From Haliclystus octoradiatus (Eukaryota; Cnidaria; Staurozoa; Stauromedusae; Haliclystidae), in the NCBI GenBank assembly GCA_916610825.1, contig OU744450.1, positions 12,780,489 to 12,844,488 of the forward strand: 64,000 nt of DNA, given 5' to 3'. Under the pieces are notes generated by a model that saw nothing but the letters and a program-made list of their open reading frames with translations, was not told the DNA's origin and made no database searches. Below are positions 1-64,000 of this stretch, piece by piece. Position 1 is the stretch's first letter. Each line of letters starts with the position of its first letter. The position numbers were made by a program, and so were the translations under genes.

Positions 1-1695
1 TTAAAATTTCGCAAACTATGATATAAAAGATTACCTTGGGGTAAGCACTCTGTGCGTAATTTATTCGCTCGTTGTTGTTTGTATCATAAACATCACTCGC
101 TGACAGAGCCTCGCTTGTTCGATTTAGGATAATAATTCACACTCGCGAATAAAATCTGTACGACGCGCTTCCTATGAAATAATCTTTATACATTGTATTT
201 GTAACATTTTCAACCTTTGGGAAACAGTAACGGTTTACAAGTCATTTCCTAGAGGAGCATAATTCATATCTACTCTTGTTGCTATAAATTTCTTTGACGT
301 AATTCTAAACGACCTTGAATAAGATGATAAACTAGAAAAAAACATTACCAAAGTAGCTGGAAAAATTATTTAAACTATTTTTGCTTTCAATGCTATTGTG
401 TTTTGTGGTTTTTAATCCATTTTTCTAATAGAACACGTCCTAACTGAATCTCGCCGTTGTCAAAAATGACAAGAAACGACAGAAATGTGTGCATCGTAAA
501 ATCACGTGACACATGTGAAAGTGCACTTTCAACGTCAAACTAGTACAAATAGAGCTGCTCTCTGATGTTCGCCACGTTTCCTAACAAAGGTTTGTCTCTA
601 TAAACTATGATTTTATTAAGATCACAATGGAGTTAGAAATCTTGATTAATACATTATTTTGCCGTTTTTGTGATCACTTTGGGATTAGTATTGCCGTGTC
701 AACAATAATGAGTGTCAACTAAATTCAAGGCTCAAAAGTAAGCGATATATGAATACTAATAATAAATCGATAGCCAAATTTCTTAACGCAAATATAAATA
801 ATGCTTTCGGTAAACATCCCTATTAATAAATGAGTTACAAGATTAAATACACAAACAAACAAATAATAAATTCTAAAATAAAATAAAAACGATCTATATC
901 AGTTTCCAAATGTTATGAAGCAAAAATGATTGAGAGCATATATAAATTAACATCACTCTCGTCGAAATTCAGAAGGGCCTTTATATATTCATTTAAATGC
1001 AGCCTTAAATTATATTAATTTATGTATTATTTTTGAAATCTATTATATATGATGTGTGATAATTGATAATTGAGCGGCTTGAGCCAGTTTCTTGCTCGGG
1101 TACAAAGATATACAAACAGTATTGCGAACAGTAAAAATTAATAATAACAACCTTCTTATCGTGTATCTCACCTTGAGGTTGAATATTCAATATATGACCA
1201 CTGACTGGCAATAATATTACCAATATTATGTTAATCATGAAACATTTCAATAACAGAAGTAAACGCATCTTGCATAATATTCGAGTTGAGAATATACTTT
1301 ACTTCGAAAAGTTTCATGGCTGAATAAGCTGTATCGAATAACAACATTAGTGTTAATATGAATAACTCCTAGTATCATTGATTGTCTAGGTATTGTTATC
1401 GTTTCATAGTTATCTTTTGTGTATATTCTATATGTAGCTAAAGAAGAATCACATATTGCATCAGTGAACACCGTCTACGGAATACGATGCACGCATTTTA
1501 TATGCATAAAAGACATTAAAATAGCAAGAATATAAAGTGAAATTTAAATGTAGATTAAATTAAAATAAGCCAGTAAAGGTTTTCACTGCGCATCTTCAAC
1601 TGCGCGAGTCTCCCTAGGTCCTTGGTCCGAATCGAGATAAAAAATCTCCAAATGTCCCTGAAAGTTTATGTGTTGCATTTGATTTTGAATTTATC
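1..1695. other. No gene recognised
   Basis: A+T-rich sequence with only short open frames (up to about 80 codons) that lack recognisable domains or convincing splice sites. I see no RNA gene or clear repeat here. Confidence 0.6.
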
Positions 1696-2062
1696 TGCAG
1701 TTTAACAGATAACGTGTAGTGCTACGGCCTCGTATTCGTGATGGCCTCGTAATCTTGATATAGATAAGTAGCATTGTACATGTAATAGAGGAAAGTTTAT
1801 GTATGACTAGCAAACTGGTGTTGTCTCTGAGTTTTCTGAGTTATTATTATTACTGTTTAATTCATCATTATTATTATAGTGTCATTGGATAACCGGGCAC
1901 TACACTGGCGCAGTTGATAGGATGAATAGAATTTCAGTAGTATATAACTATTGATTCTGCAGTGACATAATTATATATAGAAAGGGAACGCGTGTTATTT
2001 CAACGGCATTTTATTATAACTCAAAATGAATGAGGATAACGTTGCAGTTTAACAGATAACGT
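1696..2062. repeat. 20-bp perfect direct repeat pair
   Basis: The 20-mer TGCAGTTTAACAGATAACGT occurs at 1696-1715 and again, identical, at 2043-2062, about 347 bp apart. It could be the footprint of an insertion or a local duplication. The interval between them holds no recognisable domain. A target-site duplication this long would be unusual, so the origin is open. Confidence 0.5.
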
Positions 2063-2095
2063 AGTTATATAGTTGCATTTTTATCACAATTTATC

Positions 2096-2240
2096 ATGGA
2101 AGACTTTAGTAAGCTCACTCTAGATGATTTTAAACGTTGGAAAGTTCCTCAAAATTCGTCATTTTTTACGAAAACGTGGTTTGAAAGTTGGTGGTACAAA
2201 AGAAGAACTTGCCGTTTGGAGCTGTTCAGTTTGAAGTGAA
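2096..2240 (+). pseudogene. SAP-domain protein fragment, frameshifted
   Basis: An ATG at 2096 opens a short frame, MEDFSKLTLDDFKRWKV. The sequence then continues in another frame with FLRKRGLKVGGTKEELAVW, which fits the SAP DNA-binding motif (helix, leucine, KRGL, GTKEEL). A one-base shift just after the first helix separates the two halves, and stops follow within about 20 codons. SAP domains at an N-terminus like this are common in invertebrate transposon-associated proteins. The remainder of such a protein is not visible nearby, so this looks like a truncated relic. Confidence 0.6.
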
Positions 2241-3303
2241 AATTGTGCCAAAGAGCTCGGTGCCTTTTCTTTTGCTTAAGCGGTTCTATGTGGTAGATTT
2301 AACGCGTTCGTGGCATCTCTGGTGTGTTTTTGTTTAGTATTTAGCAGCTAGCTAGGCTATAATGCAGGGCAACATGCTAATTGAAATGTGCATTGCTTAT
2401 ATTCATAAGAAATCTAATGCCTACTGTCTACTGCCCTGCATAATCCATAAAATAATATAATATTTAAGATTTGGCACTGACTTTCAATTCACTAACTTAA
2501 TTTAAGGTCTGATGTATCTGGAAATTGTATATACAGTCCAATATCTCTAGAAATGGTTGGAAGTAATTGCCTAGTAGAAATGCTGAGACTTTGACCTTTA
2601 TACATACAATTGTATCAGCTGACCAATAAAAACGTAGTGGCTTTAGCAAAACAAATACTCTTTGCATATGAGATGTCAAAAACAACCCAAAATACGGAGT
2701 AGTCATATATTTATAAGTAATATAGGTTCGGTACCTGTAAGACAGATAAATAAAATCTGAAATCAATAATATTCACAAATTTACTGTAAGGCAATTATTG
2801 GCTGGCGTTTCGCAGACTTTATAACAAAGGAAATAAATCTTTGAAAATGATTACGCTAAAGTGGCCGATTAATCAACTCATAATGTTCACCATGATAAAT
2901 TTTCTTGAATGATGAAATTGTTGAAGTTAAATTGCTTTTAATTTCGCAATGGAGCTGTTCAATTTCCTCCACATTATCTAGCTTTTAAAGCGATAATAAT
3001 ACGCTGTGGAAGCTTCGTTGAAAATATTTTGAAATAATCTGAGCTGATTCCCGACCAAATCGAGCAAAACAAATTATAATTTCTACGTCATTCTCACGTC
3101 AAAACAGAAATACTGTTTATGAGGTTCCAGTACGAAAAAATAAATAACAAAAGACCGATCTCAGAACAATTGACCATCACCTCTGATTGGGTGAAACTCA
3201 TCTTTGATCTAGAATATACGAACACTGATTGGTCAAACATGACAACAACTGACCGGTCTGCGGGACGATAGTTGCACGATTTGATGTTTTTTCATCAAAT
3301 TAA
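2241..3303. other. No gene recognised
   Basis: Only short frames without domain similarity. Nothing supportable was found on either strand. Confidence 0.6.
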
Positions 3304-3680
3304 GGGGTGATTAGCTCAGTTGGCAGAGCAACCGAACTTCAGATCGTGTCATATCTGATCGACTGTGGTTCAAATCCCCCTGAGGTCAACTCAGCCTTGA
3401 CTTTATCTGAAACATCAAATGAGTACCATCTAAGGATGGCGGATGGAATGGTTCAGAAGGAATTGCATTGTGAGTAGCTGCGGCGCATCGTTGCGCATTG
3501 ACAATCAAGGCCTATCTGCCATGAAATCTGTTGAAATTGATCTGCAGTGTCGCGGCTGAGATCTAAGGAGCGTTTAACATCATTGCTCTTAGCGAAAAGA
3601 GCCACTCCTCTAGAAATAGAGGAATGGTACGGGTGCCTTCGGTAGGGCGACACCGTCCACATTACTTTATTTACATCAAA
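3304..3680 (+). mobile_element. tRNA-derived SINE, copy 1
   Basis: The head resembles a tRNA. An A box (TTAGCTCAGTTGG, 3311-3323) and a B box (GGTTCAAATCC, 3367-3377) sit about 45 bp apart, as in a Pol III promoter. The anticodon arm does not pair well, so this is not a functional tRNA gene. A body of about 290 bp follows and ends near TTTATTTACATCAA. The body is shared, with few changes, by the copy at 36193-36735, which shows that it is a dispersed family. It contains a hairpin around 3603-3626 (CCACTCCTCTAG ... AGAGGAATGG) that is also present in copy 2. I do not recognise the central domain. Confidence 0.8.
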
Positions 3681-5370
3681 ACCTCAACATGGAACATATT
3701 TGGGAATGATTTTGTTGAGTTCCTAAACGGTGGCGTGGATTATTTTTCCGTAATCCATCAAGAGCATCTCAGCAATCAAGAACATCTCTCACCTCACTGT
3801 CACGTATACGTGCCTCGAAGATATATCTGGAGTTTTACCAGTGTTGGGATGTCATGTTCGACATAAAAATGGTTACAATCTTTTCATGGCAGCCAACTCG
3901 GTAAACAAAATAATTGCATGGTTGCGATGTTTCTAGGCTAAGCCTTAAGCTTCAAAAGCTTGCCTAGCTACATTTTATGATCTTATTGCTGTTCGGTTTT
4001 TAGACTTTACGAATGTTGTTAGACTTGTTATTGTTCTGCAGACATTATAGGCATACCCTTTGTTAAGTTGTAATTTATACAGTAGAATTTGAACCCTATA
4101 TAAAAAAGCTTATAGAGCTTCATAACCTGTAATGTTCTTATGTTATTAAATACGAGGTAAGTAGAAAACAGAACCACGAGACACGTGTTGTTTGTCAGCC
4201 ATCTTGGTGTGTCTAGTGATTTAGGTGTAAGAGGTCTGATAATAGACTAATGGTAACAAGAAAATTTCTGTCCAATGATATAAGAATACTACATAACCTA
4301 GACTACAATTACTTTCAAATGAATATATGACAACTTGAATAGCCTAAATATCTCAAGATTACCCTATCAACATTTCTGTACCCTACCAATGTTTTTGTAG
4401 ACCTTCTTTAAAGTTGAAATCATAGCAATATGTTTTGTTTTCAATCAGAAATTAATTTTATTCATTGTATTATAAATAATTTTCCAAAGAAATCAGCTAG
4501 CTATCCTACCTATCTAGGCACCAGCAGCACAGTCGGTACTGGGAGGGGAATGACTCAACTAAATATGCTATACATGATTTGCTTTCTACTGTATATAATA
4601 TGATAAGCTGTATATGAGCTTTGAAATTGTTTTGCATTGCGAATTCCTTTCTGCTCGTGATTCCAAAATCTTTTACAGGATATGTTTGTATGTTAGTTTG
4701 TATTTAGATAGTTCAGATTACGGGAGGGGGTGTTCTTTGATCTCTGTAAACTGTTTAAAATTACGCATAACCTTTTGGATTTATCATTAGATGACCTAAG
4801 TTTTAAACATGACATTAATAAGTACTCAATAATCAATTGTCATTCTTATTCTAAGTTCAATCAGATGAATGTAAATGTGACTGCTGTCCAGTCCTTCGTT
4901 TCCATGCTAGCAAACTTATAAAAGCTCATGTGGATGTATTTACGATAAAATTACGAAGTAAAAGCATAGGTAAAAGAAATTACACACACACATATGAATA
5001 AAGGGTTACCACACGGAAGGGTAACCCTTTTATAAATCGATTCTACATAATAAATATTATAAATTGTTAGTATTCTCTTTCAAAATATCGGACCACACTG
5101 CAGCACTATCGAAACTGACAAGTTTAATTTCTCTTGAAAAGCGTCAGAAGAACTCAGAAGAATTCGACCAACCAATCATAGCAACAGGAATAACAAAGGG
5201 TTGGCAATGAGCCAATAGGAATCACCGTTTTTCCTGTGACGACCGCGTGTCAATCTTTTTGCAAAAACGAAATTTCAGATGATCAGATCAGATTTCAGAG
5301 TAATCAACATTTATAATTTTATTAACCAACATCAAGTCTTTCTAGAAACCGTTTATATGTACAAATGATC
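3681..5370. other. No gene recognised
   Basis: A+T-rich DNA with scattered short frames. No domain, splice-supported exon or dispersed repeat was recognised. Confidence 0.55.
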
Positions 5371-6710
5371 TTATTTTGAAGATTGTATATTTATATTTAC
5401 ATTTGAGATTGAACAATTGTTAAAGATGGAGCCGAATCCTGAAGCAGAACTAAAATTAATTGCTCCTGCTGCTGCTGATCCATTTTCGCTCGCCGTGTTA
5501 ACGGTAACCGAGTTTGTGCTTTGGTTTGTGTTTCCTTTTTCTTCTGCAACAAGTGGACTAGAGAAAACTGAACTACATTGCCTCAATTGTGGGGTAGATG
5601 GTCTGTTGTTGTAATGCTGCAACGAGCTTTCGTTTCTGTGCCCCGATATAGCGAGTATTTACACCGAGTGGACGGTTTTGGAACCAGTATTTATCGGAAG
5701 GCTTCCAGTTCAGTTTCGGATACTGGTATAATGCCGCACAATCAGGATCTAGCATTCTCAAATATACTGCAAGAGCAATGTACCCATCATTTGGATCTGC
5801 AGTTTGGTACATTCTTCCTAAACTTTCAAAAGAAGGCACATCGTTTAAACCTCCTGGATGATTTAGGTGGCTTCTGAATGCGTCATCGTTACATATTTTT
5901 TGCCGTCACCTTCCTCGCCAAATTCGAAACTGTCTTTCGTGAGAGATATTTGGCCCTCTCTGCCTCGTAGACACCAGTGTAAAGACGTATGAAACCAAAC
6001 ATTGTTCAACAGACTCTCGGGATTATTGGTAGAAAGACTGTTGCTATTCTTTAATAGCTCCAGGTCTGTATTGTCCAAAGAAACTTTGTGTCTTATTTTA
6101 TCTTTACCCTGCCTCTTCAAGGATTTTAATTTTACATTGAGGACAGCATTGGATCTTACAAACTGCGGATTTCCTGTTATTGTCACTCCTTTATTAAATG
6201 GCGTTGAGTTTAAGTAACGCTCAACAACGAACTTTATTCCAGTTAGTGTTGATTTGGAATATTCCTCTCCTGATTTCTTCCTCACTTCTGCATAAAAATA
6301 TTGAAGGTTTTTTTCCAATTCTTCTACGTTCATTTCCTCCAACGCTTGTTTTAAGCCCTTCTGCTTAGACCATTCTGTAGAAAAGGACATTGCGAGCGGT
6401 TATTATGTTATTTTGTAAATATTAAAAATGAAGACACATGTAGTGTTTTGTTGAATTATCTCAATGTTTAAAAATTAACATAATTACATACCATTGAATA
6501 TATTGATTGCATACTTTGTTTTGTATTGCGTGCTTTTGGTCTGAGCTTCATTTAATAAGATATCTAAGTCATTACTTGTACAATTCGTAAACCTTTGTGT
6601 ACTATTCGTAACGATTGAATTTGTTTCTATAATATTATTATCAATGTTGGTACTAGAATACTAGAATTGGAATATAAATCAAAACAAAAATTCTCTTTGT
6701 TTTGAGCCAT
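5371..6710 (-). pseudogene. Crypton-type tyrosine recombinase pseudogene with one intron
   Basis: The protein resembles the DUF3504/Crypton tyrosine-recombinase family found in KCTD1/QRICH1/ZMYM-like proteins. Exon 1 runs from ATG 6710 down to 6492. A 117-bp intron (6375-6491) starts GTATGT and ends with a pyrimidine tract plus CTACAG, and splices in phase 1. Exon 2 starts at 6374 and carries the N-terminal core-binding region (LQYFYAEVRKKSGEEY) and LRGREGQ, which includes the first catalytic Arg. Three lesions are visible. A perfect 8-bp tandem duplication (6651-6666) shifts exon 1. A small indel near 5865 shifts exon 2 after HSEAT. A deletion near 5610-5650 joins PLGVNT to the QHYNNRPS region and removes the usual His/Arg box, although the likely nucleophile Tyr in QHY survives. 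The C-terminus ends with the Ser/Asn-rich NNCSISNVNINI tail typical of invertebrate copies. It is non-functional as it stands. Confidence 0.85.
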
Positions 6711-6889
6711 TTTTAAATTATTACGCAAAAAGACAAAATTGTTTTATTTTGTTTGAGTTTTGGTTTTCATTTGTCCCTGGACCCTGGTTTCAATATCCCG
6801 CCATTGTCTGCACTGTGAGTTCCGAACATGACCATTAGCCAATCAGTTTGCTAGAACAACATTCGACGATTTAGAACTGATATTCTAAA

Positions 6890-7425
6890 ATATCACGAAG
6901 GTTTTCTGCGATCTGATTGGTCGAAAGAGCGTGCATGAAATCCTAGGGTAAAACATGGCTCCGAAAACCGGGAAAACCGCAAGCTTCAAAAAGTTTGATC
7001 TGTGATAAAATACAGAACTTATAACTTTTTGATAACAATGCAATAAATATCTCAACAATGGCTACGATTTACAAAACGACATTTAGCTCAAGATGTTTTT
7101 ATTTATTGAAAAGCGTGGTAAATGAGTTATTGGTCATGTAACATGCAAAATAAAACACAGAATGAAAGACAATTATAGGCTACGCTGTTTCAAGGTAAAC
7201 CTAAAATTTAAATAACAATTACTGCATTAATTTGCTAAAGAACTATTGTACAACTTATATTACAGACGTTCTTGTATATGTCTTTCTTTATTTGACAAAA
7301 TCTATCTTATTGTGGGATTGTCTCAATGCTTGGTTTATGAATTGAGATTGAATTTTAAAGTGTGAATTCATGAATTGAAAATTTGCAATCGAATGAGATT
7401 CTGACATTTGTCTTATTTTATAAAA
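6890..7425 (+). repeat. Dispersed ~520-bp repeat, copy A
   Basis: This segment is clearly similar, in the same orientation, to 62905-63430. Shared blocks include ATCCTAGGGTAAAACATGGC, CTTCAAAAAGTTTGATCTGT, TTATTGAAAAGCGTGGTAAA and TGTATATGTCTTTCTTTATT. It begins just beyond the 5' end of the Crypton pseudogene. Function and class are unknown. Confidence 0.8.
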
Positions 7426-8239
7426 GGGTTACCGCATGCTTGCAAATGTTTGTATTCATACTTACTGAGCTCGAAAATGTTGAGAGTCATAATTTGTCAT
7501 CAAATACTCAAATGCAGACGTAGTCTAGATCAAACATCCGGTCATAGCATCTCTAGTTTACTTATCGTGGTCACACGTTAATCTACTTTGTGTGATTTAC
7601 ATTAGTACATCGATACATTTATAATATATATATATGTAAATTAATTGGAAAGACACAAACAATCCAACATTCATTTTTGCTACTTCAAGTTTCTCGCCTA
7701 AGCAATCATCAGGCAATCTACTCTATCTCTATATATATATATATATATATATATAGTATTCTACATGAATAGTTTCTTAATCTAAATGTGGCATATGCAC
7801 ATGTATATATTTTTGTTATTTTCGATCTTAAGGCTCCGTGTAATTGGAGTAACAACGTCCTGTATTAGTGTATTTGCCTATCAACATTGATCAGCTATGT
7901 AAAAATAAATGGCACTTGAAGAGATTCTATTTCTTTTCAATATGGTTATATTAGCACCTTTGTAAATTACGTTGCATCTGATTCAGATTACACAATGTAG
8001 TATGTATTAGGTTAAGTAAAAGTAATACAACGCAAAATAACGCACTTGATCGAGAGTCACGAAATAACTTAAATTCAAGTAAAATCAAACTTTATTAATC
8101 ATAGTTAAACATCTCTTCTCGAGATCACATGAGAACACTGAGAAATCCCTAGATACAATGCTTCAATATGTAGCTCTAGCAGTGGGATACAAATACTTCC
8201 CTATAAATAAGATTTCCCAACACTATAACTACTGATAGG
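7426..8239. other. Unannotated spacer with (AT)n tract
   Basis: No gene was seen. It holds a short (TA)n tract at about 7727-7755 and the hammerhead motif listed separately at 7677-7716. Confidence 0.55.
7677..7716 (-). ncRNA. Hammerhead ribozyme, minimal type I, copy 1
   Basis: On the minus strand the core is TTGC | CTGATGA | TTGC-TTAG-GCGA | GAAAC | TTGAA | GTA | GCAA. The CUGANGA and GAAA boxes are intact. Stem I (TTGC/GCAA) and stem II (TTGC/GCGA, with one wobble) pair. Stem III is a single C-G pair closing a 5-nt loop, followed by a GUA cleavage triplet. This short-stem-III form is the type known from Penelope-like elements and metazoan retrozymes. It is the best-preserved of six copies in the window. 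Activity is predicted from sequence only. Confidence 0.75.
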
Positions 8240-9470
8240 AACCTTGGTCAACAAAAATTTGCAAGGCACTCATATGCCAACATCATTAAAGCACGCTCTG
8301 CTAGACGAGACCCACGACTGAAAAAAGCATTTGAAGCCAGCCAATGATTACAACCGATTTCGAATCTCAAGGTATTAAATATTATTGTAGAACGCCTGCC
8401 ATCCAAATCTTAAAGAACCTAGTATAGAAGACATCCTGGAAGATATCCAACAATCAGCGTATAATGAAAACCACATTACTGAAACAGTTTTCTTCAAGTT
8501 ACGTTATGACATACTGCAAGCTTTAGATAACAATAAATCTGTCATCTTGTTGCTACTAGATCTATCAGCTGCTTTCGACACTGTGGACCACCACATCCTA
8601 CTGTCAAGAATGAAATCAATATGTTACACAGGAGGCACTGCTTACGACTAGATTTCATCATCCTTATCAGAACGAAGTACGAAGTATGCATCCAAGAAGA
8701 AAAACCAACAATCAGAACTTTAAATCATGGTGTTCCCCAGGAAACGTCCTGGGAACATTGCTCTTCTCGATGTCATTCTCACAACTAAGCGACATAATTA
8801 CGTCGCATGGCTTGGAATAACATCTATATGCTGACGCTACCCAAATTTTTGTCACGCTCAACACCAGGGAAGAAGATTGCTTTACGTCAGAAAAATGAAA
8901 TCTAGAGATTTGTATGTGTGAAGTTGAAAAATGGAAGTCACTGAACCATCTGAAGCTGAACTCATAAAAAATCGGAAGTAATTATCCTCCACCCAAAGCT
9001 TCGACCATATCCCTCTTCGATGGAATTGGTTACTAACCCTAACCCTAACTCATGAACAATCTTGGCGCAACCATGGATTCAAATATGTCACCCATCCAGC
9101 ATAAATCAAATTCATCCCGCTTTGCGTTTTACCATTCACAAAAAATCAATAGAATCAGACAATTTTCAAATCGTCAATCAGCTGAGATGCTGGCTCATGC
9201 ATTAATCTTCTCTAGATTGCATTATGGTAACTGTCTTCTTTATGGCATGCCTCGTTTCCAACTTTCAAGCACAAAACACGACAATAAGAGTTGTGACTGG
9301 TACTAGCAGATGTTCAAGCATATATCCAGTTCTTAAAGATCTTCACTGGCTTCCAGTAGGACAAAGGATATATTACAAGATTATCCTCTTGACCTATAAA
9401 ACAATAAATGGTCTAGGTCCCACTTATCTGTTACAAGCAATACCATCATACAACCCTAAACGCCAATTAT
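8240..9470 (+). pseudogene. CR1/L2-like LINE reverse transcriptase pseudogene
   Basis: Pieces of an ORF2 reverse transcriptase are spread over all three frames. From 8500 on there is LLLLDLSAAFDTVDHHILL (RT block with the first catalytic Asp), a damaged GVPQG-type box near 8735, and YLYADATQIF near 8825 where the YADD box has become YADA. The thumb and C-terminal part follows: NNLGATMDSNMS at 9052, then LKDLHWLPVGQRIYYKIILL and YKTINGLGPTYL up to about 9470. Frameshifts, stops and loss of a catalytic Asp make it inactive. The endonuclease and ORF1 are absent, as in a 5'-truncated LINE copy. Confidence 0.85.
9032..9049 (+). repeat. Telomere-like (CCCTAA)n tract
   Basis: CTAACCCTAACCCTAACT lies inside the LINE pseudogene, at a point where coding similarity is interrupted between the palm and thumb blocks. 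It matches the metazoan telomere repeat TTAGGG for almost three units. Confidence 0.6.
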
Positions 9471-9596
9471 TTGTCCATTATTTAGTGACGTATATTGTTA
9501 TAGGGATAGAGAGGCTAGTGATAGAGAGGCTAATTGAAGAGGGCTATGTTTGATTTTGCATGTGCTTGGCATCAACAACTAGCGAAGCGAGCCGCG

Positions 9597-9785
9597 CTAA
9601 GTTAGATATGGAATTGATAGTTGACATTGTCGTTTTATTAGAACATGTGATTAAATTAGTAAGATTTGTGATAACAAATAAAAAAAAAAATCTTATAATC
9701 ATAATAACAAATCGTACTAAATTAATCGCATGTTCTAATCAAACGACAATGTCAGCTATCAATTCCATACCTAATTTAGTACGGT
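9597..9785. repeat. Palindromic element
   Basis: Two arms of about 75 bp are inverted around an A-rich centre (9681-9710). Each carries the same core, for example TTGATAGTTGACATTGTCG on the left and the reverse complement of CGACAATGTCAGCTATCAA on the right. The structure suggests a MITE or foldback remnant. It is preceded by GCGAAGCGAGCCGCGC. Confidence 0.7.
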
Positions 9786-10019
9786 GTAATCTATTGATGT
9801 TGTTTATGTTTGTTTAATAGACTGTTTGCTATACCACGAAAAAAACCTGAATCTTTTTGTTTGTTGTGTTTAGTGAATAGTGTGGGAGAAACGAAGTGAG
9901 CCGATTAACGAACAATTAAGTCTAATTTAATACGTCGATTGGACAACGATAGCGATGCAATAAAGACAGTGATTAAAAGAAATTGATGACGTGACAAAGA
10001 TAGCCATGCCTAAATAGAA

Positions 10020-11690
10020 TCGATGTCGAAGAAGCGACACTGTCAAAAACTTTCACAAAGTTTAATTTGGCATGCAACGAACTTTACACAATTATCGAAG
10101 CTGGATACGATGTTGAATTCACCACCGAGGCATTTAACAAGATTTAAGAACGTTATGACGATCTTGTAAACACACAGGAGCAGATTATTGATGTTTACCT
10201 CGATGCTGATGAAGACAAAGACCTAAAAGACCACGAAGAATCCCTGTCAAATGACTTGCAGCTGCCATGGAAGGTTTGTCTCACGAAATATAACGAACAC
10301 CAAAGAAAAATGCAAGCCAATATGAAAACAGAGACAGGACCATCTCCAGAAGCCATTAATGAAAGGTTTATGACTAAACTGGATGGTCAAGCGTATGCAG
10401 TTTTCAAACTCAGGAGGCCACAACCAAAGCTCTCGATGAGATAACTTCACGAATTACAGCCAAATTGACCACTCAGCCGAAAGGAATGAAGCTGGCTGGA
10501 TTAAGAACCCAAGAATGGGACAGTGATCACAGAGAGTTTTTTGAATGGAAAATACTTTTCTCCAATGCCATAAGGGAAGCACACGTAGAGCACACAGCGA
10601 ATGTCAACTCCTACGGAAGCCCCAAGCAAAGATGAAAAATGTGGACGGGGTTGTGCAGAATCCCATAACATATTGGAATGCAGCGTTTTTAGGGACCAAT
10701 CTGCATCATTCAAATTCGACTACCTGTGAATAACAGGCAGATGCCGGCTATGCTTGAAAAGAGGTCACCATAGCGCTGATTGCTCAGAGGAAACAAAATA
10801 TCGCGGGTGCAGCAAACGGTCTATAGAATGAGTAAGACTACCTGAACTCGTTTTCTGGCTGTCTTCTGGCATGGAGAGAGAAAAAAAGCTGCGTACGCTG
10901 GAGACATGTTGGAAATGTCCAATATGATCAAACTGAATGAAGAAGACCAATCATGCCATCGGTTTCTTTGGTGTGATGGGAACGAACCAGCGAATCATAA
11001 TAGCTGTCAATGGCTACGAATACAATCCGACAGATTGATGATGTTTTAGCAGAGGGAAGCTTCACCATCAAGGCGTGGCACTACAACAATCCCCTCGTAG
11101 ATAAAGTACCAGGAGGAAAAATAATTGATCTTCTGAGACACAGATTGAACAAGGAGCATGATGTGTTCCGCCTAAAACTGCAACAAGTGGATGACATCTA
11201 TCACTTCACGAAGCAATCAATCATCAGTGCCGTCGCCAAGATATGGGACCCACTGGAAATCCTGACACCAGTGACCATAAAGTATCGCATTGACCTTAAA
11301 GAATTGTGGGTTCAAGGCGTGGGCTGGGGCGACAGCATACCACAAAAGAGGAGGAAACGTGGACTAAAAATCAAGAGAACATGAAAACCATCATCACAAT
11401 CACCTGAAATTGACCGACTCAATCCAAGAAATCGATTCCTTTCGCTCCAGAAAAAGGTACAGCTCTTCTTGGAAAACTGGATGAAGTACATACCCTCGAA
11501 CATTCTGGAAAGGAACAAATGGTTCAATACTCATGACAAACTACAGACGGCAGACATGGTTATCATCATGCGCAGTGGAATGAAAGGAACTGCTGAAACA
11601 CGAGCCACCTGGGAAAAGGGACGTGTCATCAAGACATAACCAAGAGCAGATGGTTTTGTGCGTAAATCTAAAGTCAATGGTTTGTTTTTC
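10020..11690 (+). pseudogene. BEL/Pao LTR retrotransposon, internally deleted relic
   Basis: Domains appear in the order of a BEL/Pao polyprotein but in shifting frames with gaps. First come the gag-like N-terminal part (NTQEQIIDVYLDADEDKD near 10170; EWDSDHREFFEWKILF near 10515). A CCHC knuckle follows (CRLCLKRGHHSADC near 10743). Next is an RT piece (HRFLWCDGNE near 10960). Then comes the region after RT (DDVLAEGSFTIKAWHYN; AVAKIWDPLEILTPVTIKYR, 11038-11290). The end of the integrase-proximal C-terminal domain is also present (ERNKWFNTHDKLQTADMVII near 11510-11580). Protease, most of RT, RNase H and the integrase core are missing. No LTR pair was recognised. Confidence 0.85.
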
Positions 11691-13365
11691 TTAATGTCTT
11701 CTGATCAAATACCGGGTTTTGGATACAAGTTATTTCGCTTTTCAAAGAACAGTCAGTAATACTTGATGCAAGTTTTCTTGTAAAACAATTATAATGATAA
11801 TAATAAAATATAATTATAAGATCAAACTAATAATAATAAAATAATATGAATATAGATGATAACGTAACAATCGACTTTCAATAATGTATACAACATCTTG
11901 ACGATCGATGATGTAATTTAACTTCTGTTTGATTTACTTGGTTACTCCGTTTATTCTAAATGTTTTCCGATAAATTATAAAGCCTCAGTTGTAATCATAA
12001 TTTTGTTGTGGCTTAGTTCTAATATCTCCTAGATGTTATATCTGTAAGCCTATTCATTCAGGCATTAAATGAAATGTGTCAAACAAAATGTAGGTAGTTG
12101 ATTATTTTCTCAAGAAATCTTTTGAATGAAAAAAGTGTTTGATTTCGCACCAATCAATTAATAGAGGAAAAAACACTTCTGGCTATAGCAAAGAATAAAG
12201 TCGAGAGAGTCCCCTTATCAAAATATGTTAATTTCTAGAAGATGCATGAAGGAAGACTTTTCAATCATCTTAATGATGATTTAGCTAATCATTGTTTGAG
12301 AATAGCAATAATATCTTTAAATTATTTGCTGGTGAATGTGCTAATAAATTATAGGTTAAGATTTAAATTGGAACTACCAAAATTGCTTAATCTTCTACAT
12401 AAAATAATGTTCATGTTTTGATTTGCATCGCACTTGACTTCGACATGCCTTGTATCACGACACAGATCACAATAATTAAAAATAATGAAGATAAAAACAT
12501 CCTAAAGGTAATAAAACTTTGAATGACAACAGAAATTTTGAGCTCCTTCTTTAAAATATGCATACACATAAATAGAAATATTGATTATTATTATTATCAA
12601 TCTTTCATTTCATTATTGTTACGTCGTCCATAACGTTGTTGCAATCAAATGCAAATAGATAGTCAGCATAGTCAGCCGTATTGTGAAAAAAAAGTAATTA
12701 ACACGTAGGCTACCTAAATATCCATCTATTTTGAATACTGTTATGATATAAAAAGTTTTATATCTAATAACTATTTTTATAAACTATTGTTTTCATTTGA
12801 TTTAAGAGCAATGAAGATCCTAATTAACAAAAAAGAAGATCACCATAATGTATTGTATTGAGACAGCTGGAACTGTTATCATAGACACGACCCTGCGTAT
12901 GGCTCCACTATTGTACCTTTGACAAGCCACACTTTTCTAAAGGTTATGGTAGTTGCAAACGTAGCACTTTCGTAATCAATACAGATTACCCTTATTCTCA
13001 TTGCATGGCAAGATCATAATTCCTACAATTCACTCAGAGATAGAGACTTTCTTAAAGCATTGCAAATGGGATGACTAGACTAATAGATCATAGGAAGAGT
13101 TTAAAATATCAAATGGAATAAAAACTCTTATTAATTTGCATAACTTCACAACTAACAATACTAAGTAAATATACTTTTCTGGTATCTTTTAAATAAGCCA
13201 GTAAACTGATTTTTCATTTATTTAGCAATTAATCTCCAATTACAATCCACAAATAAATTATTCAAATTCATTTATTCCGATTGTAGTTTTTAATTTGCTT
13301 CGATTTATGTTAAATAGTGTTTGAATCTAGGAAGATTTACCAAATACCAATTATTGCTCATCTCA
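11691..13365. other. No gene recognised
   Basis: Very A+T-rich. No frame over 60 codons has a recognisable product, and no repeat structure was seen. Confidence 0.6.
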
Positions 13366-13885
13366 AGTAAAGGTATTTTTATTTCAAGTAAAGCTAACAA
13401 TGGGCTAAATTACCTATTTCAAGTAAAACATTACTCATTTTGAGCTATACATGCCAAAGGCGATATCCCAGATCAAGCAAAACAGTGCTCATTTTAAGTA
13501 CAGTTTTACCTATTTTAAGCAAACATATAGGTAAAATCGTTTAAGATGAGTCGAAGATATCTCGTTTTAAATAAAAGCCTGCCTATTTTAAGCAAAAATC
13601 CATGTCAAAGAAACACAGAATAAGCAAAAATTTGCTAGTTTTTTGTAAAAACACGGTAAGAGAATATGAATTCAGGCAAAAAATTGCTCATTTTTAGTAA
13701 ACTCTTACTTATTTTAAGCCAAATCAAACCGAAAACAGTAATAAATGAAGTAAACATTTGCTAATTATAAATAAATTAATGGGCTTATTTCAAGCAAAAA
13801 TTTACCAAGCTAGTAAAATAATGCTTACTTCATGGACAAGTAACATTTTACTTGAAAGTAATAAAAGTTTGCTCAAAATAAAAAT
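13366..13885. repeat. Degenerate AAGTAAA / TTTTAAGCAAA tandem repeat
   Basis: About 500 bp built from irregular 30-40 bp units of the kind TTACCTATTTTAAGCAAA and TGCTCATTTTAAGTAA. It ends at TTTTTTGCAGTGAAC. The terminal CACTGCAAAAA (reverse complement) resembles ends of widespread animal MITE-like elements with the same AAGTAA-rich interior. No matching opposite end was seen. Confidence 0.65.
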
Positions 13886-14876
13886 TGATTTTTTGCAGTG
13901 AACAAACGAGCAGGTCTAAATTTTGATAGCAAGGGGACAAACCGTGATTGGTTTAAATAAGAAACTTTCAACTTGTAGGTACAGCTACGAAGCATCAGGA
14001 ATTTGTGCTATCGACCTATGGAATGCAATAAAACAGTCAACATCTCGTCTTTTAGCGCCCTTTTGACAGATTTTCATCAAAATAAAAGCTTCCTCAAAAG
14101 CTGATCGCCTATAAATGATTTTTCGACATACTTTGAAAATTTTTTCACTTTTGACTTACTGTATACACGTACTTGAACTGTTTATAACGTTAGCATGATC
14201 GGATGATAAAATGTTGAGATATTTCAAGTTTTTTCAAAAATTACATTCACGATGCTTCGAAGAGACTTTCATCACAAATATTACAGGAAAACAATTGCGA
14301 TCATAGACATAAAAAACCCGGAAATATGTGTTATTATAATTGTAAGCTTTCTGGTATCATATCTTGTATAAATATATCGTATTTCCATTGATAGAATTAA
14401 TAAGTGTGACATATGAGGAAATTCATGTTCTGTTGTGTTGTTATAGTCTTGATATTAGACAGTTTTCCAGCATGGGCGGATGCAGAAAGAATCCCATGGG
14501 GTGAAGTAATTTATTCTTTAGGGGGCGCAGGCCCCTGAGGCGGGGTGCGAAGCCTCGCCCATCTAGGAAAATTTGAAAAATTTAAAGCTCTTAAAACGCC
14601 TGTAAACGCAGTTTCTTGGTCTCAAAATCAATTTTCAAATGACAATAGATTCAGATTTGATGCCAATAAGCAATTGAATTGACTCCAAATTAATAATACT
14701 AATAATAATGTAATGTTATATAATGACTATATAGGCATTTCTCTAAGCGCTTCACAATAATTAAAGTGTAATATTTACAGCAGTGAAATAATTAAATAAT
14801 AGTAATAACAGATCATATTAACATAGCTGTGAAACCTTGAAAAAGTATTAAGGATTGAGTTGCTAATTACCATAAA
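13886..14876. other. No gene recognised
   Basis: Non-coding by inspection. It includes a short G+C-rich patch at 14520-14565 (GGGGCGCAGGCCCC-like), possibly a transposon end. Confidence 0.5.
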
Positions 14877-14992
14877 CTATTTAACAATTAGACAACGATC
14901 CCGAGTTGTCTACCGTCGAATAGTCACCGAGGTCCTCCGAAGTGACTATTTAGGACGGTAGCCAACAAGAGCGAGGTGTCTAATTGTTTTAG
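14877..14992. repeat. Short palindromic MITE-like element
   Basis: Starts AATTAGACAACGATCCCGAG and ends with the near reverse complement GAGCGAGGTGTCTAATT. The central arms pair as AATAGTCAC / GTGACTATT. It could fold into a hairpin of about 115 nt. Confidence 0.65.
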
Positions 14993-15836
14993 TAGAAGCC
15001 AACTAGTGGTACAAGCCAAACACATCAAAAGAAATAAATTCCAACTATTTATTCGCTTCTTGCATAATTAATTTTTAATACAACCGTCAATCAAAGGCAT
15101 CCATGACAACTGCAGAATCATGATTTGGAGGATGAATTATAATTTGACTCGATTCAGATTTAATTTTCAAAACAAAAAAATTTGGATATCAATACTGCCT
15201 ACAAATTTACAGCCCCACAAAATAGCAAACTTGAGCAAGGTAACTATTGGTATCTAAAAATACATAAATGTTTGCGGTTTGTAATATAAACGTTTGTTGT
15301 TTATAAACTTTTGCTGACTAGTGAACTAATTTATATCTGCAATAAAGTAGCGACGAAAAAATTGCGAGAAGATTGTTAAATAAGATTAAACTTGTATATG
15401 CATAGCCTATCATTAAACAACTTCATCTCATATTTTGTTGCTTGCTTTGTTTTCTTGGGCACGGATTTTATAAGACTCTCGTATAAAATTGATTCAAAAG
15501 CATTTGCGAATCGCTTGTTTCCTTTAAAATTTTTCAAGGGAACTTGCCAGCGTTCACTATGAGAAAATAGTGAACGATTGAGCAACCAATCAGAATGCAG
15601 ATCATCGAATAGTACCTTAGTTTGTTTTGTTTATATTAATAACTATAAATGCTACTGTTTACTGCGTCGGTTTCGACTAAACAAAAATAGTTATGTTATA
15701 GTTTGATCTCAAATTCATTCAATGCGCAGGTCTCTCAATATTCCAGTTCAGTTGAACCATAAGATGGGGGCAGGAACAGGAAAATATTTACCTCCACAGA
15801 CCACAGGACTTAAGGTTGCTTGGCACTTCTACCACG
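14993..15836. other. No gene recognised
   Basis: No domain or exon was identified. The open frame at 15376-15585 (minus) has no recognisable product. Confidence 0.5.
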
Positions 15837-17444
15837 GCAAAATCACTAAGAATTGGCCTCAAAGCTATTTTAAAATCGTCTCGTTTTGATGCGAAAAATT
15901 TCCTGGGGTCAGATTATCAAACAAACAAACTGGGTTTCTTGTTTAAAGTAAAATATGTATTCGCGCAGTTCAGATGAAATCATGAAACCCGGTTCTGTTT
16001 GATTTTTTGCTACTCGCTATATTTAAAAACATATTGAATATCACCAATGTTTAAAGGGGCCAAATTGACCAACGACCGCTGCGAGCTCAAGCTGAATTTA
16101 TGCTTAGCGTAATTCAACCGTCTCGCTTTGAAACTATTGTTATACGCGAGCCTAATTATATAAATTAATGTCAACATGAACGTTGTGTTATAAACAATAA
16201 ACATGCACGTGATCCTAAGTGCGTAGCACCTGCCGGCCATTTTTGCTCCTTTAAGGGACTATGCAGATCGGCAGCCCTATGGATTTTTTTTGGTGCAAAT
16301 TGTATTGTACGTCACTACATCGACTTCGCATTTTGGTTGGCTGGATTGAAAGCTGCGAGGAATCCGAGGATAGCACAACAAACAGAAATGGCCTAAAAAT
16401 TTATTCCTATTTCATAATAAATTTCGATTTTGCTAGAAAACTCTGAAGGACACGGAATCAATAAATAATACACAAATTGCATTAAATAAGGGCCTACCGC
16501 ATTATATGGTTGTGCAGGCTATCCTATAACTTTGAAGTCAGAATAAATACGACAATAAAACGAGTCAGCACAAAAACGTAAACATGCTTTTATTATTCAA
16601 CAATTTCTAATAGGACAAAGTCAACAGCAAGTTCAACAAGTTCAGTAAATTGTACTATATGCTATAACGATTGACTATTTGGCACTATTTACAAATGTTG
16701 ATCAATATACATATACGTTATGAAGTTAACATCTTTTGGAAATATGATTACAATTCCAAATAGAAATAATAGCCGATTAATCTACGAAGCATGGACAGCA
16801 ACATCACAGCATAAAATTACCTTGATTACATTATCCAAGTAATAAACAATTTTTTGAAAAGACCAGAGCAAATTGAGAGTCCGAAAGACTCGCAGAAATT
16901 AAAATTTGTAGTTTACTTTTGTAAATTTCAAACACACGCATACTGTCATTGCATTTGCACGGACAGATTTCCGTAGCTTTGAGCTAAGATCGTGTTTTCG
17001 CTTCAGATATTTCTGATCTTTTCTTCTATCACTTCTCTCCCGTCTTCCCATTTGATTGCGTCGATAAATAATGTTTACAATATGTGGACATACCATGAAA
17101 TAATAAAATTAGATCGCAACTATATTATTTCAAGAAAACTAGTCAGCGCCGTGGAAAATTACACGAGGCAAGATGGCGTTATGCAGCTTTTCATTTTTCA
17201 TAAACATTGAACACCAGAGAGAAGAAGACAGCTAACATGAAAACGAATATTGAAAAATGAACTCACTTTTCAATAAAGAAGACAGCCAGTCTGCATAGTC
17301 CCTTTAATAAATGTTTTACTTTTCACAAGAAACTTAAGTTTGTTTGTTTAAAAATCTGAACCCCGAAATTTTTCGCTTCAAAACGAGATGATCTTAAAAT
17401 AGCCTGGGAAAATAGCTTTTGAGGCCAATTCTGAGTAATTTTGC
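15837..17444. mobile_element. Outer TIR/foldback element (split by inner insertion)
   Basis: The left end (15837-15953; GCAAAATCACTAAGAATTGG) and right end (17325-17444; reverse complement GCAAAATTACTCAGAATTGG) are inverted copies of about 115 bp. They share blocks such as TTTTCGCATCAAAACGAGA-like sequence. No transposase was seen. The inner element at 16255-17302 accounts for most of the interior. Exact termini and target duplication are not resolved. Confidence 0.7.
16255..17302. mobile_element. Inner TIR element with TTTAA flanks
   Basis: Starts GGGACTATGCAGATCGGC and ends with the inverted GACAGCCAGTCTGCATAGTCCC. Both sides are flanked by TTTAA (16250-16254 and 17303-17307), a likely target duplication. 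It lies inside the outer element, so it inserted later. Small frames inside (16261-16446 plus, 16899-17096 minus) have no recognised product. Confidence 0.65.
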
Positions 17445-19122
17445 AGTTGCAGAACAGATCAAAATGTTTGGAAATGATCGATGATGGGTCAACAAAGATA
17501 GATTTTTGAGGATGTTATTGATGTCGGACGAAGATGTTGTTTTTAAATTTGAATTATTCAATACCTGAGGATGTTAAATGCATCTTATTTGGTTGATTTT
17601 TCGAAAAGTAAGATAATATTGTGGCCTGTTTAAAGCTCTTTAAAACACAAATCTGTGTTAGACTATCTTGTTTCTATTATAATATCTTGGTATAGTGTAT
17701 ATAATGTTTATTATTTTTATAAATTTTAATTTTGTAAAGCGCTTTTGAGCATACATAGACTTTTTAACTTTGTAAATAGCGCTATATAAATGCAGCTTTA
17801 TCATTACCAATATTATTATATAATACTTTCTATAAAAATCCCTATTAATAAATAAGTTTGATAAGAACACAAGTGAAGAATAGATGTATTTTTGCGATGT
17901 TTTCTCATTATACTAATATAAAAATTTCAAGCGAATTAGGATAGAAATTTAAAATACATCTAAATATTCATGTATTTTAAGCTTCTATACTATGAAGAAA
18001 AGTGGCACAATGACGTCTATTCTAACGCATGTCTTCTTATCAAACTTGTTAAGAAAAACTCTTTTTATTAAATGAATGAGTTTAAAAATTTAATACACAA
18101 ACAACAAACGAAAATGTGAAGTCAGAATTACATCAGTTTGTATCTCTTTTCACGCTATGCCTTCACCTTGCTTGAAATCAATGTAATTTATTAAGAAATA
18201 CACGAAATATAATTTTCAAATTAATTTTCAAATAATTTTCAAATACATGAAACAACCAATCAAGTTGCAGGATTATGCTCGATTATGACGTCGCATTTTA
18301 GAACACCTTTTTATGTGCTATATAGTCCATTCCTTGTTGAATTACTATCACATCGTATTGTAATCAGCTTAGGAGAAAATCTACATTCATATTCAAGTAT
18401 TTTAATTTCCCATCCTTTTTTTTTCATAATCGCTTGAAAATGTCATAATATTAGCATCAAGATGAAACATAGCAACATGCCGTGTCTCTTTTTGCTGTCG
18501 TTCAATCTAACTTATTAAGAAAAAAATGTTTGATTTAATAATTGTAAACTGTAAATGCATGCTGTGTTATAAGGGTTTATATTGAATGAATATTTTATGT
18601 TTTTATCTCTTTGAAATATATCTACACTTTAAAAAAGATGAAAATTACTGTATTTCTGAATGATCTGCGTGGTCATTCGCTATGTCCCCTGACGGTTTAT
18701 TATAAAATGTTAAGTCAGTGCTAAGATCTCCTGACTCACTTGCGACAGAAATATAAGAGTCTGTGCGACGGCAAAAACCATCCACATTTTCCTGTTCCTG
18801 TGACCAACGTCCTTGACGGTTAGGCGACTTTCATTATTTGACCGTCAGGGAACGTCCCTGGGATTGGATTTTGTTTGCTGGGTATGAAAATGAATACATT
18901 TAAATCTGTTAATGTTGCATATGTTACTTGTTATTTATTCAATAAGTAGACAGGCAATTGCTTAGGGAAATTACTTTTAATAACGGCATCTGTAGCATGC
19001 AGTTCATCGCTGCACTATCACACTCTCTACCGCCGGCAAGGCCACAGACATCGTCGCAGGAACATTATCTATATGGAAACCAGGTTTTAAATATACTAAT
19101 GACAATATTGACAAACAAGTAA
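17445..19122. other. No gene recognised; small inverted repeat
   Basis: Non-coding by inspection. At 18686-18855 the sequence CCCTGACGGT is matched by the inverted ACCGTCAGGG. Nearby TTTGCTGGGTA (18883-18893) resembles the end of the TIR element that begins at 19123. Confidence 0.5.
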
Positions 19123-20466
19123 CCTAGCAGGCAAAATCGCGTTGAGATGACGTTGAATCACGTTGAACGCAAGGAAACAAGCTGAGATGACGTTGAATTA
19201 CAGAGCATATAATCTAGGACAGTACAGTTGCACTGTCAAACGATAGTTTCATCGATAAACTTCATCATTATCATATTATTCATAGTCATATATAGCCTTC
19301 AATTACGACAATTAACCTCAACATTATAACCTTTTATTTTAACTCCTGCAGGTTGTTACCGGTGCAAATAAAATACAAACAGGAGAAGCATTATACAGTA
19401 AATGGAATGATCGTGTGAAGTTATGAACCTGTAAGTAATGTAGACTACCCATATAGACACACAAGCATGAACACTTTGAGGTGCTCGTCTTTCTCTCTGG
19501 AAGGAATGGCAAACATGTGTGCCTCAATGTGCATCCATATATTTATAAATGCAGTCAATACTTGTATTTTACAATGATTATATACTGCTTGCTTGTGTTT
19601 CCTTGACAGATTTGTATCTATTGATAATCCAACGGTTTTGATGACGATATTCGACCACGACCATCATATTCTAGCAAGCCCAGGTACAGTAATTCTACTA
19701 TATCTTATTCTGAGCTGATTCTATGCAAAATAAATCAGAAATTTTGACCCTGTCTGAGATCGATGAATCATGTCGTATGATGTATACAATGCTATAATGT
19801 ATGCTTAAATTTTAGGAAACAGTACATACATTGATCAATAATGCGTCGAAGCAGCAGAGTTATAACCGAAGAGTCAGTATTATATCTTACACATTTGGTT
19901 CAATTATTACGACAGGAAAGGCAAGAAACATCCAAACAAGTATACAAGTAGTGAGGCAATCAAATCAATGTCAATCATAATTGTCTTATTGGTGTATTGT
20001 ATAGATTATCATATCACGGACGTTAAAGTACATTTTGAATGCATCCATGTCTTTCTAAAAGTAGTAGAACTATTTTACTATAAATAGAAGCATAAAATAC
20101 TGTTTACTGTACTGTTTAAACTTTAATGTTCAATATATGAATGGAACTCAAATAGATAATGTGTGTTATTTTGTGTGTTTGCTCCATCATCAGACAATCT
20201 ACTACATACATCATAAGAATCCGTCAACTGCGGAAAATAACGCAGATTGAAGCCGAATAAATACAGTCTGAAACACAAAATTAAGACGTTGAAAAGGTGT
20301 TGCCGAATGGTTGAAGGATCACGTTGAAATTAAGAAAAATTTCAACGTTGTTTCAACTTTCAAAACTAAATGTGTTTTCACCCCCTTTTCAACGTTGAAG
20401 CTCAACCTCATTTCAACCTATTTCAACGTGTTTCAACCATTTTTCAACGCCGATTTGCCTGCTGGG
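19123..20466. mobile_element. TIR DNA transposon, non-autonomous, TAA target duplication
   Basis: The left end CCTAGCAGGCAAAATCGCG matches the inverted right end (CCCAGCAGGCAAATCGGCG as reverse complement). TAA flanks both sides (19120-19122, 20467-20469). Subterminal DNA is rich in ACGTTGAAA-type motifs in both orientations (19141-19200, 20285-20450). No transposase was seen. A related solo end occurs at about 33737 (GGCAAAATCGCGCTGA). Superfamily is uncertain; a 3-bp TAA duplication would fit PIF/Harbinger. Confidence 0.75.
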
Positions 20467-20469
20467 TAA

Positions 20470-21922
20470 GTGCTTACGCTGTTGTGTTGTTAAGATGTTC
20501 TTCGGCTTCATCAATGATATTCTTTTGTTGTAGGTGTTAAAAGCTGTTCGCATTATTGACAAGCTGGACGAGGCGATAAAAAACTTCAAATGAAATTGAT
20601 TGAAATTTTTTGAAAACACCATTTTTTTCGAAATTTGCAATGGTGATGTCAAGTTCGAAGTGCAAGATCGACCGCAGTTTCGAACCTGGTTTTGTTCTTC
20701 GTTGATATGTTGCTTTGGCGCCACTCTAAACCAATCAGTTCCGCTATAACACAATAATAGTTAATTGTTTTAAGGCACATTAACTTTTCTCGTAGTGCTT
20801 TATACGATTTTTACTTTACTCCTATACTTTACTTAAATGAAAATAATTTAGTACTTTTATAAATTGATAATTTTTTGTTTGTACTGTAATTCAACCTGGA
20901 GATTTCATTATAATTACATCTTTCAATATTTTACTTCGAAATTTACGCTATTTCCTTTGTATGTCTGTTGTATGTAAGGCGGTGATTCACGATGTCGTTT
21001 TAGATGCAATATTAATATAATTGACACACATATCAATGGATTCGTCTTTAACCAGAGGAGTACATGGCTGGCTTCATTTTGTAAATGAATGCATGTATTT
21101 TGAGAAAAACCAATGAAAACTGTTACCTTTTTCAGCAACAATCCTGTCTTTGTCAGAAGCGCTAATTGAGCAGTTTCATAGTAATCGTAGTAATAACCCA
21201 TATATTTATATGGAGGTGATAAAAATAAGATCTGTTATCATCTGATCTTTATTTGGAAATTACATTACCAGAAATTAATACCGAAAAAGGATTTGTGATG
21301 GCACTGCAATGAAAAAATATAGAAACAATTGCAATATCAACTTCTGCTACATCGGTGACAACAAATAAATTAAAATTTATAAGAAAGTAGATTTCTGTAA
21401 TTAGCAAAATAAGATCTAATGAAAAGAAATATTGAATATTTTCTCATTCTATACTTTGTCAGAAGTCAATTGAATCAAATGTTGAATAGCCACGTTAAGA
21501 ATAATAAATAATCATTTAAATTTTTTCTGGCTGTGGGATGATGTTAGGTGAAATTGAATTTAAATTTAGACAAACACCCAAAAATGTTTTACCTTGCAAG
21601 TTCTTGACACTCGGGTTAGTAATGTATCTTGGATACTTTTTTGGGACGTGGCTACAACTTCCGCGTGCTTTGAGACAAACTTATTAGTACCTAATTTTGT
21701 AAATCCTGTCTTTTCCACTTTTCCCTTCTAAATTTTCTGCTTCTTTCAACAGCAAAATGAAACAGAAAATTTTCTCAATTAATTTGAGGCTTCGATCAGC
21801 TTTTTGAATATATTTTGAACCAGTTAATTCAGATGATTCATAACTCCTTATAAGCATGCATTTGCATGCAATTCGAATCCTAGGTTCAATAAAATTGCAC
21901 AGATAACGGCGGAGTGAATAAA
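20470..21922. other. No gene recognised
   Basis: Short frames only (for example 20923-21201 minus), without domains. Confidence 0.5.
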
Positions 21923-22207
21923 TCATGCAGGTAGTGTATGTGTTGCTGTTGTGAACAGATTATTTGTACTCATAATTATTTCAAAAAGGATATATAGTTG
22001 TTCTATAAATTCGTTCTCAGTTCTATTTATAGAAAAGAGGGACCACAAATTTCCGAAAAAGGAAGTTTTGCACATCCTTTTCTGTTCCAATTCATACAAA
22101 TCTTCATATTGGCTGATTTGGTGCACTTCTTCAACCTCTATTTCCCTTACGAGATAATTTCCACATGAAAACATGAAAAAGGCGGTCGTGATGGTCATAC
22201 AAATCAC
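21923..22207 (-). CDS. Hypothetical small protein, divergent from GPCR
   Basis: A 94-codon ATG frame starting MICMTITTAFFMFSCG, a short hydrophobic stretch that could be a signal peptide. An acidic and then mixed segment follows. It is transcribed away from the GPCR with about 300 bp between starts. There are no domains, few cysteines and no dibasic neuropeptide pattern. It could be chance in A+T-rich DNA, and I recognise no family. Confidence 0.2.
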   Translation of the reverse strand: MICMTITTAFFMFSCGNYLVREIEVEEVHQISQYEDLYELEQKRMCKTSFFGNLWSLFSINRTENEFIEQLYILFEIIMSTNNLFTTATHTLPA

Positions 22208-22335
22208 GTGTACAAGTTAATTGTTTATTCCACGAGATTATACGAGATCAAAGGATAACAGGTTGATACTTAAAGATCATCCTTTCAGAACAAACAAGCC
22301 AAATTAATTCAACCTAGTTGATCTTGTGGTGTAAA

Positions 22336-22389
22336 ATGGATGAAAACAATTTAACAAATATTGACTTCAATAGCCAGCTGTATGATTAA
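22336..22389 (+). promoter_or_regulatory. Upstream ORF ahead of the GPCR
   Basis: An ATG at 22336 opens 17 codons (MDENNLTNIDFNSQLYD) and stops before the receptor start, in a different frame. It contains an N-glycosylation-like NLT, so it may instead be a relic or an alternative N-terminus spliced to the receptor. If transcribed in one mRNA it would act as an upstream ORF. Confidence 0.3.
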
Positions 22390-22510
22390 TATGATTTGCA
22401 TCTTCGTTTATTTGTATGGTAACAGCTGCTTAAAGTTGTTTTGTAAAAGTTTAAATTTTAATCCCTTCTTTGCCAGCATAGAGTATACCATAGCAAACCA
22501 TAACCTTGGC

Positions 22511-23659
22511 ATGGAAAGAAACATAACTGGTTGTGAGGATTCACACATTTCAGAAGCTGCGACTAGAGCCATTTCTGTATTAGTGTTTATTTTTGCTTTT
22601 ATTTCATTAATTGGAAATCTCATTTTTTGCTATGGTGTATTTACTAAATCGCGTTTAAGAAAAAGAGTTAATTATCTTGTTTTATGTATGTCATTGTCAG
22701 ATTTGAGTAGTTCGATTCTACAGCAACCTATTGACATCATATATTTCTGGAACTTTCCCAAGTATATTTTCCCACCTCAAATTACAATTTTTTGGAATGC
22801 TGAATTCTTTGCATTTATGACAGCGTCTGTTTATTTTCTAGTGGCTATCATGGGAGACAGAATTATAGCAATTCGTTATGCTTTACGTTACAATGCGATT
22901 GTTACAGATCGCTTAATCTGTCTTGTAATAGCAATTGGATGGATGTATACTTTTGGAACGTTCATTATTATATTATTAATTCAAGAAAAACCTGCAGTTG
23001 GTGCTTATGATTTTTTAGTTCATGATAATGTTTACATGTCAGTATTAATCATTAATGTAATATTACCTTTAATTGGAATTACAGCTATGACGGTGTATCT
23101 AACACGAAAAGCTCGCTTGCATAGATCAGCTATTTTGAAATTGAAAATAATATCATGTTCAATTAAAGATCAACACGCATCTGTCCATTCATGTCAAGCA
23201 ATAAGGAGCTCATGGACATGTCCTGAAAATAACAAAACTTACCCTAAGGAATCTGAATCACAGCTTTCAGAAAACGATAATTCTTTCTCCTCTGAAAAAT
23301 CATCTAGCTTTAAACGACAACGGAGGCCGCGTCTATTAAGTAGCTTACGGATTATGAAACGCGATGCAAAGTCTTTACGATTGGCTATTATGCTCAGTAT
23401 TTCTTTAGTTACATCATGGCTACCGTATTTGTCAGTTGCCTTTGCACAGATATTTAATATTATTGAATCTAACTGCTTTGTACATTTCATAGATTTAATA
23501 ACATGCTGGATGACCTATTGGACGTCATGGTCAAATATATTCGTATACGCAATTACAAATAGAGATATCAGAAAATTATTTATTGAAGTATTAACATGCC
23601 AGTCATTTGTTAATAAGCAGCATAAACGTTGCCACTTTAATAGATCAAAACAATTATGA
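22511..23659 (+). CDS. Orphan class A (rhodopsin-like) GPCR, intronless
   Basis: A seven-helix plasma-membrane receptor of 382 residues if started at ATG 22511. That start gives MERNITG with one N-glycosylation site. The frame stays open upstream to ATG 22382, which would add 43 hydrophobic residues. Landmarks are N36 (GN, helix 1), D64 (SLSDL, helix 2), D116-R117-I118 followed by YALRY (helix 3), W144 (helix 4), P186 (helix 5), S302-W-L-P305 (helix 6) and N342-I-F-V-Y346 (helix 7, NPxxY with Pro lost). A long Ser-rich third loop spans about 207-285. There is no Cys at the usual start of helix 3 and none in the second extracellular loop, so the conserved disulfide is missing. This absence plus DRxxxIxYALRY resembles the melanocortin/cannabinoid/EDG side of the MECA group. 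There is no retinal-binding Lys, so it is not an opsin. The ligand is unknown. It is apparently intact. Confidence 0.9.
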   Translation: MERNITGCEDSHISEAATRAISVLVFIFAFISLIGNLIFCYGVFTKSRLRKRVNYLVLCMSLSDLSSSILQQPIDIIYFWNFPKYIFPPQITIFWNAEFFAFMTASVYFLVAIMGDRIIAIRYALRYNAIVTDRLICLVIAIGWMYTFGTFIIILLIQEKPAVGAYDFLVHDNVYMSVLIINVILPLIGITAMTVYLTRKARLHRSAILKLKIISCSIKDQHASVHSCQAIRSSWTCPENNKTYPKESESQLSENDNSFSSEKSSSFKRQRRPRLLSSLRIMKRDAKSLRLAIMLSISLVTSWLPYLSVAFAQIFNIIESNCFVHFIDLITCWMTYWTSWSNIFVYAITNRDIRKLFIEVLTCQSFVNKQHKRCHFNRSKQL

Positions 23660-24954
23660 ACTAAGCTGTCAACAGGTTAACTTTGATTAAAGTAGGATTT
23701 GTGTTCAGGAAGAATGCTCATAGACAAAGTTAAAGTCTATCTGAAATGTATCGCAACAGATCACGAATTATATAATGTTATTTTGTCTGTTAATTCTCTT
23801 GATAGCTATACCCTGTCTCTAAATAAGACAGCGTGTATCGAGTGAGTAGAAAATCCCCACTGCTACGGTCATTGATTTAATTTTGTAATTACAGGGCTAT
23901 CAAATACTGGAACAGATATATTCTGATATCTTCACTGCTGTTTCCATTCACAGTTTTAAAATAAAACCAAACTATAGCCATACCTTGATAGTACCTATAT
24001 GTCAACTTAACCAACCACGTAGCATTAAAGGACTAGCCACACAAGCATGCTTATATCTATTGAGATGAATGGGTTAAGTATCTATCATACCGATTGATGA
24101 TATGATAACAAAATTTGCTCACTGAACTCTTGAGTGTAGTATGTTTACATGCGAAATAGCAACTTTTCGAATACGACTTTTTCGAATGGGTTAAGATGCT
24201 CATAAGGCAGGTACATAACAAAGACTGCATAAATAAACTTATTTATATCAAACTCAATTGCTGCGTTATATATTGCAAGTATATTAAAGGGTTGCCATTA
24301 TGATCACCATAAAGGCATAATTGCTCATTTTATGTTGCTCATTTTATAGCCCCATCTTACTTTCAAATTCTTTGAATGAAACCATCGTTGTACATGTTGT
24401 TTTATGTTTCAATTGATATCAGAATATTGCTTTTTTGTTCTGACGGACGGTCGTATATTTTCAGTTCTTACAATTCATATAAAAAAGATAGTATATATCA
24501 GATCATTTTAAAGAGTTAGTTTTAAATGGTAAGTTTTGCAATTGATAGCTAAATTAAAAGAATTCTAGTAATGGAGGATATTCTGGAGACGGAAAGAATC
24601 GAAATTATCACAGGAAAATTTTACTTCAGAAAACCAAGAAAAACCGAAAAATTCTTGCCTTCCAAACATCAAATGTTGAAGCTTGAAGGTAAATAGTGCT
24701 TTCTTACTACTGTAACAACAAAGGGTTATCATTCGCACAACTATTAAAATCAAAGAACATATCTCTATAGTGCAAATGTATGAAGACCAACATCAACGCC
24801 GAAATACCTTTGTTTTGAGATTAATAGGCCAACTTGAAGATAGTAGTGACTTGGACAAATTAAGGATTAGAACTGTTTAAATCAATTGAATTTGAAGAAA
24901 GCCAGACGATGTAGAAGAAGACCTAAGCCGTATACAAATCAACGAACACATACC
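23660..24954. other. No gene recognised
   Basis: Downstream of the receptor. No polyadenylation-linked exon or second receptor was recognised. Confidence 0.5.
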
Positions 24955-26855
24955 GCTGTGTCTGTAAGCTGCGTACGTTCTTACCTGCGTACCTGCGTAC
25001 TTTTTACATAAATTTCATAAATTGTCACATTTTACCGTGATTTTCACATCCTCTAGCGTAATTTAATAAACTAGAGCATCTTAATATGAATAATTAAATA
25101 TAACGGTACCAGTTTATTGATAGAATCATTATTGTTCTACTTTGATTACACTTATCATATAAATCATAGCCTGCGTGCAGACTAGTAAGTCAGCGATAAG
25201 CAATCAAAAAGACAGCTATTTCAAACAGTTTCGATATCACGATTATCGTTTACAAGCATGTGGAAATCGTCAATGCACACAGATCTAGAAAATCTCCTAT
25301 TTGCATTATAATATATTAAAAATATATTATGATGTAGTTAGATAATTTATCAAAACCGTTACAAATAACTGTGTTTTAAATATTTATCGCTGACCTCTGG
25401 TTCATTATAAGTATTACTGTATGGAAAAACTCACCAAGGTCATTTTCTGTCATTCGCAGGTATTGGGATACGACCGGCCAAACACCAGAGTGATCAGTTA
25501 TTCGTTGGAGTGTTATACGTCGACTTCAGAAGATAGTCTCCCCGTTTTACTGTCTGATCATCAATGGCTTTTAAATTGGTACTCTCCCACATCCCTTCCG
25601 AAGTTCCGGAGAAACACCTTCGTTTGTTACAATTATTCCGCCAGAAATACACAATGTGTAACCATCGCTATCGCTCTTATTCACCAGGAACGCCCCACTC
25701 TCTGATGGTTTGACAGGGGGTCGACAACATCTCCTTCATAAAAATTAACTACTGGCTCAAAAAAGCGTTCTTCACTTGTGGGAAACATTATTATAAATTA
25801 ATATTCTACTATATTACGTCCGCTATTGGGATCCAGTTTAATACTGGATAAATTTCTGAAAGTGCCAGTTAGCAATAAATCGTTACAGCATTAGAGATCG
25901 AAGTTAAAGTAATTATTTTTGACGTAAATCAGCACGCTGCATAGTTCTTACAAAATAAATTGAGAAAGTCAGTTTGCAACAGACTTTGATTACGTATGCA
26001 TTCAATGTCTAGGACAGTGTCACATTATCCCAACTTGACCCCTTGACCTTGGAATTTCATAACCAAGGATAATAAATCAAAATTTACAAATATGTTTTGG
26101 TTTGATGATTCTTTCTACTAGTCTGGGAAATTTTCAAATGCTTGTTTATTTTCAAGACCAATTCATAATAATACGGGGCCATTTTGTGCCATGGTGCCGT
26201 GTAAAATATTTTCCACAAAGCACTGTCATTGTTTTACCCGTTTATAAATACGTGGAATGCTTGATGAGCAACACAGTTTGAAATATTTGCAATCAAAATC
26301 TTCTTACTTAAGAATTTCTAACTATTGCAACCATGCGAGGTTATGGTACAGAAATAAACGAATCTAATTTCATTATCATTCTTGAAGGTCATACGATCTA
26401 TAGCCAGGGTTTTTATGCAACGAATGTAATTCGGTAGGGTGAATTAGGGATCACGTGATCGTGCTGGAACTCCAAATTAATGGTGATGCATGATTGTTGA
26501 AAAGGCAATTTGAAATCAAATTCGACAATTTTACGTCGCAGTGGAGGGTCACGTCTTGCAAAAAGCGATGGTCATTCAAGGTTTAATATACTTCGTTTGG
26601 TCTTTTATAAGGATAAAGTTAATATAAACATCATCATACTTATTTACACAAATCAATGTCGCTCGAAATACAAGCAAATCAAATGTCTGTCTGCCCATGC
26701 AGTCTAGAGTCTAGACTCATCAGGTAGCGCTACGCGTGACGTTAGATAGCATGAACATTGCTCGGCTATCTGGAATCACGGTAAAATGTAAAAATTCATT
26801 AAAAAAATTGTGAAAAAGTACGCAGGTACGCACGTACGCAGTTTACAGGCACCGC
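24955..26855. mobile_element. 1.9-kb TIR element
   Basis: The left end (GTGTCTGTAAGCTGCGTACG) and inverted right end (GTGCCTGTAAACTGCGTACG) match over about 100 bp. The match includes CCTGCGTACTTTTT and ACATTTTACCGTGATT. No transposase was seen inside; the frame at 25421-25705 has no recognisable domain. The target duplication is not clear. Confidence 0.7.
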
Positions 26856-27129
26856 ACGAAGCGCCATTTTGAATTTCAGAAACATGTGCTCAAATTGTGA
26901 AAAATAGGTTGTGGAAGAATATCGGATTTGTTGCTATGGATTCTGTATTCCAATCCATTTGAGCTGCTTTTTAAATAACACTGGGAAACCAATAGGCTCA
27001 GACGAAGTGAACATTATTCTATAATTTGCAGACATACAGATTAAATGTAAAAAGTGCCTAAATGTATCCAAAATAGAATTTGAAATAGAGAAAAACGCTT
27101 GTTTCATTTCAGCACATCACAGCTAGAGT
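26856..27129. other. No gene recognised
   Basis: Short spacer between the TIR element and the LINE fragment. Confidence 0.5.
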
Positions 27130-27960
27130 AACCAAAATAAATATTAACAAAACAAAGATCCCCGTCAACCACAGTGCCCAACATCTTCTCATGATGGGCA
27201 GTCCGCATTCGCTGAATCTTAGACTTGGTCAGCAACAGAAATTACATGAAAAGGCAGTCCGTCACCTCATTGAAAATATCAACGAAAGCTTAATGTCATA
27301 GTCCATGGTCTTATGCCTACAGGTGGCCAAGATCATGTTACAGCCTTTGAAGAACTCTGCAATGAAATAATTAAAGAAAATGAAAATGACATAGAAATTG
27401 AAAGGATCGAATGAATCGACAAAGAAAAAACAAGTTCCTCGTGTAAAGTGAAAACCATCCAACAAAAGAAGAAAATCCTCAAAAGCTCAAAACACCTCAA
27501 ATATCATTCATTTTGTCATGATATATTCATAAATGTCAACCTGACACGCGACGAACGAATTCTAATGGATGAACTACGTTCTGAATATCGAAAACTAAAT
27601 AAAACTTTTCATGATAGTGATGATCGTTTTGTGATAAGACTGTCACAGCTCAAGGCACATGCCAATACACAATTACTGGTCAACTCTACTGTCAAGCAAA
27701 AGGAAATATCAGATACCACAAACACCAATGAAAAATACTAACAATCAGAGAATATCGACAATTTGTATATAACAAGAAAAAACTCAAATAACTCATTAAA
27801 AAAATTGTTTCCATCGATGCCCAATCTTTAAATGCTGAAAAACTGACAGTATTAGAACTTTGTAGGAGAAAACATATTGTGTACATTTTTGCTGTGCAAG
27901 AAACCTGGTTTCATGACTTCAGTGACTTTAATCAAGAAGGACTTCAAAATTTTGAAATCC
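27130..27960 (+). pseudogene. LINE fragment: ORF1 C-terminus and start of endonuclease
   Basis: The first part reads as a LINE ORF1 protein. It has IVHGLMPTGGQDHVTAFEEL and NEIIKENENDIEIERIE (27295-27412), an in-frame stop, and then VNLTRDERILMDELRSEYRK (27535-27595). A second region (27800-27960) resembles the start of an APE-type endonuclease, with SLNAEKLTVLELCRRKH and AVQETWF. The order ORF1 then ORF2 endonuclease fits a CR1/Jockey-like LINE. Similarity stops abruptly near 27960 and no reverse transcriptase follows, so the 3' part has been lost or replaced. Confidence 0.7.
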
Positions 27961-28303
27961 TTGTTGATCTCAAACATCGATTTATAAAGACTCTGGCTTG
28001 CATGAATCAAGATATGTTTGATACACTTGTCTCCATTTGCACAATAGAGCACTATAACATCGAAGACATTCCTCATCAATAGATGAGCCCAAGAACCAGG
28101 CATATCAGTCCAGCAACATCATTGATAATTTTACCATTCTTTGGCATTGTCGATGATCATTCAGTATTCGGTTATATATCACAGTTACTTCCTGGTTGAT
28201 TAATGTTGATTCAACCTCATTGGTGACACTGGTCAGGAGGTTTAACTGGGCAACTTTGTGGTGCTGTATACCACAGATTATAACGACCAGATACGGCACT
28301 GAA
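27961..28303 (+). pseudogene. Possible PIF/Harbinger-like transposase scrap
   Basis: After the LINE endonuclease the sequence reads RFIKTLACMNQDMFDTLVSI. After a stop it continues SPRTRHISPATSLIILPFFG. The spacing of MxxDMFDxL and ISPxxxLIIxLxF resembles the N-terminal part of Harbinger-type (HARBI1-like) transposases. Similarity is weak and no catalytic acid can be identified. It ends at the motif shared with 29222-29268. Confidence 0.3.
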
Positions 28304-29268
28304 AGTCAAATTCATTGTATTTTCGAATTCAATTGTTCTCGGACGCCATTATGTTGTCCCTCGATGACCTGGCTGCAGTTACGCGCTAAAATTGCAATGG
28401 AAAAACTCGATAAATTTGCACCTATTATAAAGGCAAATTACGTGCTTCTTTTGCGCCCAATTTTCAGGCTAAAGGAGAATAACAGGAAAGTATATCTTCT
28501 ATTTTGAGATGATCGTTTGATAATGGTATATTGTGTACTGGAAGTCAATGTTTTATTGACTTATGAAAGTTGAACAAAATCCTTGATTTTACTGAAGAGA
28601 AAAATTGAATATAAATTATGAATACAAGCAGTTTTTGGTAAATAAAATTCACAGTTAAATTGCAAATAATATTTCATAATATGATTTCATTAATTTATCC
28701 AATGTATGTGGCTCTTTACACAAATTTTCCGAATTTGAAATGCCGCGGTTTTGGAGTGCGTGTGATCGTATTCGATCGAAAATAATGGCAAAAACGTAAG
28801 CAGTACTTTCCATAATAATCCACTCCAAATAGCGTATTCTTTGATTGTAATTGCGTTATTTCATATCACCAAGCATCAGTGCATATTATTTTACAGTTTG
28901 CAATGAAAGTTAAGTTATAAATTGTAAGTATAGTCGTATTTTCTTTATTTCAACCGTAGACTTTTTAGGTTTTTGAATTTATGGCATTTAAAATAAATTT
29001 GCTAATATCAAAATTATAATTTTGAATTTTACATATAGCATATCAACCATCCACTTGCATTGAGTAGCTTGAGAAAGGCTGAATTAAGCTTCAAAAGCGA
29101 ATTATTTCAAGTATCACTTTGTCGATAGGTCCCTAAAATCGTAATGGATAAACATGAAATGCGTCAAAAATAGGCAACAAACATAATGGCTATTATTTGA
29201 TCAATCACAATTTTCGAACGTTCAGTGGCGTATCTGGTCGTTATAATCTGTGTGCTGTATACCGTTCT
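28258..29268. repeat. Inverted ~45-bp terminal-like motif pair, facing each other
   Basis: The motif CAGTGGCGTATCTGGTCGTT followed by ATAATCTGTG starts at 29222 on the plus strand. A near-identical copy (CAGTGCCGTATCTGGTCGTT) starts at about 28301 on the minus strand. The CAGTG ends point toward each other, so they look like ends of two separate elements extending outward and not the two ends of one. Confidence 0.6.
28304..29221. other. No gene recognised
   Basis: A+T-rich spacer between the two inverted motifs. No product was identified. Confidence 0.5.
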
Positions 29269-29884
29269 GCAGTTGGTTGCAGTTGGCGTCAGTTATCTTG
29301 TGTTGCGCCTCCAGCAGAATGATCGATATATCCTATTTGAGCTTTTTGCTGAGCTCAGCAGGCAGGCCTTTTGGTTTGGCTAGCCTTGAGGATATCTGCA
29401 GGCTACTGCGTCTTTTTGACAGCCGGTCCAGTTGCGGTAAGTAGTTTACCGTGATTAAGGTAAGTATTTGTAGACAGGTGCATCTTTACTTGTTGGATTT
29501 TTCTTTGATGCGTTCTGTCTTGAGCTCCTTGTATTTGGGCACCGGGCCTTCTCGGTAAGTGTCGATTAGGCGGAGTCCGGTGCTCAGGATACGGTGTTCT
29601 GTCGTGGTTGGCTCCGTCAAGGTGGTCGTGTGTAGTAGGCCAGTGACATGCACCTTCTCCCATAACTGATGCTGCTCGTGCGATCTATGATGGTGATGGT
29701 TGGTGTCAAAGGGAGTTTCTGGTATGACTTGGTTGGCAAGTCCAGAGGTCTTGTTATCCGCAATCTGATCTAGAATCAATTCAAACTCTCCCTCTAGCAA
29801 ATTGTCCATCATGATGTCCCTTGGTGTCAAGATGTTTGGCATCTGACAGGAGGAAAGCACAAAACAATTGTATATTGCAATCAT
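29225..29884 (-). pseudogene. Unknown protein relic, one frame with two stops
   Basis: One minus-strand frame stays coding-like over about 220 codons, with base composition richer in G+C than its surroundings and only two stops (near 29494 and 29330). Segments include ELILDQIADNKTSGLANQVI, a HHHHRSHEQHQ run and RLAKPKGLPAELSKKLK. A strong 3' splice site (CTTTCCTCCTGTCAG) precedes MPNILTPRD near 29843, so the first exon may lie further right. The frame runs into the terminal-like motif at 29222. I do not recognise the family. A transposon-encoded protein is likely from the context. Confidence 0.4.
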
Positions 29885-30295
29885 GTCTTAACGGTTAATA
29901 TAGTCAAGTTGTACTAACTGGTAGTACTTTTCTGCAAAGTGATAAATAATAGTCATGATATTTTCATAAATAAAATCATGAAATTATGTGAAAATAAAGT
30001 GTTGGTCCTTTGTTGACTATCATTTCTTCTGACTGTAAACCGTTTTGTGCTACGTGGTAATGATACTCTCAATTGGTATAAAGAGATCAATGGATTTTTG
30101 ATTGCCAAAAACCTGTAAGAATAACAGTGACTGTTATTCGTTATCATTTGGAAAGTCTATACCTTTCATTTTATATGTTTCGCTTTTTGGGGAAGCTTAA
30201 CAGGAATCGCTGGGCATAGTAAATAAATGATATGGTATATCAGAATGGTAAGGTTGGTCTTATCATTGATAATAGAATATAGGAATTCTTAAGTA

Positions 30296-30545
30296 TGGAT
30301 ATGGATCCATTTGACTCGGCACCTGTGTAGCAAAATTTTAATTGCACAAACATATATATATATAGTATCAATGTTGGTATTGATAGCGACCGAGTAACAA
30401 CTCATTGGGACATTGTCAGATAGCTATACATAATTCAAATATGCAACAGGATGCTTGCAAGGCTCCAGATATAAGTATATCATCTCTGATGGTTCTGCCT
30501 TGCGGCCTAATAACATCCATGATCATTGGAATCAAGTATTGAGTG
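30296..30545 (+). repeat. Diverged 250-bp duplicate, copy 1
   Basis: Similar in the same orientation to 32577-32820. Shared blocks include ATCAATGTTGGTATTGATAG, CGAGTAACAACTCATTGGGA (one or two changes) and GCCTTGC. Copies flank the MITE region at 31.9-32.3 kb. Confidence 0.65.
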
Positions 30546-31148
30546 TGTTTCATTTATATAGCACTAGAAAAAAAGGCTGCTTTTTTCTAGCACCTGCGGA
30601 GGGCCTTTGTGGGCCTTCGGCCCAATGTTGTTACTGTTGATAAGCTGTATTTCATTGTAGTATACAGTACTGAAATACAGGGGGATTGTGACATTTTAGT
30701 TTCAAGCCTATTACATATATGCTGCATACATTTATGTCTTCAATGCATCTTTGACTTTCTTTAATAAACATTACTCATTTTGGTAACTGCATTGATGTGA
30801 AACATGATAGCTGAATTTTTAAAGTTATATTCAATGCTGTTACTACTTATGTATTGAAATGGTCAAATAGTGTATCCAAAATCCGTACCATGTTATGTTT
30901 AGTTTAAAATTTTCCAAAATGCTTCAGTAATCATCGTAACATTGTAGTCATTTTAACTTTAGCAAATTATTTTTCAACATGATATTAACTAACTGAAATT
31001 GAATAACGTTTAAATTGTAAGAGTCAATCTTTATTATATACCGTTCATGTTGCCAATAGATTTTTGATTCTGAAATCCATACTATGTATAGAGTAAACTC
31101 CCCTCCTTAGTGAAGAAAATAGCATTTTACAGTTTAAAAGAAATCCGC

Positions 31149-31475
31149 CCATACCAGTAGTAGTAGTTCATGATTTGAAAATAAAAGTATGAATTAAAGT
31201 AAGATTTTATCAAATATTCAAGACTTTCAGTTGCAGTTTGATATTAATAATCTACTACAGATTTCTAGCTCAATATGAACCATATAGAAAATACGTCATA
31301 CATAAAATGCCATAAGAAAATTGAAACGTAATTATTAAAAGCGTGTGTTAATCAAAATGTCATAATCCTTCCATACCAGTCCTACATATACTAATAATAA
31401 TTCATGATTTAGAAGTATTATTAATGCAAACTTCTGCCAAGTATCATCAAGACTTTCAGTTGCAGTTTGATATTA
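31149..31475 (+). repeat. Local direct duplication
   Basis: The block beginning CCATACCAGT and ending GACTTTCAGTTGCAGTTTGA plus TATTA occurs at 31149-31246 and again at 31371-31475 with moderate divergence between the end blocks. Confidence 0.55.
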
Positions 31476-31864
31476 GGCCTTATGTTGAAATTATCCTTGG
31501 GACCAGGAGCCTGTAGAGATTTGAGAATTATTTATGTTTACATTTCATTATGATTTTCCTTGTCGCTGTTACAAAATACTTTTGATAGAATTTGATACGG
31601 CGGATGTTTTGGGATGTTTTTAAAATTCAAATGGTTGAAACCAAGTATTGTTTAAAATTATAGGTTTTTTTGATTTCGTAAACACAGCACTGACAGCACT
31701 CTCTATAATGAAATTTATAAATGATTTTAAAGCTGAGAGCTACGTCTGGAAAAGTAGCATTTAGCTGACAGTTAATTAAACATAAATAATCACAAAAGTA
31801 GAAAGTAGTTTTCGTCATCATGCCGATTTATGTTTTTGGTTTGTTTGAGATTTCAAAACACTTA

Positions 31865-32324
31865 GGCCCTGTTTACAAGGAGGGCGAGTTACTCGGGTTG
31901 GCGAGTTACCCGGGTCTATTGTTTATGCGCGTTCTGTTTACAAGCAAAATGAGAAAGTTGTCTCGCCCACCCGAGTAACTCACCTACCCGAGTTACTCGC
32001 CTTGGCAGACCGGGTAACTCGCCTACCCGAGACAACTTTTTGTCACTTTTTGACTTGTAAACGGAAATAGGCGAGTAACTCGGGTAGGCGGGTTAAAATT
32101 AAAAATGGTAGCTTTAATTTTCTATTGTTTCGAACGTTTCCGCTGTAGACATCTTTTGTTCTCTAATCGATTCATTTCAGCGCGCATGCTTAGATTGGCT
32201 TCAAATTATTTAACTCGGGTAGGCGGGTTACTCAGGTGACCCTTGTAAGCACACAACACATTTTAACTCGGTAAGGCGAGTAACTCGCCTACCCGGGTAA
32301 CTCGCCCTCCTTGTAAACAGGGCC
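31865..32324. mobile_element. PIF/Harbinger-type MITE with TTA duplication
   Basis: The 460-bp element begins GGCCCTGTTTACAAGGAGGG and ends in its inverted copy, with TIRs of about 50 bp. TTA flanks both ends (31862-31864, 32325-32327). The terminus and the TWA target duplication fit PIF/Harbinger. Subterminal DNA repeats the motif ACTCGGGTAGGCGAGTTA several times in both orientations, giving strong folding potential. There is no coding capacity. Confidence 0.85.
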
Positions 32325-32576
32325 TTAATCATATTCACGGTTTATTGCCTGCACGGCTCTGCTGCGAATGGCGGCGGCTTTGAACTTTTACAGAAAATTT
32401 GATTTTTCAATTTTGCGCCGAATTTAGTTGATTTTTCAATACTAAATATAGCCTATGTTCAGACCACAAAAGAGAGCTTTTGAATGATATATGATGTTCA
32501 GGATTTCTTCGCGTAGTTTTTGAGATTAGCGCGTACAAAGTTTTGAAGGTCATTTTTATATAGAAGTAGAGATGAT

Positions 32577-32820
32577 TATGGATATTGATCCACACGACTC
32601 GGCAGGCGTACTTCATAAAAATAGTGATTGTAAGTAGTTCGCCTGTCATTAATGTTGGTATTGATAGTGATCGAGTGACAATTCATTGGGAATTGTCAAG
32701 TAGCTAGACATAATTGAAAAATATAGCGAGACTCTTGCAATGCTCTATTGTCAGTTTCTGACGGCCTTGCCTTGCATCGTAATAATATGCGGGATCATTA
32801 GGATCACTTTTTAAGGCGCT
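32577..32820 (+). repeat. Diverged 250-bp duplicate, copy 2
   Basis: Partner of 30296-30545. It shares TTAATGTTGGTATTGATAGT and the downstream GCCTTGCCTTGC region. Identity is reduced compared with young repeats. Confidence 0.65.
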
Positions 32821-33247
32821 TCGTCAGTATAAGCCTGGTTGTGAGTAAATCATCTTACCTCAGAAGCAACATTGATATCGCTACATCTTGGTCTGCCTTT
32901 GTTTCGTTGAATCAAAGCTAGATCGATTGATAAATATTTAAACAGGTTTAGATCGTTGGCGATCGTTCTGATAATTTTGCACAATATGACATATAATATA
33001 TCAATACGGGGATGCGTCTTCACTCTCTGACTGTTTCTGATCGAATGGGAGTAAATTAACGCAGTTCAACTTTTTGGTTAGTTGAATGCTCTAATGCTAA
33101 GGTCGTACAGGGGATCCGCACACGAAAGCCAATGGTTTAAGAAAGCTGTATGAATATATAGATTTTATGGTCCGATGTCCACAGTCCCATGACCCCATCG
33201 GATATAATTTCTCGATCAGTCTGAGAGAACAAAACCTGAAACATTTT

Positions 33248-33680
33248 TTAGTTTTAATAATATATGTAAAAAGTTATTATATATCTGCTAGAAAATACCC
33301 TGATTTATTTCGTATAGTTTTTGTAATTTTTGAACAAAGATACTGCATATCTACTAGAAAACATCCCGGCGCACCTTGTTGTTCCCACAGTTTGTGTATA
33401 AAATCAGTGTGCGTTTGATAGAAAATATCTCGGCCCATTTCGTTGTTTTTATGATTTGTATAAAAAATTCATTGCACGTCTGATAGGAAATACACGGTAT
33501 TATTTAGCAATTTTATATTTTTAAAAAGCATCTTCGAACTCCCTGCAGAAAACGCTGTGGCTCATTTGTGGGTCCCAGAATTTGTATAGATAATTATTCC
33601 GTGTCCGACAGAAAATCCTGGCGCATTTTGTAGTTTTTATATTTTGTATAAACATCATTGCACGTCTGGTAAGGTAACAT
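33248..33680 (+). repeat. ~65-bp minisatellite, about 6-7 degenerate units
   Basis: The motif CGTCTGATAGAAAATAC with downstream TTTGTATAAA and G-C-A runs recurs with starts near 33282, 33346, 33412, 33478, 33538, 33603 and 33662, a spacing of 59-66 bp. Units are diverged. It is non-coding. Confidence 0.75.
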
Positions 33681-34560
33681 GCAGATAGTAACATGATGGC
33701 ATGTATTTAGTTAAGTGGCCCTGTGATCCTGAAGGCAAAATCGCGCTGAATTGACGTTGAAAATGAAAAAATGTAGATATTGATGAATTACATTTTTATT
33801 TCTCTAAAAAAACTGCTGCTGCTCTCAACTTTGTCCATAAAGTTTTGACTACAGATTCAATTGTCTCGCTGAAAAGCTTATTTTCCCTTCAACAGAATAA
33901 ATATACCACTCTCTCAGACCTACGTCTCACCGCTGCAAAATGCAGACTAGAATCGACCCGGAGATCTGTTCGTTCAATCGAAGCTAGAATGTGGAGTTTT
34001 ATCCCGAAATGGCTGAAGTACCTGAACAGCATCCAAATCGTTCATAATTTTCAATTTTGCTGTTAATGCCTTTTTTCATTTTTATTATCCTAATAACTAG
34101 AGTAGAAGTTAGTTAAATTCACATGTAGGCTATAATAGTATAACAAGTAGATAACTGTATTATTGGTGAATTATTTACACTCACCCATCGCACTCACCCA
34201 TCGTAACAATGTAAACGAGAAGTATTTTGTTACTGCCTTGAAAAACGAATGTTATATAAAATTGCACACACACACACACAAAAGCGATAGGGAGTTTCAG
34301 ATTTTCACGAAGACGATGGAAATGCTCACGTGACTAAACTTTTATCCTCTCTGTTTGTCGTCTCTGCTCTTAGCATTTCCGATTAGTTTTAAGATCATTC
34401 CAGACGATGACAAGTGTCAACAGTGCGAGAAAGTGTCAATGAAAATATAAAAAAATAATCAAGGAAACAAAATTTACAAACAAAACTTTGATGAAAACAT
34501 TTCACGCTTGTATTTATATCTCAAATACTTCTCTCAATTACATTCATAAGTATGAAGAAT
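33681..34560. other. No gene recognised
   Basis: It contains a solo relic of the 19123-type element end at about 33737 and a short (CA)n tract near 34264. No gene was seen. Confidence 0.5.
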
Positions 34561-35139
34561 AGGGCTCTTTCACGCCTACGTCACAAATTTTCACGAAAAG
34601 CATTGTGAGATACCCCAACGTACATTGCATTTTATTGCGTCGTTGTTGAACTTGTTGAGCCGCGGCTTAATTTTATTTCACAACATCATTTATGCTTGCT
34701 GTTTACTTGCTGCCATCAAATTCACTATGGATCTTGACCATCCTATGATTGTTCTTGATGGAGTAAAGGTGCCTGGCGCTGTTTTACCTCATATTCCATC
34801 AATTTGTAGATTTTTTTTTAACATAAATTAAATGGAAAAAGAATTTCCGTTAAATGTGAATATTGTTTTAAGTAAGGCAAGTGGATCGGTGTTGAAACGT
34901 TCATCCTCTTATATTGCAAGCACCATACGCAGATGGTGTTTAGAACTACGTAGTAACGTAGGTTACCTATTATATTTATCATCAGTGTTTATCCATTCTT
35001 GACATCCCCATTAGCACATTCTGGGGTTATTTTGATGTGTATTATTCTCAGTTAGTATTATTTGGTGTTTTAAATTATCAATTTTCAGGATAGATCAACT
35101 ATGTAGCCTAAAGATGTCACGATGGTGTATTTCATACCC

Positions 35140-35437
35140 GGGGGGGTAACTCCAGCTGTTCAGGGATGGGGAGGTGCCACTTTGGAAAAGGGTAAGGTAT
35201 CCAATTTTCCAAAATTTTTGTTGATGCTACCCAAAAAATTCCAACAGGTTGATTAATTTTAGGTAAATGCACAAAAATGATGCAAATTTTTTCAAAAATT
35301 CTTGAAAAAGTCAAAAATAGGATACCCAAAAGCTCCAAAATTTGAAATCTCATACCCAAAAAGTTCTTTCTCAGCTGGAATATGTACCCAAAAAAGTGGC
35401 ACGTCCCCGAATAGCCGTCCTAGTGGAGTTATCCCCC
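35140..35437. mobile_element. GGGGGGTAACTCC-type MITE
   Basis: Starts GGGGGGTAACTCCAGC and ends with the inverted TGGAGTTATCCCCC. Subterminal AGGTGCCAC / GTGGCACGT also pair. Internal text (GGTAAGGTATCC, CATACCCAAAAA) matches a style of element I know to be abundant in cnidarian genomes, which is part of the taxon inference. There is no coding capacity. Confidence 0.65.
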
Positions 35438-35614
35438 TTGGATTTCAGATTATTATGTGGTTACGGTGATTGCTATTTGCTTGGGTCTGTTTATAATTAA
35501 TTTATAATAGTAATATCAAGGTACTTGTGTTGTCTTTGCTGTTTCAATAGTGCTCGATGCCATAAATGCAGAGCTGTTTAATAATTAATAAATGAAAAAA
35601 TCAGACATTCATAT

Positions 35615-35654
35615 TTGCTACTATTAGTTTCACGCCAAGGCGATCATAAGGCAA
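35615..35654 (-). ncRNA. Hammerhead ribozyme relic, copy 2
   Basis: Same 40-nt layout as the copy at 7677: TTGC, then CTTATGA (G5 changed to T), a stem II segment TCGC-CTTG-GCGT, GAAAC, TAATA, GTA and GCAA. Stem I pairs. The change in the CUGANGA box should abolish cleavage. Flanks (AAAATCAGACATTCATATTTG, AGAGCTGTTTAATAATAAT-like) match the copy at 43931. Confidence 0.65.
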
Positions 35655-36192
35655 TTAAATCTGTAATCAATTTAATTTATAATATGTAACTATTTATTAG
35701 GAAATTATCGACTGTATTTACTCGTTGTATATTTCATCATTATTAATTGAAATAATTTATGTTAAAAGTTGTCATTTGATAGCGACGAGAATATCGACTA
35801 TCAGTCGACCGAATGATATGTTGGTAATATTCACTTGAAATACTATTTATAACATAATTGAAAAGAAATTCTACGTGTCTTCTTGGTAGTTTTGAATATG
35901 TGTGCTCATGTGTATTACTTGCTACAAATCCTTATTTTCTTTCTAATAAAACTGGTATACATTTAGATTTAGTTGTTGTTATTGTTTTGTTGTTTTCTAC
36001 CTACTCGCACGTTTTCCCAAGATTTGGGAAGCGAATACAAAACGTTCCTACGGATTATTTCTCAGAACATCAATAATCTGATTTACAGGTATCCCAAAAG
36101 TAATGTTTCGTGGTACCTTTCGTTTTAGTTTATCATGTTCCGTGGATTTCATATCGAGTAAATTAGTTTTTAACTTAGGCAATAAACAGAAA

Positions 36193-36735
36193 GGAGGATT
36201 AGCTCAGATAGCAGAGCAACTGAACTTCAGATCGGATCATATCTGATCGACTTGATCATATCGTATCATATCTGATAGCAATGATTTTAAACGCTCTTTG
36301 TTAATCTCAGCCGCGACACTGCAGATCAATTTCTACAGATTTCATGGCAGATAGGTCTCCATTGTCAATGCGCAACGATGCGCCGCAGCTACTGACAATG
36401 CAATTCTCTCTGATCTGATTGCCCCCTAAGGTCAACTCAGCCTTGACTTTATCTGAAACATCAATACGAGTGCGATCTGACGATGGCGGATAGAATGGTC
36501 CAGAGGGAATTGCATTGTCAGTAGCTGCGGTGCATCGTTTCGCATTGACAATGGAGACCTGTCTGCCATGAAATCTGTAGAAATTGATCTGCAGTGTCGC
36601 GGCTGAGATTAACAAAGAGCGTTTAAAATCATTGCTCTCAGCGAAAAAAGCCACTCATCTAGAAACAGATGAGTGGTACGGGTGTCTTCGGTAGGGCGAC
36701 ACCGTCTAGCTTACTTACTTTTATAAACATCAACA
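36193..36735 (+). mobile_element. tRNA-derived SINE copy 2 with internal inverted duplication
   Basis: The head (GGATTAGCTCAGATAGCAGAG) and the body up to GGTACGGGTGTCTTCGGTAG match copy 1. Between the A box and the position of the B box, a segment at 36277-36413 is the near-perfect reverse complement of the body at 36502-36637. The arms are about 136 bp with few mismatches and a spacer of about 90 bp. The B box proper is disrupted (GATTGCCCCC replaces the GGTTCAAATCCCCC context). The transcript would form a long hairpin. Confidence 0.8.
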
Positions 36736-36841
36736 AACGCGGTAAAACGCAGCTAATTCAGAATTGACATCGAAGCATTGTACGTTGTGCTATTCCATAA
36801 GGCTTTTCACAAATCTATTTATAAGTCCGTGAAAGAGCCCT

Positions 36842-39609
36842 ATTGAGTAACATATGTCTTGAAAACGGTAGGACATTTAACGCCGTCAATCGCAAACTTA
36901 TAAAATCACGGCTTTTGGCTGTATACCAACAATAAAATATCTTGAAGACTTGAGGCATAGTGAATCCAAACCTAAACTTCTTTTGAAACATTGCGTAATC
37001 AATCATTTCAAATGGGACTTGTGTAATTGAAGCTATGTAAGATAGGCTAAACGTCACCTACAACAAAGAATAGAAGAGCACAGCAGAAAGAGCTCAGCAA
37101 TTGGGGAAAATATCCAACGACGCAATAAAAAAATAGACGATACAATCAATGATTTTAAAGTTTAAAACATTGCAACTCCAAATGGGACTGGATCATATAT
37201 GAAATGCTATTCATCAGGAACTTACAACCAAACCTGAATGGTCAATAAGATTCAATACGATCTAAATTAATAAAATATCATCATATTTTTAATTTACCGT
37301 GGAAACAAATGAAGAAAGCATACCTAAACCTTGTAAAAAAAATTGTGTTTTAGATCATTTTTCAATGAATGCCATTTGTAAAATATCACGAAAGTTGCCA
37401 TTTGTAAAATATCATGAAAGATTGTCATTGTAGCAAAACATGCGCAACTTTCTCTGCTTTAAAATTGAAACTTTACCCGTTACCAAATGACATATAACGT
37501 AGTAAATAAAAATCATCTATATATCTGATACATTAATTATTAAATGTTAGAATCACTAAAATGAGCTAGCGAATAGTTTTTACCAGATGGGTGTCCACAA
37601 CGAAGTTTTCGGGAAATTTGGTTGTCTCTCACTTTCAAAGACGGTCTGTTAAAATGGTGATTTCCGCCAAGTCTGCGCATCGCGCATGATGATTTTCGAC
37701 GTCGTCGTGAGATTTGACGAGCATCTGAAATTCCCTAATACTGGATAGCGCAACCTAGCCTCATTCCATCACGGCCCCAATTTCTGCGTGGCGCTTCAGT
37801 GAGGGCCTAATAAAGCTGAAGGTCAAAAACTGTGCCATAAACTAAAATATGGTTTGCCCAATCACAGCCTCACCTTGGTATCACATGAAGTTTTATCGAG
37901 CGCTGGTTGGTGAATAAAACACTAAAAAAGTAAATAAACACTTGCTTGAATCATTCTCAAAGTTTATATTTCGATCGTTTACTCTGTGGTATTGTCAATT
38001 TTTAATTATATATTGACGTAGAAATGGAATTTTGAATAAGATCAACTTATATGTTGGAGAGCTAATTTTTAGTATTTCCTTGATTTTGATTATTTAAATC
38101 AAGAATGGAACCGACAGAAGTGCTTACAACTTTCCAACGATGGCGATCGCCTTGTCAAAACATGATGTTTTCTCCTTCTACCCCCACAAAATGCCCTCAT
38201 ATTGTTCACACAGTCCTTCGAAATAATGCAGTCTATTATTTCTAATTTTGTTACTCCAATTTGATCCAAATTTATCACGTAAATTTGATGTTTTTAGTTT
38301 AATTCTATAGTTTGTTTACAAAATGATGAAATTTAAAATAGTTGAATTCAGCTGTCTCGAAAGCCAGCCTGTTACTTTTTCTCTTTCTTCCAATTGTTTG
38401 TTGTGATTTGTCGCAACGCCAGACCTATATCGCTAGGCTAGCTATATGTATTGAATGATGTTTGTGGTATTGCTGATCTATTATCGTAAATTTCACGTGA
38501 AGAGTTGGTGCAACTCGGGCTGCACAGCTGTTGAAATATTATTGCAACCCAAACTTGACAAAGACATCTGATAACGATCATGACGATATTAGGCCATGTT
38601 ATTAGCTATAGTCCTAATGGAGTCAGATTGAAGCTAAACGGTTGGATATCGTATCGAAGTTTGAAGTATGAAAAACATATATACCAAATAGTATACTATA
38701 CTAAGTTCTTCTAGTTTAAGATTTACCAACAAGTGGTGCCTCGATACTTTCAAGGCATCGTGGTCATCATTGTAGTACATTGAAATATCCATAAGCTAGC
38801 TGGGCAATTACTTTCAATTCCTTAGTGTTGGTAACAAACTGGACAATGTCCAAAGGAAACATCACGCATTCAAAAGTCAATGGAAATACAAGATTTAATC
38901 CTTCTTTACGGCATGAAATAACTCAAGCAGCTATTGTTCTGGCTGAAACTGATGCGACCAAGAGGACTGTATTATAAACTTTAATGGCGGTCAAAACTGG
39001 TCACGTTAGTACAAAGGATAACTTGAATGCAATCAAGTAAACTTTAATGTCGCTTTAATATTATAATCGAGCATTAATATTAATGGGTTGGACTCATATA
39101 TCTGTTGCCAATCATCTTGCATCAGAAGTGCCCTGATTAAATAATCTAATTTTACAACAAACTGTATTCTAACATATTTGATGTCACAAAAACCGGACAT
39201 TCATTGGAGCATTGTTAAAACAATATAAGTACAGTATATACAAAAAACTGTTTACGTGGGAACAGTTATGGTTAATTAATGATAATAAGTAGGTTGAGCA
39301 AGGAAAAGGAATGTACAGACATTCACAACGTTGAACCGGGGTAGAACCATGCAATAGCTTTGCTGTCAAGATATGTAACGAAATTATTGGCTTTGATTGA
39401 GGATTGAAGATTTGTTGTCTAAATCTGATGTAGTATATAATGCAATGTTAGATGTATTATACATAGATACAGCAACTAAAGCTCGGATCTGTTCACATTG
39501 GAATGCTGTGATTTACAGTAGAAATGGATAATTTACCAGCAACAGTTTTATTGGTGAAGTTATATTTGCTGTCTTAAAGATTATGGTAAATGCAATACAA
39601 CAGTCATGA
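36842..39609. other. No gene recognised
   Basis: It includes a small tandem duplication TGCCATTTGTAAAATATCA at 37370-37430. No exon, RNA gene or element end was recognised. Confidence 0.5.
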
Positions 39610-39818
39610 TGAATGAATGAATGAATGAATGAATGAATGAATGAATGAATGAATGAATGAATGAATGAATGAATGAATGAATGAATGAATGAATGAATGA
39701 ATGAATGAATGAATGAATGAATGAATGAATGAATGAATGAATGAATGAATGAATGAATGAATGAATGAATGAATGAATGAATGAATGTATGAATGAATGA
39801 ATGAATGAATGAATGAAT
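39610..39818 (+). repeat. (AATG)n microsatellite
   Basis: About 52 tetranucleotide units, with one visible interruption near 39787 (TGTA). The long minus-strand Ser-Phe-Ile-His frame here is a by-product of the repeat. Confidence 0.95.
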
Positions 39819-40327
39819 ATGTAAATGTCATTAAAATAATGTTAATCAACATTCCTTCATCGTTATTCGACATGTTAATCAGTGTGTGAAAATCAATTAT
39901 GTCGAAATAGGGATACAGTAGCAACGTAAAAAAAAACAAATAGCAAGCTTACTGCGCATGCGTAGTTAGTTTTTGTCTTTATCCTCCGAATTTATAAAAA
40001 TAAGATCGAAATAATACTTTTCGCTTAATACACGAATTAATTGTCATCATTTCACTTACTATTATTCCAATTTCTGCTATTTTTGGATGAAAATATTGCA
40101 CCACATTACGAGATTCTGTAACACGCGGACGCAACAGAAAGCGAAAATTAAATTGGCATTTTGACTGGCTTCCGGTTGGCGCATCAATGGGGTCTTCGTT
40201 TTGCAAATTATCTCAAGAGCTTCCATTTGGTATATGTTTCGTTGTGGTATCATTTTATGCACAAATGATCCCCCACTAGTTGGAGAGAAACAGACAAACT
40301 CAGAGAAGGCTTACTAAAATAAATGAT

Positions 40328-40400
40328 CACCTCCGACGGGACTCGAACCCGCAATCCCCGGCTTAGGAGGCCGATGCCTTATCCATTAGGCCACGGAGGC
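40328..40400 (-). tRNA. tRNA-Arg (anticodon CCT)
   Basis: Read on the minus strand, 73 nt fold as a full cloverleaf. The acceptor GCCTCCG pairs with CGGAGGT (G-T at the first pair). The D arm is GCCTAATGGATAAGGC, the anticodon stem is TCGGC/GCCGG-type with loop CTCCTAA (anticodon CCT), and the T arm has GGTTCGAGTCC. The internal A and B boxes are intact and a TTTT stretch follows about 9 nt downstream (40316-40319), a Pol III terminator. No intron. It looks functional and is not flanked by a SINE body. Confidence 0.95.
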
Positions 40401-40639
40401 TGGTAATTGATCTCTAGTAAAAGCAACTTTTTAATTAGACTGATTTATCAAAGCTTCAAGAAGCGTTGGACGCTTTCGGTCTCCATGTGGGAAAATTCTC
40501 GGAGATCTTCAAGACACATATTTTCCTGTTCTAAACCTGATTAATCCCATTCAATGCATTGTAATAGATTCTTAACTTAGTGCAATGGATAGGCACGAGA
40601 CATTAGAGCAAACAATTTTTCATGAAGAGAATATCTGCT
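40401..40639. other. Spacer between tRNA and Copia relic
   Basis: Nothing recognisable. Confidence 0.5.
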
Positions 40640-41326
40640 AAATTTGATTATCATTACAGTGACCTTTCCCATTGCACTTGAAGCATGACCACGTTTCTGT
40701 TTGACGGTTTCCTTTGTGAACACACACATTTGCTTGTTCAGCATTTTAGACTTCCAGACTGCCCGCCTTTCTCTTTTGTTCTTCATGAAATAACCTCGCA
40801 ATAACAAACTCCATTGTGAGGGAGTCAGGTCTGGATTCCAATGCAACAATCAAGTAATCAAAAGATTCAGGAAAGCTACACAATAACGTCGCGACTTGAT
40901 CATCTTCTTTCACAGCAGCGTCAATCGATTCCAATTGCTCGACAAGCCCTCTCATGATATTAATGTGGTCTACTATTTTTGTATCTTCAGACATAACAGT
41001 CGAGAAATACTTCCTCAAGAACAATTTATTCGCAAGTGACTTCCCCTGATAGTGAGACTCCAGGCTTTTCTAGGCTTCACTCGCACATACCGTTGCTTGA
41101 CTTCACCAATGCCAACACCTTGTCTCCAAGAGACAGACATATCGTTGCGAACTCTTTTTTCGGTCGCCTTCTGCATTTGTCTTTTGCTTCCTCTCCAGTG
41201 GTTTATTTTTCCTCTCCACTCACAATGTCCCATAAACCCTTGTCTTCAAGAACCATCTGCAGCTTGAACTTCCACAAGTGGAAATTTTCTCACTCGAACT
41301 TTTCGATCTTCGACAAAGTGCTGTAA
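40640..41326 (-). pseudogene. Ty1/Copia retrotransposon gag relic
   Basis: Read from 41326 down, three frames give consecutive gag pieces. They are ENFHLWKFKLQMVLEDKGLWDIV (41210-41290), FATICLSLGDKVLALVKSS, ANKLFLRKYFSTVMSEDTKI, VDHINIMRGLVEQLESIDAA, DDQVATLLCSFPESFDYLIV and LTMEFVIARLFHEEQKRK. A CCHC-type knuckle follows near 40680 (CFKCNGKGHCNDN, last Cys lost). This is the Copia gag core followed by a zinc knuckle. In-frame stops (for example after IVSGEEK) and frame changes make it a pseudogene. Its 5' side is cut exactly at the (ATT)n array. Protease, integrase, RT and LTRs are not present. Confidence 0.85.
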
Positions 41327-42164
<838 letters not shown>

Positions 42165-42260
42165 TATCAGAATCTTCTTGGTAATAATTTTGGTACAAAA
42201 TAACAACACAACTAAATTTGCACAACGTTTCGACTGATTGACTTCAGCCATTCTCAAGTG
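42165..42260 (-). mobile_element. Penelope-like element terminal (pLTR) hammerhead-like motif
   Basis: The minus strand reads CTTGAGAA | TGGCTGA-AGTCAA-TCAGTC | GAAAC | GTTG. This has the layout of the hammerhead-like motif found at PLE ends: a degenerate CUGANGA box, a 6-bp stem, a GAAA box and a short stem III. It lies downstream of the PLE stop codon at 42418-42420, where a terminal repeat is expected. The core box is degenerate, so it is probably inactive. Confidence 0.5.
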
Positions 42261-42417
42261 AATGTTTTTTATTATTAATTAAGATATATTTATACATAAA
42301 AATGTTCGCCCCTTGAGGGTAAAGTTACATCATGAAAAATATTTACAATTATATGAGATCTATATCAGTGACAACAGTAACTATGGTAACTAGCCTATAG
42401 ATATGAAATGCATGCAG

Positions 42418-42441
42418 TTATTTGAAAACTTTGGCCCGGAT
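42418..42441 (-). pseudogene. Last codons and stop of the interrupted PLE ORF
   Basis: The minus strand reads ATCCGGGCC (the target-duplicated nine bases, Ile-Arg-Ala) then AAAGTTTTCAAATAA (Lys-Val-Phe-Lys-stop). It continues in frame from the GIY-YIG fragment at 48168-48403 once the 5.7 kb insertion is removed. Confidence 0.7.
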
Positions 42442-43310
42442 GCGATTTGACAAACAGATAGAAGTTGTGACCACCTGCGCGCGCATGTGCCGTAACATAT
42501 CCAAAGCGGTCAATTTGCTCTAATTGTGCGGCCAAAGCCTAACACGTAAGTTATCTTTACAAAATGGCGATCAGAAGCAGACGTAAAACGAAGGAAACCT
42601 ATGACTTATATTTAGATTACACTTTATATTTCTTAATGAAAATTGAATACTTGATTACACTTCACAATAAAAAATTTACGGTTAAATGGATTCAGAAAAA
42701 CTTTTATTATCAAGTCAAATAGTCGACGGCATAAATCTTAATTCCTGAATGTCATGGCCTATTATTTGATTATTCTATGGTTCTAGACACACTGTAGTCG
42801 AGAATCTATATCGCTAAATAGGTAAGCACATAATAAACTATGACTTATCTAAGTTTGAAACTGTTGACGGTATTTGATAATGCTTCAACAAACAGCAGCT
42901 CGATATTTATTCTGCAAAAACACGACAGTCGAGTTCAACAAAGTCTAGAAACCTTCTATACGTTTGCAATAAAAACTGTCTGGTTCTTTTAAAAGCGCGC
43001 ACTAATTTATCTAAAACTGGTTGCACATTTAAAATAAATAATAAACTACCATGATTCTAAGTTTGACTATAATTGCTTGACTCTTTGATACCAAAGTTAT
43101 TTAGTTTGCAAAATACGAATTATACTATCTCATTCCGCTTTCTTGACAAAGTCTCAAAGCCATCTTTTTCTTTTTGAATTATAAGGTCTCTCAAATCAAA
43201 GCAAGATATGCCGATGACTACATATCACTCAACATGTATCACATGCATAGACATGTATCGACGTAAATTGATAAAATTTCATGAAAAAGTATCAAGTTTA
43301 TTATGTTGAG
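42442..43310 (+). repeat. Foldback left arm, outer part
   Basis: It pairs with 47585-48167 inverted, for example CACCTGCGCGCGCATG, AAAATGGCGATCAGAAGCAG and AAAAGCGCGCACTAATTTAT. The 287-bp segment 42636-42922 has no partner in the right arm and is an insertion here or a deletion there. Short frames over this arm (and 47842-48277) are not supported as genes. Confidence 0.85.
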
Positions 43311-43883
43311 ATATATAACCATCCAGGTTGACAAAGGTTTTTTGGGGGGAGGGGGGTCAAAATGCTGGTCTTTCACTTAAACTTGTAGGTCTATCCAAAT
43401 AAATTGAGACATACGGATGACTAGTTATCACTAGATACTACTCTTAGACATGTATCGAAGTAAATTCAAAATATTTCTCAAAAAAGGATCCAGTTTATAT
43501 TTAGATATAGCCGCTTAAGTTGACAAAGGGGACATTTGGGGTTTTTCAAAAAGCTGGGCTTACACCTTCTCCAACTTCTAGGTCCCTCAAAGTGAAACAA
43601 GGGGTGCTGATGATTAAGTATCATTAGAGATTACTCTTTGACAAATATTGAAGTAGGTTCAAAACATTTCTTGACAAAATATCAAGTTTATATTCAGATT
43701 GAGCCATTTAAGTTATCAAAGGGGGCATTTGTGTCTTTTCAAAAAGCCGGATTTACACTGTTTCCAATTTCTAGATCCCTCATATTAAAATAAGGGATGC
43801 CGATGACTAGATATCAATAGAGATTTCTCTTAAGCAAGTATTCAAAACATTTCTTGAAAAAATATCTAGTTCATATCTAATAA
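43188..43883 (+). repeat. ~193-bp tandem repeat, left array (about 3.6 units)
   Basis: Units start near 43188, 43388, 43581 and 43774 with GGTCYMTCAAA. Each contains GACATGTATCGAAGTAAATT, TTCTTGAAAAAATATC-like, AGTTGACAAAGG and CTTCTA. Unit 4 is cut by the hammerhead-bearing insertion. Confidence 0.85.
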
Positions 43884-44997
43884 TAAATAAACACAAAAAT
43901 CAGACATTCATATCATATCTATAGATTAAATTGCATGATGATCGCTGAAGGCGAAACTATTAGTAGCAAATATGAATGTTTCATTTTTTGCATTTATTTA
44001 TTATTAAACAGCTCTGCTTTTAGGGCATCAAACAATATTAAAACAGCAATGACTACACAATCACTTTTATGTTATTATTAGTGTATATTTAGATACATCA
44101 ATTTGAGGCTATATATTTTATATCTTAAATTAATATTTTTTCATGAAGTTTGTGCTTTTTATTTAGTTAATTAATTAATGGAATTCCTAATTTATCGGCC
44201 TCTTTTTATATTATTACATGATTGTTTAATTACAAATGTTGAACTTGGATAACGTAGCTACATGAATAGGTATTCTGAATTATGCCTAAGTTTGATTATG
44301 GTGTCGTTATTTGAATGTAATAGATGATAGCATGTCATCTCTTTAACTTATAACGTAATGTTACTTCGGGATTGTTTTGAGAGCACTATATTCAATCATA
44401 ACGTAACACTATTTTTAGAATTCTGAGCAATTAGAGAATTTAGATATTTTGCTTATATAGGTAACCTAGTTTAAAGAGCACATGACACAACAAATTTTTA
44501 ACACAGATTCAAGTAGCTGAAGCTAAATGATGAAGAATGGTGACAATGATTTCTTAGTTTGAAACTGTATAAGCGGAGATATTTAATGTTGAATCTGCCC
44601 TATTTTCAATCATTTTTTATGCTTGAAATAAATATAATTTATTAAGAAATACATGAAATACAAGGGAATTTAGTTGTTGGATTTACTTTATCTCTCAAAA
44701 ATGTGGCAGTCATCCTCAGCAGCATGCAGTTGGACTGTGCACATGCTGTTTTACGTACACATCACCTCAATTTGTGACAGTTGTTTGTCAGGTGTTTGGG
44801 TGTTCTACGACGACGGAATTATTAATTTGAAATAGTTCATTTTAATAGCAAAGATATTCATGTGTTTAGTGTTATGTTGTTTCAATGTTCTAACAATTTC
44901 ATTTGTTCCTCAATGTTCTAATAGTTGAACAAATATACAAACTGTAACACAAATTATACTCCACAGACGCTGGGTGTCGTTTACAAGTAATATCTGG
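43884..44997. other. Foldback element centre
   Basis: Holds the hammerhead element (about 43885-44045) and about 950 bp of A+T-rich DNA. No transposase or gene was recognised. Confidence 0.5.
43931..43969 (+). ncRNA. Hammerhead ribozyme relic, copy 3
   Basis: Plus strand: TTGC, ATGATGA (C3 changed to A), stem II region, GAAAC, TATTA, GTA, GCAA. The surrounding 160 bp matches 35520-35690 in the opposite orientation, including AGAGCTG and TTTATTTATTATTA. It interrupts the fourth satellite unit, so the element inserted after the foldback formed. Confidence 0.65.
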
Positions 44998-46040
44998 TGG
45001 GACCTAGAAGTTGGAGAAAGTGAAAATGCGGCTTTTGAAAAACCCCAAATGCCCCCCTTGTCAACTTAAATGGCTCTATCAAAATATAAACTAGATGTTT
45101 TTTGAAGAAATGTTCTGAATTTACTTTGATACATGTCTAAGAGTCCCATCTAGTGATATCTAGTCATCTGCCTGTCTCAATTTACTTTCAGAGACCTAGA
45201 AGTTGGAAAAAATGTAAAATCCAGCTTTTTGAAAAACCCAAAATGCACCCCTTGTCAACTTAAGTGGCTCTATCTGAATATAAACTAGATATTTTGTCAA
45301 GAAATGTTTTGAATTTACTTCGATACATGTCAAGGAGTAATCTCTGATGATATCTAGTGATTGGCACCCCTTGTTTTAATTTGACGGACCTAGAAGCTGG
45401 AGAAAGTGTGAACCCAGCTTTTTGAAAAACGCAATATGCACCCCTTGTCAACATAAATGGCTCTATCAAAATATAACTAGATGTTTTTTGAAGAAATGTT
45501 CTGAATTTACTTCGATACGTGTCAAGGAGTAATCTCTAATGATATCTAATCATTGGCACCCCTTGTTTTAATTTGACGGACCTAAAAGCTGTAGAAAGTG
45601 TGAACCCAGCTATTTGAAAAACCCAAATGCCCCCTTTGTCAACTTAAGTGGCTATATTTAAATATAAACTCGATTAATTTTCGAGAATTATTTTGAATTT
45701 ACTTCAATACATGTCTAGGAGTAATCTCTAATGATATCTTATCATCGGCATCCCTTGTTTTATGTTGAGAAACCTACCTAGAAGTGGGAGAAAGTGTAAA
45801 CCTAGCTTTTTGAATAAACCCAAATGCCCCCTTTGTCAACTTAAGTGGCTGTATCTAAATATAAACTAGGTCGATTTTCAAGAAATATTTTGAATTGATT
45901 TTGATACATGTCTAAGAGTACTACCTAGTGATATCTAGTCATCTGCATGTCTCAATTTATTTGGAGAGACCTACAAGTTGAAGTAAGTGAAAGACCTACA
46001 TTTTGACACCTCCCAAAAAACCTTTGGCAACTTGGATGAT
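44998..46040 (-). repeat. ~193-bp tandem repeat, right array (about 5.3 units)
   Basis: The same unit as the left array in inverted orientation. GACCTAGAAGTTGG-type starts lie near 45003, 45191, 45387, 45581, 45776 and 45969. Units differ by scattered substitutions. The open frame at 45260-45469 is a by-product. Confidence 0.85.
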
Positions 46041-46041
46041 T

Positions 46042-47584
46042 ATATATTAATAATAATAATACGCAAACCGTGTCGGTGATCAAATCATCATTGTTTCATT
46101 ATTGTTAAACTCCTTTTCCGCAGAGCACTTTCCAAACTTCTTATACGCTTCTGGGTTATCTATAGGCCTCTGGCTATCCGACGTTTTGTTTTTACAGTTT
46201 AAAATGCTATAAATTGCTCATAAATTGCGATTAAAATTTCCAAAATCGTGATATTTCGACGGAAGTTATGTGAAAATAAACTGCTTTCCTTGGTGTATCC
46301 CGTCATGCCTAGCAACATCACGAATTTTAGGGCACGCTTTATTTTAATGGCTGCCAATATTTCGTAAAAGTGTTTCATCATACTTTGCAAAAGTATTCCA
46401 ATATGCCTAGAAGGAGAAGTTGTCCAACAATACTCCATTTTACATCACAAACAGAAGACACAATTCTCGGTAAGTCTTTTACAACTTAAATGTTTGAATG
46501 CTTCATGTAAAGTCTGTCGAAGTCACTTTTACCGTGGTTTTTACCCTGTTGCATGAGGGCTTACAGGACTCTGATGGCAATTGTTACTTTTAAGTATCAT
46601 AATCCCAAATAGCCTACTTTATTATCAAGTTATCGTTGGCAGAAGAGATTACTGTGTCACTGTATCGCCAATATTAGCTTGATTTGTTATGAACTGTTCT
46701 TCTTTGGAAGAAAGGATTTATTGTGTCATCGTTTTATGTCAGCAGTTCTGTTCTGTTATCCACACTGCACACACAGAGATTTGACCCATAACAAATAAAC
46801 AAATTCAGAGAATTAGTGTGGTACTTTTCAGTTATCAAGCAGTTGTAAGTTGTACAAATACAAAATTGGAGTTGTAATTTAGAGTTTTAGCTGCCTTCTA
46901 TCCTTTTGTCGAAATGTACAATGTACATTTATAATGTGCCATACATTGAAAACGTCCACTGTGTCCACACATTGTTTACTTTAATCATTATTATATGAGG
47001 TAGGTGAATGGTGAACATTATAGACATGTGTCCTCTCTGTGAGAAGTTGGCTAAAGTTAATAAAATATTAGAGTTTGAGTATCTCATTTATGTAATTTAC
47101 TGTATCAAATTTCAGAATCACCTGTTGTTATTACCAATATCACTCAATGACTCATGCTGAGATTCACTCAACCGACACAGCAATAATATTTACATACCAA
47201 TACCTTTCATTGTGAAAACAAGTTCATTAACTGCAATACCTAAGATACAATCCATATTTACTTCATTTGAACTATGTAGTCAACATAAAATGTACTTATG
47301 GATAACCCATATTTATAAATATATTTGATTTGAAATATGTACTACAACAGAGTATCAATTATCTCCTTTTCACTATGCTTTACATGTATGTAACTATTAA
47401 TTATCAAAACTGAAATGAATTATCATTGTTGTTCTGCATTTTTAATTCCTTCTCATGACTATTTTGTTTCATTGACATTCTCTTTGACAAGACATACTGC
47501 AGGCTACTAACGGGAGCGAAGCGACCTCTTTGAGGAAGCCGAAGGCTGACTGGCCCCGGGCGCAGGCCGCAAGCCGAAGGCTTG
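46042..47584. other. 1.5-kb insertion in the right foldback arm
   Basis: The left arm reads straight through TATATATCTCAACATAATAA, whereas the right arm is split between TATATAT and TCTCAAC by this segment. It starts with TAATAATAATAATACG and ends in a G+C-rich tail (GCGCAGGCCGCAAGCCGAAG). It contains a possible ATG-exon at 46403-46469 followed by GTAAGT. There are no clear TIRs. Origin unknown. Confidence 0.55.
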
Positions 47585-48167
47585 TCTCAACATAATAAAC
47601 TTGATACTTTTTTATGAAATTTTATCAATTTACGTCGATACATGTCTATGCATGTGATACATGTTGAGTGATATGTAGTCATCGGCATATCTTGCTTTGA
47701 TTTGAGAGACCTTATAATTCAAAAAGAAAAAGATGGCTTTGAGACTTTGTCAAGAAAGCGGAATGAGATAGTATAATTCGTATTTTGCAAACTAAATAAC
47801 TTTGGTATCAAAGAGTCAAGCAATTATAGTCAAACTTAGAATCATGGTAGTTTATTATTTATTTTAAATGTGCAACCAGTTTTAGATAAATTAGTGCGCG
47901 CTTTTAAAAGAACCAGACAGTTTTTATTGCAAACGTATAGAAGGTTTCTAGACTTTGTTGAACTCGACTGTCGTAAGAAATATAAAGTGTAATCTAAATA
48001 TAAGTCATAGGTTTCCTTCGTTTTACGTCTGCTTCTGATCGCCATTTTGTAAAGATAACTTACGTGTTAGGCTTTGGCCGCACAATTAGAGCAAATTGAC
48101 CGCTTTGGATATGTTACGGCACATGCGCGCGCAGGTGGTGACAACTTCTATCTGTTTGTCAAATCGC
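47585..48167 (-). repeat. Foldback right arm, outer part
   Basis: Inverted partner of 42442-43310. It lacks the 287-bp segment seen on the left. Confidence 0.85.
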
Positions 48168-48403
48168 GGCCCGGATGGAATCGCCCTGAACGTTTAATGT
48201 TGGTTTCAGTTCTTGAATTGCCAGCATTTCATTCACGAGACAATCGAATTTATTTTTGCACTTTTTTATTATTCTAAAATGTTTTTCAAATTGATCAGTA
48301 GATATTCCGTGCTCTTGACGGACGTGTGTACCAAGGTTACTTTTGTTATGTTCATCTATGCGTTCATATAAGTGCCGGCATGTATAGCCAACATAGTCTG
48401 AGT
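48168..48403 (-). pseudogene. Penelope-like element GIY-YIG endonuclease C-terminus
   Basis: One open minus-strand frame of 78 codons reads DYVGYTCRHLYERIDEH, then LGTHVRQEHGIS, then FDCLVNEMLAIQELKPTLNV. This is the GIY-YIG nuclease domain that follows the reverse transcriptase in PLEs (YVG, CRHLxxRIxEH, His, conserved Glu in NEMLAIQELKP). It then meets the foldback element within the Ile-Arg-Ala codons and resumes at 42441. A stop just before the domain (near 48403) and the absence of RT upstream show a truncated copy. Confidence 0.8.
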
Positions 48404-51400
48404 ATCACATTAGCTTATTTCTTGACTATCAACTAAACAGTCTTCGTCAAACGTTGAATCACTTAAGCCTGTTTTTCACTGCAGAAAAAATGTCACGCGG
48501 AGCGACATCCTGAGACTGCGCATGCGGAGTAGTAGTCTTATGACGTCCAAATGTCGCCACGCGATGTCGCCACATATCGCCGAGAGAAAAAATGTAGTTC
48601 GAAAAATTTTAAACTTTTTTGATGTCGCCAGAGCGCAAAATGTCGCAAGCCAATCAAATAGCTAGTTATTTTGAGATGATTCGAAATGAGACTAGAATGT
48701 CCAGACTTGTGTAACCAAAATTAAAATTGAACATTTCGCCCTTTCCAAAATATTCAAACTTTCACATTCATTTCATTTGATTTAGTACTTTGTATTTATT
48801 GTGATCAATGTGAGTCGGAGCATTGGGAAGAACATTTAATAATTTGCAGAACTGCAGACATACTCAAACAGATTCTGAACAGCTGAGAATTATTCATAAC
48901 AAGTTAAAACCGTGAGCAAATAAGTGAAACTTCCCCTTTCACACTGTTCTCGCACAGTCCAATGAACATAAGCAATCTTCTTATAACAAAATATGTATAG
49001 TCCAATTCCTGGTAATAGTCAATTTGTAAACAAAACATTTTCTCACGACCTTCCATTATTTTTATTTTTTAATTGCCAACAAACGTTTTTATGGCGCTAT
49101 TAAAGTCGAAGGAATTCTCATTTGTGTGGAAATCACTAACGTTTTTCACTAACTAATTTATGTAAGAAATTAATATGTATTTATCAATGAAAGAGGCAAC
49201 AACAACAAATTTATGAAAAAAACTCAATTGTAAAAGAATGTAATTGAAGTTGATGAAATAAAAGTATTATAAACTGTAGAAATTTTCCACGGTGAGAGTC
49301 ACCGTGTGATACTTTTATTCAAGTTTTATAGTTTTAAAGAAATTATTTATAAAAAAAGAATTGAAGTTGAATTCTTTACATTTTGACTGAAAGAACAAGA
49401 TATTAGCGTCGTGGATCAGTCATCAGTCTGACCGACCGCGTACGACGTACTGACGCCTGATTCACGACGTCGTGATTTGTCCCGATGACGTCGACGTGTG
49501 ATCACCGGGATGTGTATATGTAATCTTTATTTCAAGAGGAAATATTCGATAAAGCCAAAAGGCCTTATAACCCTCTAAATAATAATATATATATATCAAT
49601 TAAAAGAACGCGCGATGGTGTCTTTTTCTTGTTTAAGTAAGCATATATGTTCATTTTTTGGAGGAGAAGAGCAAACAAATGTAATTCTATAATCTATTCT
49701 ATCCTAATTGTAAAGGCATGCAATGTAAGGTTTTTGAAAAGTGGACCAGAGCGAGATTCAAAACTATGCAAAGCTGATACGTAAAACTATGCAAGCTGCT
49801 CGATTCTTCATGAGTTTGAGGAGCCTGATGATATTTGGCTTTTAACTCGTATTAATGAGCAATAGTGAAACTTTGAATATCTCATTTCTAGACTACTCCT
49901 GGTGTTTTGAAAAACATTAATGATCGAGTCGATTGATTATTATCAGAATAATAATAATTGTTGAAACCCCTCTATTGATTATTTTTTTCAATCTCGTAAA
50001 AGTGCATTTTAGCCATAATATGATGTATTAAGACTGCTTAATATAGCTGAGCAATGTTTATAGGCTAATAGTAACAGTCATTTAATCGGCCGTAATGTAT
50101 CTTTTTAGATGCCTTTATAGAACATATATAGCACACGACATGCATTTATGTAATCGTTACACTAGTGAAGCTACAAGTTTGTCAAAAAGTCAAACAGTAT
50201 AACTTAAAAAGATGCAAATAAATTGATTTTATTCGATTTACTATGTGTTGTTGAGCTTTTACGGTTTCAACATTTATTCATACATCTTTTTGTCTTGACT
50301 ATATTGTGACCTCTTCAAACCGTTTAAATTTATTAATAGGCCATTATATTCAACAAGTTTCTCTATCCAATCAAAATCTCTAGCCATACTATACATGCTC
50401 GATCGTATATGATTCAAGATGTAAACAAAATCTTGAAAACATAAATACTCTTGGAATTGAGAGAGAGTTATATAGCTCATTTCACCATCGTTGGAACACG
50501 ATCATCACTTTACGAAAAGCAATCCATAAACATCTTTTGAAAATCACAACCTCTGTTTTTAATTATATATAACTTATAATACGTCAATGCCTGTTTGTAA
50601 GCCATGTTTGGCAGGACGTTTTATACTTTTATGTCTTTCGGCAAATAGTATAGCCTTTTTATTTGATACAATTATTCAATTATACAGTTACAAGTCGAGT
50701 AATGTTCTTAAGTATCTTAATCATATTAGATTTTTGTTGTATTCATCTTGTATGACATGGAGTATAAGAACAAAATCAGTCATAAGCTTTATATTGTATC
50801 AAAGGAATAGTATGCACACTAAAAAGAATGTTAAAATGTTGACATGTAAAGATTTACTGCTTGACATGTACTGTTCAACAAGCTAATAATCACTCTTTGA
50901 GTCTTTTTACAACACTGTCAATTTCAGCATGCAGCCAAGGGTGACTGTGAGTAAAGAGACAAATGAATATGCGATGTGAAAGGAGATTATTTGGTGAGAA
51001 AACTAGTTCTATATAGATCTTGAATGTAGATACAGTATCAATGTCCTTATCAGTGAATTTAAGTGAAAACTTACAAGTTTATAACAGAAATACGTCTCGA
51101 TCAAGATAGCCCAGTGTTGTCCTGTCCATGATTTTGCATATATCGTCCATTGTTAGAACAAGCTGTCTACCTTCAACTTATAGTGGATTATATAGAAACA
51201 AACATGAATTACTGTCAACAACATTTGTTTTTATATAGTGTGTGTGGTATTCTGATTTTGGTTACAAAGGCATATTCAAACTTCATTTCTACATGTGAGT
51301 TCTTGTTTATATCTCCATGATCTTAATTTATAAAGGCATGAAATCATTAGCAATATAATAAATGAACTCTTCTTGAGTACCAATTCCATTGACAGTGCTA

Positions 51401-53720
51401 CATTCTTTGTAATTATGATTATTTTTGTCAATTCAAACATAATTATATTGAACTGGCGTAGTAACATCGAGGACCATCAAAATAGGTAATCTTTTATTAC
51501 AACTGTGTGCTGTATTTATATAGGTATCTCACTTAATATGTCATGTTCTTATATAACCCCTACTGTTACTTATGAATTTGAAATTTTGAAAATCGATCAT
51601 GAAAACATAGGACAGATCTTAAGAATGCATATAAATGCTCCAATAATTTTCAAAGTGAGAACACTCTGCATGTCTATACCGCTCAGCTTGATTAGCAGTT
51701 AAAAACTGGTTTTAAGTTAACAACCTATTAAGTCACACATCATGATTCTTTGCATGAATGTATTTATTCAAAATTATGCATGAGGTCAGCTTATTGCCGA
51801 GAACACATTTTAGATTAGTATCGTCGTGTGAAAGGAATCATTCAAGCTCGCACAAACAATAATAGCACAAATGATAACGAATTTATGTTAAGTAGAAGAA
51901 ATTGCTGTTTTTATTGGGAAAAATTGATCAACTCACGTATGTGCTGTTCAATGTTCATGAGCTTTCTAGAATGGCATTAAGTCTTTACTGCTAATTTTCG
52001 TATCTCATTTATAACCAATACTCAAGAAAAAGCACTTTAAAATATTGCTGTCATTGAATCTAATCGGTAGATATCTCTAAATTAAACTGTAAATCTCTAT
52101 ATAATTAACCTGTTGTCATAGACTTTGTAAATGAATCTTTTTCAGAAAAGCATTCAAGTTTCAACAGCTTGAAATTTTCAGTTAAAGTTATATATTACTA
52201 ACCTTATCTGCTTAACTTTACAATTTATCACTAAATTACATTTCACACAAGTGCCTTAAACTATTGTACTGTAAGTAGGTTCAGGGAGCAATGCGGGTTC
52301 ACTATATCAACTCGTTAAAATTTATTGAGTGTAGCATCTTATTGATTTCAATTCTGTAATCTCGATCATAGTACAATTCTAAATTGGGTGAAATTTTATA
52401 GCTATTAACATAATAGATAAATTAAAACAGAGATTATCTTGAAATCAAAGTAATTGCACATAGGGGGATGACGCCTGATTCGATTTATAACCTAACCAAC
52501 AATCCTAACCATTGGACCAATAACAAACAGAAAATCATCAAACGTCGCTGGCTATTTTCAATTCTTTATAAGCAGATCATAGATTTTTGGGACTAAAATA
52601 AAGTCATTGAGCAAAATCATCATGTATAGCTGAAGCTGTTGACCTTAAATGAACTTTATATTCGGAAGGACGTCAGCTGTGTGATTGTTTGAGGACACTC
52701 GAAAGCCTGTGAGCTGGCAATATTTCACGTATTAATTCCATTGTGAACCAAATCCTCATCCAACAGAAATTTTTAAGAATGTAAAACATTTTAAGATCAG
52801 CATGAAAGCAATTGTTAGTATTGATAAATCTTACAAACATGACATGGTACTAAAATGTCAACATCGAAAGAGAAAAGTTTTAGATTATAAAACATAAAGT
52901 CGCCAAGGATTTAATTCAGTTATTGTCGACATTCGAATAAAGCATGTCTTGGTTTGTGAATAAGAATAATATAGAAAACGACTTGTGTGTCTAACATGGA
53001 TGCTATAATGAATGATAGATCGTGGTTAATACAATAAATACATACGAACTGTATTGTCCTATCAAATAATATACAGTTTTATTTAAAGTCAGTTGAAACT
53101 GCAAGAATTGAATTGAAGATATTTATCAGGGAGGAAGCAATAAGGCAAGACTAGCATGCTGTTACGAATGTTAATTATATTTTCTTTGGCAAGTGCATGT
53201 ACATGTCGTTTCTCTTTTGGTAGGTATACATATCATGGAAAAGTACACCATGTTATTGTATAAATGTTTTCCTCCAGCGCAATCGCATTTGAAATGACAG
53301 TAGAATGCCTATCATCGTCTTACCTTTTGATTAAAAGCAAAAGTTTCTGTTCTGAATATTTTCTTGAAGTTTGGCCTATAAATTATTATTTTATTTTTTT
53401 ATGATTTTCCTTTCAGCTTTTTAGTATCTAGGACTATATGATAATAACATTAGTCGGGCCCTGCACAATTAAAAGGGGATGTCCGGAAAGTATGCCTTCA
53501 AGTATCCTGATGTTGAACCTATTAACTAAAGATTTCAAATGCGAGGCTGTCAATTACAGATATTTCTGTAATGAATTAATGTTACTATTACTTTAAACGA
53601 TCACTTATGATTACAATTATCATTATTGTGTTCCAAAAAGTAATTAATCCAAATGAATGTAAGATAAACGATGCAAATATATAGCATTATGCATAATTTT
53701 CCATATACTATATAAAATGT
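48404..53720. other. Long stretch without recognised genes
   Basis: A possible element end (GCCTGTTTTTCACTGCAG, 48474-48491) with CG-rich motifs follows, and a CGACGT-rich patch lies at 49405-49505. Open frames such as 50587-50886 (plus, 99 codons) have no recognisable product or splice context. Intergenic by inspection. Confidence 0.5.
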
Positions 53721-53745
53721 AAAGTCAGAAATCAGACAATCATGT

Positions 53746-53785
53746 TTGCTACTCAAAGTTTCACACCAAGTCAATAATCAGGCAA
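53746..53785 (-). ncRNA. Hammerhead ribozyme relic, copy 4
   Basis: Minus strand: TTGC, CTGATTA (G8 changed to T), a decayed stem II, GAAAC, TTTGA, GTA, GCAA. Stem I pairs. Probably inactive. It has the same 40-nt spacing as copies 1 and 2. Confidence 0.6.
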
Positions 53786-53822
53786 CGTATTCAATTATTA
53801 TATTAACATTATATATTACTTA

Positions 53823-53967
53823 AAGCTCTGCTGTATAGCATTGAGCCCTGTGTTCAATCAGTAAGACAATTTACACAATAATATATATCATTCTCTCTAT
53901 ATATAATGTGGTGAAATTTGTCTTACTGATTGAACAAGGACTCAATGCTATAGAGCAGAGCTTTAAA
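53823..53967. repeat. Palindrome next to hammerhead elements
   Basis: The left arm AAAGCTCTGCTGTATAGCAT... and right arm ...CTCAATGCTATAGAGCAGAG are inverted over about 50 bp around an AT-rich loop. The same AGAGCTG motif marks the hammerhead elements at 35.5 and 44.0 kb, so this is probably a head-to-head pair of element ends. Confidence 0.7.
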
Positions 53968-54006
53968 TAATATATAAAATATAAAGTCAATGACTACACA
54001 TTTTTT

Positions 54007-54047
54007 CTGTTACTTAGAGTTTCACATTTTATGTGATCTTCAGACAG
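54007..54047 (-). ncRNA. Hammerhead ribozyme, copy 5
   Basis: Minus strand: CTGT | CTGAAGA | TC-ACAT-AAA-ATGT | GAAAC | TCTAA | GTA | ACAG. CUGANGA and GAAA boxes are intact. Stem I (CTGT/ACAG) pairs, stem II (ACAT/ATGT) pairs, and stem III is one C-G pair before GUA. With copy 1 it is the best candidate for activity. Its stems differ from copy 1 but still pair, which argues for a maintained structure. Confidence 0.7.
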
Positions 54048-54254
54048 AGTGAAAAATATACATGGATGTTTCCTATTTGAACTTACAATGTGCAATGCAG
54101 CTATTAGCATATAAAGGAAAAAACAGCATATTATGGAAATCAATTAACAATGACACTCTGTATACAATAAATACTAGCAATTTTTATAAATTGTAAACAA
54201 TAGCGGCATTGTACATTGTAAGTTCAAATAGTAAACATCCATGTACATTTTTCA

Positions 54255-54295
54255 CTCTCTGCAGATCACATAAAGCGTGAAACTCTAAGTAACAG
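54255..54295 (+). ncRNA. Hammerhead ribozyme relic, copy 6
   Basis: Mirror partner of copy 5. CTGCAGA (A6 changed to C) replaces the core box, and stem I is CTCT against ACAG, so it is probably inactive. GAAAC, TCTAA, GTA and ACAG are kept. Confidence 0.6.
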
Positions 54296-54321
54296 TACCA
54301 AAATGTGTAGTCATTGACTCT

Positions 54322-55740
54322 ATTTATTTGTTAAATAAACATGTTTGAAATAGCCTTCAATTTAGAATATTTTTATAGTAACAATTATTGTTATTAAATT
54401 TAATTTATTTATAATTACATATATCACTTCTTTATAGTCATGTATAAGCTTTTAAATGTTGCTCCTGTTGCTAGACACGTTAAACATTAAGATTAAATAA
54501 TATTTTTGTTATAGAATACCATCCTGAAAATCATCTAAGATGAGTGAGGTTTCCTCTTTAAATATCAAATGTATATATATCTACAGCTCTGCCATTTACT
54601 GACATTGAGCACTATAACACTGCCATTGGATCAACAATCAAATAATTACTAAAATATAATGTCTATAACATAAAAAAATGAAATATGACGTTGTTCATTT
54701 ATTGAACTGTTACGGAGGTAAATTTACCCCCCATCCAGGAGACTGAAAAAATGGTTTCAATTTATGAAAAATGGGCCCAAAATGGCAATAATCTCTTTTT
54801 CCTTTTATATAATGAATTTTACATTAATTTGCCTTCCTTCTCTGCTTCACTACATTGCAAGTGATACCCAGCCATATCCTAATCCAGTGTCAACTGTTAA
54901 ATGATAACAATCGCTCTACGTATACAAGAAAGTGAATTCCTTTGAAACTTCAAAAACAAGATGTTTACGAAGATTAGATAAAATATTTTATGTTATCTAG
55001 AACTGAAATTACTATTGTGATTGTGAAAGCTCCAATCTCTGTTCCCAAAAATTTTCCATGAACAAATTGTTGGGCTATGCTAGATTTTCAAATAAAATGT
55101 ACGGGTAAAATAGAATAGAACAGAACAGAACAGAACAGAACAGATAAAATAAAATAAAATAAAATGAGATACTAGATGTTTAAGATCAATACGTTTTTCC
55201 CTTCTCACGTAAAATGTTTTTTAAGTTGCTACATTTAAGCTTAACATATTCTTCCACCGAACAAAGACAAAAAGCTCTATGCTATTAGGTTCTTAAAATA
55301 CCAATTTTAATCCTTTTGGCAAAGTTACTATTAAAATTTATTAAAAGGCTAGTATCGGTTTCATTTCGATAAAAATTTGAGTGACCTAATATATAGAATT
55401 ACCATCTTTTTGTAACAGTGAACCAAGAAAAGGTAATTTTCTGTCCATCTGCGTTTCCATTGTAAAAGTAAATGACTGATGTATTTTTTAAAGTATCATA
55501 AGTAATTGACTAGTCTCGTTGTCGTCGGTTACTATGGCTATAGTGTCGTATTTCTAATTAAGTTAGCGAATTGTGACATGAAATGAACATATTAGTACAT
55601 AAATAATATGGAACGTTGTTCCATATACAAAGGAATTTATAATTATGTAAGTGAATTATTTAAGCTTCTTTCATAACAAAACAGATCTATTACTTCTCGG
55701 TTCAAAGCTAATCAATCGAAAGAATCTTGAGCATAACAAT
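54322..55740. other. No gene; short pentanucleotide repeats
   Basis: (GAACA)n at about 55112-55144 runs into (TAAAA)n at 55145-55165. No gene was recognised. Confidence 0.55.
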
Positions 55741-56050
55741 GTGCTAAGCTTAAACGGCTACAGTATATTCAGAACACTGCTGCAAGAATTGTAACAGGAT
55801 TCAGCAAATACGAACTCATCACACCGACTTGTTAAATAGCGAATTGAGTTTAAAATGTTGTTAGTTGTCTATAAATCTCTAAAAGGACTTTCCCCTAAGT
55901 ATACTCCTAGCAAAGTGCATTATGAAATCCCTGGCGAAAGTCATACTAGGACATCATGCTCCACATCCAATGAATTGTTACATCAGCCAAGAGCCCGATC
56001 AAAATCTTATAGTCAAAGGGAATTGTGCAGTATGCTGTCCAAGATTATGC
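55741..56050 (+). pseudogene. LINE reverse transcriptase C-terminal fragment
   Basis: Reads LKRLQYIQNTAARIVTGFSK, an in-frame stop, then KMLLLVYKSLKGLSPKYT and SNELLHQPRARSKSYSQREL. This is the thumb and C-terminal region of a CR1/L2-like ORF2, the same family type as 8240-9470. It sits directly upstream of the ShKT exon, presumably in the preceding intron. Confidence 0.75.
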
Positions 56051-56140
56051 AGCACTTTATAGCTTCGTATAAAGCATTCTCTTGTAACATAAGACATCTT
56101 CCAGCTTTTCCCTAATCGTGAATGAATTCTGTTTTTTTAG

Positions 56141-56254
56141 CTTGTGAAGATGTCTTATCCCTTAATCAATGTCAATCATATTATAAGATTGGAGCATGTA
56201 GAGCTAGACCAAAAGATATGAAGGTCCTCTGCAGAAGAACATGCGGATTTTGCA
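56141..56254 (+). CDS. ShKT-domain exon, phase 1-1
   Basis: A 114-bp exon. The 3' splice site is TTCTGTTTTTTTAG ending at 56140, and the 5' splice site GTAAGT starts at 56255. It begins and ends in phase 1, so it encodes exactly one module of 38 residues. Six cysteines follow the ShK pattern: CEDVLSLNQC, a Cys in GAC, and a final C-x3-C-x2-C (LCRRTCGFC). ShKT modules are disulfide-rich extracellular domains found in cnidarian and nematode secreted proteins, metalloproteases and some ion-channel toxins. An internal phase 1-1 exon points to a multidomain extracellular protein and not a stand-alone toxin gene. Neighbouring exons were not recognised, so the gene is incomplete here. The frame reading on to 56385 crosses the splice donor and is not real coding. 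Confidence 0.8.
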
Positions 56255-56657
56255 GTAAGTACAATATAAAAAAATTTATATCAAGGCTTCAATATTTACG
56301 TTCGATGAATAAAATGCTAGTAAGATTGAATCGAATAATGCTTGTGAATCTATTTTGTTCCCGATTTTGTTACAACTTCTACTGATGCGTAAGATAATTC
56401 CAATATATTGGCGTTGATCAAACGTCATACTGCACATCGGAAATGTCTTCTTGATTTATTTGGAAAAGTGGTACTAGCTTGGCTATCCCATGTTGTTTGT
56501 TCTGGCTTGTCTGAATGAAAGACTGGAACAATGCTGATTGCTGCAATATGCCGTAAATATTTATTTTGAAATATCAGATCATATAAGGATGTTAGACAAA
56601 GAAATAATTCTACAATTATTTCTATATAATTCTAACATTAAATATTAATAAAAATAA
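56255..56657. other. Probable intron or intergenic
   Basis: Nothing recognisable after the ShKT exon donor site. Confidence 0.5.
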
Positions 56658-57480
56658 CTGCATGGTAATAGGCTCCAGGCCAAAACTAAATAAACAAGAA
56701 CCAGTTGAGTTGATAATAAAACTGGATGACAAAGCTGTCAAAAGAGTAGATCTTCTGAAATACCTAGGCATTCAAATAGACAATACCCTATCTTCCGAAA
56801 GCATGTTTTAGCAATAAATAAGAAAATAGACAGAAGCTTGGGCGTTTTGAAATATGTGAGATGCTTCATAACGCAAAAATCAGCTAAAAATATTTATAAC
56901 ACCATTGTCTTGTCACGCTTTGACTACTGCGCTGTCGCTGGGGAACTGTAAATCCGATCTAGATAGCCCCCAGAAATTGCAAAACAGAGGAATAAGGGCA
57001 GCGCTCCGTTGTAACTATCGCATTTGTGTCTCTGATATGCAAAGTCAAGTAGGTTGGCTTTCTGTTACAGACTTAATAACATCGCATCAACTAATGTTCA
57101 CTCATAAACTTAAATTCAAACTAGCTCCTCCTTTGCTTTCCAACTTTTTCCAACTACCGTATTCCCCAGAACAATATATCACGCCCACGAAGACATTTAC
57201 ATCAAGTCGATCCATCGCCATTCATTTCAAGATGCTGCTGCGCATAGGTGGAACGATTTACCGTCTGCAATGAAGGAAGTCCAAAGCAGGTCTACTTTCA
57301 AATGTCTTCTTGAGGAGCACTTACGTCCCTAAGATACTTATATTTATCACTCTTTTCTGTTATTTAGTCCCTTTATTAATTAATGCCTGTTTTCCTGTTA
57401 ACTTAGCTATGTATGCAACATGTATCAGTCCTTTGAAAAAAAGTTTTGCATAACTCAAAGGTTTTTGAATAAATGATGAA

Positions 57481-57530
<50 letters not shown>

Positions 57531-57531
57531 A
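56658..57531 (+). pseudogene. LINE 3' end with (TGA)n tail
   Basis: Begins with MVIGSRPKLNK and VDLLKYLGIQIDNTL (RT, start of thumb). It continues ITQKSAKNIYNTIVLSRFDY, LQNRGIRAALRCNYRI, and a C-terminal HAATRWNDLPSAMKE-like block near 57230-57290 that is damaged by frameshifts. The 3' UTR runs into AAATGATGAA and a perfect (ATG)n tract, which is the sort of simple-repeat 3' tail used by CR1/L2-type LINEs. Only the last third of ORF2 is present, typical of 5' truncation on insertion. Confidence 0.8.
57474..57531 (+). repeat. (ATG)n tract, LINE 3' tail
   Basis: About 17 perfect ATG/TGA units directly after the LINE 3' UTR. It accounts for the poly-His, poly-Ile and poly-Met frames here. Confidence 0.9.
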
Positions 57532-57742
57532 CAGCGAGTGTGGCTGCTTCGAGAACTGAACACAAGTCGCTATAGAATATTTTCTTCTACGTTTGAAAAA
57601 AGACATAATATGCCAAGATGCATAATCATATGCATTATTTTGTGTGCAATAATATGCATAATGAACGAAACTAACTGTTTTTAATGAATATCCATTATCA
57701 CAGATCTCAAAAAATTCTTATCTTATGCTGTCCATGATAATA

Positions 57743-58996
57743 GGTAGAGACAAATGGTCGCCCTAACAATCGCTGATGTCACATCTCCAAAACGAGGTCA
57801 CTGTTAAGTCTTTCTACCTGGATTCAAATCTGAAATATTATTTGAAAGATGTTGTCAAACTGTTTGGCGATAAAACAGTTTTTCTAACAGCTATCATCAA
57901 CTTTGACTTTATTTACAATCAAATGTCTATTATATATTTGGCAGTTTTTGTAGTGCTACTTGATTAAACCTTGCATCAATATTGTGGATATTAAGTTTTA
58001 TAGGATGTTCAACTAATTCGTCAGTTATTTAATTACAACAATTTTTCACATACTCATACTGGAAGCCAAACTTCATCCTCCTTCCTGTCTAGGCCGTTTT
58101 CATAGCAGCTAAGACATAATGTGTATCAAAGCTATGCATTATATATGGCGTTATACGTTTGATAAGTATTCAAGCAACTGTACAAAACTGATACAGTGTT
58201 TACATTTCACTTTTGCTTTGAAAATAAATTTATTCGTGAACCGTGATCCCCAGAAAAAAGATGGCGTGTCAAAGTTTGACATGCATCAAATCAAGCATCA
58301 AATTATGAGTCAGACATTTTCGAGTAAACAAATTAGTTTAATTTGTCTCGCTATCGATTGTTATTGGAGGGAAGTAACACTGTGTTGTCATACGTAATTG
58401 CATGTTATTTGGTCACCTATGACAAATCCAAAATAGATTTCTTCCGCTTTCTTTTCAAAAGGTTATGGTAAAATAATGGCGCCAAGGCGCGCTTTCTTGA
58501 ACTGAATGGTCACTCATTATTATAGTTCCTTGCAATCATGGGTATGATCCTATAATTAGCTGGGCAGTATAGTAATAAAGCCGAAAATATTATTTGTAGA
58601 AGTTAGAGACAATATCTTGCTATAATAGACTTGAAAATAGTCCAATTTGTAGACATTAATTGTCGCTTTCTAAATTTTGTCTTCATAATCAGTCTTACAA
58701 ATAAATTAAATAATAAATACGTAGCATCATTACAGCAAAATATCCGATTTTACAAATTTAAATCCATCGACATAAAAAACAAGTAATCTTTTTAATAATA
58801 ACTCCAAATCAATTGACGGTATGGTGACAAATAAAATGAACGGAATTTGTTAAACTTGTGGACCGACATGTCAGTCAAATAGTTTTGATTGAATTGTGAA
58901 TGAATTCGGATTTGATGAGATTCAAGGGAAATACTGATAATCTCATTTTGGAGATGTGACGTCAGAGACTGTATGGGGTGACCATTCGTCTCTACC
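57743..58996. mobile_element. TIR element with 9-bp target duplication
   Basis: Starts GGTAGAGACAAATGGTCGCC and ends with the inverted copy (GGTAGAGACGAATGGTCACC as reverse complement). Similarity continues inward for about 100 bp (GACGTCACATCTCCAAAA). Immediately outside, ATGATAATA is repeated at 57734-57742 and 58997-59005, a perfect 9-bp duplication. There is no transposase. The length of duplication and long TIRs suggest a Mutator-like or FB-like non-autonomous element. Its ends differ from the giant foldback element. Confidence 0.85.
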
Positions 58997-59005
58997 ATGA
59001 TAATA

Positions 59006-60112
59006 GTAAAGTTTTATGTGTAAAAGAGCCTCCCTGTTTGTGTGCCATCTATTTACAAGACTTAGGACACTCACGCCATTTTTTTTATCTTTTGGAAATG
59101 AGGCTACGAAAAAGTGATCGGGACCAAGCACATTTTTGATACTGTGCCTGTGCAAGCCTTTTCTGCAAGTTTGGCGCCACGTGCAATGGAATTCGATCGT
59201 CCATGCTATTTATAACCATTTAATAATTTCTTTTTACTATGTTTATATGCTGAATCCTCTCAGAATTATGACAAAGCACACTAGTACTGACAGTACTGTA
59301 CGTATAGTGCTTTACGTACAGTGTTTCTCAAGTTTGATGGATTTCATCAGCTTGCTTCTCGGAAGTAAATGAAGATGCAATTGGAATTGCTATATGGAAA
59401 AAAGCAAGTAACTAACGCAAGATCTACATGATCAAGATGATCATTAATTTATTTATGGTGATTCTGAAATCATATTTACAAATAGTGGTGAGTTAAATAG
59501 TTGTTCAATTGTATACTATATTTCATTGATTTCATGATCAAGTCTTGACGAAAATACCAAATGTTAGTTGCCATTAGATTTACAGGGTTCCATGTTCACC
59601 ACACAGTCAACACTGCTGAGTTCCAAACATGACTGTGGAATGTAAGCTATTTGTAGTCATATATATACTACTAGTAACCTCACACAATTTTTACTGCTCA
59701 TGTCAGAAAACTGATTCTGCTTTCCAGGAAATCAACAATATAAAAGTAATAAAGCAAGTTTAAATTAATAATCAGTTGACTATGTCTGTGCATATATTGT
59801 AAAGTAGAATATTTATAATGACTTTTAGTTATTATATCAAATATTCAAATATTCAGAGTCAGATACTTGTAAGGTTACATTTTAAAAACGGATATTATAA
59901 TATTAAGATTGTAAAATACCGAAGACGTCAGTACCGCCCTTCTTTTTCATTTTTGCAAATGTTCTTTACTGATCTCCGCCTCAACACTGCATAAGTTTGA
60001 ATATTATTTAAACCATTATGTAAACAAAACAAAACAAAACAAAACATTGAACAATTCAAAATTTCAAAATTAGTGTTGGGAAAAGTGACTTTTTCAAATC
60101 TGAAAAATGCTC
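59006..60112. other. No gene recognised
   Basis: Contains (AAAAC)n-like repeats near 60022-60046. No gene was recognised. Confidence 0.5.
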
Positions 60113-60369
60113 CTTGCGTATGGGTCATTCCACACAGAATATGCACTTTTTCCTCTACCCTTTTTTAGATTTTGATAAAAAATATATGTGCAAATACAGA
60201 TAGATGAGCTGATTCCAGAATTGTAATTGTTAGCCAATGTTTTGCAACATGGAAATTATAATTCTGGAATCAGCTGATCAATCTGTATTTGCACATACTT
60301 TTATATCGAAATCTAGAAAAAGGGTAGTGGAAAAAGTGCATATTCTGTGTGGAATGACCCATACGCAAG
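60113..60369. repeat. 257-bp near-perfect palindrome (MITE)
   Basis: CTTGCGTATGGGTCATTCC at the left end is matched inverted at the right end. Pairing continues through CACAGAATATGCACTTTTTC, TATGTGCAAATACAGAT and AGCTGATTCCAGAATT to a loop near 60235. If TA is the target duplication, the element proper starts TGGGTCATTCC. Non-coding. Confidence 0.8.
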
Positions 60370-60438
60370 AAATTCACTCTGCCGGTAAAATAGCATAATG
60401 TGATTCAACCATGGTATTATTAATAATTATGTTGTTTG

Positions 60439-62048
60439 TTACCTCATTTCCAACGACCTTGACGCTTTTCTGGCTGCCAAATTGTCTGTATGACTTTTTT
60501 TGAACATGTTCTTGACTAACTGATTAATTCTCACACTGTAAAATGTTTTGAGTAATAGTTTTTTACAATCATGGAAATCTGGTATTGATGAACTAGTGAT
60601 TATTGGCTGAAAATTGATTAATCTTTCTACAATATTTACAAAATGTGCAATGTTTTGCAAATTTTTTGAAAATAACAAATCTGCTGTAATTAGCAATTCA
60701 ACCACATGTTTTGTCGGTGTAACTAAACTGCCAGGCTTGTACTCTCAATACTAATAACGTTGGTGATGACGTTGACGTCATCAGGTCAAACCATTGTCCT
60801 ACCAAATCTGCAAATAATGCACCTGTCAATGCTTCCTGGGGCAGCATTTCTTTTTTAACTAAAAATCGTATTGCTGCACCCGTATTTCAGCATAACAAAT
60901 TCGCAGCCCTGTTCACTATCATTTTTTCGAAATGATCCGGGTTGAGACATTTCTCATTACGATTGGGTAGATTTATATCATTTTTTGCATCGTGTTGGAC
61001 GAGTTTCATAAATGGTGTCAAAGAAACTTCGCTTGTTGGTAGTTTATGTTTTTCAACAAAATGTGAGGGGACATATATTAATTGTCTTCTTCTTAGATGA
61101 TTCCTCAAATTTTTCATTAAGTGCAGCAGGACGTCTGGGATAAAAAATAGTTCTTCTCCTTTATCGACCGGGTGCTGGCATGAATTAGTTAGTAGTTTTT
61201 AATTCCAATTATTTCTTTTTTTGACTTCCCTTTGACTAAAATTAAAAAATATATAAAAAATGAGCATTTATTGAAAGTTATCTACTTAATTTTTTGTCTC
61301 GCCATTCTTTTTCTTTTTCAGAAGCTTGCACTCTATTCCAAACTCCTTGAGGATTCCCTGATTTCCTCCTCCCATATCCTTGGTAAACGAAGACACTTTT
61401 AATCCTACACTGTGAATCTGTTTAACAATTTCTACGATTTATTTATGTAGATCTGTGTTCGAGAAGGAGTGTCCAGTGAATTCATACGCAATAATTTGTT
61501 TCCATCTAGAGGTCAAGCCTGCTAGCATAAACACCAAGCCATGTGTTGCTGGCTGACTGTTGTTAGGACTCGGGCTAGAATTCTTCCTGATTCCCCTCAC
61601 AGTACATTTACCAATGATTGAATCTGACCTTGATCATATTCGTACGATGGCTTAATAGACATCTTATCTAATAGCTGAACACAATCCCAATCTTGCTCTG
61701 TCATTATTACTGCCTGCAATAGCAATGAAAATAATGAGTCTGATTAAACCTGTCAGAGCTCTTGACCAATCAAAAAGTTTATTAATTATTATTTACTAAT
61801 TTTCACACAGGTTTGCGTGGACAATGAGTGTATATTTTGTATGGTGCAAGATTGATTCTTTAGGAAGAGAATATTTGTAATAATATTGCTACATAATCTC
61901 CCATTACACGAAATATACGCTCAGATACTAACCGTCTTGAAAGTGCGAAATATACTTCGTTGAGAAATCCTGGTGAAAATGCGATGTGTTCAAGACGGCG
62001 GTTTAGTGTTCTTATAGATGGCAAAGGATAATTTTTGTCTATCAACAT
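60439..62048 (-). pseudogene. P-element (THAP9-type) transposase pseudogene
   Basis: Minus-strand pieces run in family order. They are the DNA-binding helix region YPLPSIRTLNRRLEHIAFSP (61860-62048), then LLDKMSIKPSYEYDQG with the first RNase H Asp (near 61670), then HGLVFMLAGLTSRWKQIIAY (near 61530). Next come SFTKDMGGGNQGILKEFGI with the second Asp (near 61380), the insertion-domain start PVDKGEELFFIPDVLLHLMK (61090-61185), and VEKHKLPTSEVSLTPFMKLV down to 60887. The C-terminal helices follow at 60439-60705. Stops (for example near 61440) and gaps show decay. No N-terminal THAP zinc finger was recognised to the right, and 31-bp-type TIRs were not found. Confidence 0.85.
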
Positions 62049-62904
62049 TTAGTATCCTATTGGTCCACATGCATGCCGCAATTGAAGACTTTCTTCAATA
62101 GTTTCATTTGTGCATCTCGCTGAATAGAATAATTTTGGTCAGAGCCGTTAACATAAATATAAATCTTAATATAATGAATCAAAGGGTAAGATTATTTGTG
62201 CTTCATACTGTGACCAAATTCCTTTTGCTTAGAAAGTTTTTCTAATTGGTCTTGGCTGAAATTGAAGTCACTGATTGTATTGTGTTATTTTGTTTCAAAT
62301 CCATATAGCTCTTATTTTCGCCAAGGATTTTCGCTCCAACGAATTAACTTTATCTCCGGATATGAAACCTGACGCTGTTTCAATCTGAACATATGGTGAA
62401 ATACCTTCTTCTCTGATGGATGTAATTAAGGCAGACTCTATGTTATAAACAAAAAGAAATTATGCTAAAATACCAATATATTCTGGTGATGTATTTTATT
62501 TTATTACCTACGTACTATTTACCTTCATATGCTGACACAATGGTATTGAAATCATAATCATGGTCCTTTTCAATGGAAGCAACTGAGACTGAGGAGTGTT
62601 CTGCAAAGTCAAACATTTAAGAACATTATGCACATGTGTACATGAGTGTAATTAATTTGCCAATGTTTTTGTTTTTGAACTAATTGGTGATTGTTTTATT
62701 TACCATCATATTTGTTGCTGTAATTGTGTTCTTTGACAATGTCGTAAGTAACTAAATTTGATTTTAAATTTTCAGAAAGTAATCAATATTGGATGTGTAA
62801 TTGAGTATCTATGTTGTTTTAGTATCTAAAGTTGTTGTTGCTGTTGAATTGGTTTTACTATTTAAGAAGAAGATAAATGAAGATAATTCAACATAATTAT
62901 TTTT
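62049..62904. other. Possible N-terminal remains of the P element
   Basis: A minus-strand frame near 62320-62450 reads ESALITSIREEGISPYVQIE before stops. It might be part of the P-element 5' region or another gene. It has no THAP signature. Confidence 0.3.
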
Positions 62905-63430
62905 CTAAAATATCGTTTTCTGTGATATGATTGGCTGAAAGAGTGTGCATAAAATCCTAGGGTAAAACATGGCTCCGAAAACAGGGAAGATCTGCTAGCT
63001 TCAAAAAGTTTGATCTGTGATAATGATAATGCAGAAATTATAACTTTCGATAGCAATCCAATAAATATCTCAATTATGCATGGCAACAATTTAAAAGACG
63101 ATATTTAGCTCATATTTAGCTCAAGATGTTTATATTTATTGAAAAGCGTGGTAAATGAGGTATTGGTCGTGCAGCATACAAAATAGAAACACAGAATGAA
63201 AGACAATTATATGCAGAATATGTTATTTCAAGGAGGACTATTGTACAATTTGTATTACAGACGTTTTTGTATATGTCTTTCTTTATTCAACAATTATACA
63301 TCTGGTTGTTGTTGTGGAAATCCCTTTGCTGGGGCTTTGTTTGGTTTAGAAATTGGAATTGAATTTTAAATTGTGAATTGTGAATTGAAAATTCATCATG
63401 AAATGAGACTCCGACGTTTGTTTAGTTTGT
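62905..63430 (+). repeat. Dispersed ~520-bp repeat, copy B
   Basis: Partner of 6890-7425 in the same orientation, diverged by substitutions and small indels (for example a partial duplication of TTTAGCTCA near 63105). It lies beside the 5' side of the P-element pseudogene, as copy A lies beside the Crypton. Confidence 0.8.
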
Positions 63431-63610
63431 TTAATTTAATTTAATTTAACAATAACTTGGCCGCAGCGTGACATGCATCTGCTGCACTGAGATCATGAAA
63501 ACAACAAAGTAATTTGAAAAAAATGAAATTTAACGATATGAAGATGTTTATCAAAATTATTTAGTTCATTAAGAGTCCTCTTAGACAATAATTTAACGCA
63601 ATAGCTAACA

Positions 63611-63680
63611 TCAAACAGATTTATTAATAAAGAACAACATTTCGGGTTCTCAACTGAGCCCATTTTCAAGTTAAATACAA
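63611..63680 (-). mobile_element. PLE terminal hammerhead-like motif
   Basis: The minus strand reads CTTGAAAA | TGGGCTCAGTTGAGAACCC | GAAAT | GTTG. It has the same layout as the motif at 42165-42260, with a degenerate core box. A PLE reverse transcriptase begins about 60 bp further on, so this is its upstream terminal repeat. Confidence 0.5.
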
Positions 63681-63723
63681 GGTTAAATAATAGTCTAATT
63701 TATAGATTTTTACATAATATTGT

Positions 63724-64000
63724 ATTGTCATCGTTGAATGGGTATAATTATAAATTAGCCAAATGGCTTGATGAGAAACTAAAACCACTCTCGATAAATC
63801 ATAAATGAGCATACAACAGAGGATACTTTTGTTTTTAATGATTTGATAGCAGAGCAACGCGTTCCTGATAATACATTATTAATGTCATATGGCGCAAAGT
63901 CACAATTTACAAACGGCTATTGTATTCATGTGTCTAAGTGAAAAGATGTTGTTGAACGAAAACTCTTTACCACTATTCTATAGATGGTATGTAGATGACA
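63724..64000 (+). pseudogene. Penelope-like reverse transcriptase, truncated by window end
   Basis: Reads LNGYNYKLAKWLDEKLKPLS (63733-63800), then in another frame INEHTTEDTFVFNDLI and RVPDNTLLMSYGAKSQFTN. Here the motif A Asp (usually SYDVxSLFTN) is Gly. After a deletion it reads LPLFYRWYVDD (63966-63998), the catalytic motif C. The order and wording are those of PLE reverse transcriptases. Frameshifts and the lost Asp make it inactive. The remainder, including GIY-YIG, would lie beyond the window. Confidence 0.8.

What the first reader, a model, noticed from the sequence alone, without database searches (positions are those of the whole stretch)
42433..48176. 5.7-kb composite foldback transposon with perfect 9-bp target duplication
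GGCCCGGAT is repeated exactly at both boundaries of a structure whose arms combine unique ends and inverted arrays of a ~193-bp tandem repeat (about 3.6 and 5.3 units). The sequence directly shows TIRs, target duplication and satellite-like arms. From established knowledge, this build matches FB (fly) and TU (sea urchin) elements. A 9-bp duplication also fits Mutator-like elements. A satellite packed inside transposon arms is a plausible seed for genomic satellite DNA.
Basis: partly seen in the sequence, partly recalled or inferred. Interest (0 to 1): 0.9.

Follow-up and report, generated by a model that had tools for sequence, protein, structure and literature searches.

The report
Jumping element with satellite-filled inverted arms
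This is a non-coding jumping DNA element whose mirror-image arms carry short arrays of a 193-base satellite repeat; elements built this way are already known in insects, and here one such array also appears to have come loose from its element.

Summary
Element 42442-48167 (5726 bp) has inverted ends and a perfect 9-bp duplication. Insertion is shown directly: the joined flanks, with one GGCCCGGAT, match 300 of 300 bases at 100% at 40 genomic places. It belongs to a family with 123 + 117 ends genome-wide. Of 22 two-ended copies inspected, 18 have perfect 9-bp duplications, on a palindromic target near GTCC(S)GGAC. Among 37 listed end pairs, 19 are 4.1-5.0 kb; the window copy is longer because an unrelated 1.54-kb repeat sits in its right arm. 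No ORF reaches 100 aa, so it is non-autonomous. Some satellite arrays show block duplication, and one 9-unit array on C8 has a 49-bp core remnant on one side and no arm on the other. A Mutator-class (Rehavkus-like) transposase is the likely driver, unproven: 0 of 85 MULE and 0 of 78 PHD matches lie inside the 37 pairs. The build is known from Tetris and Rehavkus-1_TC: a new member of a known kind.

The parts
42433..42441 (.). left copy of 9-bp target-site duplication GGCCCGGAT
   Evidence: empty site
42442..42636 (+). left terminal block T (195 bp), tip GCGATTTGACAAACAGATAGA; the first 70 bases are at least 99% conserved per 10-base block over 44 ends of 22 copies
42637..42921 (+). arm block U1 (285 bp), absent from the right arm of this copy
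42922..43311 (+). arm block U2 (390 bp), 100% complementary to 47585-47974; its inner end resembles a degraded satellite unit
43312..43889 (+). junction block J and short satellite array (about 3 units of about 193 bp)
43890..44960 (+). non-coding core shared by the family (longest overlapping stop-to-stop ORF 64 aa)
45033..46046 (-). long satellite array (5 units) and junction block of the right arm
46048..47584 (+). unrelated dispersed 1.54-kb repeat nested in the right arm
   Evidence: (35 of 42 listed matches, the window's own included, span at least 95% of it at 92-100%)
47585..47974 (-). right arm block U2, identical to the left one, probably by arm-to-arm gene conversion (inference)
47974..48167 (-). 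right terminal block T
48168..48176 (.). right copy of 9-bp target-site duplication
48162..48404 (-). host repeat at the insertion site: piece of a GIY-YIG endonuclease ORF, probably a Penelope-like retroelement
   Evidence: PF01541, E 1.1e-5; the Penelope label is inference

Best explanation
A non-autonomous foldback-type inverted-repeat DNA transposon. SHOWN: insertion with a 9-bp duplication; a palindromic GC-rich target; near-identical whole copies at different loci; two arm types, with a few copies whose arms are near-identical; block duplication inside some satellite arrays; one array with a core remnant and no arm beside it. INFERRED: a transposase made elsewhere, most likely of the Mutator class and perhaps Rehavkus-type, binds the conserved tips (GCGATTTGACAAACAG..), moves the element by cut and paste and makes 9-bp staggered cuts at sites near GTCC(S)GGAC; gap filling gives the duplication. 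The arms are now and then evened out by gene conversion. The satellite units grow and shrink inside the arms by unequal exchange, travel to new sites with each insertion, and can survive as a free array when an element breaks up.
For: Perfect 9-bp duplications in 18 of 22 two-ended copies. Empty sites at 100% over 300 bases at 40 places. Palindromic target in the 18 duplications: 42 matched position pairs against a base-composition null with mean 20.3 and maximum 32 in 2000 draws. 123 + 117 tips genome-wide, reversed-pattern control 1 + 0. Of 9 pairs of copies that I chose to compare, 6 are 99.5-99.9% identical, for example L012/L014 at 99.91% over 4567 aligned bases, gaps left out. 36 of 40 arms are closest to an arm of another copy; the four exceptions are both arms of the window copy (99.5% alike) and of L028 (99.1%). 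L018 array: units 3-5 recur as units 8-10 at 100/99/99%; L023 shows a two-unit higher-order repeat. C8 array: 9 exact signatures at about 195-bp steps, 49 bp of core end on one side, no arm block in the 500 bases read on the other. 477- and 482-bp derivatives carry the same tips. MULE and PHD domains lie within 7 kb of each other at 8 places in this genome.
Against: No transposase was found in the family: 0 of 85 MULE and 0 of 78 PHD matches fall inside the 37 end pairs among the 100 tips listed (140 of 240 tips were not listed, and only 150 of 222 PHD candidates were scored). Interiors of the large pairs (8-21 kb) were not read. Copies without a perfect duplication: L018, L023, L026 and L058 (8 of 9). 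Average arm identities sorted simply by left and right do not show the two arm types (within-copy 94.2%, left-left 92.8%, right-right 96.4%, left-right 94.7%), because copies lie in both orientations and L023 has an insertion in one arm (59.3%); the type claim rests on nearest neighbours and array lengths. The window copy itself is only 98.55-98.61% identical to the two copies it was compared with. The detached array is a single case, picked because its signatures were exact; the array itself was not read.
Confidence: 0.8

Rival explanations
1. The element belongs to another transposon superfamily with long, repeat-filled ends, such as the P superfamily (Galileo-like) or Merlin, and only looks like a Mutator foldback.
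For: Foldback structure arose in more than one superfamily (PMC3169594 passages; PMC4079207 discussion part 1). Merlin makes 8- or 9-bp duplications and can hold internal tandem repeats (PMC8101967 passages). No transposase was found here.
Against: Merlin ends start with GG; these start with GC. P elements make shorter duplications (7-8 bp, recalled). The P-type transposase search did not complete.
Confidence: 0.2
2. The inverted arms and arrays are an assembly artefact or a chance palindromic rearrangement with a coincidental 9-mer.
For: Long inverted repeats are prone to misassembly (general knowledge).
Against: Same build at 20 two-ended loci (window included) with different flanks; exact empty sites.
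Confidence: 0.01
3. The satellite came first: a genomic satellite was captured into the arms of a transposon, not born there.
For: An array exists apart from arms.
Against: The only outside array examined carries a remnant of the element's core, so it came out of an element. The 559 genome-wide signatures equal about 75 elements' worth by hand arithmetic, so no large free pool is seen in the assembly. Units of the same rank are 96.4% alike between copies against 78.6% between ranks within a copy, so the array was in place before these copies spread; this does not say how the first unit arose.
Confidence: 0.1

Closest known systems
Tetris / DAIBAM of Drosophila virilis (PMC4079207: abstract, results part 1 and discussion part 1 read)
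   Same: Non-autonomous foldback with unique outer domains, about 220-bp tandem repeats in the inverted arms, non-coding middle, 8-10-bp duplications, MITE-like short relative, array change by unit duplication, free satellite arrays derived from it, no autonomous partner found.
   Different: Unit length (about 193 bp) and host differ; here 20 two-ended full-size copies were read (three structurally complete ones reported for Tetris), the target is palindromic, and no large free satellite was seen. No sequence comparison was run.
Rehavkus-1_TC of Tribolium (PMC10218199 and PMC6446971, passages only)
   Same: [quoted passage not shown] the Rehavkus group has 9-bp duplications.
   Different: Rehavkus encodes a transposase with a PHD finger; none was found inside this family. 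No sequence comparison was run.
Tm1 of root-knot nematodes (PMC3169594, passages only)
   Same: Composite foldback-like ends, commonly 9-bp duplications, MITE-like members.
   Different: 13-15-bp repeats in the ends, no clear target consensus, and a member with a Phantom-type MULE transposase.
FB (fly) and TU (sea urchin) elements
   Same: Long repeat-filled inverted arms (recalled).
   Different: Repeat units are much shorter there (recalled); no sequence comparison was run.

Membership tests
Foldback-type TIR transposon (structural class) | long inverted arms built of an outer unique domain plus tandem repeats, flanked by a target duplication | tested here: met
Foldback-type TIR transposon (structural class) | independent copies at other loci with different duplicated targets | tested here: met
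Mutator superfamily (MULE) | target duplication of about 9 bp (8-11 bp across groups in the table passages seen in PMC6446971) | tested here: met
   18 of 22 perfect 9-bp; empty site
Mutator superfamily (MULE) | MULE (DDE) transposase encoded by an element with the same ends | tested here: inconclusive
   0 of 85 PF10551 matches inside 37 listed pairs; 140 of 240 tips not listed; window copy has no ORF of 100 aa
Rehavkus | satellite or minisatellite array next to the inverted end, and 9-bp duplication | tested here: met
   definition from passages of PMC6446971 and PMC10218199
Rehavkus | transposase with PHD finger inside the element | tested here: inconclusive
   0 of 78 PF00628 matches inside 37 listed pairs, with 150 of 222 candidates scored; 8 MULE-PHD co-locations elsewhere in the genome
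Merlin | ends start with 5'-GG | tested here: not met
   ends start GC; definition from PMC8101967 passages
P superfamily (Galileo-like) | P-type transposase with the same ends | not tested
   PF21787 search did not complete; that PF21787 marks P-type transposases is recalled

The most novel reading that the evidence does not exclude
The satellite unit is a functional part of the transposon: each unit carries words of the terminal transposase-binding tip, so the arrays act as transposase traps that favour mobility, selection keeps them growing, and element decay then releases them as ready-made satellites.
Probability: 0.2. Interest if true: 0.65.

Novelty: new member of a known kind. Interest (0 to 1): 0.4.

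Why it matters
Where satellite DNA comes from, and why foldback transposons keep repeat-filled arms, are open questions. This family offers about 240 element ends, some near-identical copies, exact empty sites, arrays with visible block duplications and one array with a core remnant but no arm. That makes the steps from transposon arm to free satellite open to direct test in one genome. The principle itself was published for Tetris (PMC4079207).

Tried and rejected
Rejected: chance or assembly join. Rejected: Merlin membership (ends GC, not GG). Rejected: a coding interior in the window copy. Considered: a distinct L058-like subfamily that might hold the transposase; the search found only the two ends of L058 itself above 91% (259 candidates, 40 scored). 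Considered: shared words between tip and satellite unit. A shared word of 8 or more is by itself not significant (P 0.07 same strand, 0.15 either strand), and TTGACAAA ranks only 56 of 187 for conservation among 8-mers of the unit. Coverage of 17 tip bases by two shared words (TTGACAAA same strand, TAGAAGTTG opposite strand) has P 0.002 against 20000 dinucleotide shuffles, but word length and tip length were chosen after looking. Led nowhere: naming the organism by a GPCR ORF (2871 candidates, none at E 0.001); Rfam on window 30000-64000 (one tRNA match only); DNA folding of the terminal block (z 0.85); text search for the tip sequence (51 papers hold one of three short strings, 20 listed, none of the 20 titles on transposons).
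Full report
WHAT IS THERE. The window is C6:12780489-12844488 of a 261.9-Mb genome in 33 contigs. The last 100 bases of contig C4 are TTAGGG repeats and C7 ends in about four TTAGGG units, which with a rhodopsin-type receptor frame in the window suggests an animal (inference). The element spans 42442-48167 (5726 bp). Its tips read GCGATTTGACAAACAGATAGA and the inverse, with GGCCCGGAT on both sides. The left arm is a 195-bp terminal block T, a 285-bp block U1, a 390-bp block U2, a 68-bp junction J and a satellite array; between the arrays lies a 1.07-kb non-coding core. In this copy the right arm lacks U1 and holds a foreign 1.54-kb repeat at 46048-47584, itself a dispersed family: 35 of 42 listed matches, the window's own included, span at least 95% of it at 92-100% (685 candidates, 40 scored).

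PROOF OF INSERTION. The flanks sit in another repeat, probably a Penelope-like element: a GIY-YIG piece lies at 48162-48404. Joining the two flanks with one copy of the 9-mer gives 300 bases that occur at 100% identity at 40 places (293 candidates, 40 scored; a 41st listed match covers 76 bases only). This is a direct view of the site before insertion and shows that the 9 bases were duplicated.

THE FAMILY. A tip pattern with up to 2 mismatches occurs 123 + 117 times; the reversed control occurs 1 + 0 times. Only 100 tips were listed, all exact; they form 37 pairs from 477 bp to 21 kb, of which 19 are 4.1-5.0 kb, and 26 singles. I read 20 fetched loci plus the window in detail. One (L020) showed a single end and was dropped; of the other 20, 17 have perfect 9-bp duplications. 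The exceptions are L018 (shifted by one base), L023 and L026. These copies were among the best matches to the window's left end, not a random sample. Two short derivatives of 482 and 477 bp have a perfect and an 8-of-9 duplication. The total is 18 of 22. The 18 duplications share a palindromic consensus near GTCC(S)GGAC, with 42 matched pairs against a null maximum of 32 in 2000 draws.

RECENT ACTIVITY AND ARM BEHAVIOUR. Of 9 chosen pairs of copies, 6 are 99.5-99.9% identical without gaps, the best 99.91% over 4567 bases; the window copy reaches 98.6% with the two it was compared with. In most copies one arm has a short and the other a long array. For 36 of 40 arms the closest arm belongs to another copy (best match 97.4-100%, leaving out one arm of L023 that holds an insertion), while the two arms of a copy are mostly 94-97% alike, so copies multiply as wholes without constant arm homogenisation. 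The exceptions are the window (99.5%) and L028 (99.1%); L026 (98.3%) and L009 (97.9%) come near. This points to occasional arm-to-arm conversion (inference). Averages by left and right alone do not show it, since copies lie in both orientations. In L026 and L028 the first 249 bases of the core are missing and both arms have long arrays.

SATELLITE DYNAMICS. Arms hold from 1 to 12 near-full units. Units at the same rank are 96.4% alike between copies (216 comparisons) against 78.6% between ranks within a copy (150 comparisons), in 13 copies chosen for comparable long arms. So the arrays are older than the spread of these copies. On top of this, L018 repeats units 3-5 as units 8-10 at 100/99/99%, and L023 has a two-unit higher-order repeat: block duplication inside single insertions, as unequal exchange would give. 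Genome-wide, the unit signature occurs 269 + 290 times, control 0, against 148 in the 20 elements, so no large free satellite is seen in the assembly; only 100 of the 559 places were listed. One array stands out: C8:6472411-6473996, nine exact signatures at about 195-bp steps, while 31 of 148 signatures inside the 20 elements are exact. It was picked because the listing shows exact hits first, and its body was not read. On its left, 49 bp of the core's end (94%) remain, next to unrelated sequence (320 bases read); on its right, 500 bases contain no arm block beyond a 21-base chance-level match. I read it as an array that outlived its element.

WHO MOVES IT. No ORF in the window copy reaches 100 aa. 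The MULE profile finds 85 places (112 of 112 candidates scored) and the PHD profile 78 (150 of 222 scored). None lies inside the 37 pairs, and of all 163 only one MULE place lies within 15 kb of a listed tip (13.8 kb). Yet MULE and PHD domains lie within 7 kb of each other at 8 places; some of these are copies of one another by their equal scores, and my hand estimate for chance is about 0.35. So Rehavkus-type transposons seem to live in this genome, though not with these exact tips in the part listed. The P-type search did not complete. I rate a Mutator-class driver at about 0.6 and the wider account (foldback transposon moved in trans) at 0.8 or better.

WHAT IS KNOWN. Tetris of D. virilis has the same plan: 220-bp repeats in the arms, 8-10-bp duplications, a MITE-like relative, free satellite arrays and no autonomous copy (PMC4079207; abstract, results part 1 and discussion part 1 read). 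[quoted passage not shown] Tm1 links foldback ends, 9-bp duplications and a Phantom MULE transposase (PMC3169594, passages). The finding is thus a new family of a known kind. Literature searches with Rehavkus, foldback, Mutator, satellite and ascidian among the terms listed no paper whose title or abstract start describes this family; two searches were capped listings.

A BOLDER READING. The first 26 bases of the tip share two words with the satellite unit, TTGACAAA in the same direction and TAGAAGTTG in the opposite one (P 0.002 for joint coverage, chosen after looking). TTGACAAA occurs 237 times pointing inward and 3 times outward in the 20 elements, the tips themselves included; tandem units and shared descent make these counts non-independent. 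If the units bind transposase, as reported for Galileo (cited in the Tetris discussion; of PMC3688188 I saw only the search listing), the arrays would be functional. This is a hypothesis only.

Noticed in passing
G000:C8:5689074-5723550; C5:8760793-8774237; C1:14077261-14080189: The host repeat of the insertion occurs in head-to-tail rows with an exact 2629-bp period (14 places on C8), each 100% identical over the 300 bases searched; a tandemly arrayed, very young Penelope-like element or an assembly expansion.
   Followed up: no
window 41327-42164: 838-bp perfect (TAT)n microsatellite, 279 units, perhaps the 3' tail of the Penelope-like repeat.
   Followed up: no
window 46048-47584: Dispersed 1.54-kb repeat with a GC-rich hairpin end (ACAAGCCTTCGGCTTGCGGCC) and an ATTATTATT end; no consistent target duplication by eye in 12 loci; perhaps Helitron-like or a retroposon.
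   Followed up: partly
G000:C4:35866082-35870999 and C7:26959027: A full copy ends 2.9 kb from the TTAGGG end of C4, and a satellite unit lies 1.6 kb from the end of C7, whose last bases are about four TTAGGG units; noticed after the fact, not tested against other chromosome ends.
   Followed up: partly
G000:C5:16136278-16139586, C11:5942100-5945403, C11:7622072-7625380, C6:11483021-11486316, C8:9071683-9077625, C4:25583896-25586501, C8:14497123-14499550, C11:15726236-15727516: MULE and PHD domains side by side: probable Rehavkus-type transposons.
   Followed up: partly
window 22355-23659 (+): 433-aa rhodopsin-type GPCR frame (PF00001, E 1.7e-21).
   Followed up: no
window 11004-11384 (+) and 40328-40400 (-): Pao retrotransposon peptidase fragment (PF05380, E 4.1e-10) and a tRNA-family match.
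   Followed up: no
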